Shown piece by piece: positions 1 through 64,000 of a stretch of DNA of 64,000 bases. The stretch is from assembly GCF_950295315.1 (NCBI RefSeq), contig NC_080171.1:116431064-116495063 (forward strand), written 5' to 3'. The translations under genes and the position numbers were made by a program. The notes below the pieces were generated by a model, which saw only the letters and a program-made list of their open reading frames with translations, had not been told where the DNA came from and did not search any database. Positions within the stretch are counted from its first letter, which is position 1, and each line of letters starts with the position of its first letter. The stretch is from Erinaceus europaeus (Eukaryota > Chordata > Mammalia > Eulipotyphla > Erinaceidae).

Positions 1-215
1 CATATGATGGGATGTAGTCAAATCTACTTCTGTGAGCTCCCATCTACAGTGAACAGCTGTTCATTGATCGTGATGCTGGGCCACTGGAGAAAGAGCTAGT
101 TTCCTTCTGAATCATCAACAGGACATTAGCGTCATGCACTTCATTTCACATTGATTGTTAAAGTTCACTGACATCTCTGTGTGTATAGTGATTCAATGAA
201 TACTCTGAATATCCT

Positions 216-546
216 TTTTCTTTTTCTTTTCTTTTTGCCTCTAGGGTTATCTCCGGGGCTCAGTCCCTGCACCACAGTCCACTGCTCCTGGCGACCGACC
301 ATTTTTCCCATTTTGTTGCCCTTGTTGTCCTCCTTGTTGTTGTTGTTATTGGACAAAACAGAGAGAAAGCGAGAGAGGAGGGGAAGACGGGCAGAGAAAG
401 ACAGACACCTGCAGACCTGTTTCACCACTTGTGAAGCGACCCCCCCCCTGCAGGTGGGGAGCCGGGGCTCGAACCAGGATCCTTACACTGATCCTTGTGC
501 TTGGCACCATGTGTGTTTAACCCACTGCGCTACCACTTGGCCCCCT
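216..546 (-). mobile_element. SINE type 1L
   Basis: Antisense full-length copy: distal TTGCCTCTAGGGTTATC first, tRNA-like head (GCACTGCGCTACCAC...) last. Confidence 0.88.
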
Positions 547-554
547 AGATATCC

Positions 555-750
555 TCTTTCTCCTCCTCCTCCTCCCCCTCCTCCCCCGCCTCCCCCTCCT
601 TCTCCTCCTGTCCCTCCTCTCTTCTCTTTCCTTTTTACCGGAACACTGCTCAGATCTGGTTTATGGTCATGCAGGGGATTGGACCTGAGACTTTTAAGTC
701 TCAGGCATGAGAGTCTCTCTGCATAGCCATTATGCTATCTCTTCCACCCT
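555..750 (-). mobile_element. SINE type 4 with an expanded pyrimidine tract
   Basis: Type 4 in antisense (ACACTGCTCAGATCTGG ... CATTATGCTATCTCTTC at 635-750) preceded by a TCC-rich tract (555-634). Confidence 0.75.
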
Positions 751-988
751 GAATATCCTATGTTCTATAAACCCTAGAAGGAATCCGTTTTCATTATTAT
801 TATTTATCAATAAAATAAATGTCCTGTTTATTTTTTCATATTCTGAACCTTACCTCTAATAAATTATTTCATAGAAGATGTGACATGTATAAATCACTAA
901 CCCCTCTCCCCCCCCCACATACATAGTCTATTAGCATTATTTATAAAACCAGAAGTAGCAGTGCTGAATGTTTTGTTTTGTTTTCCAG

Positions 989-1247
989 GTTCTCCTCAAA
1001 ATCGAAGTCTGTTGACAAATCCGATGAAGAGCTACAGTTTCCCAAAGAGTTAATGGAGGACTGGAGCACTATGGAGGTGTGTGTAGACTGCAAAAAGTTT
1101 ATTTCGGAAATCATCAGTTCAAGTCGCCGTAGCCTGGTATTGGCCAACAAAAGAGCCAGATTAAAAAGGAAAACACAGTCTTTCTATATGTCCTCAACAG
1201 GCCCCTCGGAATACTGCCCGTCAGAGAGGACTATCAATGAAATCTGA
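989..1247 (+). CDS. SPIRE1: SPIRE1, last coding exon
   Basis: Spire proteins nucleate actin filaments through N-terminal WH2 repeats and work on vesicles with formins and myosin V; the C-terminal half carries a Spire box and a modified FYVE zinc finger that binds membranes. Only the last coding exon lies here. A pyrimidine-rich TTTTCCAG acceptor precedes 989; the frame begins with one split-codon base and runs 86 codons to TGA at 1245-1247. The exon encodes a Cys pair (VCVDCKK) that fits the end of the FYVE-like finger, a basic stretch ([12 protein letters not shown]) and the terminus [11 protein letters not shown] recognise this as the SPIRE1 C-terminus from memory. The convergent neighbour PRELID3A matches human 18p11, which supports the call. 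The reading frame is intact. Upstream exons lie outside the window. Confidence 0.85.
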
Positions 1248-2760
1248 GCCTTGTGCCTTTTGGTTGCTTTTGTGTTGAGAGTCAGCATTAGCACAGGAGG
1301 ACACTGAGCTGGACTGTCTATCCTGGCCACGGTTTTAGTTAATGGGCTTGAATTTGCATTAGGTCAGGCATTCTGCGGAATCACATTGTTCTACAGACTG
1401 AATGCTGTGTTCATATCGATTGAGGCTATGTGACTGGTTAGCCAGTTGCTCATTTGCACTGATTGAGAGAGGATGACAGTCTGAAACCTGCTTTTGTATG
1501 TATATGGATTTGGAAGCCAGAAGCTTTTTCCTTAGCTCAGCTCCTTACTGATCCTCAAATAATTTTTTCTGACGAAGGCATAAAGCTTCTCATGGAAGAA
1601 ATCCAGCCTAACAGAGGTGTCGATGTTAGCACAGTTCCAAGCAGTAAGTCATATTGGCACTTTCACCTGACAGTGTTCCTAGTTGATGTACATAGTAATC
1701 AGAGCCTTGCCACAACCCAGACGCCTGCAGGCGGGGGCCCAGCTATCTGATCATCTCACAGCACAAAACCTGCAATGATTTGCTAATACTATCAAGCTGT
1801 TCTTAAACTATTGTTGCTCTGAGATAAAGACCCCAGGAGGGACTATATGCCCGCATTCTAGTGCACAGTATCTGAATAAGCTGTACACCCACGTGGGTGG
1901 CCATTGCCTCTGAGCTGCTGTGTTTGCCCCAGTGCAGGTGGTCAGTAATTCCCCAGAGGGGGCAGAGTTTTCATTCCTTATCTTGAATGTATTATGGCTC
2001 TATTAGTTTTATAAGTGGAGGTCTAAGAAGTAAAGCTTTGTGGGAGTTTTCAAGACAAAGGAAGGCTAAGTTTGTCAAGACATTGAGTGTGATTGGACTC
2101 ACTCTGTAGAGGGTGGTGACAACATTGGATGGCAGCTGTTTGCCACAGGAAGGGAGGAACTGGAGCCCAGACATCTTCACCAACAGCTTCCCAACTTTAT
2201 AGTCTGGCTGCCATAACTAAAGTGAGCCACAATTTGGTACCTGGTATCTCAAACTGGAATTTATTTTTATAGATGAATTTTAAAGGAAAAATGTCCAGTT
2301 CTTTGAAAATTATACAAAAACGTAACCTGCCTGATAGGTTTTTGCGGTGCTTTTTTTTTTTTTTTTTTTTTTGCACTGGTTTTCTCTGTAAAAGACTTGA
2401 GTGAGTAGGCTGGGTTTTTGATGTAGGTAGGTTGTATACTTGAAAATTTTTTTACTTGTTTGACTCATACCATGGACTTTACTTTAGTATTCTGTTATGC
2501 TTAGAAATGACCAGATCATGCACATGGACATCACTCCCTACAAGCTACAGGACACATCTGCAGCCAACTGTACTACGGCTGCACCATTTGTATTTGGTAG
2601 AAGGCACGGCAGTCACATTCCACACAGTCAGAAGCATTTCTACACTAAATTGACAATAATACCTCAGAACTACTCTGGTAGTAGTTTTTAATGGATCAAA
2701 ATTCACAATTTAATAAACAGCTTAATATCACTTATGAAATAAACTTTACCAGTTGCCTAA
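1248..2760 (+). other. SPIRE1: SPIRE1 3' UTR, proximal part
   Basis: Sequence following the SPIRE1 stop codon. It contains no SINE or other repeat I can recognise except a 22-base T run near 2351. Two poly(A) signals, AATAAA at 2712-2717 and at 2738-2743, could end a short 3' UTR form. The repeat-free stretch continues to about 3361, and another AATAAA sits at 4228-4233, so a longer 3' UTR is possible. Confidence 0.6.
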
Positions 2761-4675
2761 AGTAATGCATGGTAACACCCCTTCCGTATCAGCATGCAAA
2801 TGTGGACCAGCAGAGAACGCCTACTGACGATACACAGTGTTTAAGTGAGTTTAAAGACTTTTTAAAAAAGAGTTTGAAACATTCCACTGAGTGAATCACA
2901 TTTTCTAAGGCACTGTGTGAACTCTGCACCCCAAATCATCTGGGATGAGCCACACCCTCTGCAAGCTCCAAGCTTGAGCACCTCAGTGACTTCACTTAGC
3001 AGGAAGGTACCAGGGCGAGGAGAGGAGACAGCCCTTGTGTGCCTATAAAGGCATGGCTTCTTTGCTGTTGTTACTGAAGCCGAAGAAACTAAGTCACATT
3101 TCAGTCAGAAAAGCAGATATCCAGCAGTTTATCTCTGACATCTCCTCAGCTTTATGCTGACAGACAGGCTAAGCTGGGTGTTGAGATTCCCTCCTGCCAG
3201 GCCAGTAGAATACAAATCCTTCGGCGGCATTAATGGAGTTTGTCAGCGACATTCGAAGGGGCACGTGGATGGTACGTCCATGTGAAACAAGGTGCATGCA
3301 GTAGCGTGGGTCAAAGGCACAGGATGAGGAGATAGCATAATGGATGTACAGACGTCCCTTCATACCTGAGGCTCCGAGGTTCCAGGTTTAGTCCCCTACA
3401 CCACGATGACTCAGAGCTATGCAGTGCTCTGGCAATAAATAAATAAATAAATAAATAAATAAAGCACATGGTACAGTTAAAATCGTAGAGATCAAATTAA
3501 CATCACCTTTTGGTGCCAAAACGAATTCTTGCATTTAACCCTCCCTCATTCATGACATGTAGCCTGTGCCTCATGGAAAATGTAAATTCCAGAGAGCAGC
3601 TCACCACCTGGAGGGCACAGTTTCACCGTCCTTAGCCTCATCTGACCTCCCTGTAACTGCTAATATGCCTTGGCCGTGTTCCTCTTTGTCCGGGTGTCCA
3701 ACTACTTGGCCTTTGTTCTCCATCCAACAACAGTAGCAATGTTGTCTTGCTAGTCTTGGTTGGAGCCTACTGTGTCCTGGAGGTTGAGTGTATTGCTGGA
3801 CGGTCGTCTCTGTGTATCCCTGAGTGTCCGCCCAGCTCCTTGCAGCAGGTACCCGGCACCAATCCTTTGTCCCCCACCTCCTAAAGCCACCCAGTTGGAA
3901 GACCTTTGTTTCCGCATATCTTACCTTTCCATCAGTGTCCGAATACACAAGAATACCTGTAAATACTGTAATGTATGTATTAATATTTGAAAGGCATTCA
4001 GGCGGTGGACAGTGGGGATTAACTCTCCCAAAGCAAGTAAAAAAAATAATTGCTGTGTACATTGACTTAACAGTCTTACTAGATTTCATGTCTTAAGCCT
4101 TTCAAATTAAACTGGAAGGTGGTAATGTAGGAGTTTTAAAAAATGATCTTACCTTTGAAAAGATTGTGATTAGCACCACGAACTCATACCATGAAGTTTT
4201 TAAGACTTTTATTTTTCTAACTGTATTAATAAATATAGCACTGGATTTTAAGTGTCACATAGGAGACATGAAATGTTTAAATTATGTTGCTATTTGCTAT
4301 AGCAAAATAGCAGAAATTTTTGTACATGCAAAACTGTTGAAAGGCCATGGGGGAATAAATAAGTGTGTACTACTGATTAAACTCGACTCTCACTTGGCTT
4401 CCTGTGTGTATCCAAGTCAGGGTATTGTCGGTGTTCACGGTGACATGACAGTACTAAATACTTTCCATTAAAAGCCTCTCACCTTCAGATTTATCTAGGG
4501 AAAAATAAAACTGGCTTTCTATCAGACTTTCTGTGTTGAGTTCCTCTTATAAAATAGTGATGTCTTTTGGGATCCAGCTGATACCAACCACTGAGGTTGG
4601 GAAGGCAGGACATGTTCATAAGCAGCAGCTTAAGGTCAGTTTGAGAACTAACAAGAATTCAGTGGGAAAAGAAAT
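2761..4675 (+). other. SPIRE1 distal 3' UTR or convergent intergenic DNA
   Basis: Mostly unique sequence with one short type 4 SINE remnant (3362-3470). AATAAA at 4228-4233 is a candidate distal poly(A) signal for SPIRE1. No coding exon seen. The 162-residue frame on the - strand (3601-4089) shows no recognisable domain and I do not treat it as a gene. Confidence 0.4.
3362..3470 (+). mobile_element. SINE type 4 fragment
   Basis: CTGAGGCTCCGAGGTTCCAG ... GCAGTGCTCTGG then an AAAT tail (3435-3462). The only repeat in the first 3.4 kb after the SPIRE1 stop codon. Confidence 0.7.
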
Positions 4676-4687
4676 AGAAATGAAGCA

Positions 4688-5010
4688 GCCAGGGACCAGG
4701 CATGGTAGCGCACTGGGTTAAGCTCACATGGCGTGCGCAAGAACCGGCACAAGAATCTGGCTTCAACTCCCCGGCTCCCCACCTGCAGGGGTCACTTCAC
4801 AAGCGAAGGTGAAGCAGGTCTGCAAGTGGTGTCTGTCTTTCTCTCCCCTTCTCCATCTTCCCCTCCTCTCTTGATTTCTCTCTGTCCTATCCAACAACTA
4901 TGACAGCAATGATCACAAGGGCAACAAAATGGAAAAAAATGGCTTCCAGGAGCAGTGGATTCGTAGTGCAGGCACTGAACCCCAGCAATAACCCTACAGG
5001 CAAAAAAGAA
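4688..5010 (+). mobile_element. SINE type 1L
   Basis: Full length with a perfect 12-bp TSD AGAAATGAAGCA (4676-4687 and 5011-5022). Confidence 0.9.
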
Positions 5011-5111
5011 AGAAATGAAGCAATGACACCTTTCTGTATCTCAGCAGAGCAGGAAATTCTAATTCTATAAGTAGTACAGAACATTTTATTGTGTAAGGAG
5101 TTAGTTATAAG

Positions 5112-5327
5112 GGCCGGGTGGTGGCGCACCTGGTTGAGCACACAAGTTACAATGTGCAAGCACCTGGGTTCAAGCCCCCAGGCCCTACCTGAAGGGGGAA
5201 AGCTTCACAAGTGGTGAAGCAGGGCTGCAGGTATCTCTCTGTCTCTCTCCTTCTCTATCCCCGCCTTCATCTCAATTTCTGGCTCTGTCTATCCAATAAA
5301 TTAATAGAAAGATAATTAAAAAAAATA
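5112..5327 (+). mobile_element. SINE type 2
   Basis: Head GGTGGCGCACCTGGTTGAGC, B box GGTTCAAGCC, end CTATCCAATAAATTAAT. Confidence 0.88.
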
Positions 5328-5337
5328 AGAGTTCGTT

Positions 5338-5580
5338 GGGGGCTGGGCAGTAGTGTAGCAAGTAAAGTGCACTTGGCGCGAAGCACAAGGACCTGTGTAA
5401 GGATCCTGGTTTAAGCCCCCAGCTCCCACCTGCAGGGGAGTCACTTCACAAGCGGTGAAGCAGGTCTGCAGGTGTCTGTCTTTCTCTCCCCCTCTCTGTC
5501 TTCTCCTCCTCTCTCCATTCTCTCTGTCCTATCCAACAATGATGACATCAATAACAACAATAATAATAACTACAACACAG
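5338..5580 (+). mobile_element. SINE type 1, 3'-shortened
   Basis: Head and body complete; the ACA/ATA tail runs straight into the next, opposite SINE. Confidence 0.85.
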
Positions 5581-5585
5581 AGAGG

Positions 5586-5922
5586 TCTATATATTTTATT
5601 ATTATTATTGCTGCCAGGGTTATCACTGGGGCTTGGTTCCAAATATATGGTTATTCATATATATATATGAATATATATATATATATATATGGTTATATAT
5701 TCAAATATATGGTTCCTGGCAGCCATTTTTTCCCTTTATTTTATTTTTTTCATTTGACAAAACAGAGAAATTGCAAAGGAAGGGCAAGTAGGAAGAGAGA
5801 CACCTGAAGACTTGCTGCGCTGCTCATAAAGTGTCTCCTCTACAGGTGAGGACTGGGGGCTTGAACCCATATCCTTATGCATGGTAACATGTGCACTTAA
5901 CATGTGCCACCACCCAGTTCTC
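5586..5922 (-). mobile_element. SINE type 1L with AT-microsatellite expansion
   Basis: Antisense type 1L. The distal segment is interrupted by an AT-rich expansion with ATATGGTTAT repeats (5640-5720). Forms an inverted pair with the preceding copy. Confidence 0.75.
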
Positions 5923-5955
5923 CACAAAGGATATATTCTTAAAATTAGTTATGAT

Positions 5956-6230
5956 AGGGAGCTGGCAGTGTGCACCGAGTTAAGTGCACATAGTGCGAAG
6001 TGCAAGGACCGGCTCTAGGATCCCGGTTCCCAGCCCCCAGCTCCCCACCTGCAGGGGGGTTGCTTTACAAGCGGTGAAGCAGGTCTGCGGGTGTCTGTCT
6101 TTCTCTCGCACTCTGTCTTCCCCATCTCTCTCGATATCTTTCTGTCCTATCCAACAGCAATGGAAAACAGATGGCCACCAGGAGCAGTGGATTCATAGTG
6201 CAAAGCACCAAGCCCCAGCGATAATAGTAT
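5956..6230 (+). mobile_element. SINE type 1L, shortened
   Basis: Head with B box-like GGTTCCCAGCC and a distal GGAGCAGTGGATTCATAGTG segment; no long ACA/ATA linker. Confidence 0.8.
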
Positions 6231-6787
6231 AAAATAATACCCCTGTTGACATGTAATTTTGTAAATCAATTTTAAATCACTAATGAAAAAGAAAAAGAAA
6301 AATGGGGCATTAAGAAATTCCTTCATATTCCTGGGGCTTAAGAACTGAAGAATCATCAGAATACTTGCACTTACGCCCTGTATGACATGACTCGGTGTTC
6401 AGATTCACCAGCTAGAGGGACAGTGTGGACCCTGTAGTGGACTACAGACTGCAGGCTGTTGTGGTAAACGTGATTATAAATTAAAGAGAAAATAGAAATT
6501 CCTTTCCCTATGACCACCAAGGACCAAGCTTGCTCACTTAAGTTTGCCCTTTTATACATTCTTCAGTATACATCGCTTTGGTGTTCTCTTGTGACTATAT
6601 AAATAGTATTTCCTTCCTTGACTTATGTCCCACTACCCTGGCCCCATCCTTTTAGGATGCCACAAGGCCAGCCCATCACAGTCTCAAGGCTGTCTCAGTA
6701 GATTCACATATGGTAAATTTGGACTAAATAAATTCTGTGGTTGTAACTGAATAGGCACTCCCACCTCCACTTGACTCCCATGGAATC

Positions 6788-6804
6788 CTTTCTTTTTTTT
6801 CTTT

Positions 6805-6847
<43 letters not shown>

Positions 6848-7072
6848 TTTCCTTTTGTTGCCCTTGTTTTACCGTTGTAATTATTATTGTTGTTGTTATT
6901 AATGTCGTTGTTGTTGGATAGGACAGAAATGGAGAGAGGAGAAGAGAAAGATAGACACCTGCAGACCTGCTTCACCACCTGTGAAGTGATCCCCCGCTGC
7001 AGGTGGGGAGCCGGGGGGCTTGCACTTTGCGCCACCTACGCTTAGCCCACTGCACTACTGCCTGACTCCCTT
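6788..7072 (-). mobile_element. SINE type 1 with an ATTT repeat in the tail
   Basis: Antisense copy whose AATAAATA tail has expanded to (ATTT)n at about 6806-6850. Confidence 0.85.
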
Positions 7073-7073
7073 C

Positions 7074-7318
7074 TTTCCTTCTTTTTAATGTGGCTCCAAG
7101 GAATAATGTTAGGGCCTCATGCAGGCACAAAACCTGAGCCACTTCCTCAGCCCCGTTTTTTTTTAAATTTATTTTGACAGAGACAGAGAAAGACCAAAGT
7201 ACTCTCCACCATCCATGCCATTCCTTTTGTGCTGTCTACAGTGCAAGTGGTGCCCAGGCTCTAACCCAGGACCCTAAGTATAATAAGGCAAGTAGTGGGT
7301 GAGCCACCTCTAAGCCCC
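7074..7318 (-). mobile_element. Old tRNA-type SINE remnants
   Basis: Diverged antisense repeats (GACAGAGACAGAGAAAGACC ... CTCTAACCCAGGACCC ... GAGCCACCTCTAAGCCCC). Confidence 0.45.
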
Positions 7319-7639
7319 AGCACATGCCTTTCCTAGTCGTAGGCCTCTCTGTGTCCCACAATCCTATGTATTCACTACCAAACAGGAGTTTTCAGAATTC
7401 AAGAGTTTTCATCCTGATGGTGGGGGGGGGGGGGGCTGCAGTTAAGAGAAGCACATTCTCTTAGCTGTACCTAATCAAAAAATATCTGCAATGATTCTAA
7501 CAGTACTCCAAGAACTTGGCAATTAAACGGCTACCTGACACTGGGAAAGTTCTCTAGTGTATCTGAATTAAAAATTTAAAGCAAGGGCATTGGGTAAAGT
7601 AAGCTCTGAAGTGACTTTTAAGAAGTGAGACGACGACTC

Positions 7640-8015
7640 AGCTGTTGAAAATGGTCATCTCCTTAGCCTCATCTTGGATGGGACTTGAAGACATCATGTT
7701 AAGTGAGATGAGCTAAAAAGAGAAGGACAAATATAGGGTGAGCTCACAGGTGGGACTTGCAAAACAGAAAGGGAAAACAAAACCAAACGAGGACTGGGTG
7801 GGGTGTATTGCACCAAAGCAAAGGGCTCCAGGGAAGGAGGGGGACGGAAGGCGCTGAAGGGGACCTTGGGGTCCTGTTGTGTGATTAGGCAGAAAGACCA
7901 AAGTTGCGGATGCGGGTATTCTGCAAAGAACTTCGACAGGAAGATGAGAAAATGGTACCCATGTGTCAACAACTGCACTGTAAACCATTAACTTCCCTCC
8001 CAGTAAGATATATAG
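7640..8015 (+). mobile_element. L1 3' UTR fragment
   Basis: Diverged L1 3' end: TGGATGGGACTTGAAG and CATCATGTTAAGTGAGATG, the GCACCAAAGCAAAGG block, and CTGTAAACCATTAA near the end. Poly(A) tail largely lost. Confidence 0.75.
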
Positions 8016-8044
8016 ATATATATTCTTTTCAAGCCAGTAATGGC

Positions 8045-8680
<636 letters not shown>

Positions 8681-8681
8681 G

Positions 8682-8717
<36 letters not shown>

Positions 8718-8722
8718 TTTAA
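8681..8722. repeat. TA microsatellite and T run
   Basis: (TA)n then T12, between the RPL9 pseudogene and the open stretch at 8724. Confidence 0.92.
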
Positions 8723-8723
8723 G

Positions 8724-9010
8724 GAGTGAAAAATCTATTCACTGACCAGGAAATCATTGAGAACTTGAGCCAACTGGATGAAAACAGACAGTTCTTTGTG
8801 CATCAAAAAACCAGCCTACTTACTGAAGTGAAGTGTGAAATGACTGAGTCTTTCAAACAGTATTTCTCTGTGGATGAGAAACCTGGCAGTGTAGATGCAT
8901 GAGCACATAAAGTGCAGAAAAGACTGCTTTGTTTTAACTTGTGGGCGCAAAGGCAAGGTCATTTTATTCATTGCTAGATAGGACTTCCAAAATTTAAAAT
9001 AAAAATTAAA
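8724..9010 (+). other. Unidentified open stretch, possible retrocopy 3' end
   Basis: Between a TAA at about 8720 and a TGA at 8900 a frame of about 59 codons stays open, reading for example NLFTDQEIIENLSQLDENRQ and FKQYFSVDEKPGSVDA. It is followed by about 90 bases and an A-rich end (TTTAAAATAAAAATTAAAA). The composition looks like coding sequence and the layout like the 3' end of an old processed pseudogene. I do not recognise the protein. Confidence 0.25.
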
Positions 9011-9149
9011 ACCTCAGAAATATGAGTTGAGATGTTTAAAAAAAAACTTGGCACTGGACATCTTATGCTAATAACAGTCCCTTACTTATATTGAGTTGTC
9101 CTAAAAGTCATGGCACATTTTTGCATAGAAAAACAGAAAAATGCCGACT

Positions 9150-9368
9150 TCTCTTTTTCAAAACTTTTTATAAAGTTTATTATCTTTCGTTCTTGGATAG
9201 AGAGCCAGAAATCGAGAGGAAAAGCAGAAATAGGGAGAGAGACAGACACCTGCAATTCTGCTTCACTACTCGCAAATCATTCCCCCTGCAGGAGGGGACC
9301 GGGGGCTCGAACCTGGGTCTTTGTCCATCATAACATGCTCAACCAGGTGTGCCACCACCTGGCCTCCT
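9150..9368 (-). mobile_element. SINE type 2
   Basis: Antisense, from the tail to CCAGGTGTGCCACCACCTGG at the head. Confidence 0.88.
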
Positions 9369-9461
9369 GTTAATATTTGTCTGACAACCCAATAGTTTCT
9401 CTCCCAGTGCAACATAATGGATGGAAAGCCCTTATTCTTGTCTTTGGCAAGCCCCCCATAC

Positions 9462-9499
9462 ACACACCACCACCACCACCACCACCACCACCACCACTA
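9462..9499. repeat. CAC microsatellite
   Basis: (CAC)n of about 38 bases. Confidence 0.92.
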
Positions 9500-9645
9500 C
9501 CGGTGTGATGTGTATTCATTCCTGCTGGAGATGTAAAGCCAAGCAAGCAGCCATAGGAGTGAGTATATATAACAAACCATTTTTATGGCATTAATAGGAA
9601 ACAAAAGTACAGACAACTTTTATCCAAAGTGGTCAGTTACCACAG

Positions 9646-9648
<3 letters not shown>

Positions 9649-9703
<55 letters not shown>
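9649..9703. repeat. TG microsatellite
   Basis: (TG)n of about 27 uninterrupted units, the longest dinucleotide tract in the window. Confidence 0.95.
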
Positions 9704-9705
<2 letters not shown>

Positions 9706-9762
9706 TGGTCCAGGCAGAGGCTTATATAGAACGGGTCTTAATATATATTGTGAAAGGTATGT

Positions 9763-9930
9763 TGGGCCCCAGAGTGCTCACTCAGGAGAGCACACACACC
9801 CTTTGTATGTGAGGTCCTAGGTTCAAGTCTTGGCACCGCATGGGAGCTCCATGGATGACAGAGCAGTGCTGTTGGGTCTCTTCTCTCTCTGTATCTCTCC
9901 CTCTCTCCTTTCTCTAAAATAAAGAATGAG
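9763..9930 (+). mobile_element. SINE type 3/5, old
   Basis: GAGGTCCTAGGTTCAAGTCT (B box), CT-rich body and AAAATAAAGAATGA end. Confidence 0.6.
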
Positions 9931-10240
9931 TGGCCAGGAGATAGCTCATGTGGTAGAGTGCACACCCCACCAGGTGCGAGGACACAGCTGGCATCTCAGC
10001 ACCACGTGGAGTACCATAGATAACACTAGGAGAAGTTCCGCAGATAATATAGTAATGTTGTAGTGTTTCTCCTTTCTATTTCTATGCTTTTCCCTCTCTC
10101 TGAAATACAAATGGAAAAATATGCACTCAACCCAAATTCAAGCCTAGCCCTCATTTCACTCGTTCACTCGAGGAGGCTCCAGTGCTGTTTGGTATGTTTC
10201 CCTCTCCCCATTTCTCTCTCTCTCTCAATATATATCAATA
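9931..10240 (+). mobile_element. SINE type 5, one copy plus a second fragment
   Basis: GGAGATAGCTCATGTGGTAG head (9931-10115), then a second diverged piece rich in CT and TATA repeats. Confidence 0.5.
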
Positions 10241-10244
10241 TATA

Positions 10245-10526
10245 TATATTGCTTCCAGTGTTATACCTGGGGCTTGGTGCTTGTACTATGAATCATCCAC
10301 TGCTCCTGTGGCCTTTTTTCCCATTATGTTGTTGTTGGATAAGAGAGAGAAATTGAAAGAGAAGGGGAAGATAGAGAGGGGAAGAGAAAGACACCTGCAG
10401 ACTTGCTCCACTTGTAAAGTGGACCCCCTGCAGTTGGGGAGCTGGGGGCTCGAACCAGGATCCTGGCTGCAGTCCTTGCACCTCGCACTATGTGTGCTTA
10501 ACCCGGGGTGCACCACCACCCAGTCC
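10245..10526 (-). mobile_element. SINE type 1L
   Basis: Antisense, from GCTTCCAGTGTTATACC to the head at GTGCACCACCACCCAGTCCC. Confidence 0.85.
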
Positions 10527-10661
10527 CAATTTTTTTTTTTTTTTTAACCAGAGCACTGCTCAGCTCTGGTTTATGGTGATACAAGGGATTGAACCTTGGA
10601 CTGTAGAGCCTGAGGCATGGGAATCACTTTGCATAACCATTATGCTATCTACCTCCACCCT
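10527..10661 (-). mobile_element. SINE type 4
   Basis: Poly-T, then CAGAGCACTGCTCAGCTCTG ... CATAACCATTATGCTATC. Confidence 0.85.
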
Positions 10662-11549
10662 TAGTCATTGGTTCTTATGTCAAATGAATGGGTGGAAAAG
10701 TGACCCGTGGATATTCAGTACATTTCACTTGTCCTGCAAAAAAAGGAAGCCTGTGACTTGAGAGTCCCTGCCCCTGCTTCAGCAGCGCCTGTGTGACAGT
10801 GGCCGCTGCCCTGAGTGTTGGACCACCACAACAGGAGTCCTGGTGGGCCCGTTTGGAACGACCAAGTTCCAAGAGAAACTTTTAGGTTTCTCTTGAACAT
10901 CATCCAGGAAACTCTTGGTTTATCTAAAAAGTTGACACAATAACTTGTGTTTCCAACTTTTATTCCTGGCAAATTCAAGAAACATAACAACAGCAGTTGA
11001 TACTGGGCACTCAGGGAAAGCAGAGAAACTTCATGCTTCTGGGCAATAAAATCTGATAAAACCTCAGGCAAGTTGTGTGACAATACGGAAAGAACTAGTA
11101 ATGGTTTCTCCTGGGCCTCATTTCTCCTCTGAAAAACTCAGCAGGTTGGTTTGGTTAACACATACATAGGGAAAGTATATGCCATTGCATGTCTAGAAAC
11201 TACTATGAAACTTGGATGCTTGTTACTTTGTATAGACCTATCACAAAAACCCCATCTCGGAAATGAAGTCTAAGGTCTATGGTGAGGGGAGAAAAGGAAA
11301 TGCAGTGAGTAAGTGAAGCCTGTGTGTAGAGCAGCTGTGATACTGGTGGGCCAGGAGACTTCAGTGCTAGCAGGGCAGTGGGAACAAAGGGCAGAGAACC
11401 CACCCCCCAACCCAACTGCCATTAAAACCCAGGGTCAGTGTCCCTGGGTCCAAGTCTGACCTGCCAGATTCCTTAGCAGCTTCCAAGGTCATCCTCTGCC
11501 CCAGTTTTCTCAACCTGAATTCCTAATGCACGCAGCTGCAGATCCAGCT
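10662..11549. other. Intergenic/intronic unique sequence
   Basis: No exon, RNA gene or recent repeat recognised. It lies between the SPIRE1 3' end and PRELID3A exon 6b. Confidence 0.4.
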
Positions 11550-11561
11550 AGAAATTTCTGT

Positions 11562-12520
11562 TTAAAGGAACCTTCCTGGTGGGTGGGGGTGGGCAGTAGC
11601 GCAGCAGGTTAAGTGCACATGGCGCCAAGTGCAAGGACCAGCTCAAGGATCCTGGTTCAAACCCCCGGCTCCCCACCTAGAGGGGAGTCGCAACACAAGC
11701 GGTGAAGCAGGTCTGCCAGTGTCTGTCTTTCTCTCCCCTCTCTGTCTTCCCCTCCCCTCTCGATTTCTCTCTGTCATATCCAGCAACAGCAATAACAACA
11801 ATAATAACAACCAGGGCAACAAAAATGAGGGAAAATGGCCTCCAGGAGCAGTGGATTCATAACCCTGGAGGCAAAAAAAAAAAACCTCCTGCACTGCTCG
11901 TGGGAATGTAAATTGTTCCAACCTCTGTGGAGAACTCTCAGAAGGCTAGAATCGGACCTACCCTATGACCCTGCAATTCCTCTCCTGGGGATATATCCTA
12001 AGGAACCCAACACACTCATCCAAAAAGATCTGTGTACACATATGTTCTTAGCAGCACAATTTGTAATAGCCAAAATCTGGAAGCAACCCAAGTGTCCAAC
12101 AACAGATGAGTGGCTGAGCAAGTTGTGGTCTATACACACAATGGAATACTACTCAGCTATTAAAAGTGGTGATTTCACTGTTTTTAGCCCATCTTGACTA
12201 GAGCTTGAAGAAATCATGTTAAGTAAGGTAAGTCAGAAACAGAAAGATGAATATGGGATGATCTCACTCTCAGGCAGAAGTTGAAAACAAGATCAGAAGA
12301 GAGAACACAAAGCAGAACTTGGACTGGAGTTGGTGTGCTGCACCAAAGGAAAAGTCTATGGGGTGGGTGGGGGGCTCAGGTCCTGGAACATGAGGGCAGA
12401 GGGCCTAGTGGGGGTTGTATTATGTGGAAAACTGGGAAATGTTATGCAGTACAAACTATTGTATTTGTTGTATTTACTGAGTGTAAAACACTAATCCCTC
12501 AATAAAGAAATAATTAAAAA
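11562..12520 (+). mobile_element. L1 3' end, 5'-truncated, with a SINE inside
   Basis: Flanked by the 12-bp TSD AGAAATTTCTGT (11550-11561 and 12521-12532). The region from 11885 shows the classic L1 ORF2 end and 3' UTR (GTGGGAATGTAAATTGTTCC, ATGGAATACTACTCAGCTAT, ATGATCTCACT) and ends AATAAAGAAATAATTAAAAA. A type 1L SINE (11585-11884) was inserted near its 5' end. This 3' UTR type recurs at 26752-26970, 32758-33042 and 56104-56500. Confidence 0.88.
11585..11884 (+). mobile_element. SINE type 1L nested in L1
   Basis: Inserted in the 5' part of the truncated L1 (11562-12520); the L1 sequence AACC(T)TCCTG occurs on both sides as an imperfect TSD. Confidence 0.8.
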
Positions 12521-12659
12521 AGAAATTTCTGTATATATGTCCAGAGATTAAAGAGGGCTGAGAAAATCATTTCTTTTTTCATTCTGGCATTTTGGCTTCT
12601 AAGGAAGAGACGATTAAAATTTATTTTTTAATTAAAATTTAAAAAAAAACCAAACAAAC

Positions 12660-12940
12660 AAGGGGCCAGATAGTGGCACACCAGGTTAAGCACACATAGT
12701 ACTGAGTGCAAGGATCTGGAATCTGAGTTTGAGCCCCGGCTCCCCACCTGCAGGGGAGTCGCTTCACAAGCGGTGAAGCAGGTCTGCAGGTGTCTTTTTC
12801 CCTCTCTATCCCCCCTCCTCTCTCAATTTCTCTCTGTCCTACCCAATAAAATGGAAAAAATGGCCACCAGGAGCAGTGGATTCAGAATGCAGGCACCAAG
12901 CCCTAATGGTAACCCTAGAGGCAGAAAAAGAAAAAAAAAA
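12660..12940 (+). mobile_element. SINE type 1L, short linker
   Basis: Lacks most of the ACA/ATA linker: CCCAATAAAATGG leads directly into the distal segment. The copies at 20037 and 22936 share this shortened layout. Confidence 0.85.
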
Positions 12941-13186
12941 TTCCTATCCATCTCAAGAAAAGTAAAGTAAGCTATAGCAAAGTAGAGCAAACTCACTCCC
13001 TTTCAGGAGTCCACTTCCTACATGCCTGTAGGCATGCACTAACCACAAAGTCTAGCATGTTCCTTCTGACAAACCAAATGCAGAGTGTGTGTCGCCCCCC
13101 AAACAGGAGGGGAGGGTGACAGGAGTGACGAGTGCCGGTGGCTTCCTGCTTGGCCTCTGGGTCTCCCTGTCCCGGGGGTCGCTGGT
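12941..13186 (-). other. PRELID3A: Probable 3' UTR of the exon 6b transcript
   Basis: GC-rich unique sequence directly downstream of the exon 6b stop on the - strand, ending at a type 1L SINE. No obvious poly(A) signal is present in this part; the real end could lie beyond the SINE. Confidence 0.35.
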
Positions 13187-13270
13187 TCATGCTCTGGTGC
13201 AGGTCGGGGCTGCCAGTCCCTCCAGTTCTGTGTTGAGGCGGCCAATCACCCACTCCAAGGCTTCTCGACC
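13187..13270 (-). CDS. PRELID3A: PRELID3A alternative terminal coding exon 6b
   Basis: An 84-nt phase-0 exon with acceptor CTCTTCACAG. It encodes GREALEWVIGRLNTELEGLA followed by APTCTRA and TGA (13187-13189), giving a 182-residue product. GREALEWVI resembles the C-terminal helix of the paralogue PRELID3B (GREAMEWVI), so this is probably the ancestral last exon. The paralogue's Ala-rich terminus (...PMAAAAFAEK) is missing; the frame stops early, so the tail may be relaxed or lineage-specific. Using it requires skipping exon 6a across about 12.7 kb. Confidence 0.75.
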   Translation of the reverse strand, partial: GREALEWVIGRLNTELEGLAAPTCTRA

Positions 13271-13486
13271 CTGTGAAGAGAAAATAGCTGAGGCTCCTCC
13301 CAGGGACACATGTCACACCTACACACAGGAAGAAGCTTTGGTGAAGACGCTTTTGTCAGCTGGCCTCTCGGCGGATGAGGCCGCCCACCCTGTGCTGCGA
13401 TGCCCACCGACATCATGCACAGTAGCTTGGACACTACCTGAGTACAGCTGAACCACTGCATATTTTCTCAAGGTAAAAGCCAATCT

Positions 13487-13772
13487 TCTGGGCAGTAGTG
13501 CAGCAGATTAAGCGCACGTGGCGCAAAGCACAAGGACCAGCGTAAGGATCCTGGTTCAAGCCCCCCGGCTCCCCACCTGCAGGGAAGTCGCTTCACAGAC
13601 GGTGAAGCAGGTCTGCAGGTGTCTATCTTTCTCTCCCCCTCTCTGTCTTCCCTTCCTCTCTCCATTTCTCTCTGTCCTGTCCAACAACAACGACAGCAAT
13701 AACAACAATAACTACAACAAAAATAAAAAAACAAGGACAACAAAAGGGAAAATAAATAAATATGTATATAAA
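13487..13772 (+). mobile_element. SINE type 1
   Basis: Full length; flanked by an imperfect TSD (AAAGCCAATCTTC / AAAACCAATCTTC). Confidence 0.88.
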
Positions 13773-13789
13773 AAAACTCAAAACCAATC

Positions 13790-13930
13790 TTCCATCCTTT
13801 CTTCCTCCCTTTCTTCCTTTTGGCTAGAGACAGAGAGAAACTGCGAGGGAAGGAGGACATAAAGGTATTTGGGATCAGACTTAGGAGCTTATGTGTGGAA
13901 GTCCTGCACGTTACTGCCAGGCCACTTCCT
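13790..13930 (-). mobile_element. Old SINE fragment
   Basis: GGCTAGAGACAGAGAGAAAC ... GTTACTGCCAGGCCACTTCC, a diverged antisense remnant. Confidence 0.4.
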
Positions 13931-13961
13931 AGACTGCACTTCAACCATTTAAAACATGGGT

Positions 13962-14165
13962 CTTAATGCACCAAAACAAAGGACTCTGGGGGAGGGAAGG
14001 GGGTGGGAAGGAGCAAACAGAGGTTTGGGGTCCTGGTACTGGAGGGTGAAAAAGGACCTAAGTTGGGGGTGAGAGTATTATGCAGACACCTGTCATAGGG
14101 AGATGAGATGTGTTACCCAAGTCAACAGCTGTACTGTAAACCATTAATTAGCCCTCCGCTCCAAT
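13962..14165 (+). mobile_element. L1 3' UTR fragment
   Basis: Same 3' UTR subfamily as the 7.6-kb copy (GCACCAAAACAAAGGACTC ... CAACAGCTGTACTGTAAACC), 5'-truncated and diverged. Confidence 0.7.
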
Positions 14166-14199
14166 GAAGTGACCTGGATAAGCAGACCTATTACACACA

Positions 14200-14815
14200 G
14201 ATGACTTCGAGACTCTTCAGCCCCATTCTCTGGGTTGTCTTTGTCACTTTCTTGATTCTGTCCTTTGATGCACTAAAGTTTTTCAATTAGATAAAGTTCA
14301 TTTTACCCACTTTTCTTTTGTTCCTCCTACTGTTGTTGTCATGTCTACGACCCAACTGCTAAATCCAAGACCATAAATATGTAGCTCAGTGCTTTCTTCT
14401 GAAAACTTTATAATTTTCACTCTTACATGTAGGTCTTTGGTCCATTACGAGTTTGCTTTTTGAACATAGTACTAGATAATTTCCCAATTTTCTTTTCCTA
14501 AATGGTAGTATCCAGTTGTCCCTGCCTCTTCTGTTGAAGAAAAGATACCTTCTCTACTGAATTGTGTTGTCACTGCTACTGAGTATCGACTGGCCAGATA
14601 TACACGGCCTTATTTTTGGATTCCTAGCTCTCTCCCATTGACCTGTAGATTTATCCTCAGGCCAACCCTGTCTTATTTGGATTACTGCAAAAGAAAAAAA
14701 AAAATTTTTTTTTTTTTGAATTTGTGAAAGGTGAGTTTTCCAACTTTGTTCTTTTTCCGCACTGTTTTGGTTATACTATAGGTCATTTACAATTCCACAG
14801 GAATCTGAGAGTTGC
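14200..14815 (-). mobile_element. Old L1 ORF2 fragment, antisense
   Basis: Reads as the reverse complement of the L1 ORF2 3' region, e.g. GTCTTTGGTCCATTACGAGT, TATCCAGTTGTCCC, CCCATTGACCTGTAGATTTA. It is broken by a short A/T run at about 14693-14717. Highly diverged, so an ancient L1M-like copy. Confidence 0.7.
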
Positions 14816-14822
14816 CTTTTCA

Positions 14823-15102
14823 TTTCTTTTAAATATTTATTTTATTTATTTATTCCCTTTTGTTGCCCTTGTTGTTTTATTGTTGTAGTTATTATTGTTG
14901 TTGTTGTTGGATAGGACAGAGAGAAATGGAGAGGAGGGGAAGACAGAGGGGGAGAGAATGACAGACACCTGCAGACCTGCTTCACCGCCTGTGAAGCGAC
15001 TCCCCTGCAGGTGGGGAGCCGGGGTTCGAACCGGGATCCTTATGCCGGTCCTTGTGCTTTGCGCCACCTGCGCTTAACCCGCTGTGCTACAGCCCGACTC
15101 CC
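14823..15102 (-). mobile_element. SINE type 1
   Basis: Antisense, full length, with a young-looking head (GGGGTTCGAACCGGGATCC). Confidence 0.9.
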
Positions 15103-15192
15103 CGGTTTCCTACCTTTAAGTGGGACTGTGCTGCAGACAGCCACAGCAGCTACAAGGCACTGAGACTGGGGACAAATCCAGGAAAACACTTT

Positions 15193-15482
15193 ATTTATTT
15201 ATTTTTTAAAGGAATGAGGATTTTTTTTTCATATTTATTTTATTTATTCCCTTTTGTTGCCCTTGTTTTATTGTTGTGGTTATTATTGTTGTTGTCGTTG
15301 TTGGATAGGACAGAGAGAAATGGAGAGAGGAGGGGAAGACAGAGAGGGGGAGAGAAAGACAGACACCTGCAGACCTGCTTCACCGCCTGTGAAGCGGCTC
15401 CCCTGCAGGTGGGGAGCCGGGGGCTCGAACAGGGATCCTTATGCCACCTGCGCTTAACCCGCTGCGCTACAACCCGACTCCC
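15193..15482 (-). mobile_element. SINE type 1
   Basis: Antisense; a short deletion removes the start of the A-box side (GATCCTTATGCCACCTGCGC). Confidence 0.88.
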
Positions 15483-15532
15483 GCCTTTTCATTTATTAAA
15501 AAGAAAACAACTGTAAAAATTATAATGATTCC

Positions 15533-15681
15533 GTGGTCCGGGAGGTGGTGCAGTGATAAAACTCTGGACTCTCAAGCATGAGGTCCTGAGTTCGATCCCC
15601 GGCAGCACATGTGCCAGAGTGATGTCTGGTTCTTTCTCTCTCCTCCTATCTTTCTCATACATAAAAATAAAATCTTAAAAA
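15533..15681 (+). mobile_element. SINE type 3, reference copy
   Basis: Head GGTCCGGGAGGTGGTGCAGTG, B box GAGTTCGATCCCC, then GCACATGTGCCAGAGTGATG and an AAATAAAATCTTAAA tail. Perfect 17-bp TSD AAAATTATAATGATTCC (15516-15532 and 15682-15698). Confidence 0.9.
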
Positions 15682-15879
15682 AAAATTATAATGATTCCTT
15701 AGATACTTGTGTTACTGTTGCTCTCTTAATATTAGGCTTCCCAGTCCCTGACCTCAAGACATCCTTCCATTCATTTAACTCCTTCTTTGATTGCTTTCAG
15801 CATTGTTTCATAATTTTTATATAAAAGTCCTCACTCTCTTGTTTTAATTTGTTATGCATTTTATTCTTTCTTTCTTTCT

Positions 15880-16227
15880 CTTTTTTTTTTTTTTTTTGCC
15901 TCCAGGGTTATTGCCTGCACCACGAATCCACTGCTCCTGGAGGCCATTTTTTCCCTTTTTGTTACCTTTTTTTTTTTTAACCATTGTTGTGGTTATTACT
16001 ATCATTGTTATTGATGTCATCGTTGTTGGATAGGACAGAGAGAAATGGAGAGAGGAGGGGAAGACAGAGAGGGGGGAGAGAATGACAGACACCTGCAGAC
16101 CTGCTTCACCGCCCGTGAAGCGACTCCCCTGTGTGTGTGTAGGGGGGGATTTCAAACCGGGATCCTTCGCTGGTCCGTGCGCTTTGCCCCGCCTGTGCTT
16201 AACCCACTGCACTACTGACCGACCTCC
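15880..16227 (-). mobile_element. SINE type 1L
   Basis: Antisense; imperfect 15-bp TSD (ATGCATTTTATTCTT / ATGCGTTTTATTCTT). A GTGTGTGTGT expansion replaces part of the body. Confidence 0.85.
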
Positions 16228-16329
16228 ATGCGTTTTATTCTTATGTACAAAAATTGGATTTCCCCCCTAATTTCCTGTCCAGATCTTTCATGACTAGTAT
16301 AAAGAAAACAACTGCTTTTTCATGTTGTT

Positions 16330-16607
16330 TTTTCTTTCTTCCTTCCTTTCTTTTTGCCTCCAGGGTTAGTGTTGGTGTCTGCACGATGAACCCACTGCTC
16401 CTGGCAGCCATTTTTTCCACTGTTGTTGGATAGGACAAAGAGAAATTGAGATGAAGGAAAGAAAGACAACTGCAGACCTGCTTCACCACTTGTGAAGTAA
16501 CCCCCCTGCAGGTGGGGAGTGGGGGGTTCAAGCAGGGATCCTTACATGAGTCCTTTCGCTTCCTATTATGTGCGCCTAACCTGGTGTGCTACCACATGAC
16601 ACACAAC
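16330..16607 (-). mobile_element. SINE type 1L, short linker
   Basis: Antisense; distal segment, short linker, head ending GTGCTACCACATG. Confidence 0.8.
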
Positions 16608-16611
16608 CCCC

Positions 16612-16746
16612 CCTTTTTTTTTTTTTTTTTTTTACCAGAGCACTGCTCAGCTCTGGCTTATGGTGGTGCCTGGGATTGACCCTGGGACTTTGGAGCCTCA
16701 GTCATGACCGTCTCTTTGCATAACCATCTTGCTATCTCCCCAGCCT
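16612..16746 (-). mobile_element. SINE type 4 (left arm of inverted pair)
   Basis: Poly-T, CAGAGCACTGCTCAGCTCTG ... CTCTTTGCATAACC ATCTTGC. Complementary to the next entry. Confidence 0.88.
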
Positions 16747-16766
16747 CTTTACAAATTGATCTTATG

Positions 16767-16895
16767 GGGAAAGGGTAGATAGCATAATGGTTATGCAAAG
16801 AGACTCTCATGCCTGAGGCTCCAAAGTCCCAGGTTCAATCCCTGCACCACCATAAGCCAGAGCTGAGCAGTGCTCTGGTAAAAAAAAAAAAAAAA
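16767..16895 (+). mobile_element. SINE type 4 (right arm of inverted pair), reference copy
   Basis: Perfect 14-bp TSD AAATTGATCTTATG (16753-16766 and 16896-16909). Sequence ATAGCATAATGGTTATGCAA ... CAGAGCTGAGCAGTGCTCTG then poly-A. Only about 20 bp separate it from the antisense copy. Confidence 0.92.
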
Positions 16896-16917
16896 AAATT
16901 GATCTTATGCTCTTTAA

Positions 16918-17139
16918 TTTTTTTTAAAAAAAATTTAATTATCTTTATTTATTGGATAGAGACAGCAAGAAATTGAGAATGGAAGGGGATAATAGAGAGG
17001 GAGAGAGAAACAGAGACACCTACAGCCCTGCTTAACCACTTGCAAAGCTTTCCCTCTGCAGGTAGGGATGGGGGCTTGAACCTCGGTCCTTGTGTATTGT
17101 TAACTTGCGCTTAACCAGGTGCGCCACCACCCAGCCCCA
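16918..17139 (-). mobile_element. SINE type 2
   Basis: Antisense; TCTTTAATTTTT-like repeats on both sides (16910 and 17141 areas) are its TSD. Confidence 0.88.
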
Positions 17140-17159
17140 ATCTTTAATTTTTATATATT

Positions 17160-17396
17160 TCTTTTTTTTTTTTTATTGTTGTAGTTATTGTTGTTGTCGT
17201 ATAGGACAAAGAGAAATGGAGAGAGGAAGGGAAGACAGAGAGGAGGAGAGAAAGATAGACACCTGCAGACCTGCTTCACCGCCTGTGAAGCGACTCCCCT
17301 GCAGGTGGGGAGCCGGGGTTCGAACCGGGATCCTTATGCCGGTCCTTGTGCTTTGCGCCACCTGCGCTTAACCCGCTGCGCTATAGCCCGACTCCC
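17160..17396 (-). mobile_element. SINE type 1
   Basis: Antisense with a shortened tail; the head is nearly identical to the copies at 14823 and 42315. Confidence 0.88.
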
Positions 17397-17842
17397 CCCT
17401 TTTTTCTTTTTTTTTTTAAGCTTTCTTTGGAATCTTCATACAGGATGATGGCATCTGTGAATACAGACATTCTTACTTCTATTTCAGTTTGCATGCCTCT
17501 CACTCATTTCTCATGTCTTTCCAGAACTGCCAGTCCAAGTTGTTTAGCAGGGAATACAATGGATGCCTTTGTCTTGTTCTTGCTCTTATGGGGAAGATTT
17601 CAGTCTCTCACTATTAAATAAGATGTTACTCCTGGTTAACCCACTAAGTGGGTTTTCATTAAGTGTTTTTTGTAAATACCTTCTTTGAAAGAAATTTCTC
17701 TTCCTTCATAATCTTAGAATGTTTCTTCCAACAATGATGACATCAACTATAACAATAAAACAGTACTGGTGAAGCCTCCTTAGTACTTCCATGCTGCAGT
17801 GGGGGTAGTAAAGATTTGAATCCAGGTCCTCAAACATAATAA
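17397..17842. other. Intronic unique or old repeat sequence
   Basis: No exon or recent repeat seen (within the intron that exon 6b transcripts would remove). Confidence 0.35.
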
Positions 17843-18135
17843 TGGGGGGCGCAGTAGTGCACCGGGTTAAGCACACGTGGCTCAAAGAGCAAGGACCTGC
17901 GGCACAAAGATCCTTGTTTGAGCCCCTGGCTCCTCACCTACATGGGGGTGGGGGTGTGTGTGTGTGGGTGTCACTTCACAAACGGTGAAGCAGGTCTGTA
18001 GGTGTCTATCTTGTCTTTCTCTCCCCCTCTTGTCTTCTCCTCCTCTGTGGATTTCTCTCTGTCCTATTTTTTAAAAAAAAAGGCCACAGGAGTAGGCATC
18101 GAGCTCCAGCAATAACCCTGGAGACAAAATAAGTA
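17843..18135 (+). mobile_element. SINE type 1/1L, diverged
   Basis: Head GCGCAGTAGTGCACCGGGTT; body with a GTGTGTGTGTGGG insertion; ends CAATAACCCTGGAGACAAAA. Confidence 0.8.
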
Positions 18136-18149
18136 AAAAATATTTTTAA

Positions 18150-18294
18150 AAGAATTTATTTATTTATTCATGAAAAAGATAGGAGTAGAGAAAGAACCAG
18201 CTATCACTCTGGTACATGTGCTGCTGGGGATTGAACTCAGGACCTCATGCTTGAGAGTCTAGTGCCTCAGCCACTGCGCCACCTCCCAGACCAC
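18150..18294 (-). mobile_element. SINE type 3
   Basis: Antisense (CAGGACCTCATGCTTGAGAG ... GCGCCACCTCCCAGACCAC). Confidence 0.88.
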
Positions 18295-18565
18295 AATAAA
18301 AAATATTTTAAAAAATAAAAAATGCTAGAAAACAAAACAAATGGGGCTCTATGAACAGCGTATGTAGTTGAAATATTTTTTCAAAACCCTTCTGCTGCTC
18401 TCTTCTAAAGTTGGTGTTTAGTTAATTTACCCTTGATAGAATGACTAAAAAGAAGGCACTAACCTTTTGCACTTTTCCATAACTTTCAAAGTTTTTCGTT
18501 CTTGAATTTGCCTTTTTCTGCGTTCGACCTTTTTTTTCTCTCATCAACCACTTTGATCCCCCCCC

Positions 18566-18860
18566 TTTTAAAAAATATTTCTTTATTTATTCCCTTTTGT
18601 TGTCCTTGTTGTTTTATTGTTGTAGTTATTATTGCTGTTGTTATTGATGTCATCGTTGTTGAATAGGACAGAAAGAAATGGAGAGAGGAGGGGAAGACAG
18701 AGAAAGGGAGAGAAAGATAGACACCTGCAGACCTGCTTCACCGCCTGTGAAGCGACTCCCCTGCAGGTGGGGAGCCGGGGGCTCGAACCGGGATCCTTAT
18801 ACTGATCCTTGTGCTTTGCTCCACCTGCGCTTAACCCATTGCGCTATGGCCCAACTCCCT
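18566..18860 (-). mobile_element. SINE type 1
   Basis: Antisense, full length. Confidence 0.9.
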
Positions 18861-19078
18861 GTTTTCTTTTATGTATATTTTAAATCTGTTTTCTTACTGG
18901 TAACTCTGGTGACCACAATTGATATCTTCAACTCATCTAGTTAGGGGACAGTAAGAAATTTCTCTGTGAGGGTTCCAGCTCTGCCAAGTGTAGACCCAAC
19001 GCTGAGTTCCTGGGTCACAACACAGGAGTACGGTGACACTGGGGGCACCTCAGTGCTGTGGTACCTCTCTCTCTTCCT

Positions 19079-19279
19079 CTTTTTAATTTTACTTAATTTA
19101 TTTATTGTTGGGTAGAGACAGAGAGGGGAAGGTAGAGAGGGAGAGAGACAGGGAGACACCTGCCATCCTGCTTCACCATTTGTGAAGCTTTCCCCTGCAG
19201 GTGGGGACCAGGGGCTCGAACCTGGGTCCTTGCACAGTGTAATGTGAGTGCTTAACCAGGTGCGCCACCACCTGCTCCT
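19079..19279 (-). mobile_element. SINE type 2
   Basis: Antisense, inserted in an older CT-rich SINE remnant (18955-19340). Confidence 0.85.
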
Positions 19280-19394
19280 TTACCTCTTATCTCTATGTCT
19301 CTTTCTTTACATCTCTCTCCTGGTATCTCTGGCGTCCTATCTGAAAAGTATATCTAGAGCAGTGAAAAACGCCTAGTTTCATTTCAAAAATATT

Positions 19395-19426
19395 ATTAGA
19401 GTCCTCCAGAGAGACAGAGCAGTGGA

Positions 19427-19462
<36 letters not shown>

Positions 19463-19545
19463 ACAGACATTTATTTTAAGTAGCTGGCTCACATGATTAT
19501 GGAGGCCGGACAGTCCAAAAATCTGCAGGTAAGTTAACTGAGACT
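19395..19545 (+). mobile_element. Ancient mammalian repeat with an embedded TG microsatellite
   Basis: GTCCTCCAGAGAGACAGAGC, a TG tract at 19432-19460, then CATTTATTTTAAGTAGCTGG CTCACATGATTATGGAGGC. I have seen this pattern in a widespread eutherian repeat but cannot give its name with confidence. Confidence 0.45.
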
Positions 19546-19663
19546 CTAGAAACCTCTTTAGTCAGTATAAATATTTGATTAGAATCCAGGATTCTACAAA
19601 AATGGACAAAGTCACATTTATTTATTTGTTTTTTTAATTATCTTACTTATTATTACTATTATT

Positions 19664-19777
19664 ATTTTTTTTTCCAGACTACTGTTCAGCTCTGGTTTAT
19701 GGTGATGGAGAGGATTGAACCTGGGACCTGGAACCTCAAGTCTCTTTGCATAACCCTTATGCTATCTACCCTGCCTG
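19664..19777 (-). mobile_element. SINE type 4
   Basis: Antisense (CTACTGTTCAGCTCTGG ... CATAACCCTTATGCTATC). Confidence 0.8.
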
Positions 19778-20036
19778 GTACAGTCACATATATGGCAGTT
19801 TCCCTGTTGTTTCCATGGAGACATGGTTCTAGGAGTACCTTTCTCCACCATGTTCAGTGATGTCACTATTTCTTTATCTTTTAATTTTGACATTATAGAT
19901 TCACAGGATGCTACAAGGATGGTACAGGAAAGTTCCATGTTATCATCCCTCTCCCCCAACGACATCTCTAAAAAATTGTACTGCAGTATCAAACCAGGAA
20001 TTTAATATACACAGTGGATTTTAAAAAACCACTTCA

Positions 20037-20318
20037 GGGACTGGGTGGTGGTGCACATAGTACCAAGCACAAGGACCTACACAAGATTCCCGCTTTTAGC
20101 CCCCGGTTCCCCACCTACAGGGGGATACTTAGCAGGTGGTGAAGCAGGGCTGCAGGTGTCTCTCTTACTCTTTCCCTCTCTATCTCCCCCTCCCCTCTCA
20201 ATTTCTCTCTGTCCTACCAATGAAATGGAAAAAGTGGCTGCCAGGGGCAGTGGATTCGTAGTGCTGGCATCGAGCCCCAACGATAACCATGGGGTCAAAA
20301 ATAAAATAAAAATTAAAT
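20037..20318 (+). mobile_element. SINE type 1L, short linker
   Basis: Head GGGTGGTGGTGCACATAG, CCTACCAATGAAATGG junction, distal GGGGCAGTGGATTCGTAGTG segment. Confidence 0.82.
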
Positions 20319-21123
20319 TAAATTAAAGAATACTTCAAACAAGTCATACTTATGGGAACTTTCACCTTGGGGATAAAAAAGGACCCTAAAAACTTTCAGA
20401 GAGAGAAAAAAGAAGTACAGAAGGTCAACAGAGTGGAAACAATGGGATAAAGACTTGACATTTCTAAGTGAGCGTATGCTTATCTAGATCATATCCCTGG
20501 GCAAGCATGAAAAGATAAGAGATAATTGCAGATATACCAAGTCTGTGAGGCCACTCAGTTTTGTAATAGGAAAGAAAAGGAGAGAAGCAGAGAGAAGGGG
20601 ATTAGAGAAAGCTGCCAGTCAGAGGAGAGCAAGGACCAGCTTCTAGGAAGGACAGCACCCAGCAAACTGGAAAGGGGTTCAGGACTGACTTAACCCTGAC
20701 AGCTTTTTTGGCAGACCTCAGAGATTGGCCTGTGGAAAGTTACGTCATGAGGTAAGAAAGAAAGTGAGTAACGAATGCAGGAGAAGTCAACCAGAGACAT
20801 TTTCAAATAAAGTTAAATAGCTGGATAGCAATAAGATGACTGTTATCATAAAGTGGGATCATGGCTCACCCTTGGGCTTGGTAATAGACATTCATTTTCA
20901 AAACAGAAACTTGGAATGTGCTTTTAGCCAGAAATCACAATATAGTTGTACAAGTCTAAATCTCACTTAACATAGTCAATAGGCTCTTGGAAACTGCAAC
21001 TTTTAAGAGAAACATTTACTGAAACAAATTTTACCACAGACAAGTAACTACAAACAAGAGTTAAGGTACTATGACTTGTCTCACACAACACACACACACT
21101 CACTCACCAAAGTTCTAAACTCC
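20319..21123. other. Intronic unique sequence
   Basis: A-rich single-copy-looking DNA. No exon, ncRNA or named repeat recognised. Confidence 0.35.
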
Positions 21124-21136
21124 AAATACTTCTAGT

Positions 21137-21363
21137 GGGGCTGGGTGGTGGTGCACCTGGTAGGGCGCACATGTTACAATGCTCAAGGACCCAGGTTCGA
21201 GCTCCCTGGTCCTGCAGGGGAAAAGCTTTGCGAGTGGTGAAGCAGGGCTGCAGGTGTCTCTCTGCCTCTTTCCCTCTCTGTTTCCCCCTTCCTCTCGACT
21301 TCTGGCTATCTCTATCCAATAAATAAATTAAATTAAAAATTTAAAACAAAACAAAATAAAAAA
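21137..21363 (+). mobile_element. SINE type 2
   Basis: Perfect 13-bp TSD AAATACTTCTAGT (21124-21136 and 21364-21376). Confidence 0.92.
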
Positions 21364-21517
21364 AATACTTCTAGTATTAAACAGCCATTCATATCATAGC
21401 ATCTATCATTTTCCAACAAAAATTATTCCAGGTTAGGGTTACGGGTGACTGGAATCCATCCTGGCATCTTAGGTACAAGAAGGGGCCTGAGCAAGGTAAC
21501 TTCCCACCATAGGGTGC

Positions 21518-21522
21518 TCGTG

Positions 21523-21557
<35 letters not shown>

Positions 21558-21565
21558 TCTTTCTC
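21518..21565. repeat. CT microsatellite
   Basis: (TC)n tract in single-copy DNA. Confidence 0.9.
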
Positions 21566-21854
21566 TCCATCCCCCCTTCTCTCTTTGACTCACTCGAGAT
21601 ATCTGAGAGCCACAGATGAATCTAACGTGTTCTTGAGTGAACATACATGACCTATTCAAGGACTTGACCTATTGGAAAAATGGAGGAGGGGTAAGAAGAT
21701 GTAAGGGAACAAAGGGCAACCTGCCATCATAAGAAGCCAGCAGACAATGTCTAAAAAGCATTAAATCAAAAAAAAAAAAAAATCACAGAAATCTAATCTG
21801 GCAATAAATGCCAAAAGAGGTCATTGTTCTCTCAGAAAGGTGGAAACAGTGCAC

Positions 21855-21990
21855 AGAAGGTAGTTCAGCAGTAGAGCGCCTGCCTTGCACTTGGGAGGCT
21901 ATGGGTTCAATCCCCAGCGCCACATGGGAGCAGCAAGGAAAACGCCATGGGTGGGGGAGCAGTGCTTTGCACCTTGCTATGTCCCAACAA
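21855..21990 (+). mobile_element. SINE type 5 with ID-like head
   Basis: AGTAGAGCGCCTGCCTTGCA and GGTTCAATCCCCAGC (B box) resemble a tRNA-Ala-derived head. A single diverged copy. Confidence 0.55.
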
Positions 21991-22343
21991 ATATTGAAGA
22001 AAAGGATGCATGTGTTGCAAAAAGAGTAAGAGGAACTGCTTCTGCATTGCTCTTTGAATTCTACTGTACCTTAAGTTATATACCTAAAATACTCTGGATA
22101 TAATACATTTCATTTCATTATGGATAGGAAGCACTATGACCAAACAGAAAGTAATGCCTATAAGCACAGTAGAATTCAGTTCTGCTTGTCCTTCATGGAA
22201 GGGCTCTAACTAAAAATTTTACCATCTGAAAGATACTAAAAGGGATTTTACAATTTCTTTTTTTAAATGGGGGGAAAGAAAGCTCACTGTTGGATATACT
22301 TTGAAACTAATGGGAGAGAAGAATGCTTAAAACCTGGAGCAAG

Positions 22344-22497
22344 TGGTCCGGGAGGTGGCGTAGTGATAAAGCTTTGGACTCTCAAGCATGAGGTCCTGAG
22401 TTCGATCCCCCGCAGCACATGTGCCAGAGTGATGTCTGGTTCTTTCTCTCTCCTCCTATCTTCCTTATTAATATATAAATAAAATCTTAAAAAAAAA
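22344..22497 (+). mobile_element. SINE type 3
   Basis: Head GGTCCGGGAGGTGGCGTAGT; imperfect TSD CCTGGAGCAA / CCTGAAGCAA. Confidence 0.9.
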
Positions 22498-22599
22498 AAG
22501 CCTGAAGCAAATCCACCGCCACCTGCTAACAGGGCCCCTGGGCACTGAAGCCTCGCTGGGGACAGGCTTGATGCTGGGATGGGAGCATGAGGCTTCAGG

Positions 22600-22812
22600 T
22601 TTGGGGTTACAGCCCCCTGGCTCCCCACCTGCAGGGGAGTCGCTTCACAGGCGGTGAAGCAGTTCTGCAGGTGTCTATCTTTCCCCCTCTCTGTCTTCCC
22701 CTCCTCTCTCCATCTCTCTTTGTCCTATCTAACAACGATGACATCAATAACAACAACAATAATACTACAACAATAAACAACAAGGGCAACAAAAGGAAAT
22801 AAATAAATAATT
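22600..22812 (+). mobile_element. SINE type 1, headless
   Basis: Begins within or just after the B box (ACAGCCCCCTGGCTCC); the rest is complete. 5'-truncated type 1 copies are rare here (also 35068 and 37425). Confidence 0.85.
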
Positions 22813-22935
22813 TAAAAATTGCCCTAAGTAGTGAAATCACACGTATGCAAAGTCTTAGAAACTAATGGTGACGACTGTTGATTAAGGGGCATGGGTGGGA
22901 AACGGGAAAAGTACTTAGTAAGTTCTCTAGCATTG

Positions 22936-23196
22936 GGGACCCAGGCGGTGGTGCACCCGTTTAAGCGAACATAGTACTAAGCACAAGAACCCGCACAAGG
23001 ATCTGGGTTCGAGCTCCCAGCTCCCCACCTGGAGGGGGGAAGCTTCACAAGCCACAAAGCAGGTCTGCAGGTGTCTCTCTTTTTCTCTCCCCCTCTCAAT
23101 TTCTCTCTGTCCTATCCAATAAAATAGAAAAAAATGGCCACCAGGAGCTATAGATTCATAGTGCTGGCATGGAGCCCCAGTGATAACTCTGGAGGC

Positions 23197-23231
<35 letters not shown>

Positions 23232-23245
23232 GAAAAGAAAAGAAC
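22936..23245 (+). mobile_element. SINE type 1L with AAAAG tail
   Basis: Short-linker 1L whose A tail has grown into an (AAAAG)n microsatellite (about 23200-23245). Confidence 0.85.
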
Positions 23246-23279
23246 CTCTCGTGTTAGCTCTAAGTAGAGACTGGAGCTG

Positions 23280-23586
23280 CAGGGGCTGGGCAGTGGCACA
23301 TCCGGTCAAGAGCACACACTGCCATGAGCAGCCAGCGACCTGGGTTCAAGTGCCTGGTCCCCACCTGTAGAAGGGAAGGTTTTTTTAAGTAGTGAAGCAG
23401 GGCTGCAGATGTCTCTCTTTCTTGTCTTCTTTGTATTCCCCTTCACTGTCAGTTTATGTTTCTATCAAAAAAGAAAGAGGGAGAGGGAGGGAGGGAGAAA
23501 AGAAGGAAAGAAGGAAGGGAGGGAGGGAGGGAGGGAGGAAAATAAAGGAAAAGAAAGAAAGAGAGAGAAAGAAAGAGAAAAAGAAA

Positions 23587-23628
<42 letters not shown>
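23280..23628 (+). mobile_element. SINE type 2 with long GAAA/GGGA tail
   Basis: Head GGGCAGTGGCACATCCGG; the tail is a 160-base purine microsatellite (23465-23628) of GGGA, then GAAA units. Confidence 0.82.
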
Positions 23629-23905
23629 GGGAGTCGGGCGGTGGCGCAGCGGGTTAAGCGCCAGGTGGCACAAAGCGCAAGGACCAGCGTAAGGATCCCG
23701 GTTCGAGCCCCCGGCTCCCCACCTGCAGGGGAGTCACTTCCCAGGCGGTGAAGCAGGTCTGCAGGTGTCTGTCTTTCTCTCCCCCTCTCTGTCTTCCCCT
23801 CCTCTCTCCATTTCTCTCTGTCCTATCCAAAGACGACATAAATAACAACAACAATAATAACTATAATAATAAAACAAGGGCAACAAAAAAGAATAAATAA
23901 ATATT
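23629..23905 (+). mobile_element. SINE type 1 (left arm of fold-back)
   Basis: Full length, inserted at the end of the GAAA tract. Its 3' part is complementary to the next entry. Confidence 0.9.
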
Positions 23906-23917
23906 TTTTTTTTTTTT

Positions 23918-24104
23918 TTTTTTTTTTAAAAATATTTTATTATTTATTTATTTATTCCCTTTTGTTGCCCTTGTTTTATTGTTGTAGTTATTATTGTTGT
24001 TGTCGTCATTGTTGGATAGGACAGAGAGAAATGTAGAGAGGAGGGGAAGACAGAGAGGAGGAGAGAAAGATAGACACCTACAGACCTGCTTCACCGCCTG
24101 TGAA
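23918..24104 (-). mobile_element. SINE type 1, truncated antisense arm
   Basis: Poly-T, then a reversed type 1 tail and body ending abruptly at CACCGCCTGTGAA, followed by AAAATAAATATTTTTT. Tail-to-tail with the preceding copy. Confidence 0.85.
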
Positions 24105-24166
24105 AAAATAAATATTTTTTAAAAAGAAACAAAAAGGGGGGATAAGTAAATAAATAAAGCATTTAA

Positions 24167-24167
<1 letters not shown>

Positions 24168-24218
<51 letters not shown>

Positions 24219-24232
24219 AAAGAAAAGAAAAG
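24168..24232. repeat. AAAG microsatellite
   Basis: (GAAA)n of about 60 bases ending in AAAAG units. Confidence 0.92.
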
Positions 24233-25371
24233 AGGCTGGGACCTTCTACTAAGGGGCAAAGAGGCAAAGTCAGAGGAAACGCTGCCTGTGACTGCAGTGT
24301 GGAGGGCCAACAGGGCCTCGGGCAGGACCATCGGGCAGGACCAGCAGCCCGGACCTCATCTCAGAATCCAGGAGCGGCAAAGCAGAGGAGTCGAGGCCCA
24401 GCGCACTCCTGGCAGAGGTCTTCCCTCCTTCCACTGGCTGTCACTATGCAGTGGACTAGAATGCCACCTGCCCCAGGCCACCTGTCCTGTGAGGTCACGA
24501 TGGAGATGCCTGGGAGAAGCAGCGACCTATCAGACGGCTCATTCCAGCAGATTCCACGCCTTTCGCAGACTCAGCTGGTGAACCACATTCGGGACTCTCT
24601 TCTTTCTGGTTTTCTTTCCTCTTTCACTTTTTTTTTTTCGAAGGGTGAAGCATCTGATTAAGGATGGAGGTAGTTTAGCTTTCATGTATAAGGCAACAAA
24701 AAGGGACAGAGTGACACCATCACAACACACCACAGGCACACACACTGCCCACTACAGGCCACCACCTCGGAGGCACAGAGGCCCAGCAGCAGATCATGAC
24801 CTGAGGTCTAAAGTGAAGTTGTTCTCAAGCAAATCTAAGCTTCAGTGGATTAAGCCAAACGAGCAAGAAGTTGATAAAGAAGCATGACCCCCGAGGCTAT
24901 AGGCACATGCTGCAGACAAACAGACAGACAGGGCCTAGGAAGCAGGGCCCAGAGCAGCACCGCATACAAAGTCAACCAGGAGAGGCATTTCAAGGCAGGA
25001 CTCTGAGAAGCCCCCCAAGTGAGGGGGAGGAAGGGACTCGAGGACTTTCCTGGGAAGTACCAACGAAGATAACTGCTCACCAGCTCAGTGTCAAATTCTT
25101 TTCTGACTGTCCCACCACTGGTGGCCTAGGAGGTCAAGGGGTGTTTGTGAAGCTCAAGGAGATGCTAGAATGGGCATCTGCCACTAAGAGAAGTCAGCCA
25201 CGCAGCCCCCGGGGCACTGCCTTGCAGCAATGAGGCAGCGGATTGGCTCCTTGGCCCTGCAGCCTTCAGGCAAAAGGACACACAGTACACTATCATCTTT
25301 CCCAAGCTGCGAAAAATCTCCCTATCAGATCTGCCTCCGACAGAGAATCTGCTGGTGAAAACTGCTTCCTT
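24233..25371. other. Intronic unique sequence
   Basis: 1.1 kb without a recognised repeat, comparatively GC-rich, between exons 6a and 6b. No splice-bounded frame recognised. Confidence 0.4.
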
Positions 25372-25385
25372 AACAAGGCTCAAGT

Positions 25386-25672
25386 GGGGAGTCGGGCGGT
25401 AGCGCAGTGGGTTAAGCACAGGTGGCACAAAGCACAAGGACCAGAGTAAGGATCCCGGTTTGAGCCCCTGGCTCCCCACCTGCAGGGGAGTCGCTTCACA
25501 GGCGGTGAAGCAGGTCTGCAGGTGTCTGTCTTTCTCTCCCCCTCTCTGCCTTCCCCTCCTCTCTCCATTTCTCTCTGTCCTATCCAACAATGATGATAAC
25601 AATAATAATAACTACAACAATAAAAAAAACAAGGGCAACAAAAGGGAATAAATAAATAAATATTTTTAAAAA
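25386..25672 (+). mobile_element. SINE type 1
   Basis: Full length; AACAAGGCTC on both sides (about 25372 and 25684) is the TSD. Confidence 0.9.
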
Positions 25673-25990
25673 AAATTTAAAAAAACAAGGCTCGAGTTAT
25701 AGGAAATGTAACCAAGGCCGGAGGGCAGCTGGCAGAAGTTGACCTACCTTCATCAGAGACCAGCAAATCAATCCATGTGCAAGTTTTCCCCCCAAAATAA
25801 ATCCTGCCATGAAACAAGGAGTTGAGGTGGGAAGAGGGGAAGCCTCGGGCTGGAGACACATGCAGCTGCATCTGGTTACACCCCACGCCGCACATCACGC
25901 ACACACAGTCAGTAGGAAGCTGGATTCTCTACCCGAGCAAAGAATGTTGTAGTTACCACTGTTTGTCTCTAGGTGCAGATGGAGACCCTG

Positions 25991-26044
25991 TTAGCTCACG
26001 GCGCTTTCAGAATTTTCAATTATCCACTCAATAGCAGCCCACCC
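25991..26044 (-). CDS. PRELID3A: PRELID3A alternative terminal coding exon 6a
   Basis: A 54-nt phase-0 exon behind a CCAG acceptor. It encodes GWAAIEWIIENSESAVS and a TAA stop at 25991-25993. Joined to exons 1-5 it gives a 172-residue protein, the length I recall for the main human PRELID3A product, whose tail is nearly the same. A type 1L SINE sits only 47 bp upstream of the acceptor, so the branch point region is squeezed against repeat sequence. I see no clear poly(A) signal immediately downstream on the - strand. Confidence 0.88.
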   Translation of the reverse strand, partial: GWAAIEWIIENSESAVS

Positions 26045-26091
26045 CTGGAACAACACAGAGATTGCAACAAGGCATAAGAAATTCTGTTTCT

Positions 26092-26750
26092 TGGAGCCGG
26101 GCAGTGGCACACCCAGTTAAGCACACTTAGTACTAAGCGCAAGGACCCGCACAAGGGTCTGGATTTCAGCCCCCAGCCCCGCATTCGCAGCAGGGACACT
26201 TCACAAATGGTGAAGCAGGGTTGCAGGCATATCTCTCTCTCTCTCCCTCCCTCTCTAGCTCTGCCTCCCCTTCTCAACTTCTCTCTGTCCTAATAAAATG
26301 GAAAAAAAAAAAAAGTGGCCTTGGGAGTCAGGCGGTAGTGCAGCGGGTTAAGCGCACGTGGCACAAAGAGCAAGGACCGGTGTAAGGATCCCGGTTCGAG
26401 CCCCCGGCTTCCCACCTGCAGGGGAGTCACTTCACAGGAGGTGAAGCAGGTCTGCAGGTGTCTGTCTTTCTCTCCCCCTCTCTATCTTCCCCTCCTCTCT
26501 CCATTTCTCTCTGTCCTATCCAACAACAATATCAACAACAATAATATCTACAACAACAATAAAAACAAGGGCAACAAAAAATAAATTTAAAAAAAAAGTG
26601 GTCTCCAGGAGCAGTGGGATTCCTAGTGCTGGCACTGAGCCCCCCAGTGATAACCCTGGAGTCAAAAAGAAAAGAAAAGAAAAAAGAAAGGAAAAGAAAA
26701 GAAATGAAAAAAAGAGAAAAAAGAAAAGGAGAGAAAAGAAAAGAAAAAGA
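26092..26750 (+). mobile_element. SINE type 1L, split by another SINE
   Basis: Starts directly after the 13-bp TSD (26079-26091). Its head and body (26092-26323) continue at 26596 (TGGTCTCCAGGAGCAGTGG) after an inserted type 1 SINE. The tail is an AAAAG tract in which an L1 3' end lies. Confidence 0.85.
26324..26595 (+). mobile_element. SINE type 1 nested in SINE type 1L
   Basis: Full length with young-looking A and B boxes. AAAAAGTGGCC / AAAAAGTGGTC on either side is the TSD. Confidence 0.88.
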
Positions 26751-26751
26751 G

Positions 26752-26970
26752 ATTCTGCACTGGAGTTGGTGTAGTGCACCAAAGAAAAAAGACTCTGAGG
26801 TGGGTGAGGGGAGAGTTCAGGTCCTGGAACATGATGGCAGAGGAGGACCTAGTGGGGGTTGAATTGTTATGTAGAAAACTGGGAAATGTTACACACATAT
26901 AAGCTATTGTGTTTTACTGTTGACTGTAAACCATTAATCCCCCAATAAAGAAATTTTTTAAAAAGGAAAC
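26752..26970 (+). mobile_element. L1 3' UTR, severely truncated
   Basis: ATTCTGCACTGGAGTTGGTG ... GACTGTAAACCATTAATCCC and CCCAATAAAGAAATTTTTTA. It lies in the A/AAAAG-rich tail of the type 1L SINE at 26092 and inside that SINE's 13-bp TSD (AAATTCTGTTTCT, 26079-26091 and 26971-26983). Confidence 0.8.
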
Positions 26971-26983
26971 AAATTCTGTTTCT

Positions 26984-27380
26984 CTCACTGCAGACCACGG
27001 CAGGACTGCAAAGCTTTGTGGTGAGAGAGGAGAGATACGGCAGTGCTCACTCACAAGCCATCTGCCACTCTCTAGGGCAGTTTCTCGTGCTCAAGAATAA
27101 GATGCTGTTTCCTGCCTAGGACTCTCACACCAGATTGCTACCCCTCTCTGTGTCATCACTTCCTGAGTGCAGGCTGGAGGAGGGGCGGGCAGCCCTCACA
27201 GCCTCCTTAGCCTCAGGCTCCAAGTCGCAGGATGACCTCCTCTCTGTCATCACCTCCTGTCCCTGCCTGCTGGCTGCCAGCTGAGCCCAGGCATCACCCC
27301 AGGTGACCAGCTATGCCGTCAAACGACAGCTACAGTGAGGGGGAGGCAGTGACTCTCCACAGCAACCCTTAAGGCAAAAT
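26984..27380. other. Intronic unique sequence
   Basis: GC-rich DNA upstream of exon 6a. No exon recognised. Confidence 0.35.
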
Positions 27381-27701
27381 TTATTTCCTTTTTTGCCTCC
27401 AAGGTTATCACTGGGGCTCGGTGCCTGCACTACAGATCCACTGCTCCTGGAGGCCATTATTCCCATTTTTGTTGCCCTTGTTGTTATTATTGTTATTGTT
27501 GATTGTTGTTGGCTAGGACAGAGAGAGATCCAGAGAAGACAGGAAGACAGAGGGGGGGAGAGAAAGACAGACACCTGCAGACCTGCTTCACCGCCTGTGA
27601 AGCGACTCCCCTGCAGGTGGGACTCGAACCGGGATCCTTGAGCCGGTCCTTGCGCTTTGCACCATGTGTGCTTAACCCACTGTGCTACTGCCGGGCCCCC
27701 A
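27381..27701 (-). mobile_element. SINE type 1L
   Basis: Antisense; a small deletion sits next to the B box (GGTGGGACTCGAACCGGG). Confidence 0.88.
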
Positions 27702-27834
27702 AGGTGAAATAAATTTAAAGATGAAATTGTACCACTGGCGATCAAATGAGTGGAACTCTAGATGATGATATGAAGTGAAATGAGTAAGGACATGAAAGAC
27801 AGTCACGGGATGTTTAAATATAAATAACTCAAGC

Positions 27835-27970
27835 TGGGTCCCAGAGGTGGCTCACCCAATAGGGTGTAGTTGCACTTGGAAGCATGTGGTCTCAAGGTCA
27901 AGTTCTGGCGTCTCATGTGCCAGAGTGATGCTCTGGTTCTCTCTCTACCTGTGTTAATAAATAAAAAATC
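27835..27970 (+). mobile_element. SINE type 3, diverged
   Basis: CCAGAGGTGGCTCACCCAAT ... CATGTGCCAGAGTGATGCTC and an ATAAATAAAAAATC tail. Confidence 0.7.
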
Positions 27971-27975
27971 TTTTT

Positions 27976-28565
27976 TTTTTCCCTTTTTGCCTCCAGGGTT
28001 ATCGCTGGGGCTCAGTGCCTGCACTACAAATCCACTGCTCCTGGAGGCCATTTTTTCCTTTGTTGTTGCTGGATAGAACAGGGAGTCGGGCGGTAGCGCA
28101 GCAGGTTAATCGCACATGGCACAAATCATAAGGACCGGCGTAAGGATCCCAGTTTGAGCCCCCGGCTCCCCACCTTCGGGGGGGGGTCGCTTCACAGGCG
28201 GTGAAGCAGGTCTGCAGGTGTCTATCTTTCTCTCCTTCTGTCTTCCCCTCCTCTCTCCATTTCTCTCTGTCCTATCCTACAACAATAACATCAATAACAA
28301 CAACAACAATAACTACAACAATAAAACAACAAGGGCAACAAAAGGGAATAAATAAATAAATTTTTAAAAAAAGAACGGAGAGAAACTGAGAGAGGAGGGG
28401 AAGACAGAGGGGGAGAGAAAGACAGACACCTGCAGACCTGCTTCACCGCTTGTGATGCGACCCCCCTGTGGGTGGGGAGCCGGAGGCTTGAACTGTGATC
28501 TTTGCATGGGTCCTTGCACTTTGTACTATATGCACTTAACCTGGTGTGCTATCTACCACCCAGCC
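27976..28565 (-). mobile_element. SINE type 1L, split by another SINE
   Basis: Antisense 1L in two pieces, 27976-28080 and 28376-28565, around a sense type 1 copy. Confidence 0.85.
28081..28370 (+). mobile_element. SINE type 1 nested in antisense SINE
   Basis: Full length (GGGAGTCGGGCGGTAGCGCA ... AATAAATAAATTTT); makes a long inverted repeat with its host SINE. Confidence 0.9.
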
Positions 28566-28695
28566 CTCAATAGACTCATTGAAAACTATGGTGGATATTA
28601 GAGGGAAAGTGGGAGGAACAGGTAGAGGGTCTTAAGAGGGGATGCCAGAAACTTCAGTGTTGAGTAGAGTGAGCCACACACACAGGTATGAAGCT

Positions 28696-28729
28696 ACCTG
28701 CGCTTAACCCGCTGCGCTACCCGACTCCT
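28696..28729 (-). mobile_element. Isolated 34-bp SINE head fragment
   Basis: CACCTGCGCTTAACCCG-like sequence, CCTGCGCTTAACCCGCTGCG then CTACCCGACTCC, with no body attached. Confidence 0.6.
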
Positions 28730-28936
28730 GCTAGCTTGACTTTCTGAAAAGAGAACTCCCTTAGTTGGGTTTGTGTCTCATGTTCACCCCACGCTGTACC
28801 TTCAGAACTAGGTCTGTCTTTCCTGCAACTGGCTTTTGCTCATTTTGTTTGTTTGTTTTTTCATAGCGTTTCTTTTTAATATTATTATATCAGTGATTCA
28901 TAATGGTTTATGAGATTATAAGATTACAGGTTCACT

Positions 28937-29118
28937 TAGGGGGTTGGGTGGTGGCGTAATGCACAAGGATCCGGGTTCTGGTCCCTGGTCCCCACCTGCA
29001 GGGGGGGAAGGTTTTGCAAATGGTGAAGTAGTGCTGCAGGTGTCTCTCTGTCCTCTTCCTATTTCCTCCTTCCCTCTTGATTTCTGACAGTCTCTAGCCA
29101 ATAAATAAATAAATATTT
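28937..29118 (+). mobile_element. SINE type 2, head deleted in part
   Basis: GGGTTGGGTGGTGGCG joins directly to ATGCACAAGG; ends AATAAATAAATAAATATT. Confidence 0.8.
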
Positions 29119-29464
29119 TTAAAAAATTATATCTTCACTCTGAACTCACCACCAATCTATATGTCCCACCCCTACTCTGATCACCATCATAGTTCTCATA
29201 ATGTCTTAGAGCCAGCTTGGTTATTTTTATTTTATCTTATTGCAAATTCTAGTAGTTTATTCATATTGCGCATATGATTAAAACCATCTAGTAGTTTTCT
29301 TTCACCTCATTACTTCTTCCATTTAGCATAATCACTTCCATTTAGCATAATCACTTCCATTTAGCATAATCACTTCCAATCCCATCCATTTTGTCTCAGA
29401 CGGACACAGTATCATTTTTTTTTTTTTACTGTAGGATAATATTCCATTGAATATATATCCCAGA

Positions 29465-29980
29465 ACTTTTTCTCTTTTTATTGCCACCGAGGTTATCCCT
29501 GAGGGTCAGTGCCAGCACTGCTCCTGGCAGCCATCCCTCCCTTTTACTTACTTGTTTTTCTACTGTTCCTTGCTAGGACACAGAGAAATTGAGAGGGGAA
29601 AGGGAGATAGAATGAGAGAGAAGGTGCAGGGCGTGGCACACCTGGTTGAGCACACACATTACAATGCTGAAGGACCCAGGTTCAAGCCTCTAGGCCCCAC
29701 TTACAGGGGGGAAGCTTCATAAGTGGTAAAGCAGGGCTGCAGATGTCTCTCTCTCTCTCCCTCTTCATCTCCCTCTTCCCACTTAACTTCTCTCTGTTGC
29801 TATCTAAAATAAAATAAAATAAAGACAAAAGTATAGGAGAGAAGGAGAACAGAGAGAGAGAGAGAGATGGGACCTGTAGACCTGCTTCACCGCTCATGAA
29901 GCGTTGTTACGCCTGCAGGTGGGGATGGGGGCTTGAACGTGGTTCCTTGCACATGGTAAGAGGGCCACTGCCTGGCCATC
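29465..29980 (-). mobile_element. SINE type 1L-like, old, split by type 2
   Basis: Antisense pieces at 29465-29624 and 29826-29980 surrounding a sense type 2 SINE. Confidence 0.65.
29625..29822 (+). mobile_element. SINE type 2 nested
   Basis: GGGCGTGGCACACCTGGTTG head, AAAATAAAATAAAG tail. Confidence 0.82.
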
Positions 29981-30094
29981 TGTAACTCCTTTATTCAGTC
30001 ACCTGTTTGTGGGCATCTGGGTTGCTTCCACTCCTTGGTATATATCCAATGAGCGTGAAAACAAGAATTCTTTTATTTTTATTAATTTGTTTTT

Positions 30095-30190
30095 TGAAAA
30101 CATGAGTCCTAAGGGACATACATACTGCTATGTTCATAGCAGCATTATTCACAATAGAAAAGGAACGGAAGCAACCTGTCACGGTCTTTA
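30095..30190 (+). mobile_element. L1 3' fragment, sense
   Basis: CATAGCAGCATTATTCACAA TAG followed by GGAAGCAACCTGT is sense-strand L1, immediately after an antisense L1 block. The two may be one L1 with a twin-priming inversion. Confidence 0.5.
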
Positions 30191-30299
30191 AATGCAACCT
30201 TTGAGCACACTGGCATTATATGAGCTCAGCAAGAGAGTGGGCCCTGGCACCCAGAAGGCTTATGAGGCCACACATCACACCTGCCTAGCCTGGCCCTTA

Positions 30300-30470
<171 letters not shown>

Positions 30471-30553
30471 CTAATTTATCCTTCCAGAAGGGAGGCTCTG
30501 CCCTGCCCCGACGTCAGCCTTCACTGTGTTGACCCCAGAGCACAATCACTTAC

Positions 30554-30624
30554 ATTTCAGGGTTCTCCGGATGGGGCATGTACACCAACCTCTCATTCAC
30601 CGACACCAAGTTTGTGAGTGTGAT
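30554..30624 (-). CDS. PRELID3A: PRELID3A exon 4
   Basis: A 71-nt exon, acceptor CCTTAAAG, donor GTAAGTG. It encodes [20 protein letters not shown] and NPE, then two bases of a Met codon completed by exon 5. It continues the PRELI/MSF1 domain; the [11 protein letters not shown] core is nearly identical to what I recall of human PRELID3A. Intact. Confidence 0.94.
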
Positions 30625-30767
30625 CTTTAAGGAGAAAAAAAACAAAAAGGACTTTAGTCTCCACTGTTTTCTTTCCCAGCTGCCTAGCCATATTCTGTCA
30701 TCCTCAAATCAGCAAATACGAGATCCAGAGCAGAAGAAATACTTAGGTGCAGGCCCATTTAGACTTT

Positions 30768-30954
30768 CTTTCTTATTTATTTATTGGCTAGAGATAGAAA
30801 TTGAGAGAAAGGGGAGATAGATGAGGAGAGAAACCTGCATCCTTGCTTCACCGCTCCTGAAGCTGCCCTCCTGCATGTGGGGACCAGGGGCTTGAGCTTG
30901 GGTCCTTGTGCCTGAAAACATGAGTACTCAACCCAGTGTGCCACCACCTGGGCC
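30768..30954 (-). mobile_element. SINE type 2
   Basis: Antisense; imperfect TSD CATTTAGACTTTCT / CATTTAGGCTTTCT. Confidence 0.88.
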
Positions 30955-31160
30955 CCATTTAGGCTTTCTCACATGTAGGTACCACTGCACCGCAAGGAAG
31001 CCAAACCATGTGTTCTCCTGTCATCAGCCCGTTAGCCACATCCCCCCCAGTGCCAGGCCAGGCCCGTCACTTAACGCACATTCCAACCACCAACCTGTTG
31101 AAAAGGACAGCAGCAGGAAGACAAGCAGGAAGCTCTCTGCCCATATCAGCGGGGTTTGTT

Positions 31161-31199
<39 letters not shown>

Positions 31200-31389
31200 T
31201 TCTCTCTCAGGCTTTCATGGGCAGGACCCTGAAGAGACCCAGTCTGTGTGAGCAGCTAGTGTAGATCTTGGCTTCTCAAGTGCCTCTTCTGAAAACCAAC
31301 TCTCCCTTCACTGGTTATTTGACAAATAGTTAAATTCAGATGAGCTGTTATCATTTCACATCTTTATACCAGCGCCCCCACTCCCTCTT

Positions 31390-31422
<33 letters not shown>

Positions 31423-31429
31423 GTATATA
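30955..31429. other. Intron 3 unique sequence with CT/TA microsatellites
   Basis: (CT)n at about 31163-31207 and (CT)n(AT)n at about 31390-31430. No exon. Confidence 0.5.
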
Positions 31430-32066
31430 TTTGCCTCCAAGGTTATCGCTGGGGCTCAATGCCTGTACTATGAATTATGAATCTACTGCTCCTGGAGGCT
31501 ATTTTTTCCCTTTTGTTGCCCTTGTTGTTTACTGTTATTGTTTTTTTATATTTATTTTTAATATTTATTTATTTACCCTTTTGTTGCCCTTGTTGTTTTT
31601 TATTGTTGTAGTTCTTATTGCTGTTGTTGTTGTCATTGTTAGATAGGACAGAGAGAAATGGAGAGAGAAGGGGAAGACAGAGAGGGGGAGAGAAAGATAG
31701 ACACCTGCAGACCTGCTTCACTGCTTGTGAAGCGACTCCCCTGCAGGTAGGGAGCCGGGGGCTCGAACCAGGATCCTTACACCGGTCTTTGCTCTTCGTG
31801 CCATGTGCGCTTCACCCATTGCGCTACTGCCCGACTCCCTATTGCTGTTGTTATTACTACTGTCATTGTTGTTGGATAGGACAGAGAGAACTTGAGAGAG
31901 GATGGGAAGACAGAGAGGGGAAAGAGAAAGACAGACACCTGCAGACCTGCTTCACCACTTGTAAAGTGACCCCCCTCCTGTCCCTACAGGTGGGGAGCCG
32001 GGGGCTCAAAACGGAAGCCTTGCTCCAGTCTTTGCGCTTAACCTACTACACTACTGCCAGGCCCCC
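31430..32066 (-). mobile_element. SINE type 1L, split by type 1
   Basis: Antisense pieces 31430-31546 and 31839-32066 around another antisense type 1 copy. Confidence 0.85.
31547..31838 (-). mobile_element. SINE type 1 nested
   Basis: Antisense, full length, inserted in the linker of the host SINE in the same orientation. Confidence 0.88.
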
Positions 32067-32159
32067 AATAAGTAATTTTTTAATCCAGTAAACTCTCTTA
32101 CTGACCTATGAATTTCCCTCAATTCGTTCTTCACATGCACACTGTGCCAATGTAGTTTT

Positions 32160-32300
32160 CAATGATATATTTACTTACTATGGGGAGAGAGGACCAGAGC
32201 CTCATTCTGGCACGAGAGATGCTGGGGATTCTGGGGCGAGGACTCAGGCCTCATGTTTTCAAGTCCTGCTTTCCATCCCTGGGGCCACTTCCTGGGTCAT
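32160..32300 (-). mobile_element. SINE type 3, old
   Basis: Antisense and diverged (CTCATTCTGGCACGAGAGAT ... GGGGCCACTTCCTGGGTC). Confidence 0.6.
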
Positions 32301-32344
32301 TACCAATGTGAATTTTTTGGGGGAGGGGTTCATAAATGTTTATT

Positions 32345-32648
32345 TTTAAAAATATTTTTATATTTATTTACTTATTTTTCCTTTTGTTGCCCTTGCTATT
32401 TTTATTGTTGTTGTAGTTATTGTTGTTGTTGTTATTAATGTCATTGTTGTTGGATAGGACAGAGAGAAATGAAGAGAGAAGCGGAAGACAGAGAGGGGGA
32501 GAGAGACAGACACCTGCAGACCTGCTTCACCACCTGTGAAGCGACTCCCCTGCAGGTGGGGAGCCAGGGGCTCAATCCGGGATCCTTACACCAGTTCTTG
32601 CACTTTGCTCCACGTGCCCTTAACCCACTGCGCTACCGCCCGACTCCC
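32345..32648 (-). mobile_element. SINE type 1
   Basis: Antisense, full length. Confidence 0.9.
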
Positions 32649-32757
32649 AGTTTATTTATTTATTAACATGAAAAGGAGAAGAGCAAGAAAACCAGAATAT
32701 CACTCTGGCGTAAAGGATGCTGGGAATCAAATCCAACCTCATGTTGAGAGGTTAGCC
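32649..32757 (-). mobile_element. SINE type 3, truncated
   Basis: Antisense; lost its head where the antisense L1 3' UTR begins. Confidence 0.65.
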
Positions 32758-33042
32758 CTTTTTTCCCCCTTTATTGGGGGGGATTAATGGTTTACAGTCA
32801 CCAGTAAAATACAGTAGTTGTATTTTAGTACGTGTGTAACATTTCTCAGTTTTCCACATCACACTCTAATCCTCGCCCCCACACCTAGGTCCTCCTCCAC
32901 CATCATGTTCCAGGACCTGAATATCCTCCCCCACACCCCCAAGAGTCCTTTACTTTGGTGCAATATACTGACTCCAGTTCAAGTTCTGCTGTGTGTTTTC
33001 CCTTCTGCTGCTATTTCTCGACTTCTATGTCATTTTTTTTAA
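32758..33042 (-). mobile_element. L1 3' UTR, antisense
   Basis: Reverse complement of the 26.7-kb L1 3' UTR type: CTTTATTGGGGGGGATTAAT, GGTTTACAGT, TCCACCATCATGTTCCAGGA, TTTACTTTGGTGCA. Confidence 0.8.
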
Positions 33043-33116
33043 GGGAGAGAAGTGAAGGCAGAAAGTTGTTTTTCAAATCTCTGCTGGTTAAAAAGTAAAA
33101 GAAAAGAATAAAAGTC

Positions 33117-33442
33117 TCGGGAGTCAGGCTGTAGGGCAGTGGGTTAAGCGCACATGGTGTGAAGCAAGGACCAGCGAAGGATCCCGGTTTGAGCCCCCGG
33201 CTCCCCACCTGCAGGGGAGTCGCTTCACAGGCGGTGAAGCAGGTCTGCAGGTGTCTGTCTTTTTCTCCCCCCCCCCCTGTCTCCCCTCCTCTCTCCATTT
33301 CTCTCTGTTCTATCCAACAACAATAACAGCAATGACAACAATGATAATGACAACAACAAGGGCAACAAAGCGGGAACAAATGACCTCCAGAAGCAGTGGA
33401 TTCATAGTGCAGGCACCAAGCCCCAGCAACAACCCTGGAGGC

Positions 33443-33490
<48 letters not shown>

Positions 33491-33492
33491 AA
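33117..33492 (+). mobile_element. SINE type 1L with GA-repeat tail
   Basis: Full 1L; the A tail has been replaced by (GA)n at about 33449-33492. Confidence 0.88.
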
Positions 33493-33547
33493 AGGAGGAG
33501 GACGAGAGGATAGGAGGAGGAAGAAGCATAAAAACCCCTGCTAAACA

Positions 33548-33720
33548 GGCCAACAAGATAATTCACCTGGAAGGGCACTTTCGTTTGTCCTGCACATAAC
33601 CCAGATTTGAACCACCACCACCAATCACCACCATATGGGACTAGGACTAGGATAGCACTGGGGGAAGCTTTGGTGCTACGTCTGTCTGTCTGTCTCTCTC
33701 CTTCTGCAAAAATGAACCCA
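33548..33720 (+). mobile_element. SINE type 5, old
   Basis: GATAATTCACCTGGAAGGGC ... ACCCAGATTTGAACC with a TCTG-rich body. Confidence 0.5.
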
Positions 33721-33769
33721 TACTAGTGAAACCCCAGCAACAATAGTAAATATATAAACACCCTGCTAA

Positions 33770-33900
33770 GGACCAGGGAGATAGCTCAGTGGTATAACAA
33801 GACATCTACATGGGGTGCCAGGTTTGATTCCCTGGCACTACACCTGCTCCTTTTTCTCATAAAAATTATTTTTTTTTGAATTTTTAAAATAAAAAATCCT
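33770..33900 (+). mobile_element. SINE type 5
   Basis: AGATAGCTCAGTGGTATAAC head, GGTTTGATTCCCTGGCAC B-box region. Confidence 0.65.
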
Positions 33901-34187
33901 GAGGGAGTTGGGTGGTAGCACAGCGGGTTAAGCGCAGGTGGCACAAAGTGCAAGGACCGGAGCAAGGATCCTGGTTCAAGCCCCTGGCTCCCTACCTGCA
34001 GGGGAGTCGCTTCACAGGCAGTGAAGCAGGTCTGCAGGTGTCTGTCTTTCTCTCCCCCTCTCTGTCTTCCCCTCCTCTCTCCATTTCTCTCTGTCCTATC
34101 TAACAACGACGACATCAAGAACAACAAGAATAATAACTACAACAATAAAACAAGGGCAACAAAAGGGAATAAATAAATATTTTTTTA
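33901..34187 (+). mobile_element. SINE type 1
   Basis: Full length; lies 346 bp from the exon 3 donor, downstream of it on the transcribed strand. Confidence 0.9.
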
Positions 34188-34514
34188 AAAAAACCTCCTT
34201 GTTGAAATGCATTCTCCTTTTGAAAGTAAGGGTATTAGTTATCCTGGAAAGGATATGGGGCAGGGGGAGGCTTCTGGGGGCTGATCACATTCTGTCGCCT
34301 GCCGGTTATAAAGGTGTGTCCACTTTGTGACAACTCCTTACTTCTGTGCATTTTTTCCACACTTTTATTATACTGGAGTGAAAAAAAAGGAAGACCTTGC
34401 TGAATAAATTCCTCTTTTCTATTAAAAATGAACAGCAGAGCAAGGGTGGGCTGGAAATAAGATTAAATGAAGGCATTACGCACCATCACCATGAAATACC
34501 AAGCACCTTTCTCA

Positions 34515-34622
<108 letters not shown>

Positions 34623-34659
34623 CTAGAGAGAAAAAAAACTATCACTACTTCTGAGCTGG

Positions 34660-34840
34660 AGAAGACCTCTCATGGACTAAGTGTGTCCTAAATCCTCATG
34701 TGGCGGCTTTAGTCCCTGCCCCCACCCCCCAGTCTGATGTGAGTGTATTTACAGGCTGGGTCTTTTCAGAGTGACTTAAGAGAAAATGGTATCATGAGGG
34801 TGGGCCCTACCACAATCTGACTAGTGTCCTTACAAAAACA
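34660..34840 (+). mobile_element. Ancient mammalian interspersed repeat, unnamed
   Basis: GTCTGATGTGAGTGTATTTA ... GTATCATGAGGGTGGGCCCT ... TAGTGTCCTTACAAAAACA follows the plan of an old eutherian repeat. Diverged; lies just upstream of PRELID3A exon 3. Confidence 0.4.
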
Positions 34841-34846
34841 AACTAG

Positions 34847-35062
34847 GGGGCTGGCTGGGCAGTGGCACACCTGATTGAGCGCACCTGTTACAATGTACAA
34901 GGACCCAGGTTCAAGCCCCCGGTCCCCACCTGCAGAGGGAAAGCTTCACAAGTGGTGAAGCAGTGCTGCAGGTGTCTCTGTCTCTCTATCTCCCCCTTCC
35001 CTCTCAATTCCTGACTGTCTCTATCAAATACATAAATAAAGATAATTAAAACATTTTTAAAA
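34847..35062 (+). mobile_element. SINE type 2
   Basis: GGCTGGGCAGTGGCACACCT ... CATAAATAAAGATAATTAAA. Confidence 0.88.
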
Positions 35063-35067
35063 ATCAT

Positions 35068-35330
35068 AAAAAGCAAAGCACAAGGACTGGTATAAGGATC
35101 CTGGTTCGAGCCCCTGGCTCCCTACCTGCAGGGGAGTCGCTTCAGAAGCGGTGAAGCAGGTCTGCAGGTGTCCTTCTCTCCCCCTCTGTCTTCCCCTTCT
35201 CTCTCAGTTTCTCTCTGTCCTATCCAACAACAACATCAATAACAACAACAACAATAACTACAACAACAATAAAAAAACAACATAATAATAAAAATAAATA
35301 ATAACAATTAAAAAAATTAGAAAAGAATCA
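35068..35330 (+). mobile_element. SINE type 1, A box missing
   Basis: Starts at AAGCAAAGCACAAGG, just before the B box, right in the tail of the type 2 SINE. Confidence 0.85.
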
Positions 35331-36179
<849 letters not shown>

Positions 36180-36297
36180 TCACCACCACCTTCCGTAAGC
36201 GGGGATCCTTGCAGTCTCTCAAGTGCATCCTGACCCGCGGCTGCCCCACCCATGAACATCCATGCGAGGCGATGTTACAGTTGTTTTTAATTTAGCA

Positions 36298-36540
36298 TTT
36301 TTAAAAATTATCTTTATTTATTTATTGAATAGAGACAGCCAGAAATCCAGAGGGAAGGGAGTGATAGAAGGGAGAGAGACAGGAGTCGGGTGGTAGCGCA
36401 GCAGGTTAAGCGCACGTGGCGTGAAGCGCAAGGACTCGCGGAAGGATCCCAGTTCGAGCCCCCAGCTCCCCACTTGCAGGGGAGTCGCTTCACAGGTGGT
36501 AAAGCAGGTCTGCAGGTGTCTATCTAATAACTGTAAACAC

Positions 36541-36575
<35 letters not shown>

Positions 36576-36776
36576 CACACAAAAGCAACAAGGGCAACAG
36601 AAGGGAAAATAAATAAATATAAAATAATATAAAATTAAAAAAAAAGAAAGGAGACATTTGTAACACTGCTTCACCACTCGCAAAGCTTTCCCACTGCAGG
36701 TGGGGCTGGGTACTCCAACCCTGGTCATTGCACATTGTAACATGTGCTTTCAGTCATGTGTGCCACCACCTGGTCC
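36298..36776 (-). mobile_element. SINE type 2, split by type 1
   Basis: Antisense pieces 36298-36381 and 36648-36776 flank a sense type 1 SINE. Confidence 0.85.
36383..36646 (+). mobile_element. SINE type 1 nested, with AC repeat
   Basis: The middle of the body is replaced by an (AC)n tract at about 36536-36581. Confidence 0.85.
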
Positions 36777-37424
36777 CTTGAGTATTAACTAAAGATATAT
36801 TCGCACAAATATATTGGAGGAGTTGAGCTCTAGACCAGAATTGTAGATCAGGGCTAACCAGAGGGAATCAGAAGGTTTTTGGCCTCACAGGGGAACTGTG
36901 GGGGAACATGGGGCAAAGTCAAGGACTCAGGCCAGTAGGGCTGGGACTCATCTGCATTCCCAGCCAGAACTCCCCTCCTTCTCCTCCCAAAAGCCTTTCT
37001 TCTGGCTCAGCACTGTTCCTCTCCTAACACTACTTCGCCTTCCCTGCTCTCCCCTCTGAATACAAAAAGGCAGAATCCTTTTGTCTGGGTGTCTTGGCTG
37101 TGAGACAAATCCCCCTCTCCACTGCCTGTCCCCTGACCCTCCCTGGGGGTGGGAACACTGGAGTCATGCCTGTTTTTGCCTCTTGTGGGTAATGTCACGA
37201 TGAATGAAGGCTTGACTGCAACTTCCATTCGTGCTTCTTGTCCAAGCTGAATCTGTGGCAGCAGGACCATGGCCTGAGAGAGCAACAAAACCACCTACAC
37301 TTCTTTAGAACAGGCTGCTGCTCCCAGCTACTGATGCACAATGAAAAACTACCACCTTGTTCCAAGGGCCACGTGACTTACAACTTGAATTTGCCACTTA
37401 TCTTCTCTGACCATTAAAAAAAAT
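36777..37424. other. Intron 1 unique sequence
   Basis: No exon or recent repeat recognised. Confidence 0.4.
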
Positions 37425-37637
37425 GAGCCCCCCGGCTTCCCACCTGCAGGGGAGTCGCTTCACAGGCGGTGAAGCAGGTCTGCAGGTGTCTGTCTTTCTC
37501 TTCTCCTCCTCCTCTCTCCATTCCTCTCTGTGCTATCCAACAACAATGACAACAAGAAGAACAACAACGATAAATAACAAGAGCAGCAAAAGGGAAAATA
37601 AATAAATTGAAAAAAATTGAAAAAAAAAGAAAACAAT
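37425..37637 (+). mobile_element. SINE type 1, headless
   Basis: Begins at GAGCCCCCCGGCTTCC, within the B box. Confidence 0.85.
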
Positions 37638-37638
37638 G

Positions 37639-37955
37639 GGGGGGAGTGGGCGGTAGTGCAGGGGGTAGAGCGCACATGGCACAAAGCACAAGAACTGGAG
37701 TGAGGATCCCGGTTCGAGTCCCCGGCTCCCCACCTGCAGGGGTGTTGTTTCACAAGCAGTGAAGCAGGTCTGCAGGTGTCTTTCTCTCCCCCTATCGGTC
37801 TTCCCCTCCTCTCTCGATTTCTCTTTGTCCTATCCATCAGCAATAACAATAATAATAGCAGCAAGAACAACAAAAATGGGGAAAAGTGGCCTTCAGGAGC
37901 AGTGGATCCATAGTGCAGACACTGAGGCCCAGCAATAACCCTGGAGGCAAAAAAA
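37639..37955 (+). mobile_element. SINE type 1L
   Basis: Full length, placed after the tail of the headless copy. Confidence 0.9.
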
Positions 37956-38035
37956 TTGCATTCATTTTAGCTCTCAGGCTCAGGCAAAAATTATTCAAGC
38001 CATGGGCCCCTTGGAATTTACCTATAATAGACTTC

Positions 38036-38815
38036 CTACCTTCTTCCCACATGGAAACCCCCTAATTTCACTTGCTCTATTGCTGGTTTTGGGTTCCAGT
38101 TTATTAAACAATTTTTCCTGCTTTCTATCTTTCTGCCTTTCAACCACCAAGTTGCAGATGCTACCAGGATGCCATCCTGACTCCCTGGGCAGACGACCTC
38201 ACCCATATGTCCTGGAACCCCACCTCCCCAGAGCCCTGCCCCACTAGGGAAAGAAAGAAACAGGCCGGGAGTATGGATTAACCTGCCAATGCCCATGTCC
38301 AGCAGAGAAGCAATTACAGAAGCCAGACCTTCCACCTTCTGCACCCCATAAAGAATTTTGCCATACTCCCAGAGGGATAAAGAATAAGGAAGCTTCCTCC
38401 CCAGAGACCCATCCTACTAGGGAAAGAGAGAGGCAGACTGGGAGTATGGACCGACCAGTCAACGCCCATGTTCAGCGAGGAAGCAATTACAGAAGCCAGA
38501 CCTTCTACCTTCTGCAACCCTCAATGACCCTGGGTCCATGCTCCCAGAGGGATAGAGAATGGGAAAGCTATCGGGGGAGGGGGTGGGATATGGAGATTGG
38601 GTGGTGGGAATTGTGTGGAGTTGTACCCCTCCTACCCTATGGTTTTGTTAATTAATCCTTAAAAAAAAAAAAAAAGAATAAGGAAGCTTCCAATGGAGGG
38701 GATGGGACACAGAACTCTGGGAACTATATAGAATTGTACCCCTGTTATCTTACAATCTTGTCAATCATTATTGCATCACTCATGGTTTTTTAAAATTGCA
38801 TTCAATTAAAAAAAA
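38036..38815 (+). mobile_element. Unassigned A-tailed retroelement, older copy
   Basis: A repeat family present here, at 59186-59815 and (antisense) at 60279-60395. Shared blocks are GCCCCACTAGGGAAAGAAAG, GAAGCAATTACAGAAGCCAG, CTTCCACCTTCTGCACCCC, ATACTCCCAGAGGGATAAAG and AATTGTACCCCTGTTATCTT. It ends A-rich and shows no tRNA head, so it is probably a LINE 3' end, but I cannot name it. A shorter relative is inserted at 38398. Confidence 0.7.
38398..38674 (+). mobile_element. Same A-tailed family, truncated copy inserted in its own relative
   Basis: A 277-bp insertion with a 15-base A tail, flanked by the perfect 17-bp TSD AGAATAAGGAAGCTTCC (38381-38397 and 38675-38691). It starts at CCCCAGAGACCCATCC, a 5' truncation, and ends GTTTTGTTAATTAATCCTT. 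TSD length and A tail indicate L1-type target-primed reverse transcription. Confidence 0.85.
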
Positions 38816-39123
38816 AAAGTATGAAGAAAAAACCTACAACTTCACTATTCAAACATGAACACAGTCTATGTGAAAGTCCCGGGACGTGTCCCCAGACTCT
38901 TCCCAAAGCTGCTGCAGATTGCAACACCCTTCTCAGCCCTGAGCCCTTGAGAGGGACTGGTAGGGTTTCTGCCTCTGCTTTGTTTCTGGCTATCAGAGAG
39001 CCACACAGCTGCTCCCGTTTTCCTGAACTCAAATCATTTAGGCTTGAAATCATGTGTCTGTTCCACGGAGTCTGCTGGGAACTGGGTCAGAGACAGCATT
39101 GTGCTGTATTCAGAGTGGACCTT

Positions 39124-39470
39124 CGGGGGTCAGGTGGTAGTGCAGCGGGTTAAGCACAAAGTGCAAGAACCGACATAATGATCCCGGTTCGAGCCCCCGG
39201 CCCCCCACCTACAGGGGAGTCGCTTCACAGGCAGTGAAGCAGGTCTGCAGGTGTCTGTCTTTCTCTCCCCCTCTCTGTCTTCCCCTCCTCTCTCCATTTC
39301 TCTCTGTCCTGTCCAACAATGAATGACATCAACAATAACAATAATGACCACAATGAGGCTACAACAACAAGGGCAACAAAAGTGGGGGGGATGGCCTCCA
39401 GGAGCAGTGGATTCATGGTGCAGGCACTGAGCCCAGCAATAATCCAGGAGGGAAAACAAAAAACAAAAAA
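39124..39470 (+). mobile_element. SINE type 1L, variant linker
   Basis: The linker has the phrase CACAATGAGGCTACAACAAC, shared with the copies at 41128 and 62872, which marks a 1L subfamily. Confidence 0.88.
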
Positions 39471-39842
39471 AAACAGAGTGAACCCTCAACCAAGTGCTTG
39501 CATCTGCATTCTTTCTCCCTTGGGCATGTGTGCTCTCAAGAAGCATCTAAGTATGACAAGTAAGTATGCAAAGATATGTATGTCTTTACAATACCATCAT
39601 TCTCCCAGATGTGCCAGATGTAACCTGTGCAGAGACACAGCAGACTCAAGATGCACTCACACACACACACTTGGGATAACCTCAATGGGGTCATGTTCAA
39701 TATACACATGCGTCATCTGTTTCTTGGATTGACCTGCTGATGAACATTCTGCTCTGTGAGAAAGCTGTTTTCAGAAATATGGTTATAAATAGCTGAACAA
39801 TGTTATCCTGTGGACAGTTATAGTTTTAAAGATTTATCTACT
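39471..39842. other. Intron 1 unique sequence
   Basis: Contains a short AC repeat (39655-39670). No exon seen. Confidence 0.35.
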
Positions 39843-40055
39843 GGAGCTGGGTGGTGGCATACCTGGTGGAGCTCACATTTTACAATGTATAAGGACCCGG
39901 GTTCAAGCCCCTGGTCCCCACCTGCAGGGGGAAAGCTTCCTGAGTGGTGAAGCAGGGCTGCAGGTGTCTCTGTCTCTCTCCCTCTCTATCTCCCCCTTGT
40001 CTTTAGATTTATGGCTGTTTCTGTCCAATAAAGAAATAGAGACAACTAAATTTTT
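39843..40055 (+). mobile_element. SINE type 2
   Basis: GAGCTGGGTGGTGGCATACC ... GTCCAATAAAGAAATAG. Confidence 0.88.
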
Positions 40056-40097
40056 TTTTAAATTTTACCTACTAATGACAAAAAGAGACGGAAAGAA

Positions 40098-40344
40098 CAG
40101 AGTCAGGCAGTAGCGCAGCGGGTTAAGCGCACACGGCGCAAAGCACAAGGACCAGCGGAAGGATCCCGGTTCAAGCCCCCGGCTCCCCACCTGCAGGGGA
40201 GTCGCTTCACAGGCAGTGAAGCAGGTCTGCAGGTGTCTGTCTTTCTTTCCCCCTCTCTGTCTTCCCCTCCTCTCTCATTTCTCTCTGTCCTATCCAACAA
40301 CGATAACAACAATAATTTTAAAAAAAAGGTCAACAAAGGGGAAT
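40098..40344 (+). mobile_element. SINE type 1
   Basis: Sense copy whose tail runs into the tail of an antisense type 3 SINE. Confidence 0.88.
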
Positions 40345-40480
40345 AAATAAATAAATATTTAGAGAGAGAGAGAGAGAGAGAACCAGGGACCACTCTGGCA
40401 CATGCAATGCCAGGGATTGAACCCAGAACCTCATACTTGAGAATCCTATACTTTATCCACTGTGTCACCTCACAGAGCAG
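40345..40480 (-). mobile_element. SINE type 3 with GA repeat
   Basis: Antisense (AGAGAGAGAGAACCAGGGAC ... CACTGTGTCACCTCACAGAG). Confidence 0.8.
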
Positions 40481-40615
40481 ATTTTATATTTAATCAGTTC
40501 CTTATGGTTTCTTATTAAGAATGCTTCCAATTTTGCCATATAAAATAAAGGCAATAATGAATATTTGCATACAGTGTTTTGACCAATCTATTTTTTTCTT
40601 AAGAAAAACTTTTAG

Positions 40616-40825
40616 GGGACCAGGCGGTGGCGCACCTGGTTAAGCGCACACATTATGGTGTGCAAGTACCCGGGTTCGAGCCCCTGGTCCCCACCTGCAG
40701 GGGCAAAGCCTCATGAGTACTGAAGAAGGGCTGCAGGTGTCTCTCTGTCTCTCTCCCTCTCTATATCCTCCTCCCCTCTCAATTTCTCTCTTACTGTATC
40801 TAATAATAAATAAATTTTTTTAAAA
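40616..40825 (+). mobile_element. SINE type 2
   Basis: Imperfect TSD AAGAAAAACTTTTAG / AAGAAAAACTTTAG on both sides. Confidence 0.9.
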
Positions 40826-41127
40826 AGAAAAACTTTAGTAATGGAAATACTAAATCTAAGCTTATGAACAAGTTGGAAGTTTTCTGATTCATACTTAATG
40901 TTTTCTTAAAATGGATTTATCGATTATTCATTTACTTCATTTTCATAAAACTATTGCCCTGGATCAAAGAATTACCAGCAGCATCTGGAGCTACTAACTG
41001 CTACAACCCATGGCCATCGATGGTCCCAGGGCCTCATCTAGAATCCCCAAACAAGAGCTCTGTCAAGCTGTGAAGCAGTCACTAAACCAACATGTCTAAC
41101 AGAGTCAGCATAAGAGATGAAAAAGGG

Positions 41128-41488
41128 GGGGTCGGGTGGTGGCGCAGTGGGTTAAGCGCATGTGGCGCAAAGCGCAGGGACCTGCGTAAGGATCCTAGTT
41201 CGAGCCCCGGCTCCCCACCTGCAGGGGAGTCACTTCACAGGCGGTGAAGCAGGTCTGCAGGTGTCTATCTTTCTCTCCCCTTCTCTGTCTTCCCCGCCTC
41301 TCTCCATTTCTCTCTGTCCTATCCAACAACGAATTGCGTCAACAAGGGCAATAATAATAGCCACAACGAAGCTACAACAAGGGCAACAAAAGGGGGGGAA
41401 AAAATGGCCTCCAGGAGCGGTGGATTCATGGTGCAGGCACCGAGCCCAGCAATAACCCTGGAGGAGGAAAAAAAAAAAAAAAAAGAGA
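41128..41488 (+). mobile_element. SINE type 1L, variant linker
   Basis: Perfect 14-bp TSD GAGATGAAAAAGGG (41114-41127 and 41489-41502). Confidence 0.92.
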
Positions 41489-41502
41489 GAGATGAAAAAG
41501 GG

Positions 41503-41775
41503 AGTCGAGCGGTAGTGCAGTGGGTTAAGCGCAAGTGGCACAAAGTGTGAGGGCCGGCTTAAGGAGCCCGGTTCAAGTCCCTGGCTCCCCACCTTGCAGG
41601 GGAGTTGCTTCGCAGGCGGTGAAGCAGGTCTGCAGGTGTCTGTCTCTCCCCCTCCTCTCTTCATTTCTCTCTGTCCTATCCAACAATGATGACATCAATA
41701 ACTACAACAACAATGAAAAACAACAAGGGCAACAAAAGGGAAAATAAATAAATAAATATAAAAAAATAAAATAAA
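41503..41775 (+). mobile_element. SINE type 1, inserted at the same site
   Basis: Starts right after the 3' TSD of the preceding SINE and ends before GATGAAGAAG (41777-41786), a third, slightly changed copy of the same target. Confidence 0.88.
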
Positions 41776-41989
41776 AGATGAAGAAGCAGAGTTTGAGTTG
41801 GTCTGGACTACTCCAGAGTCCTTATTCTCTGAAGAAAACCCAGTCAGGGACATGTCTGACCTAAGGTCTGGGGGGAAGAGGGAGGCGTTGGAGACACGTA
41901 AAAGCAGGAAAGGTCTCGGTTATACAGGGAGGCCTTCACAGTGAAATAATCTGTGAGCTCTGTAGGCAGAGCCCCTAAGAACTGTCCCT

Positions 41990-42226
41990 GGGGCCAGGTG
42001 GTAGCAGAGCACAGCAGGTTAAGTGCACATAGCATGAAGCCCAGGGACTGACTCAACGACTGTGGTTCGAGCCCCCAGCTCCCCACCTGCAGGGGTGTCG
42101 CTTCACAAGCGATGAAGCAGGTCTGCAGGCGTCTGTCTGCCTCCTCTCTCGATTTCTCTGTCTTATCCAACAACAAAGGCAACAAAATGGGAAAAAATGG
42201 TCTCCACTGCAGCAAAAAGAAAAAAA
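41990..42226 (+). mobile_element. SINE type 1L, truncated distal segment
   Basis: Head GGCCAGGTGGTAGCAGAGCA; short CAACAACAAAGG linker; the distal part is reduced to TGGTCTCCACTGCAGCAAAA. Confidence 0.8.
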
Positions 42227-42314
42227 AAATTATCCTCATAAAAGTCTTGCCTCAAGCAGAAAAGGCTACCCTCTAAAATTACCCGTAACTATCTAGGAGC
42301 TGAGAAATATTTGT

Positions 42315-42607
42315 TTTTTTATTTTTTATTTTTTTTATTTTATTTATTTATTCCCTTTTGTTGCCCTTGTTGTTTTATTGTTGTAGTTATTATTGTTGTT
42401 GTCATTGTTGGATAGGACAGAGAGAAATGGAGAGAGGAGGGGAAGACAGAGAGGGGGAGAGAAAGATAGACACCTGCAGACCTGCTTCACCGCCTGTGAA
42501 GCGACTCCCCTGCAGGTGGGGAGCCGGGGTTCGAACCGGGATCCTTATGCCGGTCCTTGTGCTTTGCGCCACCTGCGCTTAACCCGCTGCGCTACAGCCC
42601 GACTCCC
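42315..42607 (-). mobile_element. SINE type 1
   Basis: Antisense; 16-bp TSD GCTGAGAAATATTTGT (42299-42314) with one change at 42608-42623. Confidence 0.92.
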
Positions 42608-43084
42608 GCTGAGAAGTATTTGTATTAAACTCATCTTACACAATAGCGCATGCTCATTTATTTATTTATTTATTTATTTGCCTCCAGAATTATCCCTGGG
42701 GCTTGGTGCCTGCACCGTGAATCCACTGCTCCTGGTGGCCATTTTTCCTTTTTTTTTTTCCCCCTATAATTATGATAGAGACAGAGAAAAGTAGGGTGAC
42801 AGATGGGGAGAGAGATACCTACAGCCTGCTCCACAGCTAGTGAAGCTAACCCCTGTGTGGGAAGTCCAAGCCATTATTTCCATGAGAGTCTGAGTGGGTT
42901 GGCCCTGATCCCCTCTCTCTGAGGGGCGGTAGGTTGGTCCTCCTGACCTCACGAACTTTTAATGGATGGGCTTTTCCAGACGGGGTACCTTCCTGTACAT
43001 GCTCCCCCTTTCCCTTTGAACAAGAGCCATGAATTACTGTGTGTGACCAGCCTGAAACCCACCGCAAATATCTTGGCTTTGTTT

Positions 43085-43309
43085 TTTCTTTTTTAATATT
43101 GTCTTTATTTGTTTATTTATTGGATAGAGACAGCCAGAAATCGAGAGGGGAGGAAGATAGAGAGGGAGAGAGACAGAGAGACACCTGCAGCCCTGCTTCA
43201 CCACTTGCAAAACTTTCCCCCTGCAGGTGGGGACCAGGGGGCTCAAACCTGTATCCTTGTGCACTGTAACCTGTGCGTTCAACCAGGTGCTCCACCACCT
43301 CGCCCCTCC
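43085..43309 (-). mobile_element. SINE type 2 inside the solo LTR
   Basis: Antisense; perfect 11-bp TSD TGGCTTTGTTT (43074-43084 and 43310-43320). Confidence 0.92.
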
Positions 43310-43465
43310 TGGCTTTGTTTAACTGCCTTCCTCTCCGCCCCCTCTCCGCTTGTAATCCACCCTTAGAGAAAAAGATCTACTTAGGCATTGTGAGCTCATG
43401 ACCGGATCCTGTATGGTAACTTCCCAGCTAAGATCAAACATCTGACAGGTCAAGATTTAACTCTG

Positions 43466-43689
43466 TGGGAGTTGGGCAGTAGCCTAGCGGGTTAAGCGGA
43501 GGTGGCGCAAAGTGCAAGGATCTGCTCAAGGATCCCGGTTCGAGCCCCCGGCTCCCCACCTGCAGGGGAGTCGCTTCACAGGCGGTGAAGGAGGTCTGCA
43601 GGTGTCTGTCTTTCTCTCCCCCTCTCTGTCTTCCCCTCCTCTCTCCATTTCTCTTTGTCCTGTCCAACAATGACAACAATAAAAAAAAA
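43466..43689 (+). mobile_element. SINE type 1 inside the solo LTR
   Basis: Perfect 14-bp TSD AAGATTTAACTCTG (43452-43465 and 43690-43703). Confidence 0.93.
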
Positions 43690-44125
43690 AAGATTTAACT
43701 CTGCATTGTGTGTATGGCTGAAGGATTACCTCAACCTTCTCTCTGAACCTTGGGTATATCTATCTATCTATCTGCTTGTGTCCCCCAATAAAGGAGTTGT
43801 CCACAAGGCTTCTCCCGGAGCTGGTTGTGTGCTTTCTTCCTCTCCACTCACGTCACCCTTGTCACCAGGGCCCCCCAGGACTCCCAGGGGCTGCCCCGGG
43901 TCTGGGCAGCCAGTGGCCAGGGAGGCGGAGGCCCCAGGAAGACCCACACCCCTGCAGGTGGGAACGTGGGGCTTGAACCCAGGTCCTCAAGCATGGTAAT
44001 GGTAATTTGTGCACTTTACTGGTTGTGCCACTCCCCAGCCCCAATAGTATATGTTTTATAGAGAGACTTTACAGCTTTGTAGTTGATGATTTTAACTAAA
44101 TGCAATTTACTTAAAATACTCAAGT

Positions 44126-44420
44126 AGGGACCAAGTGATGGTGATTCATGTCAGCATGCCCCAGGGCCCTGGGCCCCACCAGCAAATTTTACAAGAAGTT
44201 GGGCAATGTTGTAGATATCTCTATTTTCTGTCTATCAAGCTCTCGTCTAGTAAGCCACACAACAAGGAAATCAGCAGCAAAACGGCTGAGAACTCTTTTT
44301 TATTTTTCTTCAGTATTTTCTAACTTTATTTACTTGATAGGACAGAGACAACTTGAGAGGAGAAAGGGAGGTAGAGAGGAAGAGAGAGGCTTGTAGCATC
44401 TGGCCCCCTGGCGGTGTTAT
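44126..44420. mobile_element. Old SINE remnants
   Basis: A sense type 2/5-like remnant (44126-44260) and an antisense type 2 remnant (44310-44420), both diverged. Confidence 0.4.
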
Positions 44421-44491
44421 TCATTTTACTAATTTGGGGGCTTTGGAAAAATAAATGTGGGTGTTTTTTTTAACAAAAATGTAATTTGCAG

Positions 44492-44765
44492 GGAGTCAGG
44501 CAATAGCGCAGTGGGTTAAGCACAAGGACCAACGGAAGGATCCCGGTTCGAGACCCCGGCTTCCCACCTGCAAGTGAGTCACTTCACAGGCGGTGAGGCA
44601 GGTCTGCAGGTGTCTGTCTTTCTCTCCCCCTCTCTGTCTTCCCCTCTTCTCTCCATTTCTCTCTGTCCTATCCAACAACGATGACAACAACAACAGCAAT
44701 AATAACTACAACAATAAAAAAGCAACAAGGGCAACAAAAGAGAAAATTAATAAATATATTTTTTT
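44492..44765 (+). mobile_element. SINE type 1
   Basis: Head partly deleted (GGGTTAAGCACAAGG); the rest is full. Confidence 0.88.
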
Positions 44766-45225
44766 AATTTTAATGTAATTCACATTAATACAATGCATTT
44801 ATTGCTGTTCGTTTTAATGGATTAAGAGATATTAATGGCTCAGGTTTTCTCTGATATGGTATTGACAAATACAAGTAACACACAGCCACATAAACAATAA
44901 CTGGGGTCTGCAAGATTTTCAAGGAATATGAAGATTCTAAAGCTGAAGAGTCTGAAAAGATATCTAGCCTATGAAGGCCTCGATTAAGTGGACCTGAAAT
45001 CCTTAAAGGAGCACATGCTACCATGTGATTCGTAGTCGGGGAGGAAACTTAATGCTTTTCGGTAAAATTAAGCATAGATAGTGACAAACTCATGGAAAAG
45101 ATTCAGCTATTCTATAAGTATATAAGTATATGTATGTGTGTGTGCGTGCACTTACATATGTATTGAAAAGGTTTTCAATATTCAAAAATCAAAAGATTTG
45201 TATATAATGTTACTGAATTCTTGCT
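44766..45225. other. Intron 1 unique sequence
   Basis: AT-rich. No exon or recent repeat recognised. Confidence 0.35.
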
Positions 45226-45578
45226 CTCTCTTTTTTTTTTTTTTTGCCTCCAGGGTTATTGCTGGGGCTCGGTGCCTGCACTACGAATCCACTGCTCCTG
45301 GAGGCTTTTTTCCCATTTTGTTGCCCTTGTTGTTGTGCTTGTTGTAGTTGTTATTGATGTCATAGCTGTTGTTGTTGTTGGATAGGACAGAGAGAAATGG
45401 AGAGAGGAGGGGAAGACAGAGATGGGGAGAGAAAGACAGACACCTGCAGACCTGCTTCACTGCCTGTGAAGCAACTTCCTGCAGGTGGGGAGCTGGGGGC
45501 TTGAACCAGGATCCTTACGCCGGTCCTTGCGCTTTGTGCCACATGTGCTTAACCCGCTGTGCTACTGCCCGACTCCCC
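45226..45578 (-). mobile_element. SINE type 1L
   Basis: Antisense, full length. Confidence 0.9.
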
Positions 45579-45589
45579 AGTTCTTATTT

Positions 45590-45799
45590 TTTAAAATATA
45601 CTTTTTATATTTTTATTTATTTATTATTGGATAGAGGCAAAGAGAAATTGAAAGGAAATGGGGGAGATAGAGAGGGAGAGAGACAGATAACTTACATCAC
45701 TGAAGCTTTCCCCTTGTAGGTGGGGACCGGGGGCTTGAACCTGGGTCCTTGTGCACTGTAATGTGTGCATTTAACCAGGTGCACCACCACCTGGCCCCT
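45590..45799 (-). mobile_element. SINE type 2
   Basis: Antisense, full length. Confidence 0.88.
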
Positions 45800-46153
45800 C
45801 AGGACCATTTCTTTACACTCCCGCTCTTGGCACTGATTTTGTCCTTCTGCTGGTGGCAAGGTGGCTGCCCCAGTTCTAGGAGTTGACTGATGGATGAGGT
45901 GGCCTGATGACTTTTTTTTTAAAGCAAGGACCTTTCTGCCATCCTCGAAGCAGGCCACACTCCCAGGCTTGCTTGCCTACACTGAGGCCAACCTGGTCCC
46001 TAAACCAGGTCTCAGCCTCAGCTCCCAGCTCAGCCCTGAAGCCAGGGTGAGGGCTGCCTTCCCTTAACCACATACTGATGTCAGTGGGGGTGGTAACCAA
46101 ATATCCGTCTTCAGAGATTTTCAGTAGAAACTACATTTAAAAAGCAGAACCAG
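45800..46153. other. Intron 1 unique sequence
   Basis: No exon or repeat recognised. Confidence 0.35.
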
Positions 46154-46442
46154 GGGAGTCGGGCGGTAGTGCAGCGGGTTAAGCACATGTAGCGCAAAGG
46201 ACCAGCTTAAGGATCCTGGTTGGAGCCCCCGGCTCCCCACCTGCAGGGGAGTGGCTTCACAGGTGGTGAAGCAGGTCTGCAGGTGTCTATCTTTCTCTCC
46301 CCCTCTCTGTCTTCCCCTCCTCTCTCCATTTCTCTCTGTCCTTTCTAACAATGACGACATCGATAACTACAACAACAATAAAAAAACAAGAGCAACAGAA
46401 GGGAAAATAAATAAAAAGAAAAAAGTAAAAAAAAAAAAAAAA
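46154..46442 (+). mobile_element. SINE type 1
   Basis: Full length with an A-rich tail of about 15 bases. Confidence 0.9.
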
Positions 46443-46796
46443 CAGAGCCAGAGAGTCAGGCTTCAGTTGTGCACTTTCCTGAATATTCCACGCCAGCACA
46501 GAGTCAATCGGGCCGGCCATGGGGGCCTACCAGAGACCATCCTAGTCAGCTGTAACCCACATTTGTCAGTATTCATTATGGCTCTGTGCTTTGAACTTCA
46601 GACATCAGTGGCAGGGTATCAGTGCCTGGACTATGGCAGATTGGGAGCTGACTGGAATTCCTTTGGGAGACAACCACATTCACGCTGGAACAGCATCTGG
46701 TCTCCGTGAGATTCTCCTGCTGGTCTAGGCCTTGACAAGGTGCCAGGAACAGAAGATGAATGAGGCAAAAGAAAAAAGAAAAAAAATCTGATGTAG
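46443..46796. other. Intron 1 unique sequence
   Basis: No exon or repeat recognised. Confidence 0.35.
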
Positions 46797-47092
46797 GGAG
46801 TTGGGCGGTAGCACAGCGGGTTAAGCGCATGTGGCGCAAAGCGTTAATGGACAGGCTTAAGGATCCCGGTTCGAGCCCCCGGCTCCCCACCTGCAGGGGA
46901 GTCACTTCACAGGCGGTGAAGCAGGTCTGCAGGTGTCTATCTTTCTCTCCCCCTCTCTGTCTTCTCCTCCTCTCTCCATTTCTCTCTGTCCTATCTAACA
47001 ATGACGACATCAAGAACAACAACAATAATAACTACAACGATAAAACAAGGGCAACAAAAGGGAATAAATAAATAAAATAAATATTTAAAAAA
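46797..47092 (+). mobile_element. SINE type 1
   Basis: Full length; TGATGTAG flanks it on both sides (about 46789 and 47094). Confidence 0.9.
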
Positions 47093-47167
47093 ATGATGTA
47101 GACTACTATACAGATGAACCTCAAAATATATGCTAAATGAAGGCTGTTGGCTACAAAAGGCCACATA

Positions 47168-47319
47168 TCAAGCTGAGAAGATAGCTTAGCACTAAAGTCC
47201 AGGACTCATTTGTCTCAGGCCCCAGATGCCCCAAGTTTAATTACCAGCCAAACCATATACCAGCTTAGCAGTGCTCTGGTCTTGTCTCTTTCACAAAAAT
47301 AACCAATAAATATTTTTTT
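47168..47319 (+). mobile_element. SINE type 4/5 variant
   Basis: Perfect 12-bp TSD AAAGGCCACATA (47156-47167 and 47320-47331). Head GAGAAGATAGCTTAGCACTA, end GCTTAGCAGTGCTCTGGTC. Confidence 0.85.
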
Positions 47320-47331
47320 AAAGGCCACATA

Positions 47332-47954
47332 CTTTGTAACTATATGAAATGTTCAAAAGAAGAGAAATCTATAGAAACAGAAAACAGATTAATAGTTGCC
47401 TGGGACCAGGAGTAGAGAGTGACTGAGTGTAAATGGGCCAAAAAAAAAATTACCTTTTAGGATGATGGTAAGGCTAGAAATTGGTTTATGCTGGGTACAT
47501 AGTTCTGTAAACTTGTCAGAATTGGTTGGACTTAACACGACAATCACACTAATAGAGCTTAAGAAAATAAATGCCAATTGGTAGCTGCAAAATAAACATC
47601 AGAGGTGTCAACATTGTCTTTGCACAGCTGACAATATACTTGTCACCCAATATTTTGAGAATCTCTAGGGCAGAAATGTGTATAAATCCTTCCTAATACA
47701 AAAATCAAGCCCCCTGCCCGGTAGTAATGCCTTCACTTCTCTGCATCTGGAGGGTGCCAGAGACACCCTATCCTGGGGAGATTTGAGAAAAGAAACGTGG
47801 GGGTGATTCTCATGGCCGTTATTCACTGGCTTCTTAGGGAAACCCAGCTGAGAAAGGTTGCAGACAATATGAAAATCAAAACATTAAAACTGGATCTAAC
47901 CCTAAAGACTTCATAACAGTTATTTCACAGATTTTAACCCACTTGATGATTTTT
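47332..47954. other. Intron 1 unique sequence
   Basis: No exon or repeat recognised up to the mini-Vingi TSD. Confidence 0.35.
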
Positions 47955-47966
47955 ATTAGAATTTGA

Positions 47967-48036
47967 GGGATGCATTGGATCGACCTTCCCGTGATGCATC
48001 CCGTGAGTACCCATTCATTGGGGAAACTGACGATCC
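47967..48036 (+). ncRNA. Candidate HDV-like self-cleaving ribozyme at the Vingi 5' end
   Basis: Numbered from the first base of the element, the RNA fits the double-pseudoknot layout of hepatitis delta virus-like ribozymes. P1: GGGAUGC (1-7) with GCAUCCC (30-36), 7 perfect pairs. P2: GGAUCG (11-16) with CGAUCC (65-70), 6 perfect pairs. P3: ACC (17-19) with GAU (27-29), one C-A mismatch that a single G-to-A change would explain. L3 is 7 nt, UUCCCGU; one P1.1 pair (C22-G37) is possible. P4: CCCA (44-47) with UGGG (53-56). J4/2 contains CUGA with C61 (48027) as the likely catalytic cytosine. Cleavage would fall before G1, exactly at the TSD boundary. HDV-like ribozymes are known at the 5' ends of R2, RTE-type and trypanosome L1Tc elements. 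Confidence 0.6.
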
Positions 48037-48125
48037 TTCCTAGCCGACTGAATCCACATGGATCCCAGTCACTTTCAAAGCCATTAACTGGCTAAGGAAG
48101 AAGGGCAAACGCTAGAAGAAGAAGA
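47967..48125 (+). mobile_element. Internally deleted non-autonomous Vingi derivative, complete
   Basis: A 159-bp element flanked by a perfect 12-bp TSD, ATTAGAATTTGA, at 47955-47966 and 48126-48137. Its 3' end (about 48085-48125) matches the 3' end of the 52.7-kb Vingi copy: GGAAGAAGGGCAAACGCTAG, the last codons of the ORF (WLRKKGKR stop), plus an AAG tail. Its 5' part is a structured leader (see the ribozyme entry), and an ATG at 48058-48060 may be the old Vingi start codon; a deletion then fuses the leader out of frame to the 3' end. Non-autonomous internally deleted Vingi families have been described in hedgehog; this looks like one of them. It must rely on Vingi protein supplied in trans. 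Confidence 0.85.
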
Positions 48126-48247
48126 ATTAGAATTTGACATTAAGAGGCGGAAAGATGATAACTCTGTTCAATGCAATATCTCCTCCACCCTACCCCCCCA
48201 AAATGATTCTCTAAGTGAAGGAATTTAAAAATCTTTGTACCTCTAAA

Positions 48248-48248
48248 A

Positions 48249-48292
<44 letters not shown>

Positions 48293-48430
48293 AAGTGAGG
48301 GCAGGGGTAGATAGCATAATGGTTATGCAAAAAGACTCTCATGCCTGAGGCTCCAAAGTCCCAGGTTCAATCTCCCTGTACACCATAAGCCAGAGCCGAG
48401 CAGTGCTCTGGTTTAAAAAAAAAAAAAAGT
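48248..48430 (+). mobile_element. AT repeat and SINE type 4
   Basis: (TA)n at 48248-48280, a T run, then type 4 (48294-48428; ATAGCATAATGGTTATGCAA ... GCAGTGCTCTGGT). Confidence 0.88.
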
Positions 48431-49099
48431 GATTTGATACTGTCACCTATGACACTCATATTTAAGGTATCACTTAGGTCACGTGGGCACTCTACAGCTG
48501 GTCACTGTTTTCCAAGTCCACAGCTGCATACACAGCCCAACCCACCCCCCATATTTGGCTTCCTCCTGAGCTCAAGTGCCCTGCAGACCCTTGGCTCATA
48601 CAGAGTGTTCCAGGCTCGTGAAAAACAGCCTTGCAGAATTTCAGCAACACGCCGGGTGAGCTCTCCAGCCTTTGCACCCCGCGCCCCCTGCCATAAAGGA
48701 GAGCAAGGTGATGGTGGGTTCAAGCTCCCGGGTGGGCTGAGAAGTGTCACTGTCACCTTGCCGGATGCCCTCCGGGCTGGGTCCCCTCTGGCCCGCATGC
48801 ACAGCCGGGGCTACACGCCACAGCAGAGACTCTAGCCTCCCGCCTGCACCCTCCACGGGTCCCCAAAGGAACAAAGGCAGATGATCCCTCTCCTCCCTGC
48901 CCCCCTTCCCCACGCCTCCACCCGGGCAATTTCCTCAGCGACACCGACACCCGGAGCAGGGAGAGAAAGCCCGCCGCCCCCTTTTGAAGGATGCCAAGGC
49001 CGCGCTGTAGGATCCCGTCTTTCCCGGCTGCCACCTAGCAGCTCCGGGGAGCAGCCGGTGCGGGTGTAGACCGCACCCGGGCCCGCAGTCGGGTCTCAC

Positions 49100-49131
49100 C
49101 CGAACACATGCTCCGAGCTCCAGATCTTCAT
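49100..49131 (-). CDS. PRELID3A: PRELID3A exon 1 (start codon)
   Basis: PRELID3A (SLMO1) is a PRELI/MSF1-domain lipid carrier of the mitochondrial intermembrane space; family members pair with TRIAP1 and move phospholipids between the two membranes, phosphatidic acid being the substrate reported for the 3A complex. The exon encodes MKIWSSEHVF plus two bases of a Gly codon and is followed by a GTGAGA donor. The start is the only in-frame ATG, sits in a CpG island, and the decapeptide is the known N-terminus of PRELID3A. No cleavable presequence is seen, as usual for this family. All six splice phases of the gene agree. Confidence 0.93.
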
Positions 49132-49212
49132 CGTTGCCCGCTGCCAGCCCCCGGGCGCCGGCTCCGGGTTCCAGGATCCGCGCTCCGGCTGCGCGGCAGG
49201 CTGCGAAGCTGG

Positions 49213-49287
49213 GCGGGGAGGGGACACTGGCAGGCCCGCCCAGCCGCCCCTGCATCTGGGGAGGGGACACTGGCAGGCCCGCCCAGC
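49213..49287. repeat. Tandem duplication in the promoter
   Basis: A roughly 31-bp unit (GGGGAGGGGACACTGGCAGG then CCCGCCCAGCC) occurs twice, at 49213-49243 and 49257-49287, 82-187 bp upstream of the PRELID3A start codon. Each unit carries a GGGGAGGGG and a CCCGCCC box. Confidence 0.8.
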
Positions 49288-49654
49288 CCCCTCGAGAGAG
49301 GAGCTGCAGCTAAAAATAGGGATGCGGTTAGCTTGTGTGTCTGCAGTCCCGGGATCCGTGCTGCCGCAGGGAGATACGCAGACAGCATCTGCTGCAGATG
49401 GAGGTTGGTGGCGTTGGAGTTGTCCAAATTCTTTCAAAGCCCTTTCTAGCCCAGGAACATCTACAGAAAAAAAGAAAAATCTGAAGCTAGTCCAAAATAA
49501 CTCCCCATAGGAGCCGAAAAGAGATTTAGTTTGGACCGAGCATTGAACCAGAATGTGATGTGCGTCGGAGGAAATTGGCAAAAGAGATTGATTGCAAAGA
49601 GAACAAGAAATCTCAACCTTTTCTTTAAAAAAAAAAAAAAAAAAAAAGTATTAT

Positions 49655-49810
49655 TGTGGTCCAGGAGGTGGCGCAGTGGATAAAGCATTAGACTCTCAAG
49701 CATGAGGTCCTGAGTTCAATCCCCAGCAGCACATGTACCAGAGTGATGTTTGGTTCTTTCTCTCTCTCCTTCTATCTTTCTCATAAATAAATAAATTATT
49801 TTTAAAAATG
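49655..49810 (+). mobile_element. SINE type 3
   Basis: GGTCCAGGAGGTGGCGCAGT ... ATAAATAAATTATTTTT. Confidence 0.9.
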
Positions 49811-49814
49811 TATT

Positions 49815-49945
49815 ATTACTATTATTTTAACCAGAGCACTACTCAGCAGTGATTTATGGAGGTATAGGGGTTTGGATCTGGGACTCTGGAGCCTCAGGCG
49901 TGAAGACTTTTTTGCAGAGCCGTTATGCTATCAACCCCATTCTCA
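49815..49945 (-). mobile_element. SINE type 4
   Basis: Antisense (CCAGAGCACTACTCAGC ... GCCGTTATGCTATCAACCCC). Confidence 0.82.
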
Positions 49946-50035
49946 CCCTTTTCTATACTCAGACAGTTGCTTCCTATTACATCCATTTTCCAAAGTGACA
50001 GGGCTGGACTGCACTATCAGAGGTGAAATAATTTT

Positions 50036-50420
50036 CCTTTTTTTTTTTTTTTTTGCCTCCAAGGTTATTGCTTGGAGCTCAGTGTCTGCACCACAAATCC
50101 ACTGCTCCTGGGGGCTATTTTCCCCCCTTTTGTTGCCCTTGTTGTTTTATCATTGTTGTGGTTATTAATATTGTTGTTATTGTTGTTGGGTAGGACCAAG
50201 AGAAATGGAGAGAGGAAAGGAAAACGGGGAGAGAAAGACAGACACCTGCAAACCTGCTTCACCGCTGGTGAAGCGACCCACCCCACCCCCTACCCCACAC
50301 CCACCCCCTACCCCCCCCACCCCTGCAGGCGGGGATTCGGGGGCTCGAACCAGGATCCTTATGCCAGTCCTTGAGCTTTACGTCATGTGCGCTTAACCCG
50401 CTGTGCTATGCCTGACCCCC
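50036..50420 (-). mobile_element. SINE type 1L with C-rich expansion
   Basis: Antisense; a CCCCAC/CCCTACC expansion of about 45 bases sits beside the CTGCAGG motif (50278-50325). Confidence 0.85.
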
Positions 50421-50654
50421 AATTTTCTGTTTCTTTACCACAGGAGGTATTGCTACCAAATGTTAAGGTTGGAGTTTATCACTTGAAACTAATATTCAAG
50501 AGCCAAGTATTGGTGAGAGAGAATAGGCTTATTTTTAGATGCCAGCAACCTGGTGGTGGACTCACATGAGTCGTTTAAACGAAAAATCCAAGGAAACATT
50601 ATTGTGTAAAGCTGCATCTGGAGGGTGTGTGTGTGTTGTGTTGTGTTGTGCTGT

Positions 50655-50930
50655 GATTTTTTATTTTGTTTTGTTTTGCCACCAGGGTTATTGCTGGGAC
50701 TGGGTGAGTGCACGACAAATCCATCAGTTCCGGGAGTCTGTTTGTTTTTCTTTTTGATAGAGACAGAGAGAAATGAAGAAAGAAGAGGAGTAGAAGAGAG
50801 AGAGAGAGAGGCAGTGTATCACTGCTTCACCACTCAGGAAGTGTCCCTTCTCCAGAAGGGAGGCAACAGCTTGAACCCAGGCCCCGGTCCATGGTGATTG
50901 AATGTGTTCTATTATGTGCATCTGGAGCTC
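50655..50930 (-). mobile_element. SINE type 1L-like, old
   Basis: Antisense, diverged (GCCACCAGGGTTATTGCTGG ... GCTTGAACCCAGGCCCC). Confidence 0.65.
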
Positions 50931-50977
50931 TTGTACTGACTATTCCCTCAAGAGCATGACTTGTCTGTCTTCTGCTT

Positions 50978-51258
50978 TTCTTTTTTTTTTTTTTTTTCAT
51001 TTCCCCCCCTTTTGTTGCCCTTGTTATTGCTGCTATTACTATTGTTGTTGTTGCTGTCATTGTTGGATGGGACAAAGAGAAATCAAGAGAGGATGGGAAG
51101 ACAGAGAGAAAGACAGACACCTGCAGACCTGCTTCACCCCTTGTAAAGCGACTCCCCTGCAGGTGGGGAGTCAGGGGTCGAACCAGGATCCTTACTTTAT
51201 GCCAGTCCTTGTGCTTTGTGCCATGTGCGCTTAACTGCTGCACCACCACCCTGCCCCC
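50978..51258 (-). mobile_element. SINE type 1
   Basis: Antisense; CTGTCTTCTGCTTTT / CTGTCCTCTGCTTTT is the TSD. Confidence 0.9.
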
Positions 51259-51582
51259 TGTCCTCTGCTTTTTGTCTCTCTAGCTGGACTCTGGTGTAGC
51301 AAATAAATATCCACCATGCAAAATATTAATTTTATTGTAGCTATAGGTAAATAGAAATAGATGGGGGTCCCGAAGTGAAGGTCCTGGTGAGAGTGATTAT
51401 GAAATGGAGAGACAGCTCAGAAGGCCCAGAATGAAGGTCGTGTCTTGAAGTCATGTGCTCTGTGAAAATTTGGCTCCTGCTCTTCCACAGCAACTGAGAG
51501 GTAGCAACAACCATCTTCCTTGGTGCTAACATTTCAAAGAAATGATTTTCAGGCCCTTGAGGGGGAAAAAAAATTCTGGATT
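51259..51582. other. Unique sequence upstream of PRELID3A
   Basis: No exon or repeat recognised. Confidence 0.35.
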
Positions 51583-51595
51583 GAAAAATTGGCAA

Positions 51596-51766
51596 AAATG
51601 TGGTCCGGAAGGTAGCTTAGTAGATAAAGCACTGAACTCTCAATTACGAATTCCCAAGTTCAATCCCTGGCAGCACATGTACCCGAGTGATGTCTGATTC
51701 CTTCTCCCTGTCTCTCCTCCTGTCTTTCTCATTAATAAACAAATAAAGTCTTAAAAAAGAAAAAAA
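51596..51766 (+). mobile_element. SINE type 3
   Basis: Perfect 13-bp TSD GAAAAATTGGCAA (51583-51595 and 51767-51779). Confidence 0.92.
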
Positions 51767-51779
51767 GAAAAATTGGCAA

Positions 51780-52360
51780 GAGCCATTTAACTATTAAGAG
51801 CATTTACATACACCTCAAGAAACTGAGTTTTCTAGAGCAAATGGTCAAGAGAAAAAAAAGAAGAACATCTCCCTCAGGTTCTTTGGTTAGTGCAGTGCTC
51901 TCCTGCATGCGTGACCCAGACTCTAGCCTGGCCCTCACCACGTCAAAGGAAGCTTCAGTGCTGTGTTTCTTCCCTTCCCTCTCTCTGCCACTCTGTCTCT
52001 GTGTGAAAAAGTCAGTCCAGAGTGTTGATTTCTTCTAGACTTGTATTTTTCCTGCAGTACCACAAATGAAGCTCAAGTGAGAAGCTTGCTTTGAGAAAAT
52101 GGTAGCTTTCTGCACACGGAAATGCAGTGTGAAGGCAGGCACCTTATCGAGCTCAGCACTAACTCCTGGCACCCAGCGCAGTCCCTGGCAACAAAAGGGG
52201 CTTCCTGGCCGACTCACACAAGTCAGTGGTGCGGAAAGAGCACACAGTCTCAGTGAGGTGGGATCCTGACTCCGCCATCTACTCACAGTGAATGTTAATG
52301 CCTGTGGCTATAACCTTCCCAAACTGGAGCTATTCTCTCTGTATTATAATGAACAAACTG
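51780..52360. other. Unique sequence upstream of PRELID3A
   Basis: One possible diverged SINE with a CT-rich body near 51840-52030; otherwise nothing recognised. Confidence 0.35.
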
Positions 52361-52515
52361 GGCTGGGGAGATAGCATAGTGATTATCCAAACACCTTTCA
52401 TTCTGAGGCTCTGAGGTTCCAGATTCAGTTCCCAGTACCCCACCATCATCCAGAACTGAGTTCTCTCCCTCTCTTTCTCTCTCTCATTAAAATAAATAAA
52501 TAAATAAAATATTTA
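52361..52515 (+). mobile_element. SINE type 4
   Basis: Oldest layer of the nest: GGGGAGATAGCATAGTGATT ... AAATAAATAAATAAAATATT. Confidence 0.85.
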
Positions 52516-52667
52516 AAAATAACATTCAAGAGGGAGCTGGGTGGTAGCACAGCAGGTTAAGCGTACATGGTGCAAAGTGCAAGGACCAGTGTAAGGATCC
52601 TGGTTCGAGCCCCCAGCTCCCCACCTGCAGGGGGATCTCTTCATGGTGGTGAAGCAGGTCTGCAGGT

Positions 52668-54688
52668 TCTTCTTCTTCTAGCGTTTGCCCTTCTTCCGTA
52701 GCCAGTCAACAGCGTCAGGTTGAGCCTGATGTAAAGTTTCAAGACCTCCTCTGAATCTGGAGAGGTGGCAGTCGTTGACTATGTGGGTCATAGTCTGTCT
52801 GTAGCCGCAGGGGCAGTTCGGGTCGTCTCTGGCTCCCCAGCGACGGAACATAGCGGCGCACCGGCCATGGCCTGTTCGATAGCGATTGAGGAGGGCCCAA
52901 TCATAACGTGCTAGGTCAAAGCCGGGTTGACGCTTGCAGGGGTCTATGATGAGGTGTTTGTTCTTTACCTCAGCTGACTGCCAAGTCTGTTTCCAAGAGT
53001 CTGGAACAGAGAAGTTCAGTGTAGGCATAGGGGACCAGATTGGGTGACGAGACATCAAGCGTTGGACAGGGTGGGCGAAGATATCCACGTATATTGGCAG
53101 GTCCGGTCGAGCGTGGACGTGGGAAATGAATTTAGATGATGCCGCATCCCGACGAATATCTGGCGGGGCGATGTTACTAAGAACTGGCAGCCATGGAACC
53201 GGGGTGGGACGGATGGTTCCAGAAATGATCCTCATGGAGGAATATAATTTGGAATCGACCAAGTGGACATGGGGGCTACGGAACCATACTGGGGCACCGT
53301 ATTCTGCAGTGGAATAGCATAATGCCAGAGAGGATGATCATAGTGTGGAAGCGCTCGCGCCCCATGAGGAGCTGGCCAGTCTTGCAATGATGTGATTCCT
53401 CGCGCCCACCTTTGCTGCAGATTTTATGAGATGTTCATGAAATGACAGAGTGCGATCGAGAGTAACGCCAAGATAGACTGGCTGGGCTTCATGCTGGATT
53501 CTCGTATCGCCAAGCTGCACATTAAGCTCACTCGAGGCCGAGGCATGGTGTAGATGGAAAACAGATGATACCGTTTTTGCAGCGCTAGGGATTAGTCGCC
53601 ATTTTTTACAGTAATCAGATATCAGAGACATGTCTTTTGTGAGTGTTTCCTCGAGGATGTTGAACCTGGATGCCTGAGTTGCACAGCAGATGTCATCGGC
53701 GTAGATGAACTTCCTTGAAGAAGTTTCTGGGAGGTCATTGATGTAAATATTAAATAGCGTAGGAGCCAGAACAGAGCCCTGGGGGAGGCCACTTGAGACA
53801 AGTCTCCATCTGCTAGACTTGTCACCCAGATGCACCCGGAATCTTCTATTTTGGAGAAGAAACGATATAGTGTTGGCCACCCATGGAGGCAGGCATCTTG
53901 AGATCTTGACTAGGAGACCACGGTGCCAGACCGTGTCATAGGCTGCTGTGAGATCAACAAAGACAGCACCCGTCTTTAAATTCTTCTGGAATCCATTTTC
54001 AATGTAAGTTGAGAGGGCCGGGGCTTGTTCGCAGGTAGATCTTCCTGGGCGGAAACCAGCCTGGGCGGGTGATAGGAATTTCTCTGTAAGAGGAGAAATA
54101 CGTGACAGAAGCAGCCTCTCAAGGAGTTTGTAACACACGGAGAGGAGAGAAATTGGTCTATAGCTGGCGGCCAGTGTTGGGTCTTTCTTTGGTTTCAAAA
54201 CCGCTATAATCTTTGCACGACGCCAAACTTTGGGCATAGACTCAGATTCCAAGATGTGGGACGGGAATGAAGCGAGCCACTTCTTTGCCGCAGGACCCAG
54301 GTTAAGAATGAGTTCTGGGGTGATGTTATCATAGCCAGCAGCTGCTCCCGGTTTAACCCTCTTCAAAGCGTCTTCCAGTTCAGACAGTGTAAAGGGAGAG
54401 AGTTTTGGAGATGGACAAGATAACCGGAAGTGGGATGACCACTCATGGGAAATTTCTCTTTTCCAGACTGGGTCGATCTTAGCACGTCCAACTTGAGTTA
54501 GGTGACTGGCCACTGAGTTTGGAGATACGGGAGGATGGGAGACGGGAGGGGGTTGGCTACCGGCACCCAGTCTGTGAAGAAGCTTCCAGGCCTTCCTACT
54601 TGAGTGGGTGAAGTTCAGACTTTCCGTGAGTTGTTGCCAGCGGGCTTGGCGTGCTGCATCCAGGGAGGCAATGAGATGGTCAGCCACA
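52668..54688 (-). mobile_element. Vingi non-LTR retrotransposon, 5'-truncated
   Basis: A LINE on the - strand whose 3' end (CGCTAGAAGAAGAAGA) is at 52668 and whose truncated 5' end is at 54688. It is flanked by a perfect 9-bp TSD, TCTGCAGGT, at 52659-52667 and 54689-54697. The target is a type 1L SINE, split into 52531-52667 and 54689-54879. It keeps the reverse transcriptase and C-terminal region; endonuclease and 5' end are missing and no RNase H domain is visible. The 3' tail is an AAG microsatellite, not poly(A), which separates it from L1. The features fit Vingi, a sister group of Ingi described in hedgehogs (Kojima, Kapitonov and Jurka, 2011). The family name is from memory, not a database match. 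Confidence 0.85.
52678..54688 (-). pseudogene. Vingi ORF: reverse transcriptase plus C-terminal Cys/His motif, one premature stop
   Basis: The frame is open from the truncation point to a TGA at 53338-53340, then continues in the same frame to the natural stop TAG ending at 52678. Motifs in order: linker with GYDNITPELI; the RT block with YRPISLL and FRPGRST; LTAAYDTVWH (first catalytic Asp); SGLPQGSVLAPTLFNIY; FIYADD at about 53692-53709 (catalytic Asp pair); KYLGVTLD-like VYLGVTLDRTLSF; and a C-terminal CxCx7Hx4C zinc-knuckle-like motif starting CPCG. The stop lies where related elements carry Arg, so CGA to TGA by CpG decay is the simple explanation; no frameshift is seen. The first 22 or so residues of the longest ORF are antisense SINE, not Vingi. 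Lacking endonuclease, this copy cannot be autonomous. Confidence 0.82.
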
Positions 54689-55005
54689 TCTGCAGGTGTC
54701 TGTCTTTCTCTCCCCCTCCTCTCTCCATTTCTCTCTGTCCTATCCAACAACAACAGCTATGACAACAATAACAAGTACAACAAGATGGGAAAAATGGCCT
54801 CCAGGAGCAGTGGATTCATAGTGCAGGCACCGAGCCCCAGAAATAACCCTGGAGGCAATAAATCAATCAATTAATTAATAAAATAACATTCAAGATAGTT
54901 CCTGTGATCACCCACTGAGGGTCAGAAATGAGGTAAGAACACGGGTTTTTAAGAGTTCCCTTTTTACCATGTCACAACAACTCAGAGTTGCACCTGAGCC
55001 AGCTG

Positions 55006-55292
55006 GGGAACTTTTTTTTTTTTTTTGACTCCAGGTTCTTGCTGGGCTCGGTGCCTGCACCATGAATCCACTGCTCCTGGAGGCCATTTTTTTCCCCCTT
55101 TTGTTGCCCTTATTGTTGTAGCCTTGTTGAGGCTATTATTGTTGTTGTTGATGTCATTCATTGTTAGATAGGACAGAGAGAAATGGAAAGAGGAGGGGAA
55201 GACAGAGAGGGAGGGCTTGAACTGGGATCCTTAGCTGGTCCCTGCACTTTGTGCCACATGCGCTTAACCCGCTGCGCTACTGCCCGACCCCT
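55006..55292 (-). mobile_element. SINE type 1L, variant linker, body deleted
   Basis: Antisense; the GTAGCCTTGTTGAGGC linker marks the same subfamily as 39124. The segment between GACAGAGAGGGAGGG and the B-box side is deleted. Confidence 0.85.
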
Positions 55293-56103
55293 TACATTTT
55301 CTAGCCACTAAGCACTGAGCTAGTACTGTAACTTTGGTTTATAATAAAAGACCCTCTGTAGGGCTGAGAGATGGTTTTATCTGTAAAGCATGAACTTCAC
55401 CATGAGTGAGGACCTGGATTTTTGTCCCTGGCAACCACACGGTAGCATCACACAAAGGCGAAGCTTCACGAGCTTCACCAGAGGTGGAGACTGTCTTGGG
55501 GTGTCCTTGACCACAATGCCTCTAGGATGCTCTACAGAGCAGCTGAAACAGAGTGAGCCCAGGTGGGTGTATGTAAGGCCAGGTGACTATGTGTGTCTCA
55601 GTGCCACCAACAGTTTCTCTGTTGTAGTTTCAGTCTTATGGCTTCTGTAAAACTGGAGAGGTGCCAGTCCAAAGAGCTACCTGTTAGTTGGTTTAACCAA
55701 GCACAGGGTATAATAGTTTCTCTAATGGTTATCAGGCAAACATGAGCTAACAGAGAGGTCATTGACTGGGTCTCACCCCGCACAGTGATTTGAATGCATC
55801 CTTGTCCTGACAGGTGGTGGTAACCAGGTGAAGAGTCCCCAGGAATGAAGACTCTGGGAGCTAGCCATTCCTAGCCATTTTCTTAGTCTGAGACGCCTTC
55901 TCAACACTGCGTTGGCTTGAGAAGCGACAAGGGAACGATCCTTTCTGTAAGTTTATGTCAGTAAATGCCCGATATCTGTCTCTCTAATCTGAAGTATATC
56001 ATCTACTTCTGGCTACTATACCCCTCTAGAATACTATGTCATTATTCTCATTTCCCATCTAGATCTTTCCAAGGAAGAGTCCGTGTTTGTTCCCCATACA
56101 ACA
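55293..56103. other. Unique sequence with an old type 5 SINE
   Basis: AGATGGTTTTATCTGTAAAG (55370-55590) looks like a degraded tRNA-type SINE; the rest is unrecognised. Confidence 0.35.
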
Positions 56104-56500
56104 TGTTTTTTTTTTAATTGGGGGATTAGTGGTTTACAGTGGACAGTAAAATACATATGTAATATTTCATAGTTTCCACATAACAGTCTAACCTAGGACC
56201 TAAGCCCCACCCCCCACCCCCCCAGAGTCTTTTACTTTTACTTTGGTGCAAGACAACAAATTCAATCCAAGTTCTGTTTTGTGTTTCCCCTTCTGTTACT
56301 ATTTCTCAACTTCTGTGAGTGGGATCATCCCATATTCATCCTTCTGTTTCTGGCTGATCTCGCTTAACATGATTCCTTCAAGCTCCATCCAAGATGAGGT
56401 GAAGAAGGTGAGTTCATCATTTTTAATAGCTGAATGGTATTCCATTGTGTATCTAGACCACAACTTCCTCAGCCACTCATCTCCACAACATGCTTTCTGA
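56104..56500 (-). mobile_element. L1 3' end, antisense
   Basis: Begins AATTGGGGGATTAGTGGTTT and proceeds through the 3' UTR into the conserved end of ORF2 (GGGATCATCCCATATTCATC, TAGCTGAATGGTATTCCATT). Confidence 0.85.
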
Positions 56501-56569
56501 TCACTACTTGCATTCAATCCTCTGCTGCCCTTGAACATCAGAACATTTTGTCCTTGAAACTCTGTTTCT

Positions 56570-56848
56570 AGGAGTCGGATGGGAGCGCAGTGGGTTAAGC
56601 ACACATGGCGCAAAGCACAAGGACTGGCATAAGGATACTGGTTCGATCCCCCAGCTCTCCACCTGCAGGGAGTCACTTCACAGGTGGTGAAGCAAGTCTG
56701 CAGGTGTCTGCCTTTCTCTCCCCCTCTCTGTCTTCCCCTCTTCTCTCCATTTCCCTCTCCTATCCAACAACGATGACAACAATAATAACTACAACAACAA
56801 TAAAAAAAAAGGATGACAAAAGGGAAAATAAATAAAATTAAAGAAAAG
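56570..56848 (+). mobile_element. SINE type 1
   Basis: Full length; GAAACTCTG on both sides (about 56557 and 56847) belongs to its TSD. Confidence 0.9.
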
Positions 56849-56921
56849 AAACTCTGCTTTCCTGCTTCCAGTGGTACTAACATTATGCTGTAATATTTAT
56901 TTCTTTTTTTTTTTAGGATTT

Positions 56922-57000
56922 TAAGAAAATATTTATTTATTCCCTTTTGTTGCACTTGTTGTTTTATTGTTGGAGTTATTATTGATGTTGTTAGACTCCC
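56922..57000 (-). mobile_element. SINE type 1, internally deleted
   Basis: Antisense tail and linker (TTATTCCCTTTTGTTGCAC) joined directly to the extreme head GACTCCC; the whole body is missing. Confidence 0.7.
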
Positions 57001-57164
57001 TTTTTAATTTTTTTCAAATATTTAATTTATTTATTAATGAGAAAGCTAGGAGGAGAGAGAGAAAGAACCAGACATCGCTCTGTACATGCGCTGCTGGGGA
57101 TCAAACTCAGGACCTCATGCTTGAGAGTCCAGTGCTTTATCCACTGCGCCACCGCCCGGACCAC
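57001..57164 (-). mobile_element. SINE type 3
   Basis: Antisense (TCAGGACCTCATGCTTGAGA ... CGCCACCGCCCGGACCAC). Confidence 0.9.
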
Positions 57165-57465
57165 TCCTTCTCTCTCTTTCTCTCTCCTTCTCCCTCTTCT
57201 TCTCTTTTCTTCTCTCTCTTGTTAATATGTAGATAATATTATATATCATTAACATATTTAAGATTAATAAAAATAGAGAGAGAGAGGGGAGAGGAAGAAA
57301 GAAAGGCTTGTCTTCTAAGATCCTCTTTCCAGGTTCATGGCAGACCCCAGACATCCCAAACTAGAGTCACCCTCACCCCTACAGTCAAGCAGTCAACTCC
57401 TTTGCAAAGGACCTCTTAAAGATTGTTTTTTAAAATTCATTCATTCTGCTTTTCTCTCCCTTTCT

Positions 57466-57627
57466 AAGATTCATTCATTCATTCATTCATTCATTCATTC
57501 ATTCACATGAAAGAGGAGAGAGAAAGAACCAGAGCATCACTCTGGCACATGTGATGCCAGGGATCAAACTCAGGATATCAGGGCTTTCTGCCCAGAGTTC
57601 TAACCACTCTGCCACCTCCTGGGCCAT
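57466..57627 (-). mobile_element. SINE type 3 with ATTC repeat
   Basis: Antisense; (ATTC)n at 57466-57504 in the tail; head CTGCCACCTCCTGGGCC. Confidence 0.82.
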
Positions 57628-57907
57628 GCTTCTACTTCTTTCATGAGGCTAAACTACGGAATAACTGGAGTTGAAGGCCTAAGCTTGACGGTGGACACAT
57701 CTGAGTTTCGGTAACTTCTCCAGACTCAGTCCCATCACCTATGAAATCGGTCTACTAGTTGTACCCTCCCTTTAAGCCTAGTGAGAAGAAATATCATGTT
57801 CTTAGTCTAGGGACCACTGAGCAGAAGAAGTAAACAACAGCCAACACTTTGTTAGTTTGGTCAACACTTGCTGCCCAGTTATATAGCAGTCCCTGTCTCC
57901 TTTCTTC

Positions 57908-58156
57908 CAGATTACTTTATTTACTTATTTGGAGGAGAGAGAGATCAAGAGAGAAGAGAAGAGAAGAGAAGAGAAGAGAAGAGAAGAGAAGAGAAGAGAG
58001 AGAGGGAGGGAGAAAGGAAGTGTGAGAGAGAAAGAAGAAAGAGAGAATGCACCACCAAAGTTTCCTTCCTTCAACACAGTGGACACTGGACTCGAACCAA
58101 CGTCATGTCCATGGCAAAGCAGCACACTGTCCAAGAGAGATATTTCCCCAGTCCCA
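57908..58156 (-). mobile_element. Old SINE with AGAAG repeat
   Basis: Antisense; (AGAGA/AGAAG)n at 57945-58000; CCAGATTACTTTA on both sides (57907 and 58154 areas) is the TSD. Confidence 0.7.
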
Positions 58157-58866
58157 GATTACTTTAATAATGCTTTATAGTAACTTCCTAACTCTTAGCT
58201 AGCCTCCCTCTCTCCCAGCTAGTCTCTTAACCAGTCTCACTCTCTCAGAAAAGTGCTACACCCACAACCTGACAATCACCTCTTGTCCTTTTATCCGTCT
58301 GTGCAGCGCCCACTCCCCAGCTTTCTCTGCCCCTGTGGGTGTTGCCCCTTGCCCCTCCCCCTCAGCGTGGGCTTGCAGTGCCAGCCTCCGTCGCAACTCA
58401 GCACATTGTTCTGCAGTGACTGAACTTGTTTGTGTTTCTGTCTCTTCCACTAAATTAATGCCTATTAAAGACACAGTCCTCTCGGCTCTTCCTCTTACAT
58501 TCTGACTCGGCATCCTTGGTGTGAGATCCACAAGTGAGCTTTTTTATTGTTATTGATTTCAGTGAGCAGCCCCGACTACTGGAATGCTCCCTAAACTTGG
58601 TGAAGGAGAATCAAGTGCACCTTCCTGTGAGACAGACAAGGAAGAGACTTGCTCATCTTCATGAACCCAGGATTTATTCGAGTACTTGGCAAACAGTAAA
58701 TATTTGGAGATTGCTTGTTCAGTGAGTCAAGAATGACTCCGAGGAAGTAATGACTGAGGGAGTGACTGGATCGTGAGATGGGTGGGGACCCATATGCTGT
58801 AATCTCTGACAGAAAAGAGGTTTCTTCCGGGTTAGTCCACCTGCAAGGTAGCTATCGAACTTAAGC
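58157..58866. other. Unique sequence, possible L2-like piece
   Basis: GGCAAACAGTAAATATTTGG at about 58689 resembles the end of old L2/MIR repeats. Nothing else recognised. Confidence 0.3.
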
Positions 58867-58881
58867 AAAAATTGTCAGAGT

Positions 58882-59086
58882 TGGGGGCCGGGTGGTGGCG
58901 CACCTGGTTGAGCGACATGTTACAGTGTGAAAGGACCCGGGTTCGAGTCCCTGGCCCCTACCTGCAGGGGGAAAGCTTTGCAAGTGGTGAAGCAGGGCTG
59001 CAGGTGTCTCTCTGTCTCCTCCTTCCCTCTCAATTGCTGGCTGTTTCTATCCAATAAATAAAGATAATTTTTTTTTAAATGCTTTA
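58882..59086 (+). mobile_element. SINE type 2, reference copy
   Basis: Perfect 15-bp TSD AAAAATTGTCAGAGT (58867-58881 and 59087-59101). GGGTGGTGGCGCACCTGG head, CTATCCAATAAATAAAG end. Confidence 0.93.
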
Positions 59087-59185
59087 AAAAATTGTCAGAG
59101 TCATGGACTCCTAGGGAAATAACTAAAACAGCCTCCCTAGCTTCTATCCACCCTATTCCCATCTGCTCTATCCCTACATTATGGT

Positions 59186-59815
59186 TCCTTTTCATTAAGT
59201 ATTTTGTCCTGCTTTGTATCTTACTACCTTTTAACCACTAAGTTTTGGATGCTATTAAAATTTCATCCTGGGCATATGACCTCACCATTGTGTCCTGGAA
59301 CCTCACCTCTCCAGAGCCCTACCCCACTAGGGAAAGATAGAAACAGGCTGGAGGTATGGAGTATTCTGCCAATGTCCAATGGAGAACTCAATTACAGAAG
59401 CCAGAACTCCCACCTTCTGCACCACATTAAAAAAAAAAAAAGGTCCATACTCCCAGGGGGGGATAAATATTAGGGGAAGATGCCCAGAGGGCTCTGTACT
59501 CCAATTCCATCCTGAACCAGAGAGAGAGGGGGATGGGCAAGGGGGAGGAAGGACACTCAGAAGTAGTAGGTGTGACTTAGAAAGGAAGAGAAGGCAGGAC
59601 CATAGAGAAAAACAGGCAAATATATAAAAACATAGACACATAGTTATAGAAATAATAGTCACCCTATCTGTGATCTTGGGAGAATAGTGCAGTTTCCGGT
59701 GGAGGGAATGGGGACACAGAAGTCTGCTGGTGGAAAGGTGTGGAATTATACCCGTTATCTTATAATTTTGTAAATTAACATGAAATCACTAATAAAAATG
59801 TTTAAAGAATTATTA
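59186..59815 (+). mobile_element. Same A-tailed family, longest copy
   Basis: Same blocks as at 38036, with an extra segment of about 190 bp (59490-59680; GAGAGAGAGGGGGATGGGCA and onward) not present in the 38-kb copies. Ends CTTATAATTTTGTAAATTAA and CACTAATAAAAATG. Confidence 0.7.
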
Positions 59816-60029
59816 GTGATAAACAATGAATAGGAGCATTATTTTAAAAGAAAGAGAAAAACAAACCCCAGATCTAATTTAAAAGGCTTTTCTTTCAATT
59901 TGCTTTTGGTTGTCTTACAGATATATAGAGCTCTCCTGCCACCTAGTGGATATATATGTATACCACAGCTCTGCATGGACTTCAAGCCCTCGTGTGTTTT
60001 TCTAATGTTTGCCAGTCTTATTAGGAAAT

Positions 60030-60278
60030 CACTTTCCCCCATTTTGTTGCCCTTTGTTGTTACTGTTGCCATTGCTGTTGTTGTTGGATAGGACAGAGAG
60101 AAATGGAGAGAGGAGGGGAAGACAGAGAGAGAGGGGAGAGAAAGACAGACACCTGCAGACCTGCTTCACCACCTGCAGGTGGGGAGCCGGGGCTCCAACC
60201 GGGATCCTTACGCCGGTCCTTGTGCTTTGTGCCACCTGCGCTTAACCCGCTGCGCTACCGCCCGACTACCGGCTTTCC
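60030..60278 (-). mobile_element. SINE type 1, deletion in body
   Basis: Antisense; CTTCACCACCTGCAGGTGGG shows loss of the usual GTGAAGCGACTCCC segment. Confidence 0.88.
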
Positions 60279-60395
60279 TATTCTTTATCCCTCTGGAGGG
60301 TCATTATGGGGAGCAGAAGGTGGAAGGTCTGATTTCTGTAATTGCTTCTCCACTGGACACGGGCGTTGGCAGGTGGATCCATACTCTCACCCTGA
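60279..60395 (-). mobile_element. Same A-tailed family, antisense fragment
   Basis: Reverse complement of the GAAGCAATTACAGAA/CTTCTGC block, directly abutting the head of a minus-strand type 1 SINE. Confidence 0.65.
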
Positions 60396-60489
60396 ATAAT
60401 AAACTATTTTTAAGTTAAAAAATAAGACCTCCTAGAATTGTGACAGGGACTATATTGAATCTGTAGATTGCTTTGAGCAGTACTGACAT

Positions 60490-60612
60490 CATATATCTAT
60501 GAGGGGGAGGGAAAGAGAGAGCTCGGCACCAAAGCTTCCTTCACCGTGGTGGTGGCCAGGCTTATCTATGGCAAAGCAGCAGACTATCCAAGCGAGCTAT
60601 TTTGCCAGCCCA
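60490..60612 (-). mobile_element. Old SINE remnant
   Basis: Same old family as 57908 (CAAAGCTTCCTTCACC ... GGCAAAGCAGCAGACTATCC). Confidence 0.5.
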
Positions 60613-60638
60613 ACATTTAACAGTATATAATCTTCCAA

Positions 60639-60838
60639 AAGGGGGCCAGGTGGTGGGGCAACTGGTTAAGTGCTCACATTACAGCGTGCAAGGACCCAGG
60701 TTCAAGCCCCTGGTCCTCACCTGCAGGGGAAAAGCTTCACAAGTGGTGAAGCAGGGCTGCAGATGTCTTTTTCCCTCTCTATCCCCCTCCAATTTCTCTT
60801 GGTCTCTATTCAATAATAAAAAAAAATTTTAAAGATGA
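60639..60838 (+). mobile_element. SINE type 2
   Basis: AATCTTCCAA flanks on both sides (60628 and about 60866); TAATAA-rich tail. Confidence 0.88.
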
Positions 60839-60969
60839 AAATAAAAGATTTTAATAATAATAATAATCTTCCAATACGCCAATATGGAACATCCTTGTAA
60901 TTTTTAGTCAATCTTTAGTTTCTTTTCAGAGATGTTTTTAATTACATTCATTTTGTTAAGATTTATTTA

Positions 60970-61239
60970 CTTTTAAAAAAATATTTATTCCCTTTTGTTG
61001 CCCTTGTTGTTTTATTGTTGTAGTTATTATTGTTGTAGTTACTGATGTCGTCGTTGTTGGATAGGACAGACAGAAATGGACAGAGGAGGGGGAGACAGGG
61101 AGGGGGAGAGAAAGACAGACACCTGCAGACCTGCTTCACCGCTTGTGAAGTGACTCCCCTGCAGGTGGGGAGCCAGGGGCTCGAAACGGGATCCTAAAGC
61201 CGGTCCTTGTGCTTTGCGCCACGTGCGCTTAACCCGCTG
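60970..61239 (-). mobile_element. SINE type 1, last 20 bases of head missing
   Basis: Antisense; ends at CTTAACCCGCTG and passes directly into antisense L1. Confidence 0.88.
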
Positions 61240-62055
61240 ATGATTATAAGTTTACAGGGCATAGTTCCACAGCACACACACACCACCAAAGCTCTGTATC
61301 CCCATGCTCCCACCTCCCAAAGAGAACCACCAGAGTTCTCACAAAGTCATAGGAACTGTTTCTTTTCTCCTCCTTGTCCTTGTCCCCTTCCTCGTCCTCC
61401 TTCTTCTTCCTGCAAGTCTGTGCATTTCAGTTTTCTAGATTCCACTTATGAGTGAGACCATCAGGTAACAGCCTTTCATCTCTTTACTTACTTCACCAGG
61501 CATCATTCATCACCTCCGGTTCCATCCATTTTGTCCCAAATGGCATATCATCTTTTTCTGATTGCAGAGTAGTGTTCCATGGAGTATAGACCGTAACTTC
61601 TTTATCTGTCGTTGACTGCTCCTTTGGCTGCTCCCTCCACTGTTTGCCATACACAGCTATAAACATAGGGGTGCATGTGTCCGTCCCTTCAAACTACTGA
61701 TTGTGTGTCATTTCGGTAAATGCCCACGAGTGGTATTGCTGGGTCATAAGGTGACTCCATTTTTATTTGTTTAAGTACTCTCTATCCACACAGTCTTCCA
61801 CAGGGGCCTCCCCAGTTTGCATTCGCACCAGCAGTGAAGCAGAGTTCCCTTTTCTCCACATCCTCTCCAACACCTGTTATTTCCATTTTGTAGACGGAGA
61901 CCATTTTCTCAGGTGAGAGACAGAATCTTGGGGTGGCTTTAATTTGCATCTGTTTTGCACAAGTGGAGTATTTCTGCATATGTGTGTGGGGACCATGTGT
62001 ATCTCTTCTTTAGAGAGCTACCTAGGTAGATTTTTGGCCCATTTTTTTTTTTTTA
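61240..62055 (-). mobile_element. Old L1 3' UTR, antisense
   Basis: Antisense L1 end: CCATTTTGTCCCAAATGGCA, GTGTTCCATGGAGTATA, GTATTGCTGGGTCATAAGGT, TTCTCCACATCCTCTCCAAC, TTGGCCCATTTTTTT. Diverged. The type 1 SINE next to it lost its tRNA head where it meets this L1. Confidence 0.8.
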
Positions 62056-62105
62056 GAGCTAGCTGTACCAGATATTAGCAAAATAGGTTAAAAAAACAAC
62101 AACAT

Positions 62106-62378
62106 TGGAGTCAGGCAGTAGTGCAGCAGGTTAAGCGCATGTGGCACCAAGCTCAAGGACTGGTGTGAGGATCCTGGTTCGAGCCTCCAGCTCCCCACCT
62201 GCAGGGGAGTCGCTTCACAGGCGGTGAAGCAGGTCTGCAGGTGTCTTTCTTGTCTTTCTCTCCCCCTCTCTGTCTTCCCTTCCTCTCTCCAATTCTCTCT
62301 GTCCTATCCAACAACATCAATAACAACAACAATAAAAACAACAAGGTCAACAAAAGGGAAAATAAATAAATATAAAAA
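62106..62378 (+). mobile_element. SINE type 1
   Basis: Full length. Confidence 0.9.
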
Positions 62379-62415
62379 ACATGGTTCAATTATATGCTGT
62401 CTACAAGAAACTCAC

Positions 62416-62460
62416 TTTATTCATTCATTCATTCATTCATTCATTCATTCATTCATTCAA
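62416..62460. repeat. ATTC microsatellite
   Basis: (TTCA)n of about 44 bases. Confidence 0.92.
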
Positions 62461-62479
62461 ATACTCAGTCTTTCCAAGG

Positions 62480-62660
62480 CCATGATCTTTTTCTTATTTT
62501 TTCTTTTCCTTCTCTCTTTCTTTCTCCTTCTCCTTCTATTTTTGACTTTAGTTGCTGAAAAAGAGAGAAGATACCCCAGAGAATCACTCTGGCTCATGAG
62601 ATGACAACTGAGCTGAGGACCTCAGGTGTTCTAGCCACTGCACTACCTCCCAGGCCATGA
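62480..62660 (-). mobile_element. SINE type 3, diverged
   Basis: Antisense; CT-rich tail and ATCACTCTGGCTCATGAGAT ... CACTACCTCCCAGGCC. Confidence 0.7.
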
Positions 62661-62679
62661 AAGCTAACTCCCTCTGCCC

Positions 62680-63308
62680 CCCACTAATGTTACTGCTGGG
62701 GCTTGATGCTTGTAAGATGAATCAATAGCTCCTGGTGGCCACCTGCAGGGGGGTTGCATCACAGGCGGTGAAGCAGGTCTGCAGGTGTTTCTTTCTCTCT
62801 CTCCCTCTATCTTCCCCTCCTCTCTCAATTTCTCTCTGTCCTATCCAATACAATGTTAAAAAAAGGGGGGGTAGTCGAGCGGTGGCGCAGTGGGTTAAGC
62901 GCAGGTGGCACAAAGCGCAGGGACCGGCTTAAGGATCCCGGTTCGAGCCCCCGGCTCCCCACCTGCAGGGGAGTCGCTTCACGGGCGGTGAAGCAGGTCT
63001 GCAGGTGTCTGTCTTTCTCTCCCCCTCTCTCTGTCTTCCCCTCCTCTCTCCATTTCTCTCTGTCCTATCCAACAACAAAGCAACGTCAACAATGGCAATA
63101 ATAATAACCGCAACGAGGCTGCAACAACTAGGGCAACAAAAAGGGGGAAAAATGGCCTCCAGGAGCGGTGGATTCATGGTGCAGGCACCGAGCCCAGCAA
63201 TAACCCTGGAGGAAAAAGAAAAAAAAAAAGGCCACCAGGAGCAGTGGATTCGTAGTAGTATACACACCAAGTCCCAGCAATAATCATGGAGGCCAAAAAA
63301 AAAAAAAA
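62680..63308. mobile_element. Chimeric SINE type 1L, inverted at one end and split by another SINE
   Basis: 62680-62740 is an antisense distal piece (CTGCTGGGGCTTGATGC ... CTCCTGGTGGCC). It joins a sense headless body (62741-62860) whose distal part reappears at 63230-63308 after the inserted SINE. Confidence 0.7.
62868..63229 (+). mobile_element. SINE type 1L, variant linker, nested
   Basis: Full length (GCAACGAGGCTGCAACAAC linker), inside the chimeric SINE. Confidence 0.9.
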
Positions 63309-63532
63309 GTGGACTTACAGATATGCAATAACATTGGTTTTTGTACTTTTCTTCATGTTTACTTGTTCAGGGATTTTTATTTTCTTTTGATTCTGTATCT
63401 TAAAGTTATCTGCTCTGGAGAAGGAGCTCTCATTAGAAAAACAGAAACCTCGAAGATGTTCTGCAAGTTGGAACTAATTGTAGCACCGGTGTCCATTCTG
63501 GGCCCCTCCCTTCCTCCCTTCATTCCCTTTCT

Positions 63533-63729
63533 TTCTATTTGTTTATTTATTTACTATTGGATAGAGACAGAGAAGTTGAGAGGGGTGGAGAGGAGATAGA
63601 GAGGGAGAGAGAAGAGATTCCTGTAGCCCTGCATCACCACTCATGAAGCTTCTCCCCTGTAGGTGGGGACCCTGGGTCCTGGAGCTCTGTAATATGTGTG
63701 CTTAACCAGGTGCGCCACCACCTGGCCCC
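63533..63729 (-). mobile_element. SINE type 2
   Basis: Antisense, ending GCGCCACCACCTGGCCCC. Confidence 0.88.
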
Positions 63730-64000
63730 TGTATCGTTTTCAGTTACTTCTCCTTCTTCTCAGATTCCTGGAGGCGCCTCTCAGCTCAAGGCACCCCCGG
63801 GCTCTGCCTGGTTTCCTCCTCCTCCCATCACGGTCTGGACTCCTAACTATGCTGGAGCAAGGACGGGGGTCGCCTCTTGTCTCTTGTCTCCTGCTGGTAA
63901 CCGCCCTTTGTTGCTCAGTGTTTCAAAGTCTTGAGACTGCATTGCATGCATATTCCCCCCCAGGTGAGTCAAGCCCTGTTATTCCATTTTGCTGGGAGCA
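63730..64000. other. Right-edge sequence, unassigned
   Basis: GC-rich then T-rich DNA without exon or SINE. It could be part of an old LTR, but no terminal motifs are visible. Confidence 0.25.

What the first reader, a model, noticed from the sequence alone, without database searches (positions are those of the whole stretch)
47967..48036. HDV-like ribozyme fold exactly at the 5' end of a Vingi-derived element
P1 (7 perfect pairs), P2 (6 perfect pairs), a 7-nt L3, P4 and a J4/2 with a candidate catalytic C61 occur in the right order to form the delta-ribozyme double pseudoknot. The only flaw is a C-A pair in P3. The predicted cut is immediately 5' of the first element base, at the TSD edge. 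Ingi-group elements of trypanosomes (L1Tc) carry such a ribozyme at the same place; I know of no report for Vingi. If real, it explains how Vingi RNA gets a precise 5' end and why an internally deleted 159-bp element keeps this leader. Weak points: P1.1 has one clear pair, and an alternative pairing (40-42 with 60-62) would sequester C61.
Basis: partly seen in the sequence, partly recalled or inferred. Interest (0 to 1): 0.85.

Follow-up and report, generated by a model that had tools for sequence, protein, structure and literature searches.

The report
Vingi retrotransposon leader resembling HDV ribozyme
A short hedgehog-type jumping gene starts, at its very first base, with a sequence shaped like a known family of self-cutting RNAs; if it cuts, this explains how the element's RNA gets a clean front end, but no cutting has been shown and this copy has two weak spots.

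Summary
A 159-bp element (47967-48125) with a perfect 12-bp target-site duplication begins with a segment that can form the HDV-like double pseudoknot: P1 7/7 and P2 6/6 Watson-Crick pairs, a family-like 7-nt L3, G37 after P1, C61-UGA directly before P2'. A family descriptor has its only 6-bp-P2 hit in the window here; shuffles give 0.3 hits per 64 kb, about 5e-6 per position. HDV_ribozyme is the top Rfam match in a narrow scan, far below threshold. The element is a short internally deleted element: its 3' end equals that of a 5'-truncated retrotransposon in the window, and its leader resembles N-termini of related proteins. N-terminal codons of two divergent relatives can encode the same fold (2 of the 25 best placements; 1 of 120 scrambled templates reached 2). 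Most likely a Vingi HDV-like ribozyme family, a new member of a known kind; activity of this copy is uncertain. No other DNA copy could be fetched, so covariation is untested.

The parts
47955..47966 (.). 5' target-site duplication ATTAGAATTTGA
   Evidence: 12/12 identical to 48126-48137
47967..48125 (+). 159-bp short internally deleted element (SIDE), Vingi-derived
   Evidence: TSD on both sides; 3' 42 nt 95% identical to 52709-52668 of the RT-coding copy
47967..48036 (+). candidate HDV-like ribozyme, predicted cut 5' of 47967
   Evidence: only P2>=6 descriptor hit in 128 kb; RF00094 top of 3 matches listed in the 183-base Rfam scan, 17.1 bits against gathering 50, E 1.9, match begins 2 nt before the cut; its 3' tail is aligned about 5 nt off, so model and candidate catalytic C do not coincide
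47967..47973 (+). P1 5' strand GGGATGC
   Evidence: 7/7 WC with 47996-48002
47974..47976 (+). J1/2, 3 nt
   Evidence: sequence; a spacer is needed in the ribozymes of PMC4908430 (passage)
47977..47982 (+). P2 5' strand GGATCG
   Evidence: 6/6 WC with 48031-48036
47983..47985 (+). P3 5' strand ACC
   Evidence: 2 of 3 pairs with 47993-47995; middle C.A mismatch
47986..47992 (+). L3 TTCCCGT
   Evidence: with the P3 strands 10/13 identical to the Drosophila R2 core read from primers in PMC3414825, all three differences transitions; 18 places in 128 kb, this one included, reach 10/13
47990..47993 (+). CGTG at +24 to +27, cf. the L1Tc Pr77 promoter element CGTG at +25 to +28
   Evidence: and PMC4748587; a 4-mer, weak
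47993..47995 (+). P3 3' strand GAT
47996..48002 (+). P1 3' strand GCATCCC
48003..48003 (+). G37, P1.1 partner of C22 (47988)
48010..48022 (+). P4 hairpin CCCA-TTCAT-TGGG
   Evidence: 4 pairs, -5.8 kcal/mol alone
48027..48030 (+). J4/2 CTGA (CNRA) with candidate catalytic C61 at 48027
48030..48032 (+). ACG where relatives appear to have their start ATG, overlapping J4/2 and P2'
   Evidence: TILPSRLNP vs MILPAEPNP of P0133, best of 56 anchored offsets (26, next 25 and 24); 20 of 5000 shuffles as good
48031..48036 (+). P2 3' strand CGATCC
48080..48125 (+). C-terminal codons (AINWLRKKGKR, stop) and AAGAAGAAGA tail of the parent element
   Evidence: frame 2, local score 54 to the end of P0001; BLASTN over 48084-48125
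48126..48137 (.). 3' target-site duplication ATTAGAATTTGA
52668..54688 (-). 5'-truncated RT-coding copy (PF00078), likely family of the supplier of the machinery; lacks the leader
   Evidence: 9-bp TSD ACCTGCAGA

Best explanation
The first 70 nt of the element derive from an HDV-like self-cleaving ribozyme at the 5' end of the Vingi non-LTR retrotransposon family. In a transcript that starts upstream in flanking DNA, the leader folds into the nested double pseudoknot, C61 acts as general acid, and the RNA is cut between the last flanking base and G1; the released RNA starts at G1, keeps the whole ribozyme, and is reverse transcribed by the Vingi protein that recognises the shared 3' end, so the next copy again begins at G1. 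The 159-bp element is the minimal parasite: ribozyme plus 3' recognition end. In the parent, the start codon seems to lie inside J4/2-P2'. Shown: layout, position at the TSD edge, excess over chance, SIDE anatomy. Inferred: cleavage, transcription from outside, use in retrotransposition. The confidence is for the family-level statement; cleavage by this very copy is about even.
For: Perfect P1 and P2, CNRA, family L3 letters, exact TSD edge; chance about 5e-6 per position, 3e-7 with WC-only P1; RF00094 is the top match of the 183-base Rfam scan with the cut site, P1 and L3 in register; P3-L3-P3' 10/13 like R2; SIDE anatomy as in R2 SIDEs, whose ribozymes cleave (PMC3414825 passages), and trypanosomatid SIDERs, some of whose ribozymes cleave (PMC4035085); leader and tail resemble the ends of related proteins; codons of the P0124 and P0150 N-termini can encode the full core: 2 of the 25 best placements in 171,525 residues, against 0 in 107, 1 in 12 and 2 in 1 of 120 scrambled templates.
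Against: P3 C.A mismatch and a single clear P1.1 pair; nested fold with C61 paired predicted more stable; Rfam score 17.1 against a gathering score of 50, E 1.9, with the J4/2 tail aligned about 5 nt off, and RF00094 absent from the list of the 2-kb scan; of four proteins whose ORFs seem to run through the leader and were checked by name, P0149 and P0141 give no placement; the four best-scoring distinct placements are internal and presumably chance; P0124's peptide likeness to the leader is not significant; no second DNA copy available.
Confidence: 0.78

Rival explanations
1. Decayed passenger (compatible with the best explanation at family level): the family has or had the ribozyme, but this copy does not cleave because P3 is broken, P1.1 is weak and the nested hairpin with C61 paired wins.
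For: Nested MFE -28.9 kcal/mol, C61-G41 pairing probability 1.0 in the 159-nt ensemble; C.A in P3; a single-base change in L3 abolished detectable cleavage in a jewel wasp R2 (PMC3774820).
Against: All Watson-Crick P1 and P2; a perfect TSD suggests a young insertion (inference); a P3 mismatch is recorded in the jewel wasp R2 ribozyme, whose cleavage site was confirmed; a pseudoknot program did not predict P1.1 even in known ribozymes.
Confidence: 0.45
2. The leader is kept as an internal RNA polymerase II promoter (CGTG downstream element near +25 as in L1Tc Pr77), and the ribozyme-like pairing is secondary or accidental.
For: CGTG at +24 to +27 against +25 to +28 in Pr77.
Against: A 4-mer is weak; P1 and P2 are not explained by a promoter; in Pr77 both functions lie in the same bases, so this does not exclude a ribozyme.
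Confidence: 0.1
3. Chance: a strong P1 hairpin next to other short inverted repeats that happen to fit the descriptor.
For: Without the L3 letters and with P2>=5 the descriptor has 26 and 30 rows on the two strands of the window; the descriptor was written with the case in view.
Against: About 5e-6 or less per position at the one position that matters; Rfam match with the cut site in register; codon evidence in other proteins.
Confidence: 0.1

Closest known systems
L1Tc/ingi Pr77 HDV-like ribozyme of trypanosomatids, with its SIDER/NARTc derivatives
   Same: At the first base of ingi-group elements and of their short derivatives; CGTG near +25; ribozyme kept after cleavage (PMC4035085; PMC4748587; PMC8256844).
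   Different: Host and clade; no nucleotide homology tested; P1.1 and P3 weak here; start codon seems to overlap the ribozyme.
R2 HDV-like ribozymes and R2 SIDEs of Drosophila
   Same: SIDE = 5' ribozyme plus 3' end; P3-L3-P3' core 10/13 alike, 7-nt L3 ending CGU (PMC3414825; PMC3774820).
   Different: R2 is rDNA-specific and co-transcribed with 28S; here a dispersed insertion with a 12-bp TSD; J1/2 of only 3 nt.
HDV_ribozyme, Rfam RF00094
   Same: Top match of the 183-base Rfam scan; cut site, P1 and L3 in register.
   Different: 17.1 bits against a gathering score of 50; the J4/2 tail is aligned about 5 nt off.
Vingi-1N non-autonomous families of hedgehog (Vingi-1N3_EE, listed with the number 311 in a table of young families in PMC3183009)
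   Same: Hedgehog Vingi-derived non-autonomous elements; the window copy is probably of this kind (inference).
   Different: Their sequences could not be compared; no ribozyme in the passages read.

Membership tests
HDV-like ribozyme | P1 of 6-7 bp starting at the cut | tested here: met
   7/7 WC, first base at the TSD edge
HDV-like ribozyme | P2 of at least 5 bp in pseudoknot order | tested here: met
   6/6 WC
HDV-like ribozyme | P3 of 3 bp between P2 and P1' | tested here: inconclusive
   2 of 3 pairs, C.A in the middle; a P3 mismatch is recorded in jewel wasp R2
HDV-like ribozyme | L3 with the U and G of the reverse wobble and the P1.1 C (positions partly recalled) | tested here: met
   UUCCCGU: U20, C22, G25; L3 G and U described in PMC3774820
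HDV-like ribozyme | P1.1 of 1-2 bp | tested here: inconclusive
   C22-G37 only; U21/U38 not standard
HDV-like ribozyme | Catalytic C in J4/2 followed by NRA and P2' (NRA recalled) | tested here: met
   C61-UGA-CGATCC
HDV-like ribozyme | Pseudoknot is the preferred fold | tested here: inconclusive
   A nested-only program prefers -28.9 kcal/mol; P1+P4 is -17.3 without P2; no pseudoknot program run
HDV-like ribozyme | Self-cleavage at the 5' junction | not testable with these tools
   needs in vitro transcription
HDV-like ribozyme | Compensatory changes across copies | tested here: inconclusive
   No DNA copies (genome search did not complete); codon level: P0150 allows pair 16-65 as A-U and 19-27 as G-C, P0149 excludes pair 16-65
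Rfam RF00094 as curated | Reaches the gathering score | tested here: not met
   17.1 of 50 bits, so it is not filed under RF00094; this is a score cut-off of one Rfam model, not a defining feature of HDV-like ribozymes at large
Vingi-derived SIDE | 3' end shared with an RT-coding element, TSD | tested here: met
   42 nt at 95%, same AAGAAGAAGA tail, TSDs of 12 and 9 bp
Vingi-derived SIDE | 5' leader comes from the parent's 5' end | tested here: inconclusive
   Frame 2 like P0149/P0150 N-termini (12 of 2000 shuffles as good); frame from nt 64 like P0133 (20 of 5000); no full-length parent DNA available
Vingi-derived SIDE | Parent belongs to the Vingi clade | not tested

The most novel reading that the evidence does not exclude
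Across the Vingi clade the ribozyme and the ORF share nucleotides: the A of the J4/2 CNRA is the A of the start AUG and P2' is the first codons (M-I-x-P lineages), while in the P0149/P0150 lineage the ORF starts at nt 9 and reads through the whole ribozyme in another frame. Folding and cleavage would then directly gate translation, and a mammalian genome would hold recently active retrotransposons that are processed by a ribozyme.
Probability: 0.35. Interest if true: 0.78.

Novelty: new member of a known kind. Interest (0 to 1): 0.65.

Why it matters
HDV-like ribozymes at retrotransposon 5' ends are described for R2, R4, Dong, Baggins and L1Tc (PMC3774820) and trypanosomatid derivatives (PMC4035085). 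Vingi is an Ingi-related clade that expanded recently in hedgehogs (title of Kojima et al. 2011 as cited; Vingi-1N3_EE heads the hedgehog row of young families in PMC3183009). A Vingi ribozyme would put a recently active, ribozyme-processed retrotransposon in a mammal, join the two branches of the ingi group, and explain how 159-bp derivatives keep a precise 5' end. It is directly testable with one in vitro transcription.

Tried and rejected
Rfam at gathering threshold on the whole window: nothing. Second copy of the leader in the window: no convincing one, only the 3' piece. DNA pattern in viral contigs: 0. Protein alignment in viral contigs: 11 stretches matched a pattern, none confirmed; in genome contigs: 41 matched, 4 distant loci, 27-31% identity, no Rfam hit at gathering and no descriptor hit. 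Frame 1 of the whole leader against the first 90 residues of 117 proteins: not significant (841 of 1000 shuffles as good). Third protein search with the P0150 N-terminus found only itself. I first read P0124's PVST..GK as homology to the leader; the scores do not support that, so only the codon-encodability scan is used. P0148 shares GETNDP with P0149/P0150 but was not looked at by name. P2 stacking and the pseudoknot cost were only estimated by hand; no pseudoknot program was run.

Papers: PMC3774820 outline and sections 12, 15, 16, 18, 19; PMC4035085 sections 5 and 9 and passages; PMC3414825, PMC4748587, PMC4908430, PMC10879173, PMC8256844, PMC5753468, PMC12026660, PMC3183009, PMC13188248, PMC4870747 passages only; other titles as search listings. 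PMC3256349, PMC3308841, PMC3185411, PMC3002237, PMC3383444 are not held; what they say is recalled or taken from citations.

Full report
What is there. Window 47967-48125 is a 159-bp insertion with a perfect 12-bp target-site duplication. Its last 42 nt are 95% identical to the 3' end of a second element on the minus strand, 54688-52668, which encodes a reverse transcriptase (PF00078), is 5'-truncated, appears (by eye) to lie inside a SINE, has a 9-bp TSD and ends in the same AAGAAGAAGA. Its RT part is 58% identical to protein P0150 over 441 columns and 96% identical over 73% of the query to P0001, from a 2,072-bp contig of source ena. PMC5753468 and PMC3183009 record Vingi in hedgehogs (passages).

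The fold. With G 47967 as position 1, P1 is 1-7/30-36 (all WC), P2 11-16/65-70 (all WC), P3 17-19/27-29 with a middle C.A, L3 UUCCCGU, G37 directly after P1', P4 44-47/53-56, then C61-U-G-A and P2'. Order and spacing are those of the HDV-like double pseudoknot. J1/2 is 3 nt; in the ribozymes of PMC4908430 there was no activity without a spacer between P1 and P2 (passage).

Chance. A descriptor (P1 7 bp with GU allowed, G after P1', P3 with at most a middle mismatch, L3 of 6-9 nt with U1, C3 and G at 5 or 6, CNRA, P2 of at least 6 bp) has one hit on the two strands, at 47967; with P2 of at least 5 bp one more place appears, on the minus strand; without the L3 letters there are 9 and 14 rows (P2>=6) or 26 and 30 (P2>=5). 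In 320 shuffles of the 64-kb strand it has 98 hits, 6 with all-WC P1: about 5e-6 and 3e-7 per position. The element's first base is one predetermined position. The descriptor was made knowing the case and uses features partly recalled, so read these as orders of magnitude. In the 183-base Rfam scan three matches are listed and the top one of 4227 families is RF00094, 17.1 bits, E 1.9 for the whole library, beginning 2 nt before 47967 with P1 and L3 in register; but its 3' tail is aligned about 5 nt off, so its J4/2 does not fall on C61. In the 2-kb scan RF00094 is not listed. Rfam is thus weak support for the 5' half only.

Active-site likeness. Primers in PMC3414825 give the Drosophila R2 core as ACC-TCCTCGT-GGT. 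The window has ACC-TTCCCGT-GAT: 10 of 13, all three differences transitions, one of which makes the P3 mismatch. On its own this is weak: 18 places in 128 kb, this one included, reach 10 of 13. L1Tc Pr77 has CGTG at +25 to +28; here CGTG is at +24 to +27.

Link of the leader to the parent. Frame 2 of the element reads DALDRPSRDASREYPFIGETDDPS, stop, then ...AINWLRKKGKR, stop; the second part is like the C-terminus of P0001 and of the window's RT copy. The first part has its best matches, among the first 90 residues of 237 fetched proteins, at residue 1 of P0149 (MDLRSRRVPREYP....GETNDP) and P0150 (MDQRSRRIPCEYP..GETNDP); 12 of 2000 peptide shuffles score as high. In frame 1, the codons from nt 64 read TILPSRLNP, best matched by MILPAEPNP at the start of P0133: best of 56 stop-free anchored offsets against 70 near-full-length proteins, 20 of 5000 shuffles as high, but the next two offsets score 25 and 24 against 26. 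If right, the start codon of the main lineage lies in J4/2-P2', and here it is ACG.

Codon test. A protein whose ORF runs through the leader constrains the RNA. All placements of the ribozyme core on 237 back-translated proteins (171,525 residues) were scored. The N-terminus of P0124 (P2 starting at nt 11, as here) is fifth among distinct placements and that of P0150 is in the top 25; the four above P0124 are internal, so high chance scores occur. Two of the 25 best lie within the first 11 nt of an ORF; with 120 scrambled templates this count was 0 in 107, 1 in 12 and 2 in 1. Exact sampling: 74,079 of 2,000,000 synonymous versions of P0124 and 7,051 of 2,000,000 of P0150 satisfy the whole core; for P0124, 405 also form a 7-bp P1 with J1/2 of 2 nt. 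For P0150 all 9 tested pairs and 6 key letters are possible, which 2 of 200,000 random windows match; its codons allow a complete P3, with G19-C27 in place of C19-G27, and A16-U65 in P2. P0149 allows 8 of 9 pairs (16-65 excluded), and P0149 and P0141 give no placement. P0150 was first noticed by its likeness to the leader, so it is not independent; P0124 was noticed by eye for PVST..GK, a likeness that is not significant. The evidence is suggestive.

Against activity of this copy. The nested MFE (-28.9 kcal/mol) extends P1 through 8-10/27-29 and pairs C61 with G41. P1+P4 alone is -17.3; adding P2 and a pseudoknot cost by hand leaves it several kcal/mol less stable. Base A28, which breaks P3, also takes part in the rival hairpin. 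So I hold the family-level ribozyme likely (0.78) and cleavage by this very copy roughly even.

Mechanism. As for R2 SIDEs (PMC3414825) and trypanosomatid SIDERs (PMC4035085), a 5' ribozyme and a 3' recognition end suffice for a parasite of the autonomous element: read-through RNA is cut at G1, and the Vingi protein copies it. Steps after the fold are inferred.

Novelty. (Vingi and ribozyme) lists 3 papers, all on alpha-synuclein by title; (HDV-like ribozymes and hedgehog) none; searches list 3 and 2 papers, of which PMC4035085 and PMC3414825 are used here, and none names a Vingi ribozyme in title or in what I read. The key Vingi paper and the Luptak-group papers are not held, so prior mention cannot be excluded. 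Kind: known; clade and host: apparently new.

Noticed in passing
window 54688-52668 (-): 5'-truncated RT-coding copy, by eye nested in a SINE, with 9-bp TSD ACCTGCAGA and one in-frame stop near 53338.
   Followed up: partly
window 48060-48065: A self-complementary GGATCC downstream of the ribozyme (element nt 94-99) could compete with P2, like the L1Tc downstream attenuator.
   Followed up: partly
L001-L004: Contigs filed under bacterial MAGs encode non-LTR-type reverse transcriptases (27-31% identity to the window's RT), probably eukaryotic contamination.
   Followed up: partly
P0001: A protein from a 2,072-bp contig of source ena is 96% identical (73% of the query) to the window's RT; origin not known, perhaps host DNA in a metagenome.
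   Followed up: no
window 11829-12197 (+) and 56299-57003 (-): ORF fragments that look like L1 ORF2 pieces (by eye).
   Followed up: no
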